This document shows, one piece after another, positions 1 through 64,000 of a DNA stretch of 64,000 nucleotides (its first letter is position 1; every line of letters begins with the position of its first letter). Source of the stretch: Cytophagales bacterium. GTDB lineage: Bacteria > Bacteroidota > Bacteroidia > Cytophagales > Cyclobacteriaceae. The position numbers were made by a program, and so were the translations under genes. The stretch is from contig JADBYQ010000006.1 of the NCBI GenBank assembly GCA_020402945.1, positions 1-64,000 on the forward strand. Reading direction: 5' to 3'. The notes under the pieces are model-generated. The model was not told where the DNA came from and ran no database searches. It saw nothing but the letters and a program-made list of their open reading frames with translations.

Positions 1-226
1 AGCAATTGGCCACCATGCGTATGTCATTGACAAAAGCAAACAAGGGATGATGGCTGCCACGGCCAGGCTTCTTGGGGTTGTACCCTTTTTTGCTGCCTTC
101 CTGTTCCCCGTAACGGGTGATCGCACTGCTGTCCATATCCAACGTGTAATTGTCAAATTGGACATGCTCAAAAAACCACGTGTACAGTTCAATGAAAATT
201 TGGTGGTTCATTGATGGTGTAAATTT
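1..226 (-). mobile_element. IS1380-type (DDE_Tnp_1_4-like) transposase fragment, runs off left edge, N-terminus missing
   Basis: Minus-strand reading gives MNHQIFIELYTWFFEHVQFDNYTLDMDSSAITRYGEQEGSKKGYNPKKPGRGSHHPLFAFVNDIRMVAN, typical of the catalytic D-x-D-S...YG-QEG..GYNPKK.GR.SHHPL core; in-frame TAA at 227-229 and no room for the N-terminal domain before the mutase gene at 459. Confidence 0.65.
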
Positions 227-233
227 TTAAACC

Positions 234-369
234 CAGATTTTGCAGCCAACTGCAAAATCTGCCCAGAGGGCTGAGGAAAGCCCAAAAAGGGCTTTTTCAG
301 GGTTAATCTTGACCAAAATGCCATACATTTTGCGTCAACCGCAAGCAAATTTTGCTACTGCAAAATTTG
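234..369. repeat. Cluster of four stem-loops beside transposase remnant
   Basis: CAGATTTTGCAG-ccaa-CTGCAAAATCTG (234-261), AAAGCCC-aaaaa-GGGCTTT (277-295), CAAAATG-ccata-CATTTTG (314-332), CAAATTTTGC-tact-GCAAAATTTG (346-369). Confidence 0.7.
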
Positions 370-458
370 AGATAGATAAAAAATTTACAAAATAAAGATG
401 CTAACTTTTGGCAAATCGAGAGTCAAACACTTCGCTAAGAAAGTCACAGGAAATAAGA

Positions 459-2582
459 CTAAGACTCTAGCAGTTGATGGAGAATTGTTTTTGCAGCTTC
501 GGTAATCGGTGTTCCTGGTCCAAAAATTCCTGTAACGCCTGCATTGTATAAAAAATCATAATCCTTTTTTGGAATTACACCACCCGCCACCACGCGAATA
601 TCCGGGCGTCCAATTTTTCTCAGTGCTGCAATCAACTCCGGCACAAGCGTTTTGTGCCCTGCAGCCAAACTGCTGGCACCCACTACGTGGACATCATTTT
701 CTGCGGCTTGTTTTGCCACTTCCTCTGGTGTTTGAAAGAGCGGCCCGATATCTACGTCAAAACCTAAATCAGCAAAGGCTGTGGCAATGACTTTAGCACC
801 ACGATCATGGCCGTCTTGCCCCATCTTGGCCACCAATATGCGCGGTCTTCGTCCATCCAATTCGGCAAACTCATCGGACAACGCTCTCACTGCTGCCAAC
901 TCATCTTTGTTTTTCATTTCATTCGAATATACACCAGAAATAGATTGAATGGTCGCCTTGTAGCGGCCAAACGTCTTCTCCATCGCTGCTGAAATTTCAC
1001 CAAGTGTTGCTCTATGCCTTGCAGCAATAATGGCAGCTTCTAGCAAATTCCCATCGCCTGTCGAAGTTACCCTCTCTAATTCTTGTAATGCGGAGGCAAC
1101 GGCTTGCTGATTGCGTTCAAGTTTCAGCTTTTCTAATCTTGCAATTTGTTCCAGTCGTACCGCTGTATTGTCGATATCCAAAATTTCGAAATCGGGCTTT
1201 TCGTCCGTTTGGTATTGATTTACTCCAACGATCACATCTTTACCCGAGTCGATTCGGGCCTGCTTGGCTGCAGCTGCTTCTTCAATTCTCATTTTCGGAA
1301 TACCACTCTCAATCGCCTTTGTCATTCCACCCAGGTTCTCGACTTCTTCGATTAACGCCCACGCTTTATCGACCAATTGTTCTGTTAAATATTCCACATA
1401 AAAGGAACCGCCAAGTGGATCGACCACTTTTGTTACGCCCAATTCTTTCTGAAGGTATAACTGTGTGTTACGGGCGATTCTGGCCGAAAAATCTGTAGGC
1501 AATGCAATAGCTTCGTCTAATGAGTTTGTATGCAGCGACTGCGTTCCACCGAACACAGCGGCCAGTGCTTCAATGCACGTGCGCGTGACGTTGTTATATG
1601 GGTCTTGTTCGGTTAAGCTCCATCCAGATGTTTGGCAATGGGTGCGCAACGCCATCGACTTTGGATTTTTCGGATGAAATTGCTGCACAATACGCGCCCA
1701 CAGTAAACGGCCGGCACGCAACTTGGCCACTTCCATAAAAAAATTCATGCCGATGCCCCAAAAGAAAGACAGCCTCGGTGCGAAATCATCGATAGCAATT
1801 CTGGCTTTCAAACCTGCACGAATATATTCTAATCCGTCAGCCAATGTGTAGGCCAATTCGAGATGGGCTGGCGCGCCAGCTTCATGCATGTGATACCCGC
1901 TTATACTTATACTATTGAACTTAGGCATCTGCTTTGAGCAATAGGAAAAAATATCGGCAACAATTCGCATGGAACTCGCAGGCGGATAGATGTACGTATT
2001 GCGTACCATGAACTCTTTCAAAATATCATTTTGAATTGTGCCGCTTAGTTGACTTGGCTTTACACCTTGCTCTTCAGCAGCTACAATGTAAAAAGCCATG
2101 ATAGGGATAACAGCTCCATTCATCGTCATTGAAACCGACATCTTATCAAGCGGAATCTGATCAAACAAAATTTTCATGTCCAATACAGAATCGATTGCCA
2201 CACCTGCCTTACCTACATCACCAGCCACACGTGGATGATCTGAATCATAACCCCGGTGCGTGGCAAGATCGAACGCTACTGAAAGGCCTTTTTGACCGGC
2301 CGCTAAGTTTCTTCTATAGAATGCATTCGATTCTGCTGCCGTAGAAAATCCAGCATATTGCCTGATCGTCCATGGGCGCACGGTATACATGGTAGCATAA
2401 GGGCCACGCAAATAAGGAGGAAGACCAGCTTGTAAGTCACCTAGTTTCTTGTTCTTTATGTCTGCAGCAGAATATTCCGACTTAATCTCAATTTTCTCTG
2501 GAGAAATCCAAGACTCATTTGCCCCACTTACTGGTGAAGCAACTAATGAATTGAGGGTGACAGTTGAAAAATCCGGTTTCAT
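459..2582 (-). CDS. scpA: Methylmalonyl-CoA mutase large (catalytic, B12-binding) subunit
   Basis: 707 aa; [23 protein letters not shown] and C-terminal [14 protein letters not shown]12-binding motif. Confidence 0.95.
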
Positions 2583-3718
2583 GCGTTAGTAAGAAGTTGA
2601 AATTTTTTCCAAGCCTCGTCTGCCAATTCTTTAGTGAGTTGTTCTACTAAGTAAGAACCAGCCAGTGGATCAGCCACTAACGAAAAAAAAGATTCTGCCC
2701 GCAAAACGGAAGATGTATTTCTCGCCATTCGCACCATGGTCGAATTCGTGTAATCTTCTGGTTCTAGTGTTAGACCGTCACAACCACCCATTATCGCGGC
2801 CATCGCTGCATAAGTTTCTTTAATCAGATTTCCGTGAGGCTGAAATGCGGCACTCACCCGCGCATTGGATACGGCATAAATAAAAAGCGGATTCGAAGAG
2901 TTGACTTGATAAGCAACTAAGATTAAGTTCCACAATGCACGCAAGACCCGCGGCTTAACCGCTTCTAAAAAAAAATCGTTTCCTATTGGAAGGGAAAACG
3001 ATATGTGAGAAGTCGCTTTCTCGGCCGAGAGTCCAAGCTCTTTCAAATGTTCTACTCGTTCCACCGCTTTTAGCAATGCTGTTGCCAATTGATCGGCTGC
3101 TGTCTCTTCATTCGCTAACAGAACACCAGCACCCCTAAAGTTTGCCCATTCTCGAAACATTACAACCTGCAAAAAATCAGGATCACCTTTCCAATACAAA
3201 CTGGTGTTAATACTTTCCTTGACGAATTTTTCGTCTGCAAACGCATGCAAGGAAGCCAAAAAACGTTCAGACTTGCCACTTATAAAAAAATGTGTCGCGC
3301 AATAGGGCATTTGAATTCCTTCCAGAAGTTTCCCCGCGTCTTCAAATTCAGCGGGCAAATCGAAAACAATCCCATCAGCACCGTTTTGTAGATGTTCTAG
3401 CGCTTGTGCATTCGCTTGCAATGCATCATTAACTAAAACTCTCGGCATATTAAGCCAATGACGGGCACCTCCAAAATTTTCAGAAGAAGCGGGCAGTCGT
3501 GCTGCCTGCCAACTTTTTACATCCGTTGCAGAATAGTAAGGATTCCACTCAAGTCCTTCCTTTCTTATGCGCAGATCTTCCAACCTGCTTCCATTTTCCA
3601 GCTCACTTGCTGCTGCCGTTGCCCAATTTTGGGTTGATTGCGCAGGAAAGATATGTTCCACGAATTGTTTCACGAATTCAATTTTGGTTCTGCTTTCAAG
3701 TTGGAATTTAGTTTGCAC
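2579..3718 (-). CDS. mutA: Methylmalonyl-CoA mutase small subunit
   Basis: 379 aa, mutase-like barrel; ATGA overlap with downstream large subunit. Confidence 0.9.
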
Positions 3719-3886
3719 TTTTTCAATAAGAATTAAAAAAAAGAATCAGATTCCACTACTGAAATTCTTTTCAAAAAGTCAAGAGTGAATTTTAATTTAT
3801 ATCACTTTTGGATTTCATTTTTTTTTACACCTTTGTCTCCCCCAAGAGAAAAAAACAACAAAAACCCCTATTCATTGAACTCAATA

Positions 3887-5317
3887 ATGCCCGTTGAAGC
3901 CGCTACTGTCTGGAATGATTGCCTGCACATCATCAAAGCGAGCGTAGACGAACAAAGCTTTAACACGTGGTTTAAACCAATTACTCCTTTGCGCAATCAA
4001 GGAGAGGTATTGACGATTCAAGTACCCTCTCAATTCTTCTATGAGTGGCTGGAGGAGCATTATGTTCCCGTTCTCAAAAAAGCGGTGCATCAAGTTTTAG
4101 GTACAAATGGTCGGCTTGAATATTCCGTCATCGTTGACAGTGGAAACCATAATAACCCACCCGTATTGGTAAATTACCCCAACGGAAATGGATTTAAAAA
4201 AAGCAACGCGCAGGCCGTTAATACTAATGGCCACGATCAATATTCACCCTTTAGCTTCAAGGCACTAAACCCACAAACAGTAAATTCAAGGCTCAATCCG
4301 AATTATTCGTTTGACAACTTTGTAGAGGGAGACTGTAACCGACTTGCTCGCTCAGCCGGTGTAGCTGTTGCGAAAAAACCAGGTACTACTTCGTTCAACC
4401 CTTTGATGCTGTATGGTGGAGTGGGCGTTGGTAAAACGCACTTGGTTCAAGCCATTGGAAATGAAATCAAAAAAAATCTACCTTCTAAGATTGTCTTGTA
4501 TGTAGATCAGAACGATTTCACAAGTCAATTCTTAAATGCACTGCAAAACCACAAGATGCAGGAATTCCAGAATTTTTATTTGCAGGTAGACTTGCTGATT
4601 TTGGATGACGTGCAGTTTTTAGCGGGCCGAGAAAAAACACAAGAAATATTTTTCCATATTTTTAATCAGTTGCACCAGTCGGGTAAGCAGATCATCATGA
4701 CGAGCGATTGCCCGCCACGTGATTTGAAAGGATTCCAAGAGCGACTCCTCTCTAGGTTTAAATGGGGTCTTACAGCAGACTTACAAGAGCCTGATTTCGA
4801 AACAAAACTTGCGATCATTCACAATAAGATGCAATCCGATGGTATCGAAATTCCAACTGAGGTGGCGGAATACCTCGCGTTTAGTGTAGATACCAACTTG
4901 CGCGATATGGAAGGAGTCTTGAACTCATTACTCTTCCACGCGACTCTGTTGAAAAAAGAAATCGATTTAGAGCTTGCAAAAGAAGTTCTCAAGAACATCG
5001 TTAAAGAAATTCAAGCGGATGTAAGTGTTGACTTCATCCAAAAAACAGTGGGCGATTACTTCAAAGTTGACTTGGAAGCAATGAAGAGCAAGGTGAAGAA
5101 GCGCGAAATCGTTATTCCTCGCCAAACCGCTATGTATTTCTGCAAACGCTACACCCAGTTAACTTTAGCACTGATTGGCGAAAACTTTGGCGGTAGAGAT
5201 CATAGCACGGTGATCCACGCTTTGGAATCCGTTGAAGACATGATGAAAACAGATGCCAACTTCAAAAACAGCGTAGAAGAACTGACAAAGAAGTTTAAGT
5301 CACGTATTTCGGCTTAG
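3887..5317 (+). CDS. dnaA: Chromosomal replication initiator protein DnaA
   Basis: GGVGVGKTHLVQAIGN Walker A, LLILDDVQFLAGREKTQEIFFHIFN, C-terminal FGGRDHSTVIHA DnaA-box-binding motif; start placed at ATG 3887 (MPVEAATVWNDCL) rather than ORF start 3785. Confidence 0.96.
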   Translation: MPVEAATVWNDCLHIIKASVDEQSFNTWFKPITPLRNQGEVLTIQVPSQFFYEWLEEHYVPVLKKAVHQVLGTNGRLEYSVIVDSGNHNNPPVLVNYPNGNGFKKSNAQAVNTNGHDQYSPFSFKALNPQTVNSRLNPNYSFDNFVEGDCNRLARSAGVAVAKKPGTTSFNPLMLYGGVGVGKTHLVQAIGNEIKKNLPSKIVLYVDQNDFTSQFLNALQNHKMQEFQNFYLQVDLLILDDVQFLAGREKTQEIFFHIFNQLHQSGKQIIMTSDCPPRDLKGFQERLLSRFKWGLTADLQEPDFETKLAIIHNKMQSDGIEIPTEVAEYLAFSVDTNLRDMEGVLNSLLFHATLLKKEIDLELAKEVLKNIVKEIQADVSVDFIQKTVGDYFKVDLEAMKSKVKKREIVIPRQTAMYFCKRYTQLTLALIGENFGGRDHSTVIHALESVEDMMKTDANFKNSVEELTKKFKSRISA

Positions 5318-5319
5318 TC

Positions 5320-6453
5320 TTAGTTAGGCACGGTTCTGAAAATTGTTTGATCAATTCCCGGAATCACCTTTAACGCATTTTCATAATACACTTTTTTCAG
5401 TACTGAGTCCGGAAGTTCTAACCCATACAACTTCCAATGGGCGTGGTATTTTCTGTAATAGTCAAAATACTCATCGCCTGTTTCTAATACACGGAAGTAA
5501 GTGTAGTATTCTTCTTTTTTATAGGTGTCTTTGCCAAACATCACGCGATCTTGATACTTGATCATAAAAGCACGAGCTGCTTTCGGCTGTCTGCCGAGCT
5601 CTGCTAACACCGCCCCCAGTTCAGTGTACACGTTAGGCATTTCATCGAACAGTTTTCCTAATCGCTCCAAATCGTTGCCAAACCAACCGAGGTGAGCATT
5701 AATGAACTTCGTGTTCGGATGTTTTTTGAAAACATTATGCTGTTCGCTCATTATCTGCTCGAAGGGTGGAATTTTCTTGGGGTCGCGATATCGATCCGGA
5801 TTCTTTTTTAATTCTAACCAACGTTCATTGTGCTTGTCTTTCGGATTCCAAAACGAATTCGGCTCGCCCGAATGAATTAAAACCGGAATACCCAACTCTC
5901 CACACTTCGCCCAGATCGGATCAAGTCGAGGATCATCCACGGCTATCCGATTGCCTTCATTGTCTTTGTCCGTTAGACCAAGTCCTTTATACACTTTCAA
6001 TCCTTTTACACCTTGTCTCGCAGCCTCGTCCATCATGGCAAGTGTCTCTTCTGGCCAGCCCTTGTCATCCAGATTTTCGAAATTGATATTGAGGAAAACG
6101 ACAAATCGGTTCGGGTGATTTTTGCTCACGTTGTCCAGTGACCACTCCAGAACTTTTCCGCGAAAGCCACTTAAGTTTACCATCACGCCCATGTTGAGCG
6201 AATCCATTTCAACCACCAATTTATCTAAATCTTGAATTGGCATAATCCATTGGTGATTGTGCACATCGATGAAAGGAAACTTTGAGTGAGTAAGTGGATG
6301 CTCCTGAACTTTTAATGTAGAGATCGGATCATATTCCTCTACATCCATTACGTCCAATTGGTATTGAATTTTGCCAATGAGCAAAAAGGCAATGGCCAAA
6401 AAAATAAGCAGAAGGCTAGGAAGCCCGATCCACTTCCGTTTAGAAAATGACAT
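5320..6453 (-). CDS. Membrane-anchored amidohydrolase-2 family (TIM-barrel metal-dependent hydrolase)
   Basis: N-terminal TM; FIDVHNHQW, IHSGEPNSFW, FINAHLGWFG, MFGKDTYK motifs. Confidence 0.8.
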   Translation of the reverse strand: MSFSKRKWIGLPSLLLIFLAIAFLLIGKIQYQLDVMDVEEYDPISTLKVQEHPLTHSKFPFIDVHNHQWIMPIQDLDKLVVEMDSLNMGVMVNLSGFRGKVLEWSLDNVSKNHPNRFVVFLNINFENLDDKGWPEETLAMMDEAARQGVKGLKVYKGLGLTDKDNEGNRIAVDDPRLDPIWAKCGELGIPVLIHSGEPNSFWNPKDKHNERWLELKKNPDRYRDPKKIPPFEQIMSEQHNVFKKHPNTKFINAHLGWFGNDLERLGKLFDEMPNVYTELGAVLAELGRQPKAARAFMIKYQDRVMFGKDTYKKEEYYTYFRVLETGDEYFDYYRKYHAHWKLYGLELPDSVLKKVYYENALKVIPGIDQTIFRTVPN

Positions 6454-6491
6454 GGTTAAAAAAAAGTATGTAAAATCGCTTTATTATTTGA

Positions 6492-7037
6492 CTATTGAGC
6501 GGTGATCGGCACCCGAACGATAATCCTATCCCAAACAAAATCCATATTTACACCTATAGAATCGCTTGCGAAATTGATAATAAATTGTTCAACTTCTGTT
6601 GGGGAGATAATTACAGGCACGTCTACTTTCGCAATATCTTTTTTGTAATCGGGCTCAAATGCACCAGAGAATGAGCCCACCTCACTATTCAATGATACGA
6701 GAAATGATTGCGGTCCTGGCACAGTATACATACGGTAACTACCAGCCTTTACAGACTTCCCTGCAAAATTGATATCCTTACTGAATGTGATTTCGGTGGG
6801 GGCGTTTGCTCCAAGCCTCCAATATTTTCCATAAGGCTGTAACGCACCATCTTTCTCTTCACCAAAAATCAATCTTCCTTTCTTAAAGGGTTGGCAATAG
6901 GCCACTTTAATGTCCAGCCCATTTTCACTGAAGCTTGTCGTGGTCGGGGGACTTTTTGGAAATAAATTACTATACACAATAAAACCTACAAAGGCCACTA
7001 GTAGCAGGCCAACACCAACGAGTATTTTCTTTAACAT
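6492..7037 (-). CDS. DUF2911 domain protein
   Basis: LIFGE..GALQPYGKYWRLGANAPTEITFSKDINFAGKSVKAGSYRMYTVP typical of DUF2911. Confidence 0.8.
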   Translation of the reverse strand: MLKKILVGVGLLLVAFVGFIVYSNLFPKSPPTTTSFSENGLDIKVAYCQPFKKGRLIFGEEKDGALQPYGKYWRLGANAPTEITFSKDINFAGKSVKAGSYRMYTVPGPQSFLVSLNSEVGSFSGAFEPDYKKDIAKVDVPVIISPTEVEQFIINFASDSIGVNMDFVWDRIIVRVPITAQ

Positions 7038-7139
7038 AAAATTGGGATTTGGTTGAAGTGATTTACAATATACGAATTTTTTTAGAGCATTTCATTTCAG
7101 AAAGTCTCACTTGTAAAAAAGGGATATCTTACCCAGCAA

Positions 7140-8570
7140 TTATCGCAAGTTAAACCGAAGTGGTACTTCTTGCCGTGAGCTATTAAACCCGTAGAGATAT
7201 ACCTGCCCTTTGAATTCATTAAAGAAATCAATTACCTCTTGCGGGTTCTTTACTCGTTGCCGATTAATAGAAACAATCGTATAATTTTCAGGGAGCCCTA
7301 ATCTACTGAAAAGTCCATCTCGTATTTTATTGACCCTAACGCCATAATCGACTGCCTCAAGGTTGGCTCCCAAAGTCGCATCACTAAAAATCTTACGCTT
7401 AACTAAATTAGTATCGCCATTTTTGTTGAAAAGGGTAACAGTTGCACTCAATTTCTTTCCATTCCGCAAATAATCAATGTTCACTTTGTCGCCCGGATAG
7501 CGATAGCTCAATTCCTCTTCAAACGCACTCTTTGAGTTGATCTCTGCTTCATTTAGCCTTATGATGATATCTCCTTCTTGTAGCCCTGCCTTGGCAGCAG
7601 CTCCTCCTCTTGACAAATCGCCCAGTAACACACCTTTGAATTCTTTCACGTTCACATCCAGATCATATTTTTTGGCGTTTTGGTAATCATATTCCATCAC
7701 ATCGCCACCAAAGATTGCTTTTTGCGGAAGGCCGTATTTAATCAAATCTTCTACTACTTTTTTGGCAATATCCACTGGCACGGCAAACGCATACCCAGTG
7801 TAAGAACCCGTTCGCGATAAAATAGCTGTATTAATTCCAACCAAGTCGCCATTCTTATTGACCAAAGCTCCACCGCTATTGCCAGGGTTAATGGCTGCAT
7901 CTGTTTGAATAAACGATTCAATAGGGAACTTGTCTTCGACAACATTTATTCTCCTCCCCTTCGCGCTCACAATACCCACCGTTACCGTTGAGGAAAGTGA
8001 GAAGGGATTTCCTACGGCAACAACCCACTCGCCCACCGCCAAAGTCTTTGAAGTTCCAAGTGTAATAGCTGGAAGATTTGTTTCTTTGATTTTCAGAACC
8101 GCCAAATCGGTTGATGGGTCTGTTCCAATTAACTCCGCATCATAGGATTTTTTGTTGTAGAGAACTTGAATTTTCTCGGCCGATTCCACTACGTGATTGT
8201 TGGTAACAATATATCCATCTTGCGTAAAGATGACACCCGAACCAGAGCTGACTTGAGTTTGAGAACCTCCTCCTCCAAATAATAGATCCCAATAGGAATA
8301 GGTTGCTCCGCTCTGCGAAATACTATTGATGTATACCACGCTGGGTGTTGCTTTAGTAGCAGCAAGGCTAAAGTCCACATTGTCGCTAGCAACAGCCGTG
8401 GAAGGCTGAACAATGTTGGGACGATAGATTTCTTTTGGCTCAAAATTGTTGACATTCAATTCTTGTTTCGCTTGCTGGCGGGCAGTTTTTTCTGTCTGGT
8501 AGGCAAAAAAAGCATAAGCACCGGCTAATCCCGCTAGAAATCCTACTAGTATTGTTTTAAATGTATTCAT
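7140..8570 (-). CDS. HtrA/DegP-like trypsin-type serine protease with PDZ domains
   Basis: TNNHVV (His), DPSTDLAVLKI (Asp), INPGNSGGALVN (Ser), PDZ; start moved to ATG 8570 (MNTFKTILVGF). Confidence 0.93.
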   Translation of the reverse strand: MNTFKTILVGFLAGLAGAYAFFAYQTEKTARQQAKQELNVNNFEPKEIYRPNIVQPSTAVASDNVDFSLAATKATPSVVYINSISQSGATYSYWDLLFGGGGSQTQVSSGSGVIFTQDGYIVTNNHVVESAEKIQVLYNKKSYDAELIGTDPSTDLAVLKIKETNLPAITLGTSKTLAVGEWVVAVGNPFSLSSTVTVGIVSAKGRRINVVEDKFPIESFIQTDAAINPGNSGGALVNKNGDLVGINTAILSRTGSYTGYAFAVPVDIAKKVVEDLIKYGLPQKAIFGGDVMEYDYQNAKKYDLDVNVKEFKGVLLGDLSRGGAAAKAGLQEGDIIIRLNEAEINSKSAFEEELSYRYPGDKVNIDYLRNGKKLSATVTLFNKNGDTNLVKRKIFSDATLGANLEAVDYGVRVNKIRDGLFSRLGLPENYTIVSINRQRVKNPQEVIDFFNEFKGQVYLYGFNSSRQEVPLRFNLR

Positions 8571-8701
8571 CTGATTCCAGTTTAGTCCGTCAACGCAAAG
8601 CGATTGCTTTTGTTGAGTGGCGGGGGCGCAAATGTCGAACCAAAACCAAAAAATGAAATTTTGGCAGTAAAAGATAGGATCCGAACCTCCACACATTTTT
8701 T

Positions 8702-8709
8702 TACCTTTG
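8702..8709 (+). promoter_or_regulatory. Bacteroidota-type -7 box TAccTTTG just upstream of GH3 ATG
   Basis: TAnnTTTG match, 8 nt before ATG 8718. Confidence 0.45.
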
Positions 8710-8717
8710 CGGCATCT

Positions 8718-10217
8718 ATGGGAATTCGTTCAATCCTTGCTAAACCGTTTGCCGCATATATTGCCAAACAGACAGATGAATGGTCATCGCGGCCAGTACA
8801 ATACCAGCAAAACGTTTTCAATTATCTAATCAAAGAAGGAAAGAGATCCCTTTTTGGCAAGGATCATGGCTTTGCAGATATCCGATCGCATTCAGATTTT
8901 ATTAGGCAAGTGCCCATCCGCGACTACGAAGCGCTGAAACCCTATGTAGAAAAGGTACTTCATGGAGAATCGGATATTCTGTGGAAAGGCAAACCAGAAT
9001 ATTTTGCGAAAACATCTGGCACTACTTCAGGCACCAAGTATATTCCAATAACCAAAGAATCTGTACCGAACCATATCAATAGTGCCCGTAACGCTTTGCT
9101 TAGCTATATACATGAGACAGGGAACGCATCTTTTCTGGACGGAGGACTGATATTCCTTTCAGGCAGCCCAGTATTGGATGAGAAAGCTGGAATCAAAACA
9201 GGAAGACTTTCGGGCATTGTCAATCATCACGTACCGCAATATCTTAGATCGAATCAGAAACCCAGTTATGAAACAAACTGCATCGAAGATTGGGAAGAGA
9301 AATTGGAAAAGATTATCGATGAAACGATCAAAGTCGATATGTCATTAATTTCGGGCATCCCACCCTGGGCACAAATGTATTTTGATCGCATTCAGGCACG
9401 AACCGGAAAGAAAATAAAAGATGTTTTTCCAAACTTCTCGATGTTTGTCTATGGTGGTGTCAATTTTGAACCGTACCGTGCCAAGTTATTTGAAACAATA
9501 GGAAAGAAAATTGATTCGATTGAAACATACCCCGCATCAGAAGGATTCATCGCCTATCAAGATTCCCAGCACGCAGAAGGATTACTGCTGCTGCTAAATA
9601 CAGGCATCTTCTTTGAATTCGTTCCCACCGAAGAATATTTTAATGAAAAACCAAGCAGGCTTTCTATTGAAGAAGTGGAGATTGGGAAAAACTACGCAGT
9701 CATTATCAATAACAATGCGGGCTTGTGGGGCTACTCTATAGGAGATACGATAAAATTTGTTTCAAAAAATCCCTACCGGATTATAGTGACAGGTCGGATT
9801 AAGCATTTCATTTCTGCTTTTGGAGAACATGTGATTGGTGAAGAAGTGGAAAAAGCGATGAAGTTTACAATGCAAAAATTTCCTGAGGTGGAGTTGGTAG
9901 AATTTACCGTGGCTCCCAACGTAGCTCCAGCAGAGGGCATGCCACATCACGAATGGTTGATTGAGTTTGCTAACAAACCAAATAATATGGACGCGTTTCG
10001 AACCGAACTAGACAATCAATTGCGCCAACTCAATGTATACTACGATGACCTGATTAGTGGGAATATTCTCTCCGTGCTAAAAATCTCCTCACTACAAAAA
10101 AATGGATTCATTGATTACATGAAATCGCAGGGGAAATTAGGTGGGCAAAACAAAGTACCTAGACTTTCCAACGATAGAAAGATTGCAGAAGAATTGGTTA
10201 AATTTACATATGATTGA
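8718..10217 (+). CDS. GH3 auxin-responsive-promoter family protein (acyl-adenylate/amido synthetase-like)
   Basis: YFAKTSGTTSGTKYIPITKES, YGGVNFEPY, YPASEGFIAYQ motifs; start ATG 8718. Confidence 0.9.
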   Translation: MGIRSILAKPFAAYIAKQTDEWSSRPVQYQQNVFNYLIKEGKRSLFGKDHGFADIRSHSDFIRQVPIRDYEALKPYVEKVLHGESDILWKGKPEYFAKTSGTTSGTKYIPITKESVPNHINSARNALLSYIHETGNASFLDGGLIFLSGSPVLDEKAGIKTGRLSGIVNHHVPQYLRSNQKPSYETNCIEDWEEKLEKIIDETIKVDMSLISGIPPWAQMYFDRIQARTGKKIKDVFPNFSMFVYGGVNFEPYRAKLFETIGKKIDSIETYPASEGFIAYQDSQHAEGLLLLLNTGIFFEFVPTEEYFNEKPSRLSIEEVEIGKNYAVIINNNAGLWGYSIGDTIKFVSKNPYRIIVTGRIKHFISAFGEHVIGEEVEKAMKFTMQKFPEVELVEFTVAPNVAPAEGMPHHEWLIEFANKPNNMDAFRTELDNQLRQLNVYYDDLISGNILSVLKISSLQKNGFIDYMKSQGKLGGQNKVPRLSNDRKIAEELVKFTYD

Positions 10218-10494
10218 TCAGGCTCAAAAAGACGTTATACTTAAAAACCTGGCTCCCTACAAACCCAGGAAACTAGGTGTGTTTGGATCCTATGCCCGTG
10301 GCGAAAATACACCGAATAGTGATTTGGATATTCTTGTTGAGTTTGGAGTCCGAATTAGTTTATTTGATCTGGTTGGCCTTGAACAAGAACTTTCAGAACT
10401 CCTAGGGGTTCGGGTAGATCTGGTTACCGAACGGGCACTTAGCCCCTATGTAAGACCTTTCGTAGAAAAGGATTATCTATCGATTCTTCCCTGA
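10210..10494 (+). CDS. mntA: MNT-domain nucleotidyltransferase antitoxin (MntA-like)
   Basis: GSYARGENTPNSDLD = GSX10DXD minimal nucleotidyltransferase motif; start ATG 10210 overlaps GH3 3' end by 8 bp. Confidence 0.88.
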   Translation: MIDQAQKDVILKNLAPYKPRKLGVFGSYARGENTPNSDLDILVEFGVRISLFDLVGLEQELSELLGVRVDLVTERALSPYVRPFVEKDYLSILP

Positions 10495-10506
10495 AAAAAA
10501 GAAACA

Positions 10507-10842
10507 GTGAAGGATAACAGAGTATACCTTAGCCATATCATCGACAGTATCAATCATATTCTTTCTTATACTGAGGGAATGGATGAAGAGTCCTTCAACC
10601 GGAATTTTTTAGTACAAGATGCCGTTGTTCGAAACTTCGAGATTATTGGTGAAGCATCCAAAAGGATAAGACCAGAATTCAAAATCGAGTATCCATCTGT
10701 TCCTTGGAAAAAGATGGCTGGGATGCGTGATAAATTAATACACGATTATGTTCATGTTGATTTAGAGACTGTTTGGGAAGCCATTTCTGCAATCCTTCCC
10801 TCGCTGCTTGTAGAGCTGAAAAAGATACGCAATGAACTCTGA
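10507..10842 (+). CDS. hepT: HEPN-domain toxin, HepT/DUF86 family
   Basis: RDKLIHDY = RX4HXY HEPN motif; adjacent to MntA. Confidence 0.9.
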   Translation: MKDNRVYLSHIIDSINHILSYTEGMDEESFNRNFLVQDAVVRNFEIIGEASKRIRPEFKIEYPSVPWKKMAGMRDKLIHDYVHVDLETVWEAISAILPSLLVELKKIRNEL

Positions 10843-10891
10843 CGTGTGCTTCTATCGATATCGGTTGACATTAAATTATTTCTAGTCGTAG

Positions 10892-11902
10892 ATGCCACAG
10901 CTCACGATTCTCATGCCTGCATTCAATGCAGCCCCTTACATTAAAGAGGCAGTGAACAGTCTGTTGTCTCAATCCTTTTCAGATTTTGACCTTTGGATTA
11001 TTAACGATGCTTCCACAGACGAAACACTAGACATTATTAATTCATTTAAGGATCAGCGTATCAAAACAATAACTAACGAAGTGAATCAAGGGAGAGTACG
11101 AACGATCAACAAGCTAGTCAATGAGATTCAATCGCCTTATTTTGCCATTACTGATGCAGACGATGTGTCTCACCCCGAACGTCTTGAGAAGCAGGTTGAG
11201 TTACTAAATCATGATTCTACATTGATGATGTGTGGAACTTCGTTTTGGGCCGTGGATGAGAAAGGATTTTTGGTTCGTAAAATGTCACTTCTACAAGATA
11301 TAAAGGCGTTGCGGAAAGCAGCATTGGAGCAATCTCAGTTTTTGGGACCAACCACCATTATGCGCCACGAGGTAATCAATAAATTCCCGCATTTCTACAG
11401 AGAATACTTTATCGACAATCATGCAGATGCCGATTTATCTTGCCTCATTTTAGATTCCTTTCCATCTACCAACGTAGCAGTACCTCTGTATTTTTATAGA
11501 ATTGTCAAATCATCGGTTACCCGAAAGAAAGTAACCGTGCGTAATCTTAATTTGCATCGATTAATTGGATTTTTATCATCGCAAAGAAGAACACAAGGGC
11601 AAGATTGTTTGCAACAGAATCTTCCTGAAGAAGCAAATTTATTTTTGTCTAAAGTGCAAGCAGAATATGACCAAGATCCTTCTTTCTTTTTTCGCCATCA
11701 GGCTTTCTTTCTTTTGTATTGGGGACTAAACGATCTAGCTTTCGAGAATGGGCGGCTGGCAATTTCAAAAAGTCCTTTTCGAGCAAAGAACTGGGCTAGC
11801 TTTTTATATATTATTTTTCGGATCGGATTGTTTTATTTAAATCGAAGCGTAAACAAAGTACACTATCGCCAGTTAATGAAGCCACATGAGGGAAGATCAT
11901 AA
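10892..11902 (+). CDS. Glycosyltransferase family 2
   Basis: MPQLTILMPAFNAAPYIKEAVNSLLSQSFSDFDLWIINDASTD, ITDADDVSHPERL. Confidence 0.9.
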   Translation: MPQLTILMPAFNAAPYIKEAVNSLLSQSFSDFDLWIINDASTDETLDIINSFKDQRIKTITNEVNQGRVRTINKLVNEIQSPYFAITDADDVSHPERLEKQVELLNHDSTLMMCGTSFWAVDEKGFLVRKMSLLQDIKALRKAALEQSQFLGPTTIMRHEVINKFPHFYREYFIDNHADADLSCLILDSFPSTNVAVPLYFYRIVKSSVTRKKVTVRNLNLHRLIGFLSSQRRTQGQDCLQQNLPEEANLFLSKVQAEYDQDPSFFFRHQAFFLLYWGLNDLAFENGRLAISKSPFRAKNWASFLYIIFRIGLFYLNRSVNKVHYRQLMKPHEGRS

Positions 11903-13067
11903 AAAGCATATCGCCATTTTAGGCTCAACTGGTTCAATTGGCACACAAGCATTGGATGTCATTGCCGCTCATCCAGAAAAATTTGAAGTAGAAGTGCTGA
12001 CCGCACAAAATAATGCAGATCTACTGATTGAGCAGGCCAAGAAGTTTAAGCCCAATGCAGTCGTCATTGGGAACGAAGACTATTATATGCAAGTGAAAGA
12101 GGCACTCATTCCTCTTGACATCAAAGTCTTTGCTGGTGAGTCAGCACTTGCTTCTGTTGTTCAAATGGACACCATCGATTTAGTGCTTACCGCATTAGTA
12201 GGATATGCCGGGCTCAAACCAACCATTAAGGCAATTGAAGCCGGAAAAACTATTGCGCTGGCTAACAAGGAAACACTGGTAGTCGCTGGCGAACTGGTTA
12301 CTCAATTGGCTCGGTCAAAAGGCGTAAACATCTATCCGGTAGATTCAGAACATTCTGCCATTTTTCAATGCTTGGTGGGTGAGTTCGATAACCCGATAGA
12401 AAAGATTATTTTAACAGCATCGGGTGGCCCTTTTCGAGGAAAGAAAAAGAACGACTTGAAGAATATCACAAAAGCGCAGGCACTAAAACACCCAAATTGG
12501 GTAATGGGCGCCAAAGTTACGATTGACTCAGCCTCTCTAATGAATAAGGGGCTCGAAGTGATCGAGGCAAAATGGCTTTTCGGCCTTCGACCAGAGCAAA
12601 TTGAAGTAGTTGTACACCCCCAATCCATTGTCCATTCGTTAGTTCAATTCCGTGATAGCTCGATCAAAGCCCAACTTGGCTTGCCAGATATGCGTTTGCC
12701 TATTCAATATGCGCTTGGCTATCCGGAACGCTTGAATTCAGACTTCCCCCGATTCAATTTTGCCAGTTATCCGGCACTCACTTTTGAGCCCCCGGATACA
12801 GAAACTTTTCGTAATCTTGCACTCGCTTTTAAAGCTATGGAAAGAGGTGGAAATATGCCTTGTGTGCTAAATGCAGCCAATGAAATAGCGGTAGAGGGGT
12901 TTTTGAATGGTAATATCGGTTTTTTGCAGTTGAGTGAAGTGGTGGAAACCTGCATGGAAAAAATCAGTTATCTCCCAAAACCAGGCCTTGAGGATTATGT
13001 TGAAACGGATAAAGAAACAAGAAGAGTCGCGAGCAATTTTATTCACCAAAGACGATTTTCAAATTAG
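11886..13067 (+). CDS. dxr: 1-deoxy-D-xylulose-5-phosphate reductoisomerase
   Basis: IAILGSTGSIGTQALDVI, LANKETLVVAGELV, PVDSEHSAIFQCL, MGAKVTIDSASLMNKGLEVIEA. Confidence 0.97.
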   Translation: MREDHKKHIAILGSTGSIGTQALDVIAAHPEKFEVEVLTAQNNADLLIEQAKKFKPNAVVIGNEDYYMQVKEALIPLDIKVFAGESALASVVQMDTIDLVLTALVGYAGLKPTIKAIEAGKTIALANKETLVVAGELVTQLARSKGVNIYPVDSEHSAIFQCLVGEFDNPIEKIILTASGGPFRGKKKNDLKNITKAQALKHPNWVMGAKVTIDSASLMNKGLEVIEAKWLFGLRPEQIEVVVHPQSIVHSLVQFRDSSIKAQLGLPDMRLPIQYALGYPERLNSDFPRFNFASYPALTFEPPDTETFRNLALAFKAMERGGNMPCVLNAANEIAVEGFLNGNIGFLQLSEVVETCMEKISYLPKPGLEDYVETDKETRRVASNFIHQRRFSN

Positions 13068-13070
13068 ATT

Positions 13071-14489
13071 ATGGAATTAACGATTAAAATTTCTCAACTG
13101 CTTTTGAGTTTGTCAGTATTAATAGTTGTCCATGAGTGGGGTCATTACGCTTCAGCACGGCTGTTTAAAATCAAAGTTGAAAAATTCTATCTATTCTTTG
13201 ACTTTTTATTTCCAATGGCAAATGTGCTCAACTTCTCTTTGTTGAAGTTTAAGAAGGGTGATACAGAATATGGTCTTGGTTGGTTCCCTCTAGGGGGCTA
13301 TGTGAAAATTGCGGGCATGGTGGACGAAAGTATGGATAAGGAACAAATGAAAGCACCTGCCGAACCTTGGGAATTTCGCTCGAAGCCAGCCTGGCAACGA
13401 CTGATTGTGATGATGGGCGGAATTATTGTGAATGTTGTTGTGGGCGTTCTAATTTTCATCGGGATTACCTATTTTATCGGTGACACAACGCTGCCTAAAG
13501 AGTATGTAAATCGCCATGGTGGAATTCACGCGATGGCTCTTGCTCAGCAGCTAGGCCTAAAAACCGGTGACCAGATTATTAAGATCAACGGCAATGACTA
13601 TCAAAATTTTGACGACCTATTAAAACCGGGTTTTATGTTGTCCGAAAATGCCAGTTACACGGTATTGAGAGAGGGTCAAGAAGTAAAAATACCGATCCCT
13701 GGGAATTTTATTGAAAATTTTAACTCGAAAGAAACAGCATCCAAATTCATCTCCTATCGAATACCTGCAATAGTTGGCAAAATTGAGGAAAAAGTGACTT
13801 CTGTTTACGATGAAAAGGGCGAAGTGATAAAGGCCAAAGAATCAAATGAATCAATCGCAAAAAAAATTGGTCTAAAGGCTGGCGATAAATTCGTTGAAAT
13901 AGATGGCAAGCCGATATCTTATTTTGATGAACTTTCGGAAATTGTAAAAAGCGGCCCACGTGACTCAATTTCATTTAAAATCAAACGAGGAGATCAAATT
14001 CTGACTTTTAGTGAGTCTTTCAAAAATCAAACGATGATTGGGTTCGCTCCTAGGAACATTGGGAAGGAAGAATTTGCAGTTATCAATTATGGTCTTACAG
14101 AATCAATACCACTTGGTACATCACGAGCCTTCGGAGTAGTGTTACTCCAAATTAAGGCCTTCGGCAAACTGTTAACAGGAAAATTGGATCCGAGGAAGTC
14201 ACTTTCCGGGCCTGTTGCTCTGGTTGGGATGTTCGGTCCAGTGTGGGATTGGGAAGCCTTCTGGCGCATGACCGGATTGCTGTCCATGGTGTTAGCATTT
14301 ATGAACTTCTTGCCTATACCTGCACTAGATGGTGGATATGTTATGTTCTTGCTTTACGAAATGATCAGTGGTCGCGAGCCTTCTGAAAAATTCTTTGAGA
14401 ACGCCATCAAAGTGGGAATGGCCATTCTATTATTGCTGATGGTCTTTGTATTTTACAACGATATCGCCAAACTTTTTACAGGCGGCTAA
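13071..14489 (+). CDS. rseP: RseP-like site-2 zinc metalloprotease
   Basis: VVHEWGHYASA (HExxH), PDZ regions, FLPIPALDGG; downstream of dxr. Confidence 0.95.
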   Translation: MELTIKISQLLLSLSVLIVVHEWGHYASARLFKIKVEKFYLFFDFLFPMANVLNFSLLKFKKGDTEYGLGWFPLGGYVKIAGMVDESMDKEQMKAPAEPWEFRSKPAWQRLIVMMGGIIVNVVVGVLIFIGITYFIGDTTLPKEYVNRHGGIHAMALAQQLGLKTGDQIIKINGNDYQNFDDLLKPGFMLSENASYTVLREGQEVKIPIPGNFIENFNSKETASKFISYRIPAIVGKIEEKVTSVYDEKGEVIKAKESNESIAKKIGLKAGDKFVEIDGKPISYFDELSEIVKSGPRDSISFKIKRGDQILTFSESFKNQTMIGFAPRNIGKEEFAVINYGLTESIPLGTSRAFGVVLLQIKAFGKLLTGKLDPRKSLSGPVALVGMFGPVWDWEAFWRMTGLLSMVLAFMNFLPIPALDGGYVMFLLYEMISGREPSEKFFENAIKVGMAILLLLMVFVFYNDIAKLFTGG

Positions 14490-14544
14490 AACTACTCGCT
14501 CTTAATGGCAGTGATTCGATGATTGGCCTTTCCTATATTTGAAA

Positions 14545-15417
14545 GTGAACCGGGAGAAAATAGCCATTCGAACCACCTATTTCAGTATTGCCGGTAACAC
14601 CGCCATGGCCCTTCTTAAAGGGTTGGCTGGTTTCTTTGGAAACTCTTACGCGCTTATTGCGGACGCCATTGAGTCCACCACCGATATTTTCTCGTCTATT
14701 TTGGTTTTGATAGGGTTAAAGTATTCGAACCGCCCACCCGATAAAAATCACCCCTATGGCCATGGGCGAATTGAGCCGCTCACGACTTTTCTGGTCGTTG
14801 GTTTTTTAATCACCTCCGCTACCATTATTGCTTATGAAAGTATTCTGCACATCGGCACGCCTCATGATTTGCCCGAGCCCTATACACTTTTTATTCTTGG
14901 CGCAATCATTCTTTGGAAGGAGATCAGCTACCGTTTGGTGTTGAAAAAAAGCATTGAAACTAAAAGTTCTTCTCTCCGTGCCGATGCGTGGCATCACCGT
15001 AGCGATGCCATCACTTCTATGGCTGCTTTTGTCGGCATCTCTATTGCACTTTATTTTGGAAAGGGCTACGAATCAGCAGACGACTGGGCAGCACTGTTTG
15101 CTTCCGGTTTTATTTTATACAATAGCTATCTCATCTTCCGACCTGCGTTAGGAGAAATTCTGGATGAGCATGTTTACGATGATCTGGTTGAGGAAATCAG
15201 AATAATTTCACTACAGGTGAACGGAATAATTGCTACTGAAAAATGTTTCATCCGCAAAACAGGCATGAAATATCAGGTGGATTTGCATGCGATTGTTGAC
15301 GGGCTCTTGACTGTAAAAGAAGGGCACGCTATTGCCCATCAACTGAAGGACACTTTGCGTGAACAACTACCGCAACTGGATCATGTATTGATTCACGTTG
15401 AACCGAATAGGTTGTAA
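14545..15417 (+). CDS. Cation diffusion facilitator (CDF) transporter
   Basis: NSYALIADAIESTTDIFSS, HPYGHGRIEPL, DAWHHRSDAITS; ORF track starts at TTG 14539, GTG 14545 preferred. Confidence 0.92.
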   Translation: MNREKIAIRTTYFSIAGNTAMALLKGLAGFFGNSYALIADAIESTTDIFSSILVLIGLKYSNRPPDKNHPYGHGRIEPLTTFLVVGFLITSATIIAYESILHIGTPHDLPEPYTLFILGAIILWKEISYRLVLKKSIETKSSSLRADAWHHRSDAITSMAAFVGISIALYFGKGYESADDWAALFASGFILYNSYLIFRPALGEILDEHVYDDLVEEIRIISLQVNGIIATEKCFIRKTGMKYQVDLHAIVDGLLTVKEGHAIAHQLKDTLREQLPQLDHVLIHVEPNRL

Positions 15418-15454
15418 CGTGAATGAGAAACCGACAAAACGAAGACTAATTTAT

Positions 15455-17545
15455 TCAGGATTGATTGGGTACGAACAACGTAATTTCAGTGCCCTGATTT
15501 AACACAGAAGAGAGCTTTACGCTTCCACCTAGTTTTTCGATAGCAATCTTAACCAAATAGAGACCTAAGCCGTTGCCAGTCGATTTTTCGTGGGCTCTGA
15601 AAAACATATCGAATACCGGTTTTTGATAGGCCAAATCTATGCCCGCTCCGTTGTCTTGCACTTTGATAATGCAATTGAAAAGTTGGTATTCTACGGAGAT
15701 GCGAATAAGTACGTTGGGGCCGCCATACTGAACCGAGTTTTCAAAAATGCTTCCCAAAATCATTTTTAGTAAGTAGCTATTGCTTTTGATTACTGGCAAC
15801 GTAGTGGGCAGATTCAACTGAACGTTTGAATCCACCAAACCGTATTCATTGAGAGTTGCCTTCGATACCTCTCTGATTAATTCCGCAATGTCCGTAGGCT
15901 CGTTCTCCGTCCGTTCGCTACGGCAAAAACTGATCGCAATCAATTTCTTCAGCATGCGATCTAAATCTAAAACGGTCTTGCTGATGTGAGCCATCATGGA
16001 TTGTATCGCTTCGACACTTTTTTCTTTTGCGACCAGGTTACTGATGCCCAAAATGGTCATCAACGGTCTGCGAAGGTCATGGGATGTTCGATACAAAAAT
16101 GTATCTAGGTCGCGCATGGTCGCGTTGAGTGCCTCTGTTCGATGCAACACTAATTTCTCTAACTGTTTGTTCAATTCATTAATGGAAGTCGATTGCTGAG
16201 AGAGTTCTTGGTTGACCTCTTCGAGCTCATTCGTTTTTTGTTGTAGAATATTGAGCGCGTTCTGCAACTGTTTGGTCTTGTCTTCAACTTGTACCTTCAA
16301 ATTTTCATTTTGCTGCTCAACCAATTTCCGTTGCTCTTCTTTCATTTGATCAACTCCTTGCTGGAGCGATCTCACCCGATAGGTGGCTGCCACTGAAAAA
16401 ATAATCACCTGGATGAGTATGCCCACTAAATAAGGCGTATCAGGCCCCAGAAAATTAATGTTCGCAAAAAATACAGACCGAAGTTCAGCGTAGAATGTGG
16501 TGACAATAGAGACAAGCAGCGCTACGGAAACAATGATTGCGCCTTGCCTTCTTTTCCAAATGGAGCTTGCCATCACAATTATAAAAGTTAAGTATTCAAA
16601 ATACCTTCGTTCAAAAAAGAAGAGCGACTGATCGGTAGCAACAGAAAAAATCCAGGAAAGTAAAATAAAGAGAGAGAAAATACCCAGCAGGTAGAATTCC
16701 CAATTGCGCCAACCTAACTTTAAAAAAGTCACTAAAAAAAAGGCCACAATAATAGGTGTAAGGTGCGCCAGATGAAGGCCTAGGGGTAGCTCAAAAGCCT
16801 GCCAGCCGACAAATAAATAATTGGTGGTAATGCCATGTATGTTTGCGACCAGCAACGATATCACGATAAAGTAAATGGCCAAAATAAAAGAAGTCCTCTG
16901 CCGATCGAAGAAAAAAAGCACAAGATTGTAGAAAAACAAAATACCGGTTACTCCTAAAATCAACATTACCAGAAGTTGGTTGCCAATGTATTTTCGGTAG
17001 GCATGTGCCGATTCATCTAGCTCTACTTTTGATAAAAACGAAAACCGCTGGGCATAATACCTCATAATGGGTTGCGTGATATTCGTTCTAAAAATAAACG
17101 TCTTTGTTTGCCCGGGTTGGATCACAATAGGAAAACTAAGCAATCGATGTAACGAAAGCGGCCGATCAAGTACCGGATGATTGGTACCGGAAATAGCAGC
17201 GGTCCATCCGCTGCTATTTTGTTCGAATAGTACGGCCTCGTTCCACTGATCGATAGTGATGACAAATTGATCTGCATTTGTATTGTTAGTCACTTGCAAC
17301 TTTGTCCAAAACACTATGTTTTGGTGTGAATAGTATTTTGACGGAACTTGGCTGGAAAACTCTCCTTGCAAAATAGTTTGCAATTCCTTACCCGTTGAAT
17401 CGACCTGATAGGCAAGATACTGGTATACCTGCATACTTTTATCGATCGACTGAATTGAAAAAACTTGTGAAACGCCAACGCGAGCTGATGTCACCATCAA
17501 AATAGAAATCAAGAGGAGCGTACTCCTGGTGTTGAGGCCAATCAT
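15455..17545 (-). CDS. 7TMR-DISM sensor histidine kinase
   Basis: DISM extracellular region, 7 TM helices, coiled coil, RTSHDLRRPLMTILGISNL H-box, DNGAGID...GNGLGLYLVKIAIEKLGG HATPase. Confidence 0.9.
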   Translation of the reverse strand: MIGLNTRSTLLLISILMVTSARVGVSQVFSIQSIDKSMQVYQYLAYQVDSTGKELQTILQGEFSSQVPSKYYSHQNIVFWTKLQVTNNTNADQFVITIDQWNEAVLFEQNSSGWTAAISGTNHPVLDRPLSLHRLLSFPIVIQPGQTKTFIFRTNITQPIMRYYAQRFSFLSKVELDESAHAYRKYIGNQLLVMLILGVTGILFFYNLVLFFFDRQRTSFILAIYFIVISLLVANIHGITTNYLFVGWQAFELPLGLHLAHLTPIIVAFFLVTFLKLGWRNWEFYLLGIFSLFILLSWIFSVATDQSLFFFERRYFEYLTFIIVMASSIWKRRQGAIIVSVALLVSIVTTFYAELRSVFFANINFLGPDTPYLVGILIQVIIFSVAATYRVRSLQQGVDQMKEEQRKLVEQQNENLKVQVEDKTKQLQNALNILQQKTNELEEVNQELSQQSTSINELNKQLEKLVLHRTEALNATMRDLDTFLYRTSHDLRRPLMTILGISNLVAKEKSVEAIQSMMAHISKTVLDLDRMLKKLIAISFCRSERTENEPTDIAELIREVSKATLNEYGLVDSNVQLNLPTTLPVIKSNSYLLKMILGSIFENSVQYGGPNVLIRISVEYQLFNCIIKVQDNGAGIDLAYQKPVFDMFFRAHEKSTGNGLGLYLVKIAIEKLGGSVKLSSVLNQGTEITLFVPNQS

Positions 17546-17708
17546 AAGATCACAAACTTAACGACTTACAGACCTATTTAGGCTTCTTTGCTAAAATTGT
17601 TACATCTTCTCCGGCACATGAACGACTAATGGACGGTTCCGCATACACTTGTGATTGTATCGACTCTAGGGTGTATATTATTAGTTTCTCGGGGTCAACT
17701 TTAAGTCA

Positions 17709-18269
17709 CTAGTTGCTATATGAGTGCCCTGCTTTTATCCATTCTAGGATTTTACTTCTCTCTTCTTGGGGAATTAACCCCGCTTGTGGCATAGGCGAAG
17801 GTATACCTTGCAAGGCTCTTGCGTCAATTCTTTGCCAATGGTTTAAAATATCACAAACACTAGTAAAATCCAAACCACCATGTGGGTTATTTCCTGAATG
17901 ACAACTTGCGCAACGATTGGTCAAAATTTGCCTCACCTGTTTGAATGTAATGCCTTGGGCAATAGTGTCTAGATTAACTTCTCTTACTGCTTCACAACCG
18001 CTTCCATCCTTCAAGACCAAACTATGACTGCCCACTTTTACATTTAGAAATATCGGTTGATTTTGAAAAGGCTGATTATCCATTCTGTATTGATATTCTG
18101 CACCCAGAGGCTCCGTAACTTGAATAGAACCGCTATATGTACAGGGGTGAGAGGCAACTGTCGCAACTGCAATTGTTACTTGTAAGTTGCATGTAACATC
18201 GTTATTTGTACAAGAAAATATGCCCCCTAACGATAGCAGATTCAATAAAAGCAGCTTAGTTATTTTCAC
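17709..18269 (-). CDS. Lipoprotein with c-type heme motif
   Basis: Lipobox-like GGIFSCTN; ILTNRCASCHSGNNPHGGLDF single CxxCH. Confidence 0.7.
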   Translation of the reverse strand: MKITKLLLLNLLSLGGIFSCTNNDVTCNLQVTIAVATVASHPCTYSGSIQVTEPLGAEYQYRMDNQPFQNQPIFLNVKVGSHSLVLKDGSGCEAVREVNLDTIAQGITFKQVRQILTNRCASCHSGNNPHGGLDFTSVCDILNHWQRIDARALQGIPSPMPQAGLIPQEERSKILEWIKAGHSYSN

Positions 18270-20043
18270 TACTGTCGGTTAAAGTTTTTAGGAAATTTAT
18301 GATGTCTTGCTTCTCACTTTCCGTTAGTTGTAAATTATCAAAGGGAAGGGTTTGGTACCGTAAGTTCAATCCTATACCATTTCCACCACCTAATTCATAA
18401 AATTTAATCACATCTTCCAACGTATTGTAAACCCCATTGTGCATATAGGGTGCTGTTTTCTCAATATTTCTGACGGTAGGAGTTTTAAATGAAAATTTGA
18501 GTTGCTCTATTTGATTAAATTTATATCTGCCTTCATCAGAATCAATGACGGCATTTTTCCACGCGATATTTTTAGGCACCCCAATAACTTCTGACTCTGT
18601 ATTGTTGTACCAAGGTGGAACTGTGCCATTGTAAACTGGAATGAAGTGGCAGGTAGCGCATTTGGCTTTTCCTGAAAACAAATTAAAACCTATGGTTTCA
18701 CTTTCGGTAAGTATTGCTTTCCCTGCAAAGTAATGATCTACCTTGGCGCTAAAAGGCATCAAACTTCTTACATAAGACGCTATGGCATTTCTAATTTCGT
18801 AAGGCGTTATTTCCTTTTTATCTGGAAACGCCTTTGAAAACATCAAAGTTGTTTCCTTGTTTTTTGAAACTTTCTCTAAGATTTCTTTTGGGGAAAGATC
18901 AAATTCATCAGGGCTTTTCATTACACTTTCTATTTGATTTTCTAAATCTTGCGAACGTAAATCATAAAAAAAGGCCTTTTGAAAAGCTGAATACAATAAT
19001 GTTGGAGAATTTCGTTTAAACGCGTTACCGTGAATATTGGATACCGAAGCTTTTTTGCCATCTGTAAAAGATTTCTCTGCATTGTGACAAGTGGCGCAAC
19101 TCAAGCTATTGCTTCTTGACAAGCTTGCGTCATTAAATAATACTTTGCCTAAAGCCACTTTTTCCTCAGTAGATTTTGATTCTGCAAAAGGTGAAAAAGC
19201 ATCAGGATTCAGGTTTTTCCCTTGCATCAAATCCGCTAAATGACCATAGAAAACCTTACCTTCAAATAAACTTGGTGACTTTTCAATAACAATTCTAAAA
19301 TTCTTTTCTAAAGAAATACTCAATGGCATCAAATGGTTTTTAATAAAATGTAACCGATTGAAGCTATTAAAATCATTATTGTTACTAAGGTATTGCTTGG
19401 TCTTCTCTAATGATTCCGTAAAGCCAGCATTGACTTTTTCATTATTTATTTCGCAATATTTCCTATAATACTCTTCTATTCCTTCAATGGAATGTTTAGC
19501 TTCAGCTATTGAACTAAGTGCCACTGGAGAATCAAAACCAGTAATACCCAAAACGGCAATTCGGATGATTTGATGTTGAATCAGTTCATAGAAATGGTGA
19601 TTTTGAATGGGTAAATCTTTAAAATTTTGCTGAACAAATTTTAAATCGGTTTCTAAAATGCGCACTTGAGTTTTTAACTCAACTAAGTCTACACCTTCGC
19701 TGAAAACAATTTCTTCAATAACCTGAAATCCAACGGCCTCATTTACAACATTATCATCCGTTTTTATCTCAGGTAAGGCAGGCCCATTAATTCTGCGAGC
19801 AAGACCTTGAAAATAATACTCAACAAAAGGCTCTATTTTTTTATACTCTTCTCTACTCCTTTTAAAATGTTGGATTAGCGCTTCTTCGTCTTTTGTTTTC
19901 TCCAAGTTGCCCAAAGTGCCAATTAGAGTATCTATTTTTTCTGAAATATCAGTATGTAGTTTACTTTCTAAAGTCTGATGTCTTTTATCTACACATGAAA
20001 AGCTAAAAGCCAAAATAAATAGCAAAAGTATAGTTCTGTTCAT
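18256..20043 (-). CDS. Di-heme cytochrome c peroxidase (MauG/CCP family) with N-terminal helical imelysin-like region
   Basis: Two CxxCH (SCATCHNAEKSFTDG, CATCHFIPVYNG), PYMHNGVYNTLEDVIKFYELGGG; ~270-aa helical N-terminus with FKRSREEYKKIEPFVEYYFQGLARRINGPALPE. Confidence 0.88.
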   Translation of the reverse strand: MNRTILLLFILAFSFSCVDKRHQTLESKLHTDISEKIDTLIGTLGNLEKTKDEEALIQHFKRSREEYKKIEPFVEYYFQGLARRINGPALPEIKTDDNVVNEAVGFQVIEEIVFSEGVDLVELKTQVRILETDLKFVQQNFKDLPIQNHHFYELIQHQIIRIAVLGITGFDSPVALSSIAEAKHSIEGIEEYYRKYCEINNEKVNAGFTESLEKTKQYLSNNNDFNSFNRLHFIKNHLMPLSISLEKNFRIVIEKSPSLFEGKVFYGHLADLMQGKNLNPDAFSPFAESKSTEEKVALGKVLFNDASLSRSNSLSCATCHNAEKSFTDGKKASVSNIHGNAFKRNSPTLLYSAFQKAFFYDLRSQDLENQIESVMKSPDEFDLSPKEILEKVSKNKETTLMFSKAFPDKKEITPYEIRNAIASYVRSLMPFSAKVDHYFAGKAILTESETIGFNLFSGKAKCATCHFIPVYNGTVPPWYNNTESEVIGVPKNIAWKNAVIDSDEGRYKFNQIEQLKFSFKTPTVRNIEKTAPYMHNGVYNTLEDVIKFYELGGGNGIGLNLRYQTLPFDNLQLTESEKQDIINFLKTLTDSSENN

Positions 20044-20077
20044 TTGATTTACGTTCGTTTATTCATAAAACAAAAAA

Positions 20078-20100
20078 CCCTTCACCTTGTTGGTGAAGGG
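20078..20100 (-). terminator. Rho-independent terminator downstream of 20124..21587
   Basis: Minus strand CCCTTCACC-AACAA-GGTGAAGGG followed by TTTTTTG. Confidence 0.88.
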
Positions 20101-20123
20101 CTCATTGTATACATAATCACTTT

Positions 20124-21587
20124 CTACCTAGGAACACCTTTCAATATAAGTGTTTGTCCACCTGATTTGTAAGACTGTACAGAAGTAGCTTTGCTCGGGT
20201 TTAAAAATTTGTCGCCTTCTACCCATGTATGAGTGTGTATATTGATCGTAAATGTACCAGCAACTCCTACCACGTCAGAAATATCTTCCATTGCCCCATG
20301 CTCCCAAATTCCCTTTTTCAGTTGATTGGCACCGGCAGGATTATATTTTGTATTTAAGAAATTGGCATCTCCATGTGTCATATCCATAAATACTTTCTTT
20401 GTGGCCGTACCAATGTTGTACTGCCAAATTAAAGAGTTGTGTGTAGCTTCAGGCCAAAACGAATCTCCATCTTCCTGAATATAAACATAGTTTTCGGTAA
20501 CACAAAGATTGTCGGGGTTAATGATATCGTTTCCTTTTACGTTAGCACCTGAAGGAGAGACATCGCCATCGGCAACAATTTTTAATACGCCTTTTAGTGG
20601 ATCGGTAGCATCTAATTTTAATTGATATACCCTGCCCATATATGTTTTTTCTGTACTACCACTTACGCCAGTTGCAACAAAATACAACTCTCTGTTATTC
20701 GAAGCAGAGCCCTTACGGTAATCTAAATCTTCAACACGAGCAAATTGAATGCTTTTTAAAGACGCGTTTAAATTCTCGATTTCAGAGCCAGTTAAATTTT
20801 TAGCGTTCGGAACCTCTACAAACTCAACGTTATAGTTATTATTCCAGGTGATTGCTGTTTCAATTTGATTTTGGTCAACTCTTCTTAGCACGTATAGTTT
20901 TCCATTGTCTAAATCACCAACCGTATTAGAAACATATAGATATACTTGACCGTTACCGGCATCTTCTCCCAAAATAATGACCGTTTTACCAGGATACGCG
21001 ACTTTAGTTAATGGCACAGCATTCTCGCCACTAAATTTTCCTAAGGCAGGTTTTACTCTCGAATTGTCTGATGGGTTTGCAGGTGCAATAGGGTCAATCG
21101 CATGTGTCATTGCATTCACGTTAGATTCACCAGTACTTAAAAAAGTGGGGCCGAATCCATGAATTTCAGGTGTTGCCATTGTACCTGAACACAATCTAAA
21201 CAAACCACCATCGGTATTAACAATGTACTCGCCTTTAACTATGTCTAATTTTTTGTCCAAATACAATCTAGAAATTGCCCAAGTGTTTTCATGGTTAGTA
21301 ACCATAATGTAACCACTGCCATCTGGGTTTTTGATAAATCCTTGACCATCAGGGGCGCCACCAAAAATCATATCGTTTGAATTTGGAATAGCATCTTCAC
21401 TACTAACTAGCGTAAACACTCCAACATCTGAAAACTCTGATCCCATTTTTACAAAGGATGGGGTTATGGAGCGATTTTTAAATTCTACCGTCACAGCAGG
21501 AGTACTATCATCTTTGTTACAAGAAACGAAACACGAAGCAGCTAATACTGTAGCTATAGCCATCGTTACATAACTTTTTGTTGCCAT
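20124..21587 (-). CDS. Lipoprotein, PhoX/DUF839-like beta-propeller (tentative alkaline phosphatase)
   Basis: Lipobox FVSCNKDD; VTNHENTWAISRLYLD, NPDNLCVTENYVYIQEDGD resemble the PhoX/DUF839 family. Confidence 0.6.
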   Translation of the reverse strand: MATKSYVTMAIATVLAASCFVSCNKDDSTPAVTVEFKNRSITPSFVKMGSEFSDVGVFTLVSSEDAIPNSNDMIFGGAPDGQGFIKNPDGSGYIMVTNHENTWAISRLYLDKKLDIVKGEYIVNTDGGLFRLCSGTMATPEIHGFGPTFLSTGESNVNAMTHAIDPIAPANPSDNSRVKPALGKFSGENAVPLTKVAYPGKTVIILGEDAGNGQVYLYVSNTVGDLDNGKLYVLRRVDQNQIETAITWNNNYNVEFVEVPNAKNLTGSEIENLNASLKSIQFARVEDLDYRKGSASNNRELYFVATGVSGSTEKTYMGRVYQLKLDATDPLKGVLKIVADGDVSPSGANVKGNDIINPDNLCVTENYVYIQEDGDSFWPEATHNSLIWQYNIGTATKKVFMDMTHGDANFLNTKYNPAGANQLKKGIWEHGAMEDISDVVGVAGTFTINIHTHTWVEGDKFLNPSKATSVQSYKSGGQTLILKGVPR

Positions 21588-21875
21588 AATATCTGTTTTT
21601 TAAATGATTTATTTGATACAAATCTCGTAGCAGAAAATGAATTGGTTATTATGTCAGAATTAACAAATTATTTATTAACAGGAGCCCTGATCGTTGTCGG
21701 GCCATTGAAAAAAGGGAACTAAAAGCTTTGGGCAAGCTTTTAAGACAGACAAGTCAACAAAGAGAGGCTTTGGCTAAAAAATGAGTTACCAATAAGGCAT
21801 AGTCAACCGATTCTCTTTGACACTTGTATCATCAATTTTACCTAGGATAACTCTGTTAAATTGACTAGTTAACAA

Positions 21876-23663
21876 CTACATCCGCTCCGGCACTTGTATC
21901 CCGAGTAGACTCATCGACCTCTTGATGACATCTGCCACCACTTTAGAAAAAGCAATTCTAAATTTCAATTTGGTCGGATCTGACTCATTAAAAATAGGAA
22001 TGGCTTGGTAGAACTGATTATATTCTTTGGCTAGTTCGTAGGCATAGTTAGCAATTACGGATGGCGAATACTCACGCGATGCTTCGTGCAGTTTGTTGTG
22101 AAAATTGTTGAGCGTGAAAATGATTTCGCTTTCTGAAGGCTCCAGTGAATCGATATTTTTTAAATCTGATGCAACTACTTTTATACCTATTGATTCGGCC
22201 TTCCGTAAAATTGACTTCACACGCGCATGGGTGTACTGAATAAACGGCCCCGTGTGACCTTGCAATTGGATCGACTCACTTGGGTCGAACATCATCCGTT
22301 TTTTCGGATCAACTTTTAGCAAAAAGAATTTCAAGGCGCCTAAACCCACCATCTCAGAAAGATTCTTGATCTCCTCCTCACCCATCTCATCTATCTTGCC
22401 AAGTTCACGCGTTTGCTTCTCCGCCTCGTCCACCATCTCTTGCATCAAGTCATCTGCATCCACCACTGTACCTTCGCGACTTTTCATTTTCCCTGTAGGC
22501 AGATCGACCATTCCGTACGAAAGATGATAGCACTTCTCGGCCCACGCATAGCCGAGCTTCTTCAAAATCAAAAACAACACTTTGAAGTGATACTCTTGCT
22601 CATTGCCAACCGTATATACTTGCCCTTCTATTTTCGGAAAATCGCGGAAACGCAAAATGGCCGTGCCGATGTCTTGTGTCATATACACCGAAGTACCATC
22701 CGAGCGTAATAAAACTTTTTGATCCAATCCATCGGATGTCAAGTCCACCCATACCGAGCCATCTTCTTTTTTGTAGAACACGCCCTGCTCCACACCGCGA
22801 AGGACTTCATCTTTGCCTAATAAATATGTTTGTGATTCGTAATACAATTTTTCAAAATCAACACCCATGCGCTTATAGGTCGAGTCAAAACCTTTATAAA
22901 CCCAACCGTTCATGGTTTTCCACAACTGAACGGTAGCGGGATCATTCGCTTCCCATTGCAATAATAACCCCACCGCCTGCTGCATGATGGGCGCTTGCTT
23001 CTCCGCCTCTTCTTTCGTTAAGCCCTTACTTTCCAGTTCAGCAATCTGCGCTTTAAAATGCTTGTCGAACTCTACATAATATTTTCCTACCAATTTATCA
23101 CCCTTCAAACCAGAGCTCTCTGGTGTCTCTCCATTGCCAAACAATTGCCAGGCAGCCATACTCTTGCAGATATGTATGCCGCGGTCGTTGATGATTTGAA
23201 CTTTATGAATTTTGTAGCCTAGTGCTTTATAAATTTCAGCAACAGAATATCCCAAAAAATTATTTCTCAGGTGACCTAAGTGTAATGGCTTGTTGGTATT
23301 GGGTGATGAATACTCCACCATCATCTCTTTGCCATTATCTGGCAGTTGCCCAAAAGAAGAATTCGAATAAATCGATTCAAACACCTGCGCCCAAACGGAA
23401 TCGCTTATTGACAAATTCAAAAAGCCTTTCACCACATTATACCTGCTCACCAATCCTGAATTGATTTGCAAATATTCACCAATCATCTTCCCGGTTTCCT
23501 CGGGAGATTTCTTAGAGAGTTTTGTTAACGGAAAACATACCAACGTATGCGAGCCTTCGAACTCAACATTAGTCGGTTGTACCTGCACTTGCTCAACGGA
23601 TTGATTGAAAAGTGCAGTCATTGCTTTTTGGATTTCAGCTCGGAGGGTGAGGTCTAAATTCAT
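21876..23663 (-). CDS. argS: Arginyl-tRNA synthetase
   Basis: VEYSSPNTNKPLHLGHLRNNFLG (HIGH), GMVDLPTGKMKSREGTVV. Confidence 0.97.
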   Translation of the reverse strand: MNLDLTLRAEIQKAMTALFNQSVEQVQVQPTNVEFEGSHTLVCFPLTKLSKKSPEETGKMIGEYLQINSGLVSRYNVVKGFLNLSISDSVWAQVFESIYSNSSFGQLPDNGKEMMVEYSSPNTNKPLHLGHLRNNFLGYSVAEIYKALGYKIHKVQIINDRGIHICKSMAAWQLFGNGETPESSGLKGDKLVGKYYVEFDKHFKAQIAELESKGLTKEEAEKQAPIMQQAVGLLLQWEANDPATVQLWKTMNGWVYKGFDSTYKRMGVDFEKLYYESQTYLLGKDEVLRGVEQGVFYKKEDGSVWVDLTSDGLDQKVLLRSDGTSVYMTQDIGTAILRFRDFPKIEGQVYTVGNEQEYHFKVLFLILKKLGYAWAEKCYHLSYGMVDLPTGKMKSREGTVVDADDLMQEMVDEAEKQTRELGKIDEMGEEEIKNLSEMVGLGALKFFLLKVDPKKRMMFDPSESIQLQGHTGPFIQYTHARVKSILRKAESIGIKVVASDLKNIDSLEPSESEIIFTLNNFHNKLHEASREYSPSVIANYAYELAKEYNQFYQAIPIFNESDPTKLKFRIAFSKVVADVIKRSMSLLGIQVPERM

Positions 23664-23752
23664 TTAGTGTTGGATGTGAGATATGAGATATGAGACGTGA
23701 GATCAACGGTAGTCGCTTTCTCAATACTCACATCTCACGACTCAATACTATT

Positions 23753-24730
23753 TTACATATCCAAAATATACGCAAACATAAGCGGAGCCACAATCGTAGC
23801 ATCACTCTCTACAATAAACTTAGGCGTATCGATATTCAATTTGCCCCACGTTATTTTTTCGTTTGGCACTGCCCCTGAGTACGAACCATAGCTCGTTGTT
23901 GAGTCGCTGATCTGACAGAAATAACTCCAATACGGAATGCTATCTCTTTCTAAATCTTGGTGCAACATTGGCACCACACATATTGGGAAGTCACCTGCAA
24001 TGCCACCGCCAATCTGGAAGAAGCCGATGCCATCTTTTCCAGAATTTTTCGTGTACCAGTCTGCCAACCACACCATGTACTCGATCCCGCTTTTCATCGT
24101 ACTGGCTTTCAGTTCACCTGTGATGCAATAGGAAGCAAAAATATTTCCCATCGTGCTATCTTCCCATCCTGGAACTACCATCGGCATATTTTTTTCTGCC
24201 GCGGCAATCATCCAACTATTTTTTGGATCGATCTCATAATATTGTTTCAAGTCGCCACTGTTGATCATGCGGAACATGAACTCGTGTGGAAACAATCGCT
24301 CGCCCTTGTCTTCGGCATCCTTCCACACTTTGAACAAATGCTTTTGCAGCCTGCGGAATGCCTCTTCTTCAGGGATACACGTGTCCGTCACACGGTTCAA
24401 ATGGTTTTGCAGCAAATCCCACTCTTGCTCTGGGGTTAGATCTCTATAATTCGGAATCCTGCGATAGTGCGAGTGCGCTACCAGGTTCATGATGTCCTCT
24501 TCTAAGTTGGCACCCGTGCAAGAGATAATGTGCACCTTATCTTGGCGGATCATCTCCGAGAAACTGATGCCCAGCTCGCCCGTGCTCATCGCGCCCGCGA
24601 GGGTTACCATCATTTTTTTGCCTTCGGCAATATGTTTTTTGTAGCCTTTCGCAGCGTCCACCAATGCGGCCGAGTTGAAGTGCAAGTAATTTTTCTCAAT
24701 AAAATCGGAAATAGGGCGATTTGTGCTCAT
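23753..24730 (-). CDS. Deoxyhypusine synthase-like protein
   Basis: LAGAMSTGELGISFSEMIRQDKVHIISCTGANLEED; catalytic-type WGK near C-terminus (ITWGKLNIDT). Confidence 0.9.
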   Translation of the reverse strand: MSTNRPISDFIEKNYLHFNSAALVDAAKGYKKHIAEGKKMMVTLAGAMSTGELGISFSEMIRQDKVHIISCTGANLEEDIMNLVAHSHYRRIPNYRDLTPEQEWDLLQNHLNRVTDTCIPEEEAFRRLQKHLFKVWKDAEDKGERLFPHEFMFRMINSGDLKQYYEIDPKNSWMIAAAEKNMPMVVPGWEDSTMGNIFASYCITGELKASTMKSGIEYMVWLADWYTKNSGKDGIGFFQIGGGIAGDFPICVVPMLHQDLERDSIPYWSYFCQISDSTTSYGSYSGAVPNEKITWGKLNIDTPKFIVESDATIVAPLMFAYILDM

Positions 24731-24847
24731 GACGTGGTTAGAATTTGGTGCGAAAATACGGAATAAGTTGATAGTAGGGTGTAGAAGGAATAGTTAAAAG
24801 TAAAAATTTGAAAGCAAGCACCAAAGAGCAATTTCAACATTCTACTT

Positions 24848-24937
24848 GTTGGTGTGGCCCTCGGGTTGCGCTTTCCGCTGCAAGTCCGTCTACTAGATCG
24901 CCACCACGCTTCGGGCTTTCGCTACTATCGCTCACGC
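24848..24937. repeat. Candidate GC-rich dispersed intergenic element
   Basis: gtggccctcgggttgcgctttccgctgcaagtcc...cgcttcgggctttcgctactatcgctcacgc; base composition unlike the AT-rich flanks. Confidence 0.3.
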
Positions 24938-24970
24938 ATGAAGAATCGATTGGCTATATTTACTAAAAAG

Positions 24971-25219
24971 ATGATGAATTTTATGGAAGATATTTTACCG
25001 TGCAAACTTATTATTCAAAACGAAAACAATATTGCCCTCTTAGAAGTAAAGACTTTTGACGAAATGCAAAAGCATGTTAACGTAAAACAGCTACAACTTT
25101 TACAAGAATCTAAAAGAACTATAACTATTGATTACGAAGAATTGCCAATAACAGATGTAAATTTTATCGTCCACAAAAACTCAATTTGGGTTTATATTAT
25201 TGTAAAAAAGCAACTGTGA
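24971..25219 (+). CDS. Small hypothetical protein
   Basis: ORF MMNFMEDILPCKLIIQNENN...; no recognisable family. Confidence 0.45.
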   Translation: MMNFMEDILPCKLIIQNENNIALLEVKTFDEMQKHVNVKQLQLLQESKRTITIDYEELPITDVNFIVHKNSIWVYIIVKKQL

Positions 25220-25282
25220 CTTGTGCGAAAATTGTTATTTTTTGTTTGTTTTAACTCTTTCATTATTTAAAGCTTTTTGTTT

Positions 25283-25981
25283 ATGACAGTTAGCAATAAT
25301 GATTTACGAGGTAACTGGAATAGTTTTAGTATTAATGAAAAGTTCAAGTTTTTAAATAGGATAGAAGACCTAGAAGTATTTGCATCTAGGCATGTAACAA
25401 GCTATTTATCAAAGCATTCGTCAGAAGAGGTGTTCAATTCTTTGGCACAAGACAAAGATGGTATTGAAATTCTTAGAAAATATCAAAAGATGACAGATGA
25501 TATAATGGACTTACCATTTATCCACGATGAAAATCATTATTGGAATCAAAACCGCGAATCAATCTTAGCTCATCTCTTTACAATCTCTGAAAAATGGTTT
25601 GGAAAGATTTATGACCCCACTCTCACTTTGAAATTGGAGGACTTAAGAAAGAATATCAAGAGGCAAGGAGCAATAAGAAAGATTGAAAGTACGTATTCTG
25701 GTATAGATAAACTAAGTGAAATTATTGCCCGAAACAGTCAAAAGCCAAAATTGAGTATGGTAAATCAAGCAATTGATCTTTTGGGTTGTCTTTGGAAATT
25801 TATCCTTGCAATGTTGCTAGGACTTCTTATCTATAAGGTCATCCCGATTGCAATAATGTATTTTGGGCATAGCCTCGATAGGCTGTTTGGTCTTGACAGT
25901 TTTTTTCTTGGGATGTCTTTGTTTTTCATAATTATCTATTTCGTTTATTCAATTTCAAGTGCAAAAAAGCGAAGAAGATAA
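25283..25981 (+). CDS. Hypothetical protein with two C-terminal TM helices
   Basis: Helical charged N-terminus, hydrophobic LLGCLWKFILAMLLGLLIYKVIPIAIMYF and FFLGMSLFFIIIYFVYSI. Confidence 0.6.
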   Translation: MTVSNNDLRGNWNSFSINEKFKFLNRIEDLEVFASRHVTSYLSKHSSEEVFNSLAQDKDGIEILRKYQKMTDDIMDLPFIHDENHYWNQNRESILAHLFTISEKWFGKIYDPTLTLKLEDLRKNIKRQGAIRKIESTYSGIDKLSEIIARNSQKPKLSMVNQAIDLLGCLWKFILAMLLGLLIYKVIPIAIMYFGHSLDRLFGLDSFFLGMSLFFIIIYFVYSISSAKKRRR

Positions 25982-26197
25982 TTTTTTGTGTTGTTTTTAA
26001 CACTGTTTGATCTTCCTAGCCTCGAATAGTGCAAGCGTCTCGCTTGTGCCTTCTATCAAACAATATAACCTGCGGCTAGCACGAGTTTGTAATGTATGCC
26101 CATCCAAAATCAAACAGAGTTTCTTGGGGACACTAACCACGGATTGGGAGAATAGATCAACATCTTCCACAAAGCGAAAAACGATGCAAGGTAGCGA

Positions 26198-27367
26198 CTA
26201 TATCAAAATGTTAAGTTCTTGTAATCTTTGCAAAACTACCGGAAGGCTGACCACTCGCACGTTTTTATTGTATGGATGCTCTTTAGCTGAAGGAGTCACG
26301 ATAAAATTATGCTTAGCTTTTATGTCCTCAATGGCCAAATGATTCCCTTTGGTCAACACCGGATTATCTGTAAATTTAATTTCAATGGAAACAAAAGGTT
26401 TATTGCCTTTCACAATAATCAAGTCCACTTCAGAGCCGTCTTGTGTTCTGTAATAAAACAATTGGGCGTCATCACGCAGGTGAGTAGCAATTTGCTGAAT
26501 CACAAATCCTTCCCATGAATGCCCAAGTAAATGGTGACTAAATAACGCTTTCATGCTATGGGTATTCCAAAGCGTGTGAAGTAACCCGGTATCGCGTATA
26601 AAAATTTTTGGAGCCTTAACAATCCGCTTTTTAATGTTGTGATGATAGGCGGTTAACCTGCGCACCATAAAAGTATCTTCCAAAATATCTACAAACTTCA
26701 TGATGGTGGTTACTGAAACACCCAACGACTTTGAAAGAGAGCTATAATTGATGACTGACCCATTCGTACTGCTGATCATTTGTAACAACTGCATAACCAA
26801 CGACCTATTTATCGATAACCCTAATACGGCAATATCCTGCTGAACGTAAGTCCTGAGAAAACTATTGAGCCATTCAAAACTGTCCTTGTTACTTTTTGCC
26901 AAGTAGGCGCCAGGAAATCCACCTCTCAACCAAAGTTTCTGGTACTCCATGTACTTTGCTTCTACCAATGACAAAGGACCCAATTCACAAAAGATGATTC
27001 TACCCGCCAATGTCTCAGACCCTTGTTGAAGCAAATCTGGTGAAGCCGAGCCAGTAACAATAAATCTTCCGGGTTTCCGATTGACATCTATCACTGATCT
27101 CATTACAGGAAATAGTCCTGGTTTGTGTTGTATCTCATCCAATACTACGGTTCTTTTTATATTTTCCTTAAAATATAGTTCAGGTTCACGAAGCTGATTG
27201 AGATCAGATGGCAATTCCATATCCAAATAGACCGAATCTTTGGGAGTCACTTTAAGGATCGATTTGACCAGTGTTGTTTTACCCACTTGCCGTGGCCCAA
27301 TAACGCCTACTACCGGAAACCGTTTTGCCCGATCAAGTATAAGTTGAATAATATGCCTTTGGATCAT
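26198..27367 (-). CDS. AAA-family ATPase with C-terminal DUF4143
   Basis: GVIGPRQVGKTTLVKSIL Walker A, RTVVLDEIQHKPGLFPVMRSVID, FIVTGSASPDLLQQGSETLAGR, C-terminal YYRTQDGSEVDLII. Confidence 0.92.
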   Translation of the reverse strand: MIQRHIIQLILDRAKRFPVVGVIGPRQVGKTTLVKSILKVTPKDSVYLDMELPSDLNQLREPELYFKENIKRTVVLDEIQHKPGLFPVMRSVIDVNRKPGRFIVTGSASPDLLQQGSETLAGRIIFCELGPLSLVEAKYMEYQKLWLRGGFPGAYLAKSNKDSFEWLNSFLRTYVQQDIAVLGLSINRSLVMQLLQMISSTNGSVINYSSLSKSLGVSVTTIMKFVDILEDTFMVRRLTAYHHNIKKRIVKAPKIFIRDTGLLHTLWNTHSMKALFSHHLLGHSWEGFVIQQIATHLRDDAQLFYYRTQDGSEVDLIIVKGNKPFVSIEIKFTDNPVLTKGNHLAIEDIKAKHNFIVTPSAKEHPYNKNVRVVSLPVVLQRLQELNILI

Positions 27368-27409
27368 CCCTGCAAATTTAAACTAAAAAAATGAATTTGC
27401 AGGGATGAT
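27363..27409. promoter_or_regulatory. Perfect 16-bp inverted repeat containing the ATPase start codon
   Basis: ATCATCCCTGCAAATT (27363-27378), 15-nt spacer, AATTTGCAGGGATGAT (27394-27409); minus-strand ATG is 27367-27365; minus-strand TAAATTTG fits the -7 consensus. Confidence 0.85.
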
Positions 27410-27559
27410 TTCAACTCGTTTTCCATCTGACATACGCATCCACTAAAACTTTCTAACTTTTGCAGCCACCTGAAATCAACTCCCTGGCGCAAAAAAAAAT
27501 CTGCACTTGGAACAAAATCCCTATCTTGTCCTACCAAATATTGACCTAAACCCAACGAT

Positions 27560-28972
27560 ATGCGCTTCTCATTACAATTTCTTTTTTTGCCTTTTTTTAC
27601 TCTGGCACTCTCTTTCACACACGCCCAAACCAAACAACCCGATTGGGCAAAATTGCAGGATGAAACACTCAAACATTTTCAAGCCATCTTAAAAATTAAC
27701 TCGAGCGTAGCTACTGGATACGAAGCGCCAGTGGTAGAGTACCTCAAATCAGTTTTGGAAAAAGAAGGGATTTCCACAAAAGTATTTTCCAACGATCCCA
27801 AGCACCCCAACTTGGTGGCACGCATCAAAGGAAACGGGAGTAAGAAACCAATATTGATCATGGCTCACACTGATGTGGTAAGTGTAGACACCACCAAATG
27901 GATACATCCTCCCTTCTCCGCAACACGCGATGGTGGTTATGTGTATGCGCGTGGCGCAGTAGATGACAAAGACAACGTAGTGGCCGCTTTAATGGTGATG
28001 CTGCAACTAAAAAGACTAGGTATCGTGCTGGATAGAGACGTGATATTCTTAGCAGAAGCAGGCGAAGAATCAAATACAAAAGTGGGTATTGATTTTATGG
28101 TGAGCGAACACTGGGCGGATATCGAAGCAGAGTTTTGCTTTGCCGAAGGTGGTGGCGTCACGCGCAAAGACGGCAAAATAGTTTATGCAGCGGTTTCTAC
28201 TACCGAAAAAGTGCCAAGAGGTGCAAAACTAATCGCACGCGGCACCGCTGGACATGGATCAGTTCCCTTGCAAGACAATGCGATCGTGCATCTCTCGCAA
28301 GCGATTTCGAAAATTGCAGCGTGGCAAACACCCATGCGCTTGAACGAAACAACCCGCGCGTTTTTTACACGACTAGCATCCGTTAGCAACCCTGCCGATG
28401 CAGCACGTTACCTTGCTGTGGTGAACGACAAAGAGGCCGAAAAAGCACAAGAGTACTTCGCAGCCAAAGAACCGCGCATGTACTCCACACTTCGTACCTC
28501 TATCTCGCCCAATATTTTCAAAGGTGGCTATTTGAGTAATGTAATCCCCAGTGAGGCCGAAGCCACATTGGACATACGCGCGTTGCCTGATGAAGACATG
28601 TCAGCGCTATTGGCCGAAATGAAACGCGTGATCAACGATTCGCAGATCGAGATCGTTGCGAATACAAAAAACCTGCGCCCTTCAGCCAGACCCTCGCGGT
28701 TAGAATCGGATGCCTTTAAAGTAACCGAAGCTGCAATCAAGAAAATTTACAACACCGTTACAATCCCAACCATGCCAACAGGCGCCACCGATATGGCTTT
28801 CCTACGGGCAAAAGGTGTAGAGTGCTATGGCATCGGTCCGATGACGGACATAGAAGATGGCCCTAAAGGTTTTGGCGCCCACAGCGACCAGGAGCGCATC
28901 CTCGAAGAATCGCTGCACAAGTTTGTTCAGTTTAACTGGGAAGTGATTGTAAATTTGGCAAAGGCGAATTAG
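27560..28972 (+). CDS. M20/M25/M40-family metallopeptidase
   Basis: ILIMAHTDVVSVDTTKW, YARGAVDDKDNVVAALMV, AGEESNTKVG; signal peptide. Confidence 0.9.
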   Translation: MRFSLQFLFLPFFTLALSFTHAQTKQPDWAKLQDETLKHFQAILKINSSVATGYEAPVVEYLKSVLEKEGISTKVFSNDPKHPNLVARIKGNGSKKPILIMAHTDVVSVDTTKWIHPPFSATRDGGYVYARGAVDDKDNVVAALMVMLQLKRLGIVLDRDVIFLAEAGEESNTKVGIDFMVSEHWADIEAEFCFAEGGGVTRKDGKIVYAAVSTTEKVPRGAKLIARGTAGHGSVPLQDNAIVHLSQAISKIAAWQTPMRLNETTRAFFTRLASVSNPADAARYLAVVNDKEAEKAQEYFAAKEPRMYSTLRTSISPNIFKGGYLSNVIPSEAEATLDIRALPDEDMSALLAEMKRVINDSQIEIVANTKNLRPSARPSRLESDAFKVTEAAIKKIYNTVTIPTMPTGATDMAFLRAKGVECYGIGPMTDIEDGPKGFGAHSDQERILEESLHKFVQFNWEVIVNLAKAN

Positions 28973-28981
28973 TTGGTTTGA

Positions 28982-29485
28982 ATGAATACTCCATTAAAAA
29001 GCACTTTTTATTGCATCGGATTTTTAGTTATTCTGCTCTCTTGCAAAAAAGAGAGTAAGAAGTATTCTCACGATATAGGATACATTGATCCAGCCACGGC
29101 TTTGAGTGACAAGGAATTTAAAACATGTAGTGATCGTATCCTTGAATATTACGACTTCGAACCGAATGCTGGATATAAATATGGAAAAAGAGCACTGAGA
29201 GATTCTATAGCAAAGAAATATTCTACGATTGGTAATGAGTCTGGTTACTTAACCTTTCGCTTCGTTGTCAACTGCAAAGGGTCGGCAGGACGATATCAGA
29301 TCATAGAAAACGATCTGGATTTAAAGCCAAAAAAATTTAATAAAGAATTGGTTTCGCATCTATTTTCAATTACTCAACAATTTAAAGAATGGCAACCTGC
29401 CATTTGGGAGAATGAATCAAGGGATTATAACATATACTTAACTTACAAATTGCGTGATAGTAAAATCATTGAAATTTTGCCTTAG
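28982..29485 (+). CDS. Hypothetical lipoprotein
   Basis: Signal plus lipobox VILLSCKKES. Confidence 0.65.
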   Translation: MNTPLKSTFYCIGFLVILLSCKKESKKYSHDIGYIDPATALSDKEFKTCSDRILEYYDFEPNAGYKYGKRALRDSIAKKYSTIGNESGYLTFRFVVNCKGSAGRYQIIENDLDLKPKKFNKELVSHLFSITQQFKEWQPAIWENESRDYNIYLTYKLRDSKIIEILP

Positions 29486-30299
29486 TTTATTCGCTCTATT
29501 GTCGCTTTCAAATTGTCAAAACTCTGACAATTATAAAGACTATTCAATTTCTGAGAGGAAAAAGATGTCAATAGAATATTTAGAAAACGGAGAAAAGAAT
29601 TTCGTCCAAGGAAGTCCAGAAAATATGGAACTTATTGAGATTGCCATAAAGCTAGACCCCGCTAATGCTGCCGCATGGAGAGAACTATCAGTACCCTATT
29701 TGAAGCGCGGCATCCCTCATGAATGGAAACCACTTTTTGACAAAGCGGTTGAACTTGACCCAGTGACCTGGCAAGGATGGCGAGGTTATCTGAAATTGTT
29801 CTTCTACCGAGACTATGAATCTGCCATTGCTGATTTTAATGCAACAGATACGCTAACGCCTGGTTTTACAGATTATCCCCAAAGCATGAGTGTTGACTAT
29901 CTTCGAGGGCTTGCTTATTTTCAACTAGGCGAAGAAGAAAAGGCATTAGACTATTACACTAAATATATCAATGAGGTAACAGCTAAAAGTGGTGAAGATT
30001 GGGTAGACGTATTCGCGTTTATCCATCGGGCTATTTTGTTTATGAAGCTAAGAGAATATGAAAAGGCTGTAGTCGACTTAGAAAAATGTCTCAAATATTA
30101 CCCTTCTTCGTCTGATGCTTATTATCACCTAGCATCGATTAACTTTGAGCAGGGTAGAAAACAAATTGCGAAAGAGCAGATAGCCAAGGCAAAGAGTCTA
30201 TTCGAAAAAGGCTATTATATGCATAGGCCTTATGTAGAGACTTTTGGACAGATCGATCTCTTTGCTATTGAGGATATTGAGAAAAAAGTAACAGATTAG
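29454..30299 (+). CDS. Tetratricopeptide-repeat lipoprotein
   Basis: Signal plus LSNCQNS; TPR-like AYFQLGEEEKALDYYTKYI, REYEKAVVDLEKCLKYYPSSSDAYYHLA. Confidence 0.75.
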   Translation: MIVKSLKFCLSLFALLSLSNCQNSDNYKDYSISERKKMSIEYLENGEKNFVQGSPENMELIEIAIKLDPANAAAWRELSVPYLKRGIPHEWKPLFDKAVELDPVTWQGWRGYLKLFFYRDYESAIADFNATDTLTPGFTDYPQSMSVDYLRGLAYFQLGEEEKALDYYTKYINEVTAKSGEDWVDVFAFIHRAILFMKLREYEKAVVDLEKCLKYYPSSSDAYYHLASINFEQGRKQIAKEQIAKAKSLFEKGYYMHRPYVETFGQIDLFAIEDIEKKVTD

Positions 30300-30305
30300 G
30301 ATTAA

Positions 30306-31274
30306 CTACTCGGCTAACACCGGCCGCGTCTCAACTGACTTCGCAGCAGCTTCCAAAATCTCGAACGCACTTTCTGCTGTTCTGTTTTCGGTATCCAGAG
30401 TTGGGTTTATCTCTACAATTTCCCATGCACACACACGGGGGTCTTTGCAAAGTTCGGCATTGACCACTTTTGCCTCCTCTACGGTAAGTCCGTTGGGCAC
30501 CGGTGTGCCAGTGCCGGTTGAAAAGCGACTGTCAATGGCATCTACATCAAATGAAACATAAATCAAGTCGCAGTGATCGAGCATCTGCAATACTTTTTGC
30601 GCCATCTGTTCCGCTCCGAATTTTTTGATGTCTTCTACTTCAATAAAGTTGATGTTATTTTTATTGATCAAGTAATTTTCGGGTTTCTCAAAATCACGAA
30701 CAGCTATGTACACGAGATCTTCCGAATTAATCTTTGGCCCTTGCATGCCCACATTTTTGATCTGTTCCCAATAATCCAACGTTTCACCTCGTGGGTCATT
30801 CACTTTACACTCAAAGTTATCGAGGCCAAGCGCCATAGCAAGGGGCATCCCGTGCATATTGCCAGAAGGAGTTGTAAATGGCGTATGCATATCGGCATGC
30901 GCATCGATCCACACCACGCCCAGTTTCTTTTTTGGGTAGGCCTTCTTTATACCTGCTATGGTGCCATAGGCTGTAGAATGATCACCCGCCATAATCAAAG
31001 GGAAGAAATCATCGAACAACTGCTCATATACCTCCAGGCATACGCGCTCTTCCATGATTAAAACGCCATCAATGAACTTAGCATAGGCATGTTCGGCACC
31101 ATCAAAAAGCAATTCGTTGACATTCTCAACTTCAATCGAATCGTATTTTCTGAACAAATCCGACTTCAAATCCAGGCTGGCGATCTTCATCGCTTCCACG
31201 CCCAAACTGGCACCGCGTGTTCCGGCACCGATTTCTGACTTAACCTCAATGATTTTTATTTCTTTCCCCTTCAC
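30306..31274 (-). CDS. Arginase/agmatinase (ureohydrolase) family protein
   Basis: MAGDHSTAYGTI, VVWIDAHADMHTPFTTPSGNMHGMPLA, YVSFDVDAIDSRFSTGTGTPVPNGLT. Confidence 0.93.
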   Translation of the reverse strand: MKGKEIKIIEVKSEIGAGTRGASLGVEAMKIASLDLKSDLFRKYDSIEVENVNELLFDGAEHAYAKFIDGVLIMEERVCLEVYEQLFDDFFPLIMAGDHSTAYGTIAGIKKAYPKKKLGVVWIDAHADMHTPFTTPSGNMHGMPLAMALGLDNFECKVNDPRGETLDYWEQIKNVGMQGPKINSEDLVYIAVRDFEKPENYLINKNNINFIEVEDIKKFGAEQMAQKVLQMLDHCDLIYVSFDVDAIDSRFSTGTGTPVPNGLTVEEAKVVNAELCKDPRVCAWEIVEINPTLDTENRTAESAFEILEAAAKSVETRPVLAE

Positions 31275-31477
31275 AAAAATATGATTTGAATAAAACGATT
31301 AACTACCAATAAAAAACGAACATTCTCTGGCTAAATCCCGTCAGAAATCGGGGAGCGCATGTGCGATTGCAAAAACCAGTGAACTGTAGCTAACCATACC
31401 TTTTGAATTATTGCAAAGATGGCAAAATTATGGCAATATTGCACCCAAATTTTTAGGTTGTTGGTTGATCGCTCAGC

Positions 31478-31515
31478 GTTGTTCGAAGACCTCCACCAGC
31501 CCACCACCGAACAAC
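31478..31515 (+). promoter_or_regulatory. Leader inverted repeat upstream of arginine decarboxylase
   Basis: GTTGTTCG (31478-31485) / CGAACAAC (31508-31515), ends 10 nt before ATG 31526. Confidence 0.5.
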
Positions 31516-31525
31516 TAGTAAAGAA

Positions 31526-32971
31526 ATGAAGAGCTATCGCGAACTAATTGAGCAAACCTTCGAATTCCCACAAAAGGAATTTAAGGTTAGAAACCACGAA
31601 TTACTGTTTAATGATGTGCCGTTGATGGACATCATCAAGCAATATGGAACGCCTGTAAAAATCACTTATCTCCCAAAGATTAGTGAGAATATCCGATTCG
31701 CAAAAGCAGCCTTTAATAACGCCATGGAGCGGTTTAAGTACAATGGCAAGTATACCTACTGCTATTGCACCAAATCATCACACTATGATTTTGTGCTGGA
31801 AGAGGCTTTGAAGAATGATATCCACATAGAGACTTCTTCAGCGTTTGATATCCCAATTGTTCGTACGCTTTATGGTCGGGGAAAAATCAGTAAAGAGACG
31901 TTTATCTTGTGCAATGGATTTAAAATGCCGAAGTATCGGGATTACATTACCGAACTGTTGAACGATGGGTTTAACTGCATGCCCATCCTCGACAACCTAA
32001 GCGAAATCGACACCTACGAAAAGAATGTCACAAAGCCTTACAACGTAGGTATTCGTGTGGCTGCCGATGAAGAACCGAAGTTCGAATTTTATACGTCTCG
32101 CCTGGGTATTCGCTACAATGACATTAACACTTTATACAAGGAAAAAATTGCGACCAGCAACAAAGCATCACTGAAGCTGCTTCACTTTTTTATTAATACT
32201 GGAATAAAAGATACCGCCTATTATTGGAGTGAATTGAGCCGATTTATTTTCAAGTATTGCGAAATGAAAAAAATCTGTCCTACACTTGATTCGATTGATA
32301 TTGGTGGCGGATTTCCAGTAAAAACTTCGTTGACGTTTCAGTATGACTACAAATACATGATTGAACAAATCGTGGAGAACATCAAGTGGATCTGTGAAAA
32401 GAATAACGTACCTGTACCCAACATCTTTACTGAATTCGGAAGTTTTACTGTTGCCGAAAGTGGAGCCGTACTTTACTCTGTAGTCGATCAAAAACTGCAA
32501 AACGACAAAGAGCTTTGGTATATGATTGATGGCTCGTTCATCACACATTTACCCGATGTGTGGGGAATGAATCAAAAGTATATTTTGATGGCGTTGAACA
32601 AATGGGATGATCCCTATCATAAAATAAATATTGGAGGCCTCACCTGCGATAGCCAAGACTACTACAATTCCGAAGCACATACGGGAGAAGTCTTCTTGCC
32701 GATGATTACGGACGAAGAGCCTTTGCATATTGGCTTTTTTCATACAGGCGCTTATCAGGAATCATTGGGAGGCTATGGTGGCATTCAACATTGTCTGATT
32801 CCTGCACCCAAGCACGTTCTCATTGATCGCAATGAAGATGGCGAACTTTCTACTGAACTTTTTGCCAGTGAACAGACCAGCGAAAGCATGATGAAGATAT
32901 TAGGCTATGAAGAAGCTCATGCACCGAAACGCCAGAAACCAACGAAACTGAAAGTAACGGGCACGGTTTAA
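31526..32971 (+). CDS. Arginine decarboxylase-like type III PLP enzyme
   Basis: YCTKSSHYDFVLEEALKNDIHIETSSAFD, DIGGGFPVKTSLTFQYDYKYMIEQIVENI, FTEFGSFTVAESGAVLYSV; beside ureohydrolase. Confidence 0.88.
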   Translation: MKSYRELIEQTFEFPQKEFKVRNHELLFNDVPLMDIIKQYGTPVKITYLPKISENIRFAKAAFNNAMERFKYNGKYTYCYCTKSSHYDFVLEEALKNDIHIETSSAFDIPIVRTLYGRGKISKETFILCNGFKMPKYRDYITELLNDGFNCMPILDNLSEIDTYEKNVTKPYNVGIRVAADEEPKFEFYTSRLGIRYNDINTLYKEKIATSNKASLKLLHFFINTGIKDTAYYWSELSRFIFKYCEMKKICPTLDSIDIGGGFPVKTSLTFQYDYKYMIEQIVENIKWICEKNNVPVPNIFTEFGSFTVAESGAVLYSVVDQKLQNDKELWYMIDGSFITHLPDVWGMNQKYILMALNKWDDPYHKINIGGLTCDSQDYYNSEAHTGEVFLPMITDEEPLHIGFFHTGAYQESLGGYGGIQHCLIPAPKHVLIDRNEDGELSTELFASEQTSESMMKILGYEEAHAPKRQKPTKLKVTGTV

Positions 32972-33073
32972 ATTAGGGGGAATCTTTAGCTGCAGCTGCC
33001 CAAAGATCCTATCGAATACTAGTCTGATTTTCTCGAAAACTGACCAAGTTTGGTTACATTTCCTTCGACAGTC

Positions 33074-33592
33074 TCATTGGCTTATAACCAGTGAAGTCGC
33101 CTCTTTCAAATTCATACAAGTAAAGTCCGCCTTATTCTCAGGTTCAACGTCATGGCCTATCTGAATGGTCCGTATGCCCAACTGCCTGGCTGGAATGATA
33201 TCCCTACCACGATCGCCCACCATCCAAGAAGCGGAAAAATCAATGTTAAATTTTGCTCTGGCCTTTTCAAACATAAGTGTGCCTGGCTTGCGGGCCAACG
33301 AAGCAGAAACGGTCGGGTGACAAGGTGAAAAATAGAAATGATCGATGAGATGCCCGCAAGCGTCTTGCAAGTATTCATGGCAGGCTTCCATTTCTGTTTG
33401 CGTATAAATGCCCTGAGCGATGCCTGATTGGTTGGTGACCACCAACAATAAATAGCCAGCAGACTTTAGTTCTCGTAGCGCTTCTAGCACTCCGGGTAAA
33501 ATTTTGAATTGATCAACACGATAGGTGTAATTGGGATTGTCTTCGTTTAAAACACCATCACGATCTAGAAAAACGACTTTGGTTTTGGTCAT
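33074..33592 (-). CDS. gmhB: HAD-IIIA phosphatase, heptose-bisphosphatase (GmhB)-like
   Basis: VFLDRDGVLNEDNPNY, VVTNQSGIAQGIYT, SWMVGDRGRDI. Confidence 0.88.
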   Translation of the reverse strand: MTKTKVVFLDRDGVLNEDNPNYTYRVDQFKILPGVLEALRELKSAGYLLLVVTNQSGIAQGIYTQTEMEACHEYLQDACGHLIDHFYFSPCHPTVSASLARKPGTLMFEKARAKFNIDFSASWMVGDRGRDIIPARQLGIRTIQIGHDVEPENKADFTCMNLKEATSLVISQ

Positions 33593-33649
33593 GGCTATTT
33601 ATTTAGCTACAAGGGTAGCTTTACTATGAAAATACAATTTCGAATAAAA

Positions 33650-33681
33650 AAAGGAGGTCACTTTTATGGCAACCTCCTTTT
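33650..33681 (-). terminator. Bidirectional-looking terminator
   Basis: aaaggaggt...acctccttt stem with A/T flanks, between two minus-strand genes. Confidence 0.75.
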
Positions 33682-33701
33682 CAAAACTAAAATCAAAAAA
33701 A

Positions 33702-34166
33702 TTACCTTGCCATCACAAAAGTAATATCTCCAGGAATAGATTCAATTCTACCGCCAGTGACGGTAGTTTTTGTCCAAGGCAGGGAATACGAGAATTTTTT
33801 ATCCGTTACCTCGATTATAGTTATCTCTAAGTTACCAGCACTAATTTTCTTTGCATTGGTATCAGTAAAGCTCCAAGAACCCGAAGACGGCCAGATGGGT
33901 TCGCCCCCCGGAGATGTAAACGTTCCATCCTTGAAGGTTAATTTTAGATTTTTGTAAACAGAAGTTAAGTCAATGGCGTTGCCATTAACATTCTGCACAC
34001 TCCACTCACCCGCAATGAGCAGCTTCTTTACTCGCTCAGACTCGGGCTCAGTGGTCTTTTCGCTACAACCAGAAAACAATAACAAAGCTGTCAAAATAAA
34101 TAATGTCGAAAACATGCTTACCATGAATTTCATGCTTACTTTTTTTCTATTCATATCATTTTTCAA
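33702..34166 (-). CDS. Small lipoprotein, lipocalin-like
   Basis: LLFSGCSEK lipobox; LIAGEWSVQNVNG...LKLTFKDGTF. Confidence 0.65.
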   Translation of the reverse strand: MKNDMNRKKVSMKFMVSMFSTLFILTALLLFSGCSEKTTEPESERVKKLLIAGEWSVQNVNGNAIDLTSVYKNLKLTFKDGTFTSPGGEPIWPSSGSWSFTDTNAKKISAGNLEITIIEVTDKKFSYSLPWTKTTVTGGRIESIPGDITFVMAR

Positions 34167-34185
34167 TTTAGTCAGATTTATTAAC

Positions 34186-37100
34186 CTATTTTTTAATCAC
34201 GAAGCTTCTATTAGCTTTCTTGGAGTGTTGAGAAGCCAGAACAATATATTGACCAGTAGATAATCGTGAAACATCTGCCTTCACTACTTCGCCTCCATCG
34301 CCTGTAAACTCTTGAAGTACCCTTCCCAGCATGTCAACGATTTTTATGCTCACTTTACCGTTTTCAAACCCTTTCAAAACTACATTTAACTCCCCATCAA
34401 CAACCGGATTTGGGAACAATGCAAAATCAGTTTTAGCAGAGCTAATATCACCTGTTATAATTAACGCCTGGCTATTAGAAGGTAAGCTCGAACAACCTTC
34501 TATGGTAGAGATAACCGTATAAGAACCTGCACTGGTTGGTTTATAGGTCACACTAGTTGCCCCGCCTATGGCTGATCCATTAAGAAACCACTGATTACCA
34601 GTTGTGGCATCGCTAGTCAAAGTAGCGTTTTCGGTATTGGCATTTGACAGAGCAATGGAAGGCTTTGGTGGATTAATGCAAAAAGTTCGGTCGATAGAAG
34701 TCGCTGATTGGTAATTGTTATTCCCAATCTGTTTAGCTCTGATGGTTGCTGACCCTGCCTTGGCTATAGTGGCGGTGCTGCCATTGATAGTAACTTTGTC
34801 ATTAAGGGATTCAAATGCCACGGTCAACCCTGAATTTGAATTTGCTGCTAAGGCAAAGGCCGGGTCTCCAAAAGTCTTGGTGGGCAGAGTGGCGAAGGTG
34901 ATTGTTTGACCAAGCTTATTAACCACCAAAGAACGAACTACAGGGATAGCGACCAGATAATTGTCGTTCCCGGCCTGGTTGGCAGTAATGTCTGTGGTGC
35001 CCCCTCCAACTATAGTAACCGTATTTCCAACAACAGTGGCCACCAAAGGATTACTGCTGGTAAATGTTACCGGCTGCGCGGATGCCCCTCCAGTAGCTGT
35101 TAAGGCAAAGGCAGCGTCTCCAAAAGTCTTGGCTGGCAATGCCGCGAAGGTGATTGTTTGATTGGCTTTGTTTACCGCCAAAGGCCGAACGACAGCAGTA
35201 GCAGCCAGATAATTGTCGTTCCCGTCCTGGCTGGCAGTTATGTCCGTGGTGCCTGCCCCAACTATAGTAACCGTACTTCCAACAACAGTGGCCACCAGAG
35301 GATTACTGCTGGTAAATGTTACCGGCTGCGCGGATGCCCCTCCCGTAGCTGTTAAGGCAAAGTCCGCGTCTCCAAAAGTCTTGGTTGCCAGAGCTGCAAA
35401 GGTGATGGTCTGAACAGCTTTTTGAACGGTTAAAATTTGGCTAACCTCTGAAGCTGCCATGTAACCCGAATTTCCAATTTGTGAGGCGGTGAAGGTCGTT
35501 TGGCCTGCCGCCAGAATAGTCACTGTGCTACCGCTAACAGTGGCCACTGCCGGATTACTGCTGGTGTAAGTAACCGCTAGCCCGGAACTGGCCGTTGCGG
35601 TTAAATCAAACGGTGCATCGCCAAAAGTCTTGTTTGTCAAAGCATTGAAGGTTATTGCTTGAGGTAGCTTAATAATTACATTATCAAAGGCCATTCCTTC
35701 AAAATTGTCCAATCCGTCTGAAGCGAAAACTACCCTCAGCAAAAGACTCGTTTTACCCGTAAGTCCAGATATGGCATGAGACGCCTTTACGTATCCTGCC
35801 CCCGGGCTATTGCCCGACCATGCATCACCATTACCACCGGAAAAGCTCAGAACTGCAGAATTCTTCTGTGCTATCAAATTGAAATTATACCAATTGTTAG
35901 GGTCGCCCAATACACCAACGTTTGCCCAAGTGGCTCCATTGTCAGTTGAGGCTTGCAAGGCAGCGCCATCCCATCCCTCTTCTATTCGATGCATAATATC
36001 CAAATCAATGTTGACTTCACTAAGGCTTGAAATAGAAAAGAGGGGACTCACCACAAAAGACCTTTCATTATCAGGGTAGTTGCCCGAAAGGTTGGTAACC
36101 CAGGCTTTAGTTCCATCTGATGCTGTATTAATTATTGTGCCTGCTGGTGTGCCAAGTGCCCAAGAGCTAGGAGAGCCACCCACTGTCCATCCACCATCTG
36201 AAGTTTCGAAGCTATCTGCATAGGGTAATGTTGAAGTTGGGAGTACGGTTGAACTTCCTGCCGCTGAATTATTGGATAACTGGGAATCAGTTGTCAATGC
36301 TGTAGCAGCAGTTACCTGAAATACACCTCGTGTAGAGCGGTTAAACTTTGTGGCAAATTTGAATATTTTTGTTTCTCCCACTCCAACAGTTCCAGTATAT
36401 AACTCGACCACCGGTGTACCACCTGCCACACTATATGATACATCGAAGTTAGACTGTGGCAAAGTGCCAAAATTGAAAATCTCTATAGAAACCTCCTCAT
36501 CCGTATTTTGAGCAATAAAGTTTTTTAGAGTAACTGACTTAACGCCTACATCATTTGCGGATCCTTCTTGTATCAAAATATCGTCAATAGCAATATCACC
36601 CGTGAAAGATGACCCGCGGATTCCTCTAAAAAATACTTGAATTTGCCCAGCAGACACAAATGATGACAATGGAATAAACGCCTGACGATAAGGCTGATTA
36701 GTTGCTGTTTGTTGCTGCCCAACCAACTGAAAAACGCGTGTGGATACATTGGTGTCGACATTACGAACATACACTTCCAAAGCGCCTGTAGACGCCCCAA
36801 ACATATGATAGAAAAAAGTAAGGTTAGGAGCAGTTAACGCGCTTATGTTCGTTATTGGTAATGTAAAGTCCGCAATTGCGCCTGGGGCCGGGCCTGATGT
36901 TTCTGTAAATATGTAAAACCCAGTGCCTGTGGTGTTATCCCCGGTCGGTCCAGTGCCTGATCCAGCTGAAGGTGTAGGGCCCGATCGAATAACCCAACTC
37001 ATATCGCCTGATGCCTGAAAGCCAAAAGGAAACGTTGAGGTAGGGAATGAAGTCAAAAAAGGAAAAGTAGAAATAATCGGATTTACTGTAACCCCAAAAT

Positions 37101-39951
37101 TGGTAGTAGTAAATTGAGAATTCGCGTTGGTGCCCCTAAGGGTAATGATTGCTGACCCAGAAGAACTGGGAGCAAAGGTCAAGGTGAGGTTGTCACCCGT
37201 TATAGCGGTTGAAACAAGTGTTGGATTTGAATTTGCGTCAACTGTAATGGTGACAGGAGGAGCTGTTGAAGAAAATACATTTCCTATTGGAATAACAACA
37301 GGAGCAGAACCCTGTTGCACTGAAACATTGCTGACTGGCTGGTTGACCGATATTGGGATGGGGGTAGTTTCAAATGTGGCACTGAACAAGCCATTGCCGT
37401 GCGTTCCAGCAACTACAAGGCCGTCTTTGCGAGAGCGAACCTGCTCCACAACTGAAACACCTAATACAGTTGGATCAACCTGGGTCCAAACAGTAGATGT
37501 GCTAATTGCTTTCGTAGAATACAAGCCGGTGCTGGTTCCCACCAAGTACGCGTCATTATTTCCAACGATGTTCAGCCATCTAACAGAAGGGCCATTGCCC
37601 GATCCATCTGAGTTTTGTTCCAAATTTCCACTTACGTTTGTCCAAGTGGCACCTCCATTTGTAGTTAGCCAGATACTCCTGATACTGTAGTTGGAAAAAG
37701 TGGCCAAGACACGCATGGCATCTGTTGGGTCAACGGCCAAGCATGAAACGTTACCGGTAGGCAAGCCCTTACTTGTAAACACATCTATGTAGGTCGGAGT
37801 TCCGATGTTGGCATTATCCAAGCGGTAAATCCGCCCGCCCGAAGTACCAACGTAGACCACATTTGATGGATTGGTTGAAATGCCCACTGCCGACAACTGT
37901 TGAGTATTAGTTGTAGGCAGGTTAGTCCATCCGGATCCAGTGGTGGCGGTCGTAACATTATTTGCCCTCCACAGCGAACTAGAGCCAATGTAGTACATCA
38001 GTTTGTCGTCATTGGGGTCTAACTCAAACTGAGTAACAAACAATGGCGAAGTAGCAGGGGCAATGTTGACAAAGCTATTTGGCGTGTTGTCATTTTGGTC
38101 GGTGTAAGCAACTCTGTAAACCACACCTAACTGGGCTGACACATATCGCAACGTACCCGTTTTGTTAATGGCCGCTGCGCAACCATCACCGCTAAACTGG
38201 TCAATCCATGTGGCAGAAGGTGAATTTGAAACGGTAGACCACGTACTATTATCTTGAAAACCAGCCATTACTAAGTCTCCCGGCCCAACTGCCAATGCAT
38301 ACACCTGCGTAGTTAGGTACCCATTGTTAAGACTTGTCCAAGCTACCGGATTGGTTGCCAAGTTAGTGGTTATATCTTGCGTCACACTCAAACCTCCATC
38401 GTGTCCAGTTAACACTTTGTTTGGATTAGACGGATAGAAGACCAAACTATGCTGGTCTGGATGATGATTAGGATAAAGGCTTACATTGTTTAACGTATTG
38501 TAACCTGCTATCCATGCTGTATTCGTATTTGTGGCGAACCCATTGGTGGAGCGGTATAAGTTTGTACCGCCTATGAAAACAAGGTTTTCGTTGGTGGGGT
38601 GTATTCGAACATACAAGTCGTACCCGCCTTGAGAAGTAAAATCCCCAACGGGAGTCCCAAAGTTTGGCAAATTGGCGGAACGGTTTTCCCACACACCACC
38701 ACTGCCTGTTCCATCGCCTGAAACATACGTGTATTTCCAAAAATCGTGACCAACTGGTGTTGAAGGTGTGCCATCTGCAATAACGTACATAACATTATCA
38801 TTAGAGGGAGCAGTAGCCACCACCGTGCGTCCGTAAGTGGCTGGGAAAGTGGCTGGCGTAATTATCGTCCACTCATTTAAATTGCCCGTAGTAGAACGGT
38901 AGATACCTGCATTTGCAGCACTGCTTAGAACACTTCGAGGAATAGTAGCGTAAAAAATTCTATTTTTAGAGATGTGAATATCCATCTGCCCAAAAGCTGC
39001 AAGGTTAGGGATCGCAAGCACCAATTGAAAACTTGTGCCACCGTCTTGCGTGCGATAAAACCCACGGTAAGTGGCCGCGTATAAATCGCCATTTACGGGG
39101 TCTATATCCATCGCAGCAATTAATTCAAATGGCTCAGCAGCCGAATTGTTTTGCGGGGTATTTGGCGCTGTTGCCGGCAGCAAACTCCAAGTGTTTCCAT
39201 TATCTGTTGACTTGTAAATACCATTGCCAAGATATCGTGCAGAGCCACTCCTTCCGCTTTGTGAAGCACCCACAGCTTCACCGGTGCTTGCATACCAGAT
39301 ATTTCGGAAACCAACGCGCTGGTCTTGCACAATTGCAGTTATGGATCCATTTTGATCGATAGGACTTACCCGTTGCCAGCTAACACCAGCGTTGGTCGAT
39401 AACCATATGCCGCCAGACGCTCCACCAGCTAAAATTCGGTTCTCGTCATTAATGTCCAATGCCAGTCCGCGAGTTCTTCCGCCCACATTGAACGGCCCCC
39501 GATTGACAAAGGTGCTGGTCTGATCTCCAGCTGCCATTTTGATACCTTTTCCATCATCGGTTTTGCCTTGAATGGCCATTTCATCTTGCAAATGTGAACT
39601 TGGCGACAAAACATATTGGAGTTCTTTCTCACGAATTCCCTCGGGTACTTCACCTGTGGCCGGGTCTTTCAATCGGTCAAAGTCAAACTGATAACGTAGC
39701 TCAGGATTATCTTTTCTGCCAGAGAATTTTACATCTGGATCATTTGCCTGAAGCACCTTCTTTACATTGTAGTGCGCTCCGTTATTCATATCTTCCGCCA
39801 TCTCATCTACTGAAGGCAGGGAAGTCTGCGTTTTGGGTGCTACTATCTTTGTAGTTGTCTTCGACTTTTGTTGTGCAAATCCTAAAGACGCAGCCAATAC
39901 AATGGCTGTAACGACAAAGCACTTAAAAATTGTAAGTAGTTTTTCTTTCAT
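34186..39951 (-). CDS. Large T9SS-secreted protein: VPS10/sortilin-like BNR propeller, adhesive Ig-like repeats, C-terminal T9SS type A sorting domain
   Basis: STNAGVSWQRVSP, STDNGNTWSLLP BNR-type repeats; ~84-aa repeats ITFAAL.TKTFGD; C-terminus FALFPNPVVDGELNVVL...ISIKIVDMLGR-type ending FVIKK; start ATG 39951 (MKEKLLTIFKC). Confidence 0.9.
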   Translation of the reverse strand: MKEKLLTIFKCFVVTAIVLAASLGFAQQKSKTTTKIVAPKTQTSLPSVDEMAEDMNNGAHYNVKKVLQANDPDVKFSGRKDNPELRYQFDFDRLKDPATGEVPEGIREKELQYVLSPSSHLQDEMAIQGKTDDGKGIKMAAGDQTSTFVNRGPFNVGGRTRGLALDINDENRILAGGASGGIWLSTNAGVSWQRVSPIDQNGSITAIVQDQRVGFRNIWYASTGEAVGASQSGRSGSARYLGNGIYKSTDNGNTWSLLPATAPNTPQNNSAAEPFELIAAMDIDPVNGDLYAATYRGFYRTQDGGTSFQLVLAIPNLAAFGQMDIHISKNRIFYATIPRSVLSSAANAGIYRSTTGNLNEWTIITPATFPATYGRTVVATAPSNDNVMYVIADGTPSTPVGHDFWKYTYVSGDGTGSGGVWENRSANLPNFGTPVGDFTSQGGYDLYVRIHPTNENLVFIGGTNLYRSTNGFATNTNTAWIAGYNTLNNVSLYPNHHPDQHSLVFYPSNPNKVLTGHDGGLSVTQDITTNLATNPVAWTSLNNGYLTTQVYALAVGPGDLVMAGFQDNSTWSTVSNSPSATWIDQFSGDGCAAAINKTGTLRYVSAQLGVVYRVAYTDQNDNTPNSFVNIAPATSPLFVTQFELDPNDDKLMYYIGSSSLWRANNVTTATTGSGWTNLPTTNTQQLSAVGISTNPSNVVYVGTSGGRIYRLDNANIGTPTYIDVFTSKGLPTGNVSCLAVDPTDAMRVLATFSNYSIRSIWLTTNGGATWTNVSGNLEQNSDGSGNGPSVRWLNIVGNNDAYLVGTSTGLYSTKAISTSTVWTQVDPTVLGVSVVEQVRSRKDGLVVAGTHGNGLFSATFETTPIPISVNQPVSNVSVQQGSAPVVIPIGNVFSSTAPPVTITVDANSNPTLVSTAITGDNLTLTFAPSSSGSAIITLRGTNANSQFTTTNFGVTVNPIISTFPFLTSFPTSTFPFGFQASGDMSWVIRSGPTPSAGSGTGPTGDNTTGTGFYIFTETSGPAPGAIADFTLPITNISALTAPNLTFFYHMFGASTGALEVYVRNVDTNVSTRVFQLVGQQQTATNQPYRQAFIPLSSFVSAGQIQVFFRGIRGSSFTGDIAIDDILIQEGSANDVGVKSVTLKNFIAQNTDEEVSIEIFNFGTLPQSNFDVSYSVAGGTPVVELYTGTVGVGETKIFKFATKFNRSTRGVFQVTAATALTTDSQLSNNSAAGSSTVLPTSTLPYADSFETSDGGWTVGGSPSSWALGTPAGTIINTASDGTKAWVTNLSGNYPDNERSFVVSPLFSISSLSEVNIDLDIMHRIEEGWDGAALQASTDNGATWANVGVLGDPNNWYNFNLIAQKNSAVLSFSGGNGDAWSGNSPGAGYVKASHAISGLTGKTSLLLRVVFASDGLDNFEGMAFDNVIIKLPQAITFNALTNKTFGDAPFDLTATASSGLAVTYTSSNPAVATVSGSTVTILAAGQTTFTASQIGNSGYMAASEVSQILTVQKAVQTITFAALATKTFGDADFALTATGGASAQPVTFTSSNPLVATVVGSTVTIVGAGTTDITASQDGNDNYLAATAVVRPLAVNKANQTITFAALPAKTFGDAAFALTATGGASAQPVTFTSSNPLVATVVGNTVTIVGGGTTDITANQAGNDNYLVAIPVVRSLVVNKLGQTITFATLPTKTFGDPAFALAANSNSGLTVAFESLNDKVTINGSTATIAKAGSATIRAKQIGNNNYQSATSIDRTFCINPPKPSIALSNANTENATLTSDATTGNQWFLNGSAIGGATSVTYKPTSAGSYTVISTIEGCSSLPSNSQALIITGDISSAKTDFALFPNPVVDGELNVVLKGFENGKVSIKIVDMLGRVLQEFTGDGGEVVKADVSRLSTGQYIVLASQHSKKANRSFVIKK
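34680..35660 (-). repeat. Four tandem ~252-bp coding repeats; middle two near-identical
   Basis: Units ITFNALTNKTFGD, ITFAALATKTFGD, ITFAALPAKTFGD, ITFATLPTKTFGD; blocks around 34961 and 35213 match almost base for base at 252-bp offset. Confidence 0.9.
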
Positions 39952-40048
39952 AGTTATTAGGTTAAAATTAGTCTCAAAAAACAAAGCATTAATAAAATTC
40001 CAGGTTCAATAAACAGCTCCGCATATCCGGCATAAATCAAAAACAATT

Positions 40049-40606
40049 TTACTTCACCAATTTGTAGTTCAATATCTTCAATTCACCAATTTCCGTTTGA
40101 TCAATTGCTTGTGCACCGCTGATATCTGCCACAAACAATTCGTCAAGATTTAGCCCAGAAAAAACCTGCTGGTTCACAACGCCCGGATAAACCTTTACCG
40201 TTGGCTCGATTGTCATAGGGAAAAATGCTATCGCTTTTTTTCCAGCTTCTAAACTACCATAATAGGTCCTTCCCCTTTCAATCACTTCTTCGATCATTAT
40301 CTCCGCTACACAACGAAATTGATTGCACGGTGCTTCCAAGGAACTATCTGAATTTCTGATGGACAACATTCGCGCCACCACACGGATATCTTCCGGCCCA
40401 ATGTCTGAGTTTAGTCGATTATACAAAACGGGTGGATTAGCTACCATTGTATCTTCCTTTTTTACCCGATGAGGAGAGTTATCTTTTTTAATTTGATTTT
40501 CTAAAACTGACCTATTCACTCTGCCCTTCGATTGGCAACAGACGAAACCATCCAGTAAAATACAGAGAAACCCTGTTAATGCTATCGGTTGGTATAAGCC
40601 CCTCAT
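40049..40606 (-). CDS. Hypothetical exported protein
   Basis: Intact 185-aa ORF with N-terminal hydrophobic segment; family not recognised. Confidence 0.55.
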   Translation of the reverse strand: MRGLYQPIALTGFLCILLDGFVCCQSKGRVNRSVLENQIKKDNSPHRVKKEDTMVANPPVLYNRLNSDIGPEDIRVVARMLSIRNSDSSLEAPCNQFRCVAEIMIEEVIERGRTYYGSLEAGKKAIAFFPMTIEPTVKVYPGVVNQQVFSGLNLDELFVADISGAQAIDQTEIGELKILNYKLVK

Positions 40607-40726
40607 AAATAAACAACCAAAAATAGCGATTAGATTAATTTAAACAAGCTGGTATGCCAAATTAAATGAACGCAAGCCGATAGAACCCAATAGTTTTTTC
40701 AATAATTTTACCAAAATCCAGAAGCT

Positions 40727-41467
40727 TTGAGCAACGCATTAGTCATCATTCCTACCTACAACGAAAAAGAAAATATACAAGCGATTGTAAATGAGGTGCT
40801 CTCCTTGCCAAAAGATTTTCACCTTTTGATAGTAGACGACAACTCACCGGATGGAACACCTGATATTGTAAAGGGTCTTCAGGCTAAGTATAACGCACAA
40901 GAAACAAGGCTGCATCTATTGCAACGAGCGGGCAAATTGGGACTGGGAACAGCTTATATCGAGGGGTTTAAATTTGGTCTACAAAAGGGATATCACTACT
41001 TATTGGAAATGGATGCGGATTTTTCGCACAACCCAAAAGATCTTACGCGACTATATCTTGCCTGCGAAGAAGAAGGCCATGATTTGGCCGTTGGCTCACG
41101 GTATTCAAAAGGAGTGAATGTCGTTAATTGGCCAATGAGTCGGGTGCTGATGTCATACTTTGCAAGCAAATATGTTCGCTTCATCACCGGCCTTCCTATT
41201 CATGATACTACTGCTGGTTTTGTATGCTACCGTAGGAACGTGCTGGAAACCATTCAGCTTGATAACATAAAGTTTATTGGCTATGCTTTTCAAATTGAGA
41301 TGAAATTTCTCACCTGGAAGTATGGATTTAAAATTACCGAAGTCCCCATTATCTTCACTGATCGCACGCTCGGTCAATCAAAAATGTCAGCCGGGATTTT
41401 CAAAGAAGCTGTACTCGGTGTGTTGGCGATGTCGATTGGTAGTTGGTTCAAAAGCTATAAGAGATAG
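40727..41467 (+). CDS. Polyprenol monophosphomannose synthase-like GT2
   Basis: ALVIIPTYNEKENIQAIV, LLIVDDNSPDGT, LEMDADFSHNPKDL; TTG start. Confidence 0.92.
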   Translation: MSNALVIIPTYNEKENIQAIVNEVLSLPKDFHLLIVDDNSPDGTPDIVKGLQAKYNAQETRLHLLQRAGKLGLGTAYIEGFKFGLQKGYHYLLEMDADFSHNPKDLTRLYLACEEEGHDLAVGSRYSKGVNVVNWPMSRVLMSYFASKYVRFITGLPIHDTTAGFVCYRRNVLETIQLDNIKFIGYAFQIEMKFLTWKYGFKITEVPIIFTDRTLGQSKMSAGIFKEAVLGVLAMSIGSWFKSYKR

Positions 41468-41475
41468 CATTTAGT

Positions 41476-42378
41476 ATGCGATCCTATTTTTTGGGTGGGG
41501 TGCTTGTTCTTACTTCTACCTTTTGCCAAGGTCAAGATTCGCTTAAAATTTTATCGTGGAACATTCAGATGTTGCCGCGCGGCATCAACCACAACGGGAA
41601 AGCAAAACGAGCCAAGCTCATTGCCGAGCATTTGAAAAAAAGCCCGTATGATGTGGTGGTTTTTCAAGAGCTATTCTATCGAAGGAGTAGACGGATTATT
41701 GCAAAAGAACTTCAATCTGAATTTCCTGCTCAAACTAACGTCCTCAACAAAAAATCCATCGCCCTGAAAACAAATGGTGGTGTGATGATTTTCAGTCGCC
41801 ACCCCATTAAAGAAGTAAGAGAAATCAGGTTCAACGATCGCAGCGGACCCGATAGACTATCCAGAAAAGGCGCGTTGCTGGCTGAGATTGAAGTTAAGGG
41901 GAAACCCATCCATGTTATTGGCACCCATCTGCAAGCATTTGGAATGCAAGAAACGATGTACAGCCAGTATCAACAATTATATGATGAGCTTTTGAAAGCC
42001 TACAGCAAAAACGGCATCCCGCAGCTCATTTGCGGAGATTTTAATACCATCAAAACGTTACCGAAAAACATACCTGGCAATCTACCCAAGAATTTTGAGC
42101 AACGAATCGCGAAATATGAAACGATGCTGCAAACACTTCAAGCAAGCGATGGTGAATTGGACGGGGAACAACAGTTTACAATGGACCGACCCAACAATGA
42201 CCTGTGCAAAAAACGAAAGGAATTTCGTTTACAGCTAGACTATTTCCTTTTCCGACCCATGACTTCTAATCTGACAATCGCAAAACGAAAGGTACAAATC
42301 ATCAGGTATCCTTGGCGTAATGGCAACAAAGATCTTTCTGATCATTTTGCACTTGAAGCGGTTGCAATGGGTTTTTGA
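41476..42378 (+). CDS. Endonuclease/exonuclease/phosphatase family (sphingomyelinase-like), secreted
   Basis: LKILSWNIQMLP, VVVFQELFYRRSR, VIGTHLQAF, ICGDFNTI, LSDHFALEA. Confidence 0.88.
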   Translation: MRSYFLGGVLVLTSTFCQGQDSLKILSWNIQMLPRGINHNGKAKRAKLIAEHLKKSPYDVVVFQELFYRRSRRIIAKELQSEFPAQTNVLNKKSIALKTNGGVMIFSRHPIKEVREIRFNDRSGPDRLSRKGALLAEIEVKGKPIHVIGTHLQAFGMQETMYSQYQQLYDELLKAYSKNGIPQLICGDFNTIKTLPKNIPGNLPKNFEQRIAKYETMLQTLQASDGELDGEQQFTMDRPNNDLCKKRKEFRLQLDYFLFRPMTSNLTIAKRKVQIIRYPWRNGNKDLSDHFALEAVAMGF

Positions 42379-42409
42379 AATCGATCGATAAAAAAGGCGC
42401 GAAGTTTAA

Positions 42410-42865
42410 TTAAGCCCCTCCCACTTCATCCGTATTGATATAGTTGATCAACACAAACGTTACAAACAAGCCAGAGAACACGCCCTCTAAGGCAACTATA
42501 AACGATGCCATGTAGGCATTCAGATAGCGCCCCATGGGCTCGTTATTGATAATTTCCTGCATCATGTTTGAATCCAACTTCATCCATGTAAAAAGAAACA
42601 ACGCAAATACTAACGAGCCAATGGCTGCCGTGCCAACGCCAGTCGCCAACGCCAAAAAATAATTAAGGTGCTTGCCATGTGTCTCTTTAAACTTCTTCAA
42701 CGCAAAGTATACACCAACCACCAATACGAGAAGATTGAGCAACCGTAGTTCTACGATATGGCTAAGGCCAGTCACCTTCATCAAAAGAAAATAAGCAATC
42801 AGGCCTGCAGCTATCTTAAGGCCATAACTCTGAGGAATTTGGTTTGGATTGTTGAAGAGGTTCAT
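42410..42865 (-). CDS. DUF4199 membrane protein
   Basis: Multiple TM helices, FKETHGKHLNYFLALATGVGTAAIGSLVFALF. Confidence 0.7.
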   Translation of the reverse strand: MNLFNNPNQIPQSYGLKIAAGLIAYFLLMKVTGLSHIVELRLLNLLVLVVGVYFALKKFKETHGKHLNYFLALATGVGTAAIGSLVFALFLFTWMKLDSNMMQEIINNEPMGRYLNAYMASFIVALEGVFSGLFVTFVLINYINTDEVGGA

Positions 42866-42975
42866 AGGATTTGGGTTTTACTGACCCTAAGTTTGATTTT
42901 TTTGGTCAATTCAGCAATCTTTTGATTACATATTTGTTCAACTTCGACATCCCAATACCCTTAAACACCTAAACT

Positions 42976-43557
42976 ATGAAAGCATTAAAAATTATCGGCT
43001 TTGTTGTAATCGGCATTCTGGCTCTTGCGTTCGCCTTTGTTCTGGTTCAGCCTTCTAAAGGACATGTCGAAAAGTCTATTGTGATCAATGCGCCTGCATC
43101 GGCCATTTTTCCACACTTGAACAACCTGAAGAGTTTTACCGCTTGGTCACCCTGGAGCAAGATGGACCCCGAAGCCAAGCAGACTTTTGAGGGCCCTGAT
43201 GCGGGGGTCGGTGCCAAAATGAACTGGGATGGAGAAACTTTGGGTAAAGGATCTCAATGGGTAGAAGAAAGCGTTGAAAATGAGCGCGTCAAAACCGGTT
43301 TGGTTTTCGAGGGTATGGAAGGTAAAATATGGGCAGAGTTTAAACTAAGTCCGGAAGGAAATGGGACGAACGTTACCTGGACCTATGATGGCGAAAACAC
43401 TGGACTTGGTGGCAAAGCAATGTGGGCAACGATGGGAATGATGCTCGGAGGCCAATATGAAGATGGGCTGAAGGAACTGAAGCAATTGGTGGAGAACAGT
43501 CCAGCAGCCGAACCTAGTGAGGAGATGGCACCGTCAGACTCAACCACCTCTAACTAA
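42976..43557 (+). CDS. SRPBCC-family protein
   Basis: KGHVEKSIVINAPASAIFPHLNNLKSFTAWSPWSKMDP. Confidence 0.85.
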   Translation: MKALKIIGFVVIGILALAFAFVLVQPSKGHVEKSIVINAPASAIFPHLNNLKSFTAWSPWSKMDPEAKQTFEGPDAGVGAKMNWDGETLGKGSQWVEESVENERVKTGLVFEGMEGKIWAEFKLSPEGNGTNVTWTYDGENTGLGGKAMWATMGMMLGGQYEDGLKELKQLVENSPAAEPSEEMAPSDSTTSN

Positions 43558-43578
43558 GCAGAAAAATCTAATTACCTA

Positions 43579-43599
43579 AAAGCTCCTTCCCGGAGCTTT
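43579..43599. terminator. Terminator between convergent genes
   Basis: AAAGCTCC-ttccc-GGAGCTTT followed by ctttgtt. Confidence 0.7.
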
Positions 43600-43607
43600 C
43601 TTTGTTC

Positions 43608-44000
43608 CTACCGAAACGTAAACAAAAAGTTAGAGAGGAAATTCCAAAGTGTAACGATAATGGTAGCTACTGCTTTTGAAAGATAAAAGTTCTTTTTTAA
43701 GCGATCATTCAGCAGCCACACAATCATAGAATTGATCACTAGCCCAACCAGTGAGAACAAAATGAACTTTACGTATTGACTGCCCACGTTTGGGTCTACA
43801 CTTGCAAACGTCCAAGAGCGGTTGATGAAAAAGTTGCTGGTGGCGGCCATAAAAAAGCCAACTCCATTGGCAATGTACTTATTCATATTCCATTTCTCTT
43901 TGAATAAATAGGTGAGACCAAAATCAACTATCAAACCGGAAGCACCTACCAGCACAAACCGGAAAAACTTAATAGTTATGGGTGATAATGTTTCCAGCAT
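43608..44000 (-). CDS. GtrA-like membrane protein
   Basis: FFRFVLVGASGLIVDFGLTYLFKE, FINRSWTFAS, TLWNFLSNFLFTFR. Confidence 0.9.
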   Translation of the reverse strand: MLETLSPITIKFFRFVLVGASGLIVDFGLTYLFKEKWNMNKYIANGVGFFMAATSNFFINRSWTFASVDPNVGSQYVKFILFSLVGLVINSMIVWLLNDRLKKNFYLSKAVATIIVTLWNFLSNFLFTFR

Positions 44001-44001
44001 A

Positions 44002-45612
44002 TCAATGCGTTAACGGATTCTCGAAATTTCCTTGGTAATTTTTCAATCGATAAAAAAAAGCGTGGCGCATCGTCTCGCCCCCTCGTGTGATACGAACGGT
44101 GTCAAGAGGTACAATCGTTTCGAAGTAGTTTCCAAACGCTTCAGTTGGATTCTTGTAATAGTTACTCACGGCAATGTGATAATAGTCTTGTCCCTTTTCT
44201 AACCCACCTCGCTGCTCATTTATCCAGGCATACTTGTGGATCTCATTCAAACTGCCAATCAAAAACAACTTGCGGTGATGGGGCTGAGCAACATAAAAAT
44301 CTAGATGAGTGCCCGGAAACCATTTGTTGGAAATCAGCCCCGATCCTTTTTTCATCAAACCATTCGACTCTTCTCTTGCAGCAATTCTTTTAAAGGCATC
44401 CTCGATTTGATCGTAGCCAAACATGTCTTGTGTGAAATCGTACTCTCCAAAATTTTGAACATCCGATTGCTTCCCTAACGGGAATGGCGAATAATTGATT
44501 ACATAAAGTGTAGCCGCCAAAAGAAATGCTAGAAAATAACTTGGTAGCAACATTCGCAAAGGACGAATCGTGTTGGCTTCGGAAAGATGTTGCAGGGCTA
44601 TTCGCTCAGACCAATAAACGGCACTGATCACGATCATCGATAGAAAAGCCGGACCCGACCAGTGGGGCAACGTACTTCTAAAAACGGAAAAACCGGTGAA
44701 CAACAGCCAGAGTGGAATCGCATTGAATAATAGAATCCACTTGAATGATGAATCCAAAAAGCGTTTACCCTTCGCCAGCGCCATTAGCGCAATTACGATC
44801 AAAATAATATTCAGAGGATTGTTGTAAGCTATCTGTCCCCCTATCTCCGTGAAAAAATAATCGGGTCGAATTTCGAAGGCGGGTGCTACCCGGTCACCAT
44901 GAAAAGTAAAACTGATAAAATTGTTTTTTACATTCCAGATAATCACTGGCGAAAAAACCAGCAGCGAAATAATGCCTGATGCATAGAGCGAATAATCCAG
45001 CAACCATTTTCGATTTTGAAAAAGCACATACAGTAAAATGCCAATCCAAATAAAAACAGAGTGATACTTCGATAACATCGCCAATCCGGCAAATACTGCG
45101 ATACTCATCATCTTTATCCGGTGTGCGTTGGTGATTTTCTCAACGGGCAACACATCCAATGCCGCATTCAAACTCAACAACCAGAAAAATACCTGAGGCG
45201 CATCGGGAATTAATGAAAAGCCGCTGATGATGGAGCAATAGATGGAAGAGGTGTAAAGTAAGGCAGCATAGAGTCCCGCCAATTCGTCTTTTACTTTTCG
45301 CCCGATACAAAAGATCGTCCATGTACTTGCTGCGGATAACACAATGGTTCCCAGTCGCAAGAAAAAATCATCTGTAAAAAACAGATTGGCCGTAAATACC
45401 TGCGCCAAAAAACCAACCATAGGCGGGTGATCAAAATGACTCAGATCAGGAAATAGCGCATAGGTCCAATAATACACCTCGTCATTGGCTAATTCCAACT
45501 GTGAGGCCAACAACAGCCTGACCATTGTTGCGATGACAATAAGCCAAACAACTTGTTTGCGTATTTTGACTACTAGCTCGCTGGTTAAAGTCATGGAGGA
45601 TTGTAAACGCAA
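44002..45612 (-). CDS. GT39/ArnT-like membrane glycosyltransferase
   Basis: ELANDEVYYWTYALFPDLSHFDHPPMVGFL, multiple TM helices. Confidence 0.88.
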   Translation of the reverse strand: MRLQSSMTLTSELVVKIRKQVVWLIVIATMVRLLLASQLELANDEVYYWTYALFPDLSHFDHPPMVGFLAQVFTANLFFTDDFFLRLGTIVLSAASTWTIFCIGRKVKDELAGLYAALLYTSSIYCSIISGFSLIPDAPQVFFWLLSLNAALDVLPVEKITNAHRIKMMSIAVFAGLAMLSKYHSVFIWIGILLYVLFQNRKWLLDYSLYASGIISLLVFSPVIIWNVKNNFISFTFHGDRVAPAFEIRPDYFFTEIGGQIAYNNPLNIILIVIALMALAKGKRFLDSSFKWILLFNAIPLWLLFTGFSVFRSTLPHWSGPAFLSMIVISAVYWSERIALQHLSEANTIRPLRMLLPSYFLAFLLAATLYVINYSPFPLGKQSDVQNFGEYDFTQDMFGYDQIEDAFKRIAAREESNGLMKKGSGLISNKWFPGTHLDFYVAQPHHRKLFLIGSLNEIHKYAWINEQRGGLEKGQDYYHIAVSNYYKNPTEAFGNYFETIVPLDTVRITRGGETMRHAFFYRLKNYQGNFENPLTH

Positions 45613-45664
45613 AGATGTTAAAATATCTTTTCAATAGCATCGTAGAGCCAAGCGATATCTTGAA

Positions 45665-45709
45665 GGCGTCTGACGGCTGATTCTGTGTAAAATATAGCCG
45701 TCTGACGCC
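45665..45709. repeat. Long GC-rich hairpin
   Basis: GGCGTCTGACGGCT (45665-45678) and AGCCGTCTGACGCC (45696-45709), 13 of 14 complementary. Confidence 0.7.
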
Positions 45710-45739
45710 AACTAATTCAAAAAAAATTTGAGACAGCTT

Positions 45740-46741
45740 CTAATTCCCTTCCGTTTCGTGCGCACGCGGATTCGACAACCGCTGCTCTTTCCACTTTTTC
45801 AATTCCTCTCTCCTCAATATCAATTCCTCTTCAGTGGGTTTATAGTCGATTAACACTTTTAAGTCTGGCTGACCGGCATCGACCCAGGCAGTATACCAAA
45901 CATCACCGATCATCTTTACACTCGCTCTCATCTGCCGCTCGACCATACCCGACAGCAACTGATGGTAGCTTCTGGCGTATTCGACCGACACCACTTTCAC
46001 CGTTTGTTTCCCTTTCGACTCAAAATTGAATTTTCTGTCACCCATTTTTATGGATAGCTGCTTTTCAAAACGCAATACAGAATCCAACGCAGTGTTCGCT
46101 CCGATCACCGCGTTCCATGACGCCAATTGAACATTTTCGAGGTACTCGGCCTTTCCCACAAAGAAATCGTACTCACTAAAAAATAATTCCGGCAATCGCG
46201 ATTCCCAAAAAGCATGAATCCCGATTTGATTGCTAAGTTGGCCATCGTAATTTTTTGTGGTGTGCAACGGCACGTGCGCGTCTGCAATGTAATGACCGAG
46301 ATCAGCCGATATTCGCAAAATTCGATCCGGATCTTTTAGCAAAAAGGCCTCTTTCAGCTGAAAATAAATTCGATTGATATGCCAGGGCACAATGCCGTGA
46401 CGTGTTAGGCTATCCTCACCGTATTTCGCTACTGCGTCTTTCCAATAGCGAGGCAATTTTGTCGCGGCACTATCACCATACTCATCTAAATCAATGTAGT
46501 GCCGGGGCGCCTCTTCTGGAACAGCATATCGCCTGCGATCGGGATTTACAGAGGCCTCAGAAATGTATTGAATGTTTTTCTTGTAAAAGCCAATCATCTC
46601 CACGGGCAAGGTAAATACAGCGAGTCGGTTTATTTTTTGGTGAGCAAAAAATCCCCAACTAAAAAAAAGAAACGGAATAGTGATTAGCAATATCTTTTGA
46701 AAATGCTTCATTCGAATACAAATTTCAAGCAAAGACGCCAA
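45740..46741 (-). CDS. Zinc-dependent phospholipase C / S1-P1-nuclease-like protein
   Basis: WGFFAHQKINRLAVFTLP, LGHYIADAHVPLHTTKNYDGQ. Confidence 0.8.
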   Translation of the reverse strand: MASLLEICIRMKHFQKILLITIPFLFFSWGFFAHQKINRLAVFTLPVEMIGFYKKNIQYISEASVNPDRRRYAVPEEAPRHYIDLDEYGDSAATKLPRYWKDAVAKYGEDSLTRHGIVPWHINRIYFQLKEAFLLKDPDRILRISADLGHYIADAHVPLHTTKNYDGQLSNQIGIHAFWESRLPELFFSEYDFFVGKAEYLENVQLASWNAVIGANTALDSVLRFEKQLSIKMGDRKFNFESKGKQTVKVVSVEYARSYHQLLSGMVERQMRASVKMIGDVWYTAWVDAGQPDLKVLIDYKPTEEELILRREELKKWKEQRLSNPRAHETEGN

Positions 46742-46824
46742 GACACAAAGGGCTACCGAATACTTTTCTTGGCGATCTAGTGCCTTTGTGTGAAATCTTT
46801 ACCTTTCGGAATAAAATACGAAGC

Positions 46825-48429
46825 ATGAACAAACTTCTCTCGCTCCTCCTTTTCATCGCCACGGCCTCATTTGCCACAGATCCCTACCCAAGGAATCCGT
46901 TCATCGATGTAAAACAGTACACCTTTCAGTTAGAAGTGAATGACTCCACCGATGTGATTTATGGAAAAGCATCTATTCTAATCCTGTTCAAAAAGTCTAT
47001 CGCTGAATTTGAACTTGACCTTACCAATAAGAACGCCCAAGGATTTGGAATGGAGGTTACCCAAATAAGGCAAAATGGGAAAACACTTTCGTTTCAACAT
47101 AAAAATGATCGCTTGAAAATCACTCTCGACCAACGAATAACGATCAATGAACAACTTAGCTTCGAAATAGACTATAAAGGCATCCCCCAAGATGGGCTCA
47201 TCATTGGCAAAAACAAATTTGGCGACCGCGGCTTCTTTGGCGACAATTGGCCTGACCGCGGCCACCACTGGCTACCTGTAATCGACCACCCCAGTGATAA
47301 GTCTGCCGTTGATTTTATAATCATAGCTCCGTTGCATTACTCGGTTGTTTCCAATGGCTTAAAAATCGAAGAGAGCTTTATTGATTCAAAAAGGAAATTG
47401 ACACACTGGCGCGAAGAGGTGCCCATCCCGGTGAAAGTCATGGTGGTGGGTATTGCCCGATTTGCAGTACAACATGCTGGCAAGGTCGATGATATTAGTG
47501 TAGAGAGTTGGGTCTATCCACAAAACCGGGTCGAAGGATTTTATGACTATGCTGTCGCGGTAAAAGTGCTGGACTACTTTCATCGAAACATCGGCCCATA
47601 CCCATTTAAGAAGTTGGCAAACGTTCAGTCGAAGACCCGTTGGGGAGGACTGGAGAATGCGAGTGCTATTTTTTATTCCGAGAGCTCTGTCAACGGAAAG
47701 GGCGATCACGAAGGATTAATTGCGCATGAAGAAGCTCATCAATGGTTTGGCAATTCAGCGAGCGAAAATGATTGGCATCATGTATGGCTTAGCGAAGGCT
47801 TTGCCACCTACTTCGCGAACTTGTATTTAGAACATGCCCATGGCCGCGATCGGCTGGTGAAAGAACAATTACTTGACCGCGACCAAGTCATCAAGTATTA
47901 CCAAAAAAATCCAGCACCCATAGTCGATACTACGCTAACCGATATCAACAAAGTACTTAGTACCAATACGTATCAGAAAGCAGGATGGGTGCTGCATATG
48001 CTTCGGCATAAAGTGGGTGACTCAGATTTTTGGAAAGGCATTCGCCAATACTATGCTACGTATCAAAAAAGCAATGCCATGACGGTCGATTTCGAGAGAA
48101 CTATGGAAACAGCTACCGGAAAAGATCTGACCTTGTTCTTCGACCAATGGTTGTACGAAGGGGGACATCCTAAAATTACCGGCACTTGGCGTTATGACGC
48201 AAAGACCAGCCAGGTTCTGCTAGAGATTTCTCAAGTGCAGCCGGGAATATATTTTCGCTTTCCGTTAGACCTAAAAATGATGGGACGGGATGGTAAAACC
48301 CACTCTCAAACAATTCAAATTGACTCTAAAACATCCAAAACAAGCTTGATTATCCCTTTTGTACCCCAGGAACTGACATTAGATCCAGACACCTGGTTGC
48401 TTTTTGAGGGTAGTTTGGTCAAAAAATAA
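46825..48429 (+). CDS. M1-family metallopeptidase
   Basis: IAHEEAHQWFGNSASENDWHHVWLSEGFATYFANLY; start ATG 46825. Confidence 0.93.
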   Translation: MNKLLSLLLFIATASFATDPYPRNPFIDVKQYTFQLEVNDSTDVIYGKASILILFKKSIAEFELDLTNKNAQGFGMEVTQIRQNGKTLSFQHKNDRLKITLDQRITINEQLSFEIDYKGIPQDGLIIGKNKFGDRGFFGDNWPDRGHHWLPVIDHPSDKSAVDFIIIAPLHYSVVSNGLKIEESFIDSKRKLTHWREEVPIPVKVMVVGIARFAVQHAGKVDDISVESWVYPQNRVEGFYDYAVAVKVLDYFHRNIGPYPFKKLANVQSKTRWGGLENASAIFYSESSVNGKGDHEGLIAHEEAHQWFGNSASENDWHHVWLSEGFATYFANLYLEHAHGRDRLVKEQLLDRDQVIKYYQKNPAPIVDTTLTDINKVLSTNTYQKAGWVLHMLRHKVGDSDFWKGIRQYYATYQKSNAMTVDFERTMETATGKDLTLFFDQWLYEGGHPKITGTWRYDAKTSQVLLEISQVQPGIYFRFPLDLKMMGRDGKTHSQTIQIDSKTSKTSLIIPFVPQELTLDPDTWLLFEGSLVKK

Positions 48430-48474
48430 CAGGTTCTTCAAAGTCATTTATCCGCACATTTTAAGACTTTGTGC

Positions 48475-48504
48475 TTGCAAATCAGCTTATTGCCCTTATT
48501 TTTG
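48475..48504 (+). promoter_or_regulatory. rpsT promoter, Bacteroidota type
   Basis: TTG (48475-48477), 19-nt spacer, TAttTTTG (48497-48504), ATG 48526. Confidence 0.6.
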
Positions 48505-48525
48505 CAGTCCTTTTAGAAAAGCAAT

Positions 48526-48780
48526 ATGGCAAACCACAAATCAGCAGAGAAAAGAATCAGAGCAAATGAGACAAAACGCGTGAGAAATCGCTACCAGGCG
48601 AAAACCACCCGTACTCAAATAAAGAAATTGACCGGCACTACTAAGAAAGATGAAGCAGCGGTACTTTTAAAAGAAGTGAGCGGCATGATCGACAAGTTGG
48701 CCAAGAAGAATGTCATTCACTGGAAAAAAGCTGCTAACCAAAAGAGCAAGTTGGCTAAGCGCGTAAACGCACTCGCTTAA
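48526..48780 (+). CDS. rpsT: 30S ribosomal protein S20
   Basis: MANHKSAEKRIRANETKRVRNRYQAKTTRTQIKKL. Confidence 0.97.
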   Translation: MANHKSAEKRIRANETKRVRNRYQAKTTRTQIKKLTGTTKKDEAAVLLKEVSGMIDKLAKKNVIHWKKAANQKSKLAKRVNALA

Positions 48781-48803
48781 TTCCATTTCCAAAAAATATT
48801 TTT

Positions 48804-48836
48804 CCCTCTCTAACTTCGGTTGGGGAGGGTTTTTTT
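48804..48836 (+). terminator. rpsT terminator
   Basis: CCCTCtctAAC-ttcg-GTTggGGAGGG followed by T tract. Confidence 0.85.
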
Positions 48837-48952
48837 GTGACCAAGAATTCTGGAAATATTCCCAGTTTCTACAAAAATTGGGCGTAAAGACCCGGAATCC
48901 TCTTCTCGACTTAGCGCCTTTGCGTGACACAGTTTTTTTCTAACTTTCATTG

Positions 48953-49654
48953 ATGAAAATCGAAGATAGCAAACCCCTCAACATCAAAGACTGGAATCCG
49001 GAAGACCGTCCGAGAGAAAAGCTATTGCTGAAAGGTACTTCAGCCCTCTCCGATGCAGAGTTGATCGCCATCTTAATTGGTTCAGGCACTGCCAATTTGA
49101 GCGCAGTCGATGTCTCCAAAAAAGTATTGCTGCACGGAAAGAACAACCTGAATGAATTGGCCAAACTCTCGGTAAAAGAGTTGATGAAGATAAAAGGCAT
49201 TGGTGAAGCAAAGGCCATCACGATAGTCGCTGCGCTAGAGCTAGGACGTAGAAGAAAAGAAACCGATAGTGAAGAGAAGCCAAAAATTAGCAGTTCAAAA
49301 GACGCCTTTGAATTACTACGAGGCGATTTGATGGACTTGCCACACGAAGAATTTTGGGTGCTGTTACTCAATCGTGCCCATCGCGTCATCAAAAAGAAAA
49401 GAGTCAGCGAAGGCGGTGTCTCTGGTACGGTGGCCGATCCAAAGATTATTTACAAAATGGCTTTGGAGGAGTTGGCCAGTGGCGTGATCGTGGCACACAA
49501 TCATCCTTCTGGTAATCTAACCGCCAGTCAAAGCGATATTGATCTTACTAAAAAGTTAAAAGAAGCCGGAAAATTTCTGGAAGTACAACTATTGGATCAC
49601 CTCATCATTGCTGGCTCAAAATATTATAGCTTTGCTGATGAAGGAATTGTTTAA
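48953..49654 (+). CDS. radC: RadC family protein (JAB domain)
   Basis: RPREKLLLKGTSALSDAELIAILIGSGT, VIVAHNHPSGNLTASQSDIDLT. Confidence 0.96.
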   Translation: MKIEDSKPLNIKDWNPEDRPREKLLLKGTSALSDAELIAILIGSGTANLSAVDVSKKVLLHGKNNLNELAKLSVKELMKIKGIGEAKAITIVAALELGRRRKETDSEEKPKISSSKDAFELLRGDLMDLPHEEFWVLLLNRAHRVIKKKRVSEGGVSGTVADPKIIYKMALEELASGVIVAHNHPSGNLTASQSDIDLTKKLKEAGKFLEVQLLDHLIIAGSKYYSFADEGIV

Positions 49655-49728
49655 TTCAAGATTTAAAATCCAAGATTCAAAACCGAAAACAAATTTTGAA
49701 CTTTAAATCTTGATTTTTGAATTGACAA
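49655..49728. repeat. AT-rich imperfect inverted repeat
   Basis: ttcaagatttaaaatccaagattcaaaa / ttttgaactttaaatcttgatttttgaa. Confidence 0.6.
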
Positions 49729-49729
49729 C

Positions 49730-50401
49730 ATGAAAGCGAAACAAATCATTGCACTGGGGGTTGCGGCTTTTTTGGCCACAATGGTTTACTATAGTTTTAC
49801 AAAAACCGATTCGCCAGAAGATTACATCAGCACCATTCTAAAGGAACGCCAGGAGAAGGATGAGTTCATGAAAAATGATAAAGATTCTCCCTTTCGATCA
49901 ACCAAAGCAAGTACACTGGGTGTAGCCTCTGTGCCGATGGACACCGCACAAGCAACTGTCGTAGTCAACAAGCTCAACTATTTTCCGCCCGATTTAAAAT
50001 ACAAATTGAAAGCTAGCCTCGAGCCAATCGAAAACAAAAAGGTAATTGTACTGCCAACGAGTGATGGCAAGGAGAAACGTTATCTGGAATTTGCATTTGC
50101 AAAATTTAGCCTCGATGGTCAAGAAAACAGCTTGTTGATCGTGGAAATCATGGATGCAGGTCCTTACAAAGGAACACTCTTTCTTGCCTTTGCGGATGAG
50201 ACCAGTGCCAAAGAAACGTACGGAGCTGGCCGGTACATCGATTTGAAAAAAGTGCCAGGAGCAAGTTCCATCGTTCTTGATTTCAACAAAGCCTATAATC
50301 CATACTGTGCTTATTCAGATAATTTTTCTTGTCCTTTTCCGCCCAAAGAAAACATCATGAAAATTGCGGTAAAGGCTGGTGAGAAGAAATATCATGATTG
50401 A
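49730..50401 (+). CDS. DUF1684 domain protein
   Basis: KDSPF, YLEFAFAKFSLDGQENSLLIVEIMD..., AYNPYCAYSDNFSCPFPPKENIMKIAVKAGEK. Confidence 0.85.
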   Translation: MKAKQIIALGVAAFLATMVYYSFTKTDSPEDYISTILKERQEKDEFMKNDKDSPFRSTKASTLGVASVPMDTAQATVVVNKLNYFPPDLKYKLKASLEPIENKKVIVLPTSDGKEKRYLEFAFAKFSLDGQENSLLIVEIMDAGPYKGTLFLAFADETSAKETYGAGRYIDLKKVPGASSIVLDFNKAYNPYCAYSDNFSCPFPPKENIMKIAVKAGEKKYHD

Positions 50402-50433
50402 AACCAAATTAGATAAAGTAGTACCTTAGTGCT

Positions 50434-50667
50434 ATGAAAGGCAGATACACATTTACGGCTCATATCGAAAAAGACTCGGAAACAGGTCTTTACATCGGAT
50501 ATATCCCTTCACTACCGGGTGCACATTCGCAAGGAGAGACGCTGGATGAGCTTCACAAAAATCTCGAAGAAGTAGCTGCATTGTGCCTCGAGGAGCTCGC
50601 TGAGATAGATTTAGATAGAATTCAGTCTGAATTTGTTGGCACACAACAAGTTATGGTCAATATTTAG
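50434..50667 (+). CDS. hicB: HicB-family antitoxin
   Basis: FTAHIEKDSETGLYIGYIPSLPGAHSQGETLDELHKNLEEVAALCLEEL. Confidence 0.85.
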   Translation: MKGRYTFTAHIEKDSETGLYIGYIPSLPGAHSQGETLDELHKNLEEVAALCLEELAEIDLDRIQSEFVGTQQVMVNI

Positions 50668-50738
50668 TCTTTGTGATTTCACGTCCTATCTCTTCTTACC
50701 AATGAAATTTAGTTTTGCTCAATAAATTGCTTGTCGAT

Positions 50739-50966
50739 ATGAGCAGACTTCCAATTATCGATTCCAAAAAGTTTGAAAAGATTCTATTTTCAATTGGATT
50801 CTTATTTGTTCGCCAAAAGGGAAGTCATGTTTTCTATAAACATCCTGATGGGCGATATACAACGCTGCCTCATCATCCCGGTAGAGACCTCGGAAGACCA
50901 TTAATTCATAAAATTCTACGCGAAATTAATCTTACTCCAGAGGAGTTCTCCAGGCTCTTCGAATAA
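50739..50966 (+). CDS. hicA: HicA-family mRNA interferase toxin
   Basis: FEKILFSIGFLFVRQKGSHVFYKHPDGRYTTLPHHPGRDLGRPLIHKILREI (catalytic GSH motif). Confidence 0.9.
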   Translation: MSRLPIIDSKKFEKILFSIGFLFVRQKGSHVFYKHPDGRYTTLPHHPGRDLGRPLIHKILREINLTPEEFSRLFE

Positions 50967-51049
50967 CGGTGTCAAAACCTTATTTTCGCAACTTGAATTT
51001 ATAGTAAAAAAGCCTTCGATTAACTCATTCAACTCTCACATTTTCCTCG

Positions 51050-53476
51050 ATGAAAATCTCCTACAACTGGCTCAAGCAATATATCCACATCCCCGAATCG
51101 GCTGAAGAAATTGGCCAAACACTAACCGGAACTGGTCTGGAAGTGGAAAGTGTCGAGCCATTTGAAAGCGTTAAAGGAGGCTTAAAAGGCTTGGTCATTG
51201 GTGAAGTGCTTACGTGTAGCAAACACCCTAATGCTGATAAACTTTCTATTACCACAGTCGATGTGGGAGGAGGAAGTCCACTTCAAATTGTGTGTGGCGC
51301 GGCTAACGTAGCTGCTGGGCAAAAAGTAGTCGTGGCCACGGTAGGCACCACAGTTCATCCAACGAAAGGCGAACCATTTCTTATCAAAAGTGCGAAAATC
51401 AGAGGCGAACAATCAGAAGGGATGATTTGCGCGGAAGACGAAATAGGGCTCGGTGAAAGCCATGCCGGCATTTTGGTGCTTGACACCAAAATTGCGAATG
51501 GAACATTGGCAACCGAATTTTTCAACGTGCAGTCCGACTATGTGTTTGAAATTGGCCTGACCCCCAACCGGGCTGATGCGGCCAGTCATCTAGGAGTAGC
51601 GCGAGATATGAAGGCTGCCAAAAAGCGTGAACTAAAATGGCCTTTAGTAGATCATTTTGAAATTGACAATACAAGCTTAACCATTCCAGTAACGGTAGAA
51701 AATAGTGAAGCCTGCCCGCGGTATTCTGGTGTAACTATTTCAGGTATTAAAGTCGATGAGTCGCCTGATTGGTTAAAGAATAGATTAAAATCAATAGGTC
51801 TTACTCCCATTAACAATGTGGTAGACATCACCAATTTTGTGTTGCACGAAACAGGTCAGCCACTTCACGCTTTTGATGCCGATCAGATTGAAGGCAAAAA
51901 GATCATCGTAAAAACATTGCCTACAGGAACCAAGTTTTTGACATTAGATCAGAAAGAACGAACGCTTGCCGGCAGTGATCTGATGATCTGTGACGCAAAC
52001 GAAAATGGAATGTGCATCGCGGGAGTTTTTGGCGGAATCAAGTCAGGTGTATCAGGGAAAACCGTCAATCTTTTTTTAGAAAGTGCCTGTTTCTCCTCGC
52101 AGTATATACGAAAGACCGGAATGCATCATGGCTTAAAGACGGATGCTTCTTTTCGTTTCGAGCGAGGTACAGATCCTAACAATACCATTTATGCACTAAA
52201 ACGAGCGGCACTCTTGATCAAAGAACTAGCCGGTGGAGCTATCTCGTCAGATATCGTGGATATCTATTCTTCTCCTGTTGCAAATAGAGTCATCGAAGTA
52301 AAAGACAAGAATGTCAACCGCCTCATTGGGAAAATGCTGCCCCGCGAAGAAATCTTCTCCATCCTAGAAAGTCTTGACATTTCAGTTTCAAATAAAAAAG
52401 AGGATCGTTTCACTGTTTCCGTTCCGCCTTACCGGGTAGATGTGACGCAGGAAGCCGATGTGGTAGAGGAAATTTTGCGCATCTATGGCTTTAACAACAT
52501 CGAACTGACAGAAATAGTAGGCACCGATTACCTGGCAGAGTTTCCTGATAAGGACCCGAACAAATTCAAAAAATCTGTGGGCGAAATGCTGGCAGGGAAC
52601 GGGTTCTACGAGATACTCACGAATTCGTTGACAAATGCAGCCTATCATCAAAAACATCAATTAACGTTTGCCGGAGAGCCGGTTGAAATCCTGAACAAAC
52701 TCAGTGAAGAGCAAGGTATACTCAGACAAACGATGCTTTTTACCGGGCTTGAAGTTTGCTCCTACAACATCAACAGAAAGCAGAAAGACTTAAAGCTTTT
52801 TGAATTTGGTAAAGTCTATTGGAAAAAAGATGCAGCTGAAGGCAAGTACCAGGAAGAAGAACGCTTGGCGATATACTTAACGGGTAATATTGAAAGTGAA
52901 AACTGGCAAAACAAAACACGAAATGTGAGCTATTATGACCTGGCTCAGCAAGTGGCACACGTCATTCAGAGATCAACAGTAGAAAATATAAAACAAGAGT
53001 CGTTAGTTGACCCCTTGTTTGATTATGGGATGAAAATCATAAAGGGCTCAAAAGAAATTGGTAAGTTGGGGAAGGTGAAAACCGCTTTACTCAAAGATTT
53101 TGGCATCAAGCAAGAAATATTTTATGCTGACCTGAGTACGGCCTTGCTTTTCAAATCGGCAAACCCTAAGTTCGTTGTGTCGGAAGTGTCAAAGTTTCCT
53201 GAGGTAAGACGTGATCTTTCTTTTGTAGTCGATAAGAAGATCAGCTTTGCAGAAATGAAAGAGTTGGTGCTGGCAACAGAGAAGAGTTTGATCAAAGACA
53301 TTATAGCTTTTGACGTTTACGAAGGCGATAAAATTCCAGAAGGGAAAAAGGCCTATGCGCTTGGCTTTACACTGCTGGATGGCGCAAAAACGCTGACGGA
53401 TGAGGAGATTGACAAAACAATGACCAAATTGATTGTGGCATTTGAATCGAAATTCGAAGCTGTAATCAGGAAGTAA
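51050..53476 (+). CDS. pheT: Phenylalanyl-tRNA synthetase beta subunit
   Basis: MKISYNWLKQYI...EMAM-type start, tRNA-binding domain, SKFPEVRRDLSFVVD, 808 aa. Confidence 0.97.
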   Translation: MKISYNWLKQYIHIPESAEEIGQTLTGTGLEVESVEPFESVKGGLKGLVIGEVLTCSKHPNADKLSITTVDVGGGSPLQIVCGAANVAAGQKVVVATVGTTVHPTKGEPFLIKSAKIRGEQSEGMICAEDEIGLGESHAGILVLDTKIANGTLATEFFNVQSDYVFEIGLTPNRADAASHLGVARDMKAAKKRELKWPLVDHFEIDNTSLTIPVTVENSEACPRYSGVTISGIKVDESPDWLKNRLKSIGLTPINNVVDITNFVLHETGQPLHAFDADQIEGKKIIVKTLPTGTKFLTLDQKERTLAGSDLMICDANENGMCIAGVFGGIKSGVSGKTVNLFLESACFSSQYIRKTGMHHGLKTDASFRFERGTDPNNTIYALKRAALLIKELAGGAISSDIVDIYSSPVANRVIEVKDKNVNRLIGKMLPREEIFSILESLDISVSNKKEDRFTVSVPPYRVDVTQEADVVEEILRIYGFNNIELTEIVGTDYLAEFPDKDPNKFKKSVGEMLAGNGFYEILTNSLTNAAYHQKHQLTFAGEPVEILNKLSEEQGILRQTMLFTGLEVCSYNINRKQKDLKLFEFGKVYWKKDAAEGKYQEEERLAIYLTGNIESENWQNKTRNVSYYDLAQQVAHVIQRSTVENIKQESLVDPLFDYGMKIIKGSKEIGKLGKVKTALLKDFGIKQEIFYADLSTALLFKSANPKFVVSEVSKFPEVRRDLSFVVDKKISFAEMKELVLATEKSLIKDIIAFDVYEGDKIPEGKKAYALGFTLLDGAKTLTDEEIDKTMTKLIVAFESKFEAVIRK

Positions 53477-53559
53477 TTTTGACAGCTGTTTAATGATGAA
53501 TATCGGTAGGTTAAAAGAGCGAATTCAACATTAAAAATTCAACATTCAATAGTAAGGAC

Positions 53560-53856
53560 ATGGACCAAGAAGCATTAAAGACCAACTTAAACGGACTGGA
53601 GCGAAAAATTCTGGTACTGCTGAATGAGCATAAAACCGTAAAAGATGAGGTAAGGGGGCTAAAATTGGAGAATTACGAGCTCAAAGCAGATCTTCGCAAA
53701 CGAGACGAGCAACTGCATAATTTTAAAAATCAGATTAAAATAACTAAGATTGTAGACCATATTAACCCGGAAGACGGAAGTGTTTCGGAGTTGAAAAGGA
53801 AAGTAGACGAGTATATCCGAGAAATCGATAAGTGCATAGCTCACTTGAGCAGATAA
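53560..53856 (+). CDS. Small coiled-coil protein upstream of zapA
   Basis: 98 aa, heptad-rich LKLENYELKADLRKRDEQLHNFKNQIK. Confidence 0.75.
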   Translation: MDQEALKTNLNGLERKILVLLNEHKTVKDEVRGLKLENYELKADLRKRDEQLHNFKNQIKITKIVDHINPEDGSVSELKRKVDEYIREIDKCIAHLSR

Positions 53857-53868
53857 CCCGGTTAGTTG

Positions 53869-54153
53869 ATGGACGAATTATCAGTAAAAATAAAAATTGC
53901 CGACCGCGAATACCCCATGAAGGTAAAACGCATGGAAGAAGAGAAGGTACGTGCAGCCGGCAAGCTCATCAACGAGAAAATAAAGCGTTACCGCGAGCAG
54001 TTTGGTCTGGATGACAAACAGGATCTGCTCGCTATGGTTGCCTTCGATTGCCTGGTGGATAAGATGGCAGAAGAAGAAAGCCTTCAGGTAATTGATGAAA
54101 CGGTGATCGAAAAGGTCAATCACCTCAATCAATTGGTTTCGCAAGCCCTCTAA
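53869..54153 (+). CDS. zapA: Cell division protein ZapA
   Basis: MDELSVKIKIADREYPMKVKRMEEEKVRAAGKLINEKIKRYREQFGLDDKQDLLAMVAFDCLV. Confidence 0.85.
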   Translation: MDELSVKIKIADREYPMKVKRMEEEKVRAAGKLINEKIKRYREQFGLDDKQDLLAMVAFDCLVDKMAEEESLQVIDETVIEKVNHLNQLVSQAL

Positions 54154-54225
54154 TTTCAATTTCACTCCCTCCCGCCCAGACCAAGTAGGTCGCCCGGTGT
54201 TTTTTAACACTAAAGATTTAATTAT

Positions 54226-55821
54226 ATGATATTCTTATTTGGTATGCCTTCCGGTGCGGAGTGGATCATTATTGCGCTCTTCACCCTCGTCCCCACGATT
54301 TTGCTCTCCTTGTTGATTGGCTCTCTCTTTTACAAAAGAAAGCTTTCGAAGAATGAGGAATCCGCCAGAGAAAAAGCAAAATTGATCTTAAAAGAAGCTG
54401 AGTTGCAGGCGGAGAATTTAAAAAAGGACAAAATCATTGAAGCTAAAGACAAGCTCTTTAAAATGAAGCAGGAGTTTGAAGAAGAAGCCAACCGCAAGAA
54501 AAACCAAATCATCAGCAACGAACAAAAGATCAAACAACGCGAAGCACAAATTTCAAAAGAGCTGGAAACGTTGAAAAAGAAAGAGGGCGAGGTGGACGAA
54601 GAAAGACTAAGCCTTGCGCGCCAACACGAGTTAGTAAAAAGCAGAAAAGAAGAGCTCGACAAATTCAACGCGCAGAAAGTGGCAGTATTAGAGGGCATCT
54701 CTAAACTGTCAGCAGATCAGGCGCGAGACCAATTGATTGAATCCATGAAAGAAGAAGCGCAGACCAAGGCGAGTTCTTATATCAAGGAAATCATGGAACA
54801 GGCAAAATTAACAGCTACGAAAGAAGCCAAAAAAATTGTCGTGGAAACCATACAACGCACAGCAACAGAGCATGCGGTAGAAAATTGCGTTTCTATTTTC
54901 AATATCGAAAGTGATGATATCAAAGGAAAAATCATTGGACGTGAAGGTCGAAACATTCGCGCACTTGAGGCCGCTACGGGAGTAGAGTTTATTGTAGATG
55001 ACACACCAGAAGCAATCATCATATCAGGATTTGATCCGGTTAGAAGAGAAATTGCAAGGCTTTCATTACACCGTTTGGTACAAGACGGGCGTATTCACCC
55101 TGCCCGAATTGAAGAGATCGTTGCTAAAACAACGAAGAACATTGAAGACGAAGTATTAGAAATTGGGGAACGTACAGTCATTGATTTAGGCATTCATGGT
55201 CTTGCCCCTGAGCTGATAAAAATGGTCGGCCGTATGCGTTACCGCTCGTCATATGGACAAAATTTATTGCAACACTCCCGCGAGGTAGCGAATCTTTGCG
55301 CGATCATGGCAGCAGAACTTGGCTTGAACGTTAAGCAAGCAAAACGTGCCGGACTTCTACACGATATCGGCAAAGTATGGCCTGAAGAATTAGAAAAGCC
55401 ACATGCTATTGTGGGAATGGAACTGGCCATCAAGTATAAGGAACATCCAATCATCTGCAATGCCATTGGGGCTCATCATGATGAAATTGAGATGACGAGC
55501 ATCATCTCTCCCATCGTTCAATCGTGCGATGCTATCTCTGGCGCCAGACCGGGTGCAAGACGAGAGGTGATGGAGCAATACATCAAGCGTCTAAAAGACC
55601 TGGAAAATGTAGGTTTAAGTTTTGAAGGTGTTGAAAAATGTTATGCCATTCAGGCTGGGCGCGAGTTACGCGTGATGGTCGATGCAGAGAAAGCAACCGA
55701 TGAACGTGCCTCACAACTTAGCTTCGATATCTCGCAAAAGATTGAAAAAGACATGCAGTATCCGGGGCAAATAAAAGTAACGGTGATTAGAGAAATGAGG
55801 AGTGTAGCCTACGCGAAGTAG
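54226..55821 (+). CDS. rny: Ribonuclease Y
   Basis: N-terminal TM, long coiled coil, [46 protein letters not shown] domain [12 protein letters not shown]. Confidence 0.97.
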
Positions 55822-55876
55822 TGGCAAATAAAATATGAACTAAAGCATTTCAACTACATTTTTCTTATCTTTAAAA

Positions 55877-57022
55877 GTGATTATCTCAAAAATTAAGCTT
55901 AATAATTGGAAGAACTTTCAAGATGTGGACATCTCGCTCAAGGATAGAGTCTTTGTAGTAGGACCGAATGCTGCTGGCAAAAGCAATTTTCTTGATGCTT
56001 TTCGTTTTCTTAGAGATATTTCAAAACCTGGTGGAGGGTTACAAAAAGCTGTTACTGATCGTGGCGGTATATCGAAAATAAGATGTTTAGCAGCGCGTAG
56101 ATACCCTGATGTAGAACTTGAAATTTCTTTGTCAGAGTTTGGAAGTGATTTGCCAGATTGGAAATATGCGATCGGAATTCGACAAGAATCAAGAGGAAAT
56201 CGATTACCCTATTTATCCTATGAAAGGGTTTGGAAAAATAAGGAGCTTATCGTTGAAAGACCCGACAAAGAGGATAAAAAAGACAATGAACGCCTGACCC
56301 AAACCTATTTAGAGCAGATCAATGCAAATAAAGAATTTAGAGAAATCAACAAGTTTCTGGAGAGCGTTCTTTACCTCCATTTAATTCCCCAACTGCTAAA
56401 ACATCCGTCTTCTTTTACAGGTCCCGATCTTCCAGGCGATCCTTTTGGCAAAGGATTTCTTGAAAGAATCTCGAAAGTAAATGAAAATACGAGAAAGGCT
56501 TGGTTAAAAAGAATTGAAAATGCATTACGTTTTGCTGTCCCTCAACTTAAAGAATTGAACTATACCGAAGAAAGTGGCAAACCACATCTTGAAGCAATAT
56601 ATGATCACTGGCGTCATGGAGCCGGGAAACAACGAGAAGAGCAATTTTCAGACGGTACACTTAGATTGATCGGACTATTCTGGTCTCTGCAAGAGGGCAG
56701 CGGGCTTCTTCTATTGGAAGAGCCAGAACTTTCCCTGAATGGTGCGATAGTTTCAAAAATACCTGCTTTAATCTATAAACTTCAAAAGCAAAGGAAAAAA
56801 CAGATAATTCTCACTTCACATAGTACCGATCTATTGAATGATATCGGAATATCATTGGATGAAATATTACTTTTAGAGCCGAGGGCTGAAGGCACACAAA
56901 TAAAACCAGCAAACAGCTTTCCGGAAATAAAAGCAATGTTAGAAGAAGGAATGACTCCGGGTGCCGCAATTCTGCCAAGAACTAAGCCTAAAAAAATAAA
57001 TCAATTAGCACTCGAATTTTGA
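55877..57022 (+). CDS. AAA/ABC-type ATPase (OLD/RecF-like, AAA_21)
   Basis: KLNNWKNFQDVDISLKDRVFVVGPNAAGKSNFLDAFRFL Walker A, EEQFSDGTLRLIGLFWSL signature, GLLLLEEPELSLNGAIV Walker B, ILTSHSTDLLND; GTG start. Confidence 0.92.
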   Translation: MIISKIKLNNWKNFQDVDISLKDRVFVVGPNAAGKSNFLDAFRFLRDISKPGGGLQKAVTDRGGISKIRCLAARRYPDVELEISLSEFGSDLPDWKYAIGIRQESRGNRLPYLSYERVWKNKELIVERPDKEDKKDNERLTQTYLEQINANKEFREINKFLESVLYLHLIPQLLKHPSSFTGPDLPGDPFGKGFLERISKVNENTRKAWLKRIENALRFAVPQLKELNYTEESGKPHLEAIYDHWRHGAGKQREEQFSDGTLRLIGLFWSLQEGSGLLLLEEPELSLNGAIVSKIPALIYKLQKQRKKQIILTSHSTDLLNDIGISLDEILLLEPRAEGTQIKPANSFPEIKAMLEEGMTPGAAILPRTKPKKINQLALEF

Positions 57023-57023
57023 A

Positions 57024-57629
57024 ATGATCACGTTGAATTTTGTCTTTGAAGATGATCTGAGCGAGATGGTCATGCTCAAAATTATTGACCGATTTAAAGA
57101 TAAATTTTACATTGGGAACACTTACAATGGCAATGGTTTTGGCTATATCAAGAAAAATATCAAAGGCTTCAATCAAGCTTCTAAGACGATCCCTTTCTTT
57201 GTTTTAACTGATCTTGACCAGTATGAATGTCCATCAGAGTTAATTAACAATTGGCTCAATGCAATTCCGAAAAATAAGAATCTCATATTTAGAGTAGCGA
57301 TAAGAGAAATTGAGGCTTGGTTATTGGCTGATCGTGTAGGTTTTTCAAAATATTTAGGGGTCAGTATTGTCCATCTGCCTTTGTCTCCAGAATCAGAAAT
57401 GGATGCTAAGAGAAAATTGATTTCAATTGCTGCAAGATCCAGAAATAGATCTATCAAAGAAGATATTACTCCTAAAAACGAGAATGCCCAAGTTGGACCA
57501 AACTACAATGGCCGACTAGGAGAATACGTTTTCAATCACTGGAATATTGATGAGGCCATGCTAAACTGTGAAAGCTTGAAACGGGCAGTTCGATGTCTAG
57601 AGGCTTTCCAACAAACAGCAATCAAATAA
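57024..57629 (+). CDS. DUF4276-like TOPRIM-fold protein
   Basis: Starts 1 nt after ATPase stop; FVFEDDLSEMVML, FFVLTDLDQYECPSEL, FRVAIREIEAWLLADRVGFSKYLGV. Confidence 0.78.
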   Translation: MITLNFVFEDDLSEMVMLKIIDRFKDKFYIGNTYNGNGFGYIKKNIKGFNQASKTIPFFVLTDLDQYECPSELINNWLNAIPKNKNLIFRVAIREIEAWLLADRVGFSKYLGVSIVHLPLSPESEMDAKRKLISIAARSRNRSIKEDITPKNENAQVGPNYNGRLGEYVFNHWNIDEAMLNCESLKRAVRCLEAFQQTAIK

Positions 57630-57700
57630 GAAAAATTAACACTTTTGCTCGGTTCTAATTAGGCTGTTAAATGTTCAAAGTTGATGACGTTTCATTGATG

Positions 57701-57732
57701 TATTGCAACGATAACTTTTTTCATTTGCAATA
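57701..57732. repeat. Inverted repeat downstream of ATPase/DUF4276 pair
   Basis: TATTGCAA-16 nt-TTGCAATA. Confidence 0.55.
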
Positions 57733-57813
57733 TGCAACACCGTTGGCACATAAACTGATTTCACTTTCACCAATATTTTAGTATTTTGTTAAAATAATCT
57801 TAACTCCAAAACC

Positions 57814-59271
57814 ATGAGATTCTTTTTAGCATTAGCCCTCTTACTAGCTGGCATTTGCGGACAAGCCCAAAACACTCTTAAAGTCAATGGAGAAAAAGAC
57901 AAGCAATTCGCATTGCAAGAATTATCGAAGAAATATCCTGCCTACTCGCAAATTGCCAAACAAATTTGGGGGTATGCAGAGTTAGGTTTTCAGGAAAACA
58001 AAAGCACTACATTATTGCAAGAGACGTTACGGAATGAAGGTTTCTCTATTCAATCAGGTATTGCTGAAATGCCAACTGCCTTTCTGGCATCGTTTGGATC
58101 TGGAAAGCCGGTGATTGGAATCTTAGCGGAGTTTGATGCATTGCCTGGTCTTTCTCAAGACAGTGTACCTGAAAGAAAATCACTTATTGAAGGAAGGGCT
58201 GGACACGCGTGTGGTCATAACCTGTTTGGGACTGCGTCAACAGCGGCCGCCATCACATTGAAAGACTGGCTCACAAAAAATAAAAAATCAGGAACTATTA
58301 AATTGTTTGGAACACCGGCAGAAGAAGGTGGTGGTGCAAAGGTGTATATGGTGCGCGATGGGCTGTTCAAAGATGTTGACGCTGTGTTGCATTGGCATCC
58401 TTCCAACAAAAATGATGCAAGTCCTGAGTCATGCATGGCAATCAAGCAAACCTTATTTAGGTTTTACGGCCGCTCGGCACATGCCGCAGCCGCGCCCGAA
58501 AAAGGCAGATCTGCCTTAGATGCTATAGAGGCCATGAACTATATGACTAACATGATGCGTGAACACGTACCATCGGATGCACGTATACACTATGTAATCA
58601 CAAAAGGAGGAATGGCCGCAAACGTAGTTCCCGATTTTGCAGAAGTTGAATACATGGTGCGACATCCTGATGCACGCGTGCTGGCAGAACTGTGGGATCG
58701 TATTGTTAAGTGTGCCGAGGGGGCAGCCACTGGTACAGAGACTTCGATGAAATATGAAGTCATCTCAGGTTCATTTAATCTCATGCCCAATGAAACGTTA
58801 TCGCATTTAATGTATGACAACTTGAAAAAAGTAGGTGGTGTAAATTACTCAGCCGAGGAGACTGAGTTTGCAAAAAAAATTCAATCAAGTTTTAATTTTA
58901 AGGCACCTGATTTAAATCAAGCACAACAAGTAATGCCTTTTCATCTCGGAGGATTTTTTCCAGCCTCAACAGACGTTGGAGACATCACTTGGGTAGTTCC
59001 TACAGCAGGGCTTGGTGTTGCCGCTTGGATTCCAGGCGTTCCACCTCATTCTTGGCAGGCCGTGGCTACGGGTAGCAATGGAATTGGATTAAAAGCAATG
59101 TCCAATGCTGCAAAAACGTTGACCATGACTGCTATTGATTTATTTAACAATCCTGAATTAGCAGAAAAGGCAAAAAAAGAGTTGCTTGAAAAAACGGGAG
59201 TAGGATTCCAATACAAATCCCTCATCGGAGATCGTAACCCGCCTCTTGATTTTAGAAAGGGGATGCAATAA
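57814..59271 (+). CDS. M20-family amidohydrolase (AbgB/IAA-hydrolase type), secreted
   Basis: GILAEFDALPGLSQD, GHACGHNLFGTAS, GTPAEEGGGAKVYMV. Confidence 0.92.
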   Translation: MRFFLALALLLAGICGQAQNTLKVNGEKDKQFALQELSKKYPAYSQIAKQIWGYAELGFQENKSTTLLQETLRNEGFSIQSGIAEMPTAFLASFGSGKPVIGILAEFDALPGLSQDSVPERKSLIEGRAGHACGHNLFGTASTAAAITLKDWLTKNKKSGTIKLFGTPAEEGGGAKVYMVRDGLFKDVDAVLHWHPSNKNDASPESCMAIKQTLFRFYGRSAHAAAAPEKGRSALDAIEAMNYMTNMMREHVPSDARIHYVITKGGMAANVVPDFAEVEYMVRHPDARVLAELWDRIVKCAEGAATGTETSMKYEVISGSFNLMPNETLSHLMYDNLKKVGGVNYSAEETEFAKKIQSSFNFKAPDLNQAQQVMPFHLGGFFPASTDVGDITWVVPTAGLGVAAWIPGVPPHSWQAVATGSNGIGLKAMSNAAKTLTMTAIDLFNNPELAEKAKKELLEKTGVGFQYKSLIGDRNPPLDFRKGMQ

Positions 59272-59362
59272 GCAAACAGCCCGGTCACGTTTAATATGCC
59301 TATGACTTAGCTCCCTTTTTCCAGAACATACTTTTTGACGTATCCGTTTTGATTGTTACATT

Positions 59363-59381
59363 TATACCAAGAATTGGTATA
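59363..59381. promoter_or_regulatory. Palindromic operator candidate for parDE
   Basis: TATACCAA-gaa-TTGGTATA perfect palindrome, 16 nt before ATG 59398. Confidence 0.65.
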
Positions 59382-59397
59382 TCAAAAATCCAAAAAT

Positions 59398-59640
59398 ATG
59401 GGTAAAAATACATCCGTGCTACTCGGGGATCATTTTGAAGAATTCGTTGACAGCAAGGTAGCTTCCGGTAAATATAGTTCAGCTAGCGAGGTAATTCGGA
59501 CAGCTTTACGTCTATTAGAATCTGAGGAACAAAAAGTAAACGAACTAAAAAAAGCGCTCACTGTTGGTGAGAAGAGTGGATTTGTCAAAAATTTTGATTC
59601 GAAGGAACATCTAAAAAAGATGCACGATAAATTTCGATGA
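59398..59640 (+). CDS. parD: ParD-family (RHH) antitoxin
   Basis: MGKNTSVLLGDHFEEFVDSKVASGKYSSASEVIRTALRLLESEEQK. Confidence 0.92.
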   Translation: MGKNTSVLLGDHFEEFVDSKVASGKYSSASEVIRTALRLLESEEQKVNELKKALTVGEKSGFVKNFDSKEHLKKMHDKFR

Positions 59641-59942
59641 AAAGAAGAGCTTATAAGATTAGTAGCCAAGCGCTAATCGACCTTGAGCAAATCTGGCTGT
59701 ATACATTTAAAAACTGGTCTATTGAACAAGCAGACCGATACTATAATCTACTTATAAATGAGATGGAGTATGTTAGTCAAAACCAAGAGAGCGGAAAATC
59801 AATGAACCATATTAAAAATGGATATAGAGCTTCCAAAGTAAAATCGCATCTTATTTTTTACAAAACTTCAAGCGAATCAGAAATTGAAATAATTAGAATT
59901 TTGCATGAGAGAATGGATATCGAAAACAGATTGAAAGAATAG
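59637..59942 (+). CDS. parE: ParE/RelE-superfamily toxin
   Basis: YKISSQALIDLEQIWLYTFKNWSIEQADRYYNLL; ATGA overlap with parD. Confidence 0.92.
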   Translation: MKRRAYKISSQALIDLEQIWLYTFKNWSIEQADRYYNLLINEMEYVSQNQESGKSMNHIKNGYRASKVKSHLIFYKTSSESEIEIIRILHERMDIENRLKE

Positions 59943-59946
59943 CACT

Positions 59947-61089
59947 GTGAAACCTTCTTCTATATCTCCCTCGCGCATCGCTGTAAAACTGATTTTCTTC
60001 ATCAACGGATTTGTTCACGCCAATCTGGCTGCCCGCTTTCCCAGGGTTCAGGAGCTATTTGACATTGATAACGGAACGCTTGGCTTCGTGCTGCTATCCT
60101 CATCCGTTGGAGCTTTGTTAGCGATGCCATTTACTGGCTGGCTCATAATTCGAAATGGAAGTAGGCGCATCACCATCTTCTCAATATTCCTTTACTGCAT
60201 ATTCGTTCCTTTGGTTCCCCTCATGCCCGGACTGGCTGGACTAGTTGTATTATTTTTCATCATGGGCTTGACGGCAGGTATGCTGGATGTTTCAATGAAC
60301 TCGCAGGCAGTGATGGTAGAGAAGATTCACCAAAAACCAATCATGACTTCGTTCCACGCACTTTTTAGTATAGGCATGGTGGCCGGAGCTTTTTGTGGAG
60401 CTCTATTTGTAAAATTAGAAACCACTCTTTTTGTTCATTTTGCTGTCATTGTGGGTATGAGTGTTGCAGCGGCAGCATGGGCACGTTATCATTTAATTCA
60501 CGATAAGCCAAAAGAAAAAGAAGTAGACGGCCCAGCTTTTCGCCTGCCCAACGCTGCAATGGTAAGCATCGGAGTGATTGCCTTTTGTTGCATGTTGGGG
60601 GAAGGAGCAATGGCTGACTGGAGTACAAACTACATGGAGAATATTGCCATGGCCTCTCCTGCCCTTGCTCCTCTTGGTCTATCTGCATTTGCATTAGCCA
60701 TGACAATTGGTCGGTTTTTTGGTGATGGCGCGCGTTTGAAATTTGGTGATCGTAAACTGATGGTGATGTGCGGACTCATTTCCACTATGGGTATTGCGCT
60801 TACTTTGCTTTTTAACAATCCTTATTCAGTCATTGCCGGACTATTTATCATCGGTATTGGCCTCTCATCGATTGTCCCAATCGCGTATAGCATTGCAGGT
60901 AACTCAAAAAATCTACCTCCCGGTGTTGGTCTTGCTATGGTTACCACTGTTGGCTATTCAGGTTTCTTGTTCGGGCCTCCCATCATTGGTCTACTGGCCA
61001 ATTGGCAATCTCTGCGAATTGCACTCATGGTTGTTGCTTTTCTCTTTGTCATCATGACCATTTTAAGCGCGAGGTATAAATCAGCCTAA
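59947..61089 (+). CDS. MFS transporter
   Basis: 12 TM-type ORF, FINGFVHANLAARFPRVQELFDIDNGTLGFVLL. Confidence 0.9.
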   Translation: MKPSSISPSRIAVKLIFFINGFVHANLAARFPRVQELFDIDNGTLGFVLLSSSVGALLAMPFTGWLIIRNGSRRITIFSIFLYCIFVPLVPLMPGLAGLVVLFFIMGLTAGMLDVSMNSQAVMVEKIHQKPIMTSFHALFSIGMVAGAFCGALFVKLETTLFVHFAVIVGMSVAAAAWARYHLIHDKPKEKEVDGPAFRLPNAAMVSIGVIAFCCMLGEGAMADWSTNYMENIAMASPALAPLGLSAFALAMTIGRFFGDGARLKFGDRKLMVMCGLISTMGIALTLLFNNPYSVIAGLFIIGIGLSSIVPIAYSIAGNSKNLPPGVGLAMVTTVGYSGFLFGPPIIGLLANWQSLRIALMVVAFLFVIMTILSARYKSA

Positions 61090-61105
61090 TGCTTATTTTT
61101 GTTTG

Positions 61106-61390
61106 ATGGATATAAAACAAATTGAGAATGGCTCGAAAGGTGCCTTCGTGATCGATGTAGGTAGTGAGCGCTTGGCTGAAATGACCTATTCTAAAGCCGG
61201 AGAAAAAATAATCATCATTGATCATACGGATGTATCCGATAAGCTCCGTGGACAAGGAGCCGGTAAACAACTAGTTCTTAAAGCTGTCGAGCATGCACGA
61301 ATGAATCATATAAAAATTCTACCGCTGTGCCCCTTTGCGCGATCGGTCTTTGACAAATCTCCAGAACTGTCTGACGTGTTGAATACATAG
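61106..61390 (+). CDS. GNAT-like N-acetyltransferase (YidJ/PF14542 type)
   Basis: IIIIDHTDVSDKLRGQGAGKQLVLKAVEHARMNHIKILPLCPFARSVFDK. Confidence 0.9.
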   Translation: MDIKQIENGSKGAFVIDVGSERLAEMTYSKAGEKIIIIDHTDVSDKLRGQGAGKQLVLKAVEHARMNHIKILPLCPFARSVFDKSPELSDVLNT

Positions 61391-61393
61391 CAC

Positions 61394-62362
61394 ATGCCTC
61401 TCATCGAAAACTCATCGTACAAAAAACCATTCTACTATTGGAACGGACATTGGGAAACAATTATACCCAGTATGTTTCGCAAAATTGAGGGAGTAGCTTA
61501 TCAACGTGAACGGTTGGAATTGAGCGATGGAGATTTTGTTGACTTAGATTGTCTCAACCAGGATAGTTCGAAACTTGCCATTATTACCCACGGCCTTGAA
61601 GGAAACAGCGATCGGCACTATGCAAAGGGAATGGCAAAGCATTTTTTTCAAAATGGATGGAATGCAATCGCCTGGAATTGTCGAGGGTGTAGCGGTGACA
61701 TTAACCGCCTACCCAGATTTTATCACCATGGAGCGACAGAAGATCTTGCAGCCGTTGTTCAACATGCGCTTGATAGCAATCGTTACAAGACTATTGTTCT
61801 TATCGGTTTTAGTATGGGTGGAAGTATGACATTGAAATACCTGGGTGAACGGGGAATAGCAGTAAATCCAACTGTAAAGACGGGAGTCGTATTCTCTGTT
61901 CCCTGTGACTTGGGAGCAAGCGCGAGCGAGTTGGACAAACCGTCCAGAAAATTCTATCTAAATCGTTTTTTAAAGAAACTAAGTGTCAAGATCAAAGAAA
62001 AATCTAAGCGCTTCCCAAAATTGATAAATGCGGAAGGCTTCGACCAGATTAAATCATTTCGGGAGTTCGACAATCGGTACACCGCGCCTTTGCATGGATT
62101 CAAAAATGCAGATGATTTTTATGAAAGAGCCTCGTGCGGTCCTTACCTACCAACGATTCAAAAACCAGTACTCATTGTAAATGCATGGAGCGACCCTTTC
62201 CTCCCTACTAGCTGCTATCCCGCTGACTTTGCTAAATCACACCAATATGTGTACCTGGAAACTCCTAAGTATGGAGGCCATACCGCCTTTTCATTGGCCG
62301 GCAAAAAAGAGAACTGGATGGAACTACGAGCATTAGAATTTGTCAATCACAACAGCGAATGA
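61394..62362 (+). CDS. YheT-family alpha/beta hydrolase
   Basis: LAIITHGLEGNSDRHYAKGMAKHFF, IGFSMGGSMTLKYLGE. Confidence 0.92.
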   Translation: MPLIENSSYKKPFYYWNGHWETIIPSMFRKIEGVAYQRERLELSDGDFVDLDCLNQDSSKLAIITHGLEGNSDRHYAKGMAKHFFQNGWNAIAWNCRGCSGDINRLPRFYHHGATEDLAAVVQHALDSNRYKTIVLIGFSMGGSMTLKYLGERGIAVNPTVKTGVVFSVPCDLGASASELDKPSRKFYLNRFLKKLSVKIKEKSKRFPKLINAEGFDQIKSFREFDNRYTAPLHGFKNADDFYERASCGPYLPTIQKPVLIVNAWSDPFLPTSCYPADFAKSHQYVYLETPKYGGHTAFSLAGKKENWMELRALEFVNHNSE

Positions 62363-63273
62363 GAGTAGTCGGTCAACCATCCTTCTTTCTTGTGGTATTT
62401 GCTCTTTCATGCACGCCTGTAAAAAAAGAGAATATTACGACTCGCATTGATTCGCTATGGCATGCTCCTGACACCGCAAACATTCCCAACGACCTCACTC
62501 GTTATGGGAGGAAGTTAATCGCCAACACCTCTTTTTATCTCGGCCCTAAAGGGATTGTGGATTCTATTTCTAACGGAATGAATTGTCAGAATTGCCATTT
62601 GGATGCCGGTACCAGACCGTATGGAAACAATTTTGGATCAGTCGCATCACTCTACCCAAAATTCCGTGCACGATCTGGTGGAGCAGAAAGCGTTGAGAAA
62701 AGAGTGAATGATTGCATTCAACGTAGCCTGAACGGCAAGCCACTTGATTCTCTTTCAAAAGAGATGCGTGCGTTGGTGGCATATATTACATGGGTCGGTC
62801 ACGAAGTGCCAAAGGGAACGAAGGCAAAAGGATCCGGACTTATTGAAATAAAATTTCTAAACAGATCGGCTGATCCCGTAAGGGGAAAAAAACTTTATGA
62901 AACTCAATGCCGGGTATGTCATCAGAAAAATGGACAAGGGATGATAGCTAGTAATGAAAAAAGTTATGTCTATCCACCTCTTTGGGGTACACATAGCTTC
63001 AATACAGGAGCTGGTTTATTCCGGATTTCAAACTTCGCAAAATACATTCGCGCCAATATGCCACAAGGCGCTACTTATGATAATCCCATACTAACAGAAG
63101 AAGAATCCTGGGATATAGCTGCTTTTGTTGTGTCTATGCCTCGTCCAAAAAAGAATTTTAAGAGCGATTGGCCTAGAATTGAAACCAAGCCATTTGATCA
63201 TCCTTTTGGGCCCTATGCTGACACGCTCAGCGAAACTAGCCATAAATATGGGCCTTGGAAAAACTCCAAATAA
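62359..63273 (+). CDS. Di-heme c-type cytochrome, TsdA/SoxA-like
   Basis: GMNCQNCHLDAGTRPYGNNFGSVASLYPKFRARSGG..EKRVNDCIQRSLNGKPLDSLSKEMRALVAYITWVG and second CRVCHQKNGQG. Confidence 0.85.
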   Translation: MRVVGQPSFFLVVFALSCTPVKKENITTRIDSLWHAPDTANIPNDLTRYGRKLIANTSFYLGPKGIVDSISNGMNCQNCHLDAGTRPYGNNFGSVASLYPKFRARSGGAESVEKRVNDCIQRSLNGKPLDSLSKEMRALVAYITWVGHEVPKGTKAKGSGLIEIKFLNRSADPVRGKKLYETQCRVCHQKNGQGMIASNEKSYVYPPLWGTHSFNTGAGLFRISNFAKYIRANMPQGATYDNPILTEEESWDIAAFVVSMPRPKKNFKSDWPRIETKPFDHPFGPYADTLSETSHKYGPWKNSK

Positions 63274-63345
63274 TAGCAGGACAAAACGATCTAAACTTCG
63301 ACTATTTTTGTTTCATCAATGTGCTCCTGATAGGATGCTACAAAG

Positions 63346-64000
63346 ATGAAATTGCCTTCAATGGACAAAGAAACTACTATTCGTCAAACGTTTCCGGTAT
63401 TAGAAATGACGTGTGGCGCTTGTGCGGTCAGCGTGGAGTCACTATTAAGAAAAATAGATGGGATAAAGGAAGCAGCGGTGAATTATGCCAATCACACTGC
63501 ACTAATTGAATACGATCAAAAACGCATCCAACCACTGGCGATCCAACAGGCCGTTCGAGCCATAGGGTATGACCTTGTTGTCGACACCGAGAACGCTCAA
63601 ATCATTCAAGAAGAGACCCAGCATAGTCAATACGAATTTCTGAAAAGGCGAACGATCTGGTCAAGTATTCTATCATTCCCTGTTTTTATGACAGGTATGT
63701 TCTGGATGGATATGCCGTATGGAAATTATATTTCAATGGTATTATCGGCTCCGGTCGTATTCTACTTTGGCCGTAGCTATTTTGTTCATGCCTATAAGCA
63801 AGCCTCTTTCGGAAAAGCAAACATGGATACCCTGGTTGCGCTTTCTACAGGCATTGCATTCTTGTTCAGCATGTTCAACACCTTCTTTCCGGAATTCTGG
63901 CATCAACGGGGTATCCATCCACACGTCTACTATGAAGCCGCAGCTGTCGTGATTACATTCATCTCGCTCGGAAAATGGCTGGAAGAAAAAGCAAAGTCAA
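63346..64000 (+). CDS. copA: Copper-translocating P-type ATPase, N-terminal part, truncated by window edge
   Basis: HMA motif FPVLEMTCGACAVSVESLLRKIDGIKEAAVNYA, then TM region GKANMDTLVALSTGIAF; not in ORF track because it is open at the edge. Confidence 0.9.
   Translation, partial: MKLPSMDKETTIRQTFPVLEMTCGACAVSVESLLRKIDGIKEAAVNYANHTALIEYDQKRIQPLAIQQAVRAIGYDLVVDTENAQIIQEETQHSQYEFLKRRTIWSSILSFPVFMTGMFWMDMPYGNYISMVLSAPVVFYFGRSYFVHAYKQASFGKANMDTLVALSTGIAFLFSMFNTFFPEFWHQRGIHPHVYYEAAAVVITFISLGKWLEEKAKS

Follow-up and report, generated by a model that had tools for sequence, protein, structure and literature searches.

The inverted repeat that covers the start codon of an AAA_14-wHTH-DUF4143 ATPase gene is very probably a DNA operator, one that would be bound by the product of that same gene in an autoregulatory and probably repressing arrangement. 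This reading comes from comparing sequences. The gene, whose product is 389 aa long and belongs to PADLOC family PDC-S01, was recognized by its open reading frame and by Pfam and PADLOC models, and lies at 26198..27367 on the minus strand of the window, which is the whole 64-kb stretch of DNA that was analysed. The initial annotation had offered two explanations for the repeat, an operator for a dimeric repressor, possibly autoregulatory, and an RNA hairpin that hides the start codon. The first of these now has strong support, from a geometry that is fixed across phyla and from covariation of the site with residues of the adjoining protein. The second fares badly.

The repeat itself is present exactly as first described. 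Its arms, ATCATCCCTGCAAATT (27363-27378) and AATTTGCAGGGATGAT (27394-27409), are complementary at 16 of 16 positions across a spacer of 15 nt. Read on the minus strand and in the register of a dyad-centred profile, the outer (promoter-distal) arm is ATCATCCCTGCAAATT at 27394..27409, while the inner arm, AATTTGCAGGGATGAT at 27363..27378, has the start codon inside it. A chance origin is as unlikely as had been supposed: about 0.001 repeats of 16 bp are expected (64000 x 80 / 4^16, a back-of-envelope figure for uniform sequence), and this is the only perfect inverted repeat in the window with arms of at least 14 nt lying no more than 80 nt apart.

An inverted repeat close to a Bacteroidota promoter might be imagined to be part of an invertible promoter, or a dispersed repeat (REP/MITE). 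The chance of this is negligible. The arm sequence occupies a single locus in the 4.4-Mb assembly, with no other copy at 0-1 mismatch, and a reverse search with the exact 37-bp pattern, unspecific for low-symmetry matches, returns only 0-5 matches per genome; a REP or MITE palindrome would be present in many copies. A spacer of 15 nt here, and of 1-21 nt (mostly 1-7) in relatives, leaves no room for a switchable promoter.

When relatives are aligned on the dyad, the functional unit is better given as a 41-bp site, in which the 15-nt "spacer" is to be read as the degenerate centre of a site of fixed length. In the window this operator is ATCCCTGCAAATTCATTTTTTTAGTTTAAATTTGCAGGGAT (27366..27406, minus strand; dyad-centred profile, PWM score 36.5). 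Its dyad, at 27386, precedes the A of the ATG by 19 nt, and it shares the register of its relatives, with CCCTGCAAAT at -18 to -9. The minus-strand bases of its outer arm include C at -16 (27402), C at -13 (27399) and T at -8 (27394). The promoter elements that had been placed in or at the inner arm are indeed there: TAAATTTG (27373..27380, minus strand) matches the Bacteroidota -7 box TAnnTTTG and ends 5 nt before the ATG (27367-27365, minus strand), and GCAGGG overlaps the end of this box. From the position of the box, the window gene is predicted to have a leaderless or near-leaderless start.

Such palindromes recur with the gene. The assembly that holds the window has 12 DUF4143 genes, and a palindrome is found at 7 of the 11 that have readable 5' ends; these seven are about 33-47 bp long, differ in sequence, and lie just upstream of the start or over it. 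Homologues from the same family were compared after near-identical upstream regions had been removed, which left 86 non-redundant cases, and a palindrome was called at a score of at least 10 and a gap of at most 10. By this measure, 70 of the 86 (81%) have a palindrome. Among neighbouring genes, the 5' region has one in 4 of 134 cases (3%), and after dinucleotide shuffling the rate is 1.1%. The initial annotation had proposed looking for compensatory covariation in the arms of related genes, and held that its idea would fall if complementarity were not conserved at orthologous starts. Complementarity is conserved there, and the two arms change together.

The sequences vary by clade, within a dyad-centred register of C-18 C-17 n T-15 G-14 n A-12 A-11 A-10 T-9, where A-12 is found in practically every half-site. 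Most palindromes (82/90) have a base pair at their centre, and not the step between two. The general site, CCnTGnAAAT-n17-ATTTnCAnGG, 41 bp, has a fixed geometry.

This geometry extends far beyond the taxonomic family of the window. A half-site PWM learnt on that family was applied to 80 further homologues (35-48% identity), which a scan of public genomes had supplied and which are mostly from other families and phyla. Here, a site was found in 84%, versus 1.8% of 226 controls. The optimum for the spacing of the half-sites is sharp, with 67/80 at 0 and only 7-12/80 at +/-2. The record titles in this set name other Bacteroidota, Pseudomonadota, Verrucomicrobia, Acidobacteria, Gemmatimonadota, Chloroflexi, Actinomycetales, Planctomycetota and others, many of these records being MAGs that are possibly misbinned. 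The site is also found in isolates (Paracoccus yeei, Roseicyclus marinus and Rhizobacter sp. Root1238) and on plasmids of Spirosoma, Paracoccus and Rhizobium. In a third set, 83% of 86 genes have the site; almost all of these genes come from the phylum of the window but from families other than its own. Several relatives have tandem sites. Thus, a site with dyad symmetry and a fixed geometry, placed on the core promoter, is conserved together with the gene.

About 16-19% of the sampled homologues have no site above threshold, and some sites above threshold fit poorly. One variant group of Bacteroidota homologues (L239, L240, L241, L255, L256, L258 and L260; for example CCATGCAAATCATGGAATGAGTATCCATAATTGACAGG) fits poorly and possibly uses another spacing. 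The site was not found at the more distant DUF4143 subfamilies sampled (the paralogues and homologues L001, L008-L010 and that of Thermus). Two of these from the genome that holds the window, L008 and L010 (G000:C45:47079-47564 and G000:C9:13654-14148), have direct repeats upstream of the start (TTATACGTATGAwAAAGTGTAATTT-like x2; TACCCTAAyTwTGTG x2) and no palindrome, perhaps a different type of operator. At L017 the arms of the palindrome are 31 bp long and reach 14 nt into the coding sequence, which is mirrored upstream; a template switch may have perfected this palindrome. Relatives are present on 387 plasmid records, and on one Paracoccus liaowanqingii plasmid (L305, NZ_CP040765.1) the DUF4143 gene and its operator lie directly upstream of repA-parB-repC.

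The position of the site with respect to the promoter bears on whether it acts as DNA or as RNA. About 43% of the sites overlap the ATG, and 120 of 211 lie wholly upstream of it. The commonest position of the dyad is -19 (53/211), as in the window; here, the inner half-site reaches as far as the ATG, whose AT supplies the outermost bases of the half-site. TAnnTTTG is the -7 element of Bacteroidota promoters, and of 86 near relatives 31, one of which is the window gene, have a perfect box that ends 3-7 nt before the ATG, where control windows predict 1.7. A box so placed predicts messages that are leaderless or nearly so, and in that case transcription would leave out the left arm. In other phyla, inspection by eye often finds sequences like a -10 or a -35 element in the centre or the inner arm.

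A 5' leader hairpin that masks the start codon, acting as a translational control or a thermometer, would of course make sense of an inner arm that holds both the ATG and GCAGGG, and perfect 16-bp arms would fold stably if both were transcribed. However, with the -7 box where it is, in the inner arm, transcription should start downstream of the left arm, and more than half of the sites do not touch the ATG. Nor is there the excess of G-U pairs that pairing in RNA would tolerate: mismatches between the arms are G-T and A-C in the ratio 9:8 in the near set and 176:162 in the larger one. A hairpin also leaves the covariation of the site with residues 310, 309 and 209 of the protein unexplained. 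It is thus a very improbable account of the repeat.

This covariation speaks for a self-recognized operator. In a first attempt, regional identity of the proteins was compared with similarity of their operators, and gave no useful regional signal (the residual for the wHTH was -0.02). An unbiased column-by-base scan, with APC correction, paired 13 positions of the operator with 389 columns of the protein alignment. Residue 310 with base -16 ranks first of all associations (z 9.3), followed by 309 with -13 and 209 with -8. Because only the column-by-base scan gave a signal, the associations were retested on new genes and on a tree from which the relevant columns had been masked.

The code at +/-16 can be read off directly. 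Where residue 310 is D or E, the base is C; with N or Q it is A, with H it is G, and with A or S it is T. A rule fixed before the held-out test (D=C; N,Q=A; A,G,S,T=T) was correct for 98 of 120 half-sites of newly fetched genes, versus 38.8 expected. His at 310, which is outside the fixed rule, goes with G in 18 of 18 held-out half-sites, and H309 goes with A at -13 in 36 of 36 among the held-out genes. Across 215 operators, where only those whose two arms agree in the base are counted, the pairings are N with A in 35/35, Q with A in 26/26, D with C in 28/28, E with C in 5/5, H with G in 14/14, A with T in 36/36, and S with T in 10/10. These counts are not independent events, since the sampled genes share kinship.

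The masked tree supplies independent pairs. Where the class of residue 310 had been swapped, the base had changed in 27 of 28 cases, and the code matched on both sides in 25; among pairs of the same class the base differed in 1 of 58. The other two associations are weaker on the tree, at 8/10 versus 10/51 for 309 with -13, and 13/20 versus 6/47 for 209 with -8. The window gene follows the code, with D310 and C at both +/-16, and its S209 tracks base -8. In protein-DNA contacts, Asn and Gln are matched to A, Asp and Glu to C, His to G, and small residues to T; this makes the code chemically plausible.

The same covariation bears on whether the site might serve some other regulator acting in trans, or a nucleoid protein, with the DUF4143 gene merely its target. 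A few intact operators without an adjoining DUF4143 gene do exist, as such a regulator would have it, and some matches in the pattern search that lack the gene are strongly symmetric. But the same geometry in several phyla, in isolates and on plasmids tracks the gene and not the organism, and base -16 follows residue 310 of the protein encoded next door. A trans regulator is improbable on these grounds, and autoregulation by the encoded protein is the most economical reading.

Several of the sites without a gene have a history that can be read from synteny with gene-bearing relatives. At L189 and L205 (1501-1537), which are syntenic with the gene-bearing L059, the operator is kept between conserved flanks and the DUF4143 gene is absent; at L193 and L198, DUF4143 fragments with internal deletions retain the first 33-34 codons and the operator. 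On this comparison, all four are scars of gene loss with the site retained, a pattern typical of genes with fast turnover. Near-perfect operators are also found at L197:1501-1537 and L211:1501-1537, where no DUF4143 gene or remnant lies within 3 kb; the one at L197 is about 40 nt upstream of a lipoprotein-like ORF. These two might be trans targets or old scars.

The protein matches Pfam PF13173 (AAA_14) with 94.2 bits against a cut-off of 27 and PF13635 (DUF4143) with 143.2 against 28.1, and its best match among the PDC-S01 models of PADLOC has an E-value of 9.4e-87. By these models it is a candidate phage-defence protein. PMC12988326 ranks PDC-S01 fourth in frequency among the defences of prokaryotes and has tens of thousands of instances of it; most PDCs, according to that paper, still await validation. 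The adjoining ORF (25277-25981, plus strand, 234 aa) has C-terminal hydrophobic segments by eye, and gave no match in a Pfam search.

An AlphaFold2 model built from an alignment of 31 sequences (pLDDT 93) has an AAA domain, a winged helix-turn-helix and a PD-(D/E)XK-like sheet. The AAA_14 P-loop domain (26960..27322, minus strand) carries Walker A (G24..G29-K30-T31) and Walker B (D77-E78). The winged helix-turn-helix, residues 188-240 (26648..26806, minus strand; helices 188-200, 208-215 and 219-231), is placed by the model and by the covariation of S209, and its matches to HTH_11 and MarR are weak. The PD-(D/E)XK-like core (26294..26527, minus strand) has E286, D315 and E329-x-K331 on a predicted helix and strands. 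These four residues are near-invariant in 230 homologues, as are those of Walker A and B, and K247-R248 in the loop preceding strand 254-257. With this topology the DUF4143 domain would be of the PD-(D/E)XK type, a putative nuclease. The codons of Q309 and D310 (26438..26443, minus strand) encode part of a turn, residues 309-312, between strands 301-308 and 313-320 of a predicted beta-hairpin, 3-6 residues from the catalytic-type D315. A search of a viral fold library returned only generic AAA matches.

Residues so close to a putative active site could suggest that the 41-bp site is mainly where the ATPase-nuclease loads or cleaves, rather than a transcriptional operator. The near-invariance of the catalytic-type residues, the short distance from the base-reading turn to D315, and the loci that kept their site after losing the gene all speak for such a function. 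Yet an intact site beside the gene in every genome would be cut by its own product, and the position of the site is tied to core promoter elements. This alternative is rather unlikely. A combined reading, more speculative than the operator itself and offered tentatively as a minor possibility, is that an ATP-controlled PD-(D/E)XK nuclease is parked on its own promoter through the hairpin next to its active site, like an armed sentinel; an infection that strips or modifies this complex would both derepress the gene and free the nuclease. If this were so, the site would combine the roles of a promoter switch, a place of storage and possibly a target for cleavage, and the loci with site kept and gene lost could be explained.

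For the self-recognized operator, the sequences show the site, its conservation, its fixed spacing and its covariation with residues of the protein. From these we infer that the protein binds directly and as a dimer, that it represses, and that some signal, for instance phage or foreign DNA, induces the gene. The protein would bind the 41-bp site as a two-fold symmetric assembly in which each protomer reads one half-site. Here, the tip of the DUF4143 beta-hairpin (309/310) would read -13 and -16, with a contact geometry deduced from the model and the covariation, and residue 209 of the wHTH would read -8. Occupancy would most likely block RNA polymerase, so that synthesis of the protein is repressed until something removes the bound copies. 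It is position that points to repression as the probable sign of the regulation: the site covers the core promoter and often also the ATG of what is probably a leaderless message. The open-licence literature yielded no binding or expression data for the operator-bearing clade.

AAA_14-DUF4143 genes (PDC-S01) belong to the commonest candidates for defence, and in the open-licence papers found they have neither a known trigger nor a known DNA target. The operator is a concrete prediction of a DNA ligand for them. With the one-residue code at -16, binding and the swapping of specificity can be put to a direct test; the code also suggests that the hairpin of the nuclease fold reads DNA. Occupancy of the operator is, further, a possible reporter for the inducing signal.

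Among known systems is TT_P0211, a DUF4143 gene of Thermus thermophilus; in cells with TtAgo, its RNA is 6.6-fold higher with plasmid DNA (PMC4406477). TT_P0211 has AAA 14 and DUF4143 domains, as does the window protein. The DUF4143 homologue on pTT27 (30% identity), taken to be TT_P0211 although the tag was not matched, differs in having no 41-bp operator; thus, the operator belongs to a clade and not to every DUF4143 protein, and the Thermus case lends weak support to infection-linked regulation. Regulation by infection is a guess, drawn from the status of the family as a defence candidate and from this one Thermus gene. The best fold match in the PDB is the archaeal Walker-type ATPase PABY2304 (2qen; 362 columns, TM 0.47/0.52), whose 14% identity and archaeal origin set it apart, and whose fold similarity is partial. 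PDC-S01 itself, whose models the window protein matches, is defined by protein models alone; in the open-licence papers found on DUF4143 and PDC-S01, no operator or regulation by one is described, and no earlier description was found.

Autorepressors with palindromic operators on their own promoters are, of course, familiar: phage repressors, the controller proteins of restriction-modification systems, toxin-antitoxin autoregulators, and defence regulators of the BrxR/CapW type. The DUF4143 proteins share with these a two-fold symmetric site on the core promoter beside the regulator gene, a wHTH, and, in some cases, tandem sites. They differ in that the regulator is itself the putative effector, with an ATPase and a PD-(D/E)XK domain, and in that the best-supported specificity residue lies in the hairpin of the nuclease fold and not in the HTH. 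Self-operators are known; what appears to be new is a putative defence effector ATPase that would read its operator through a nuclease-fold hairpin, by a code that is legible.
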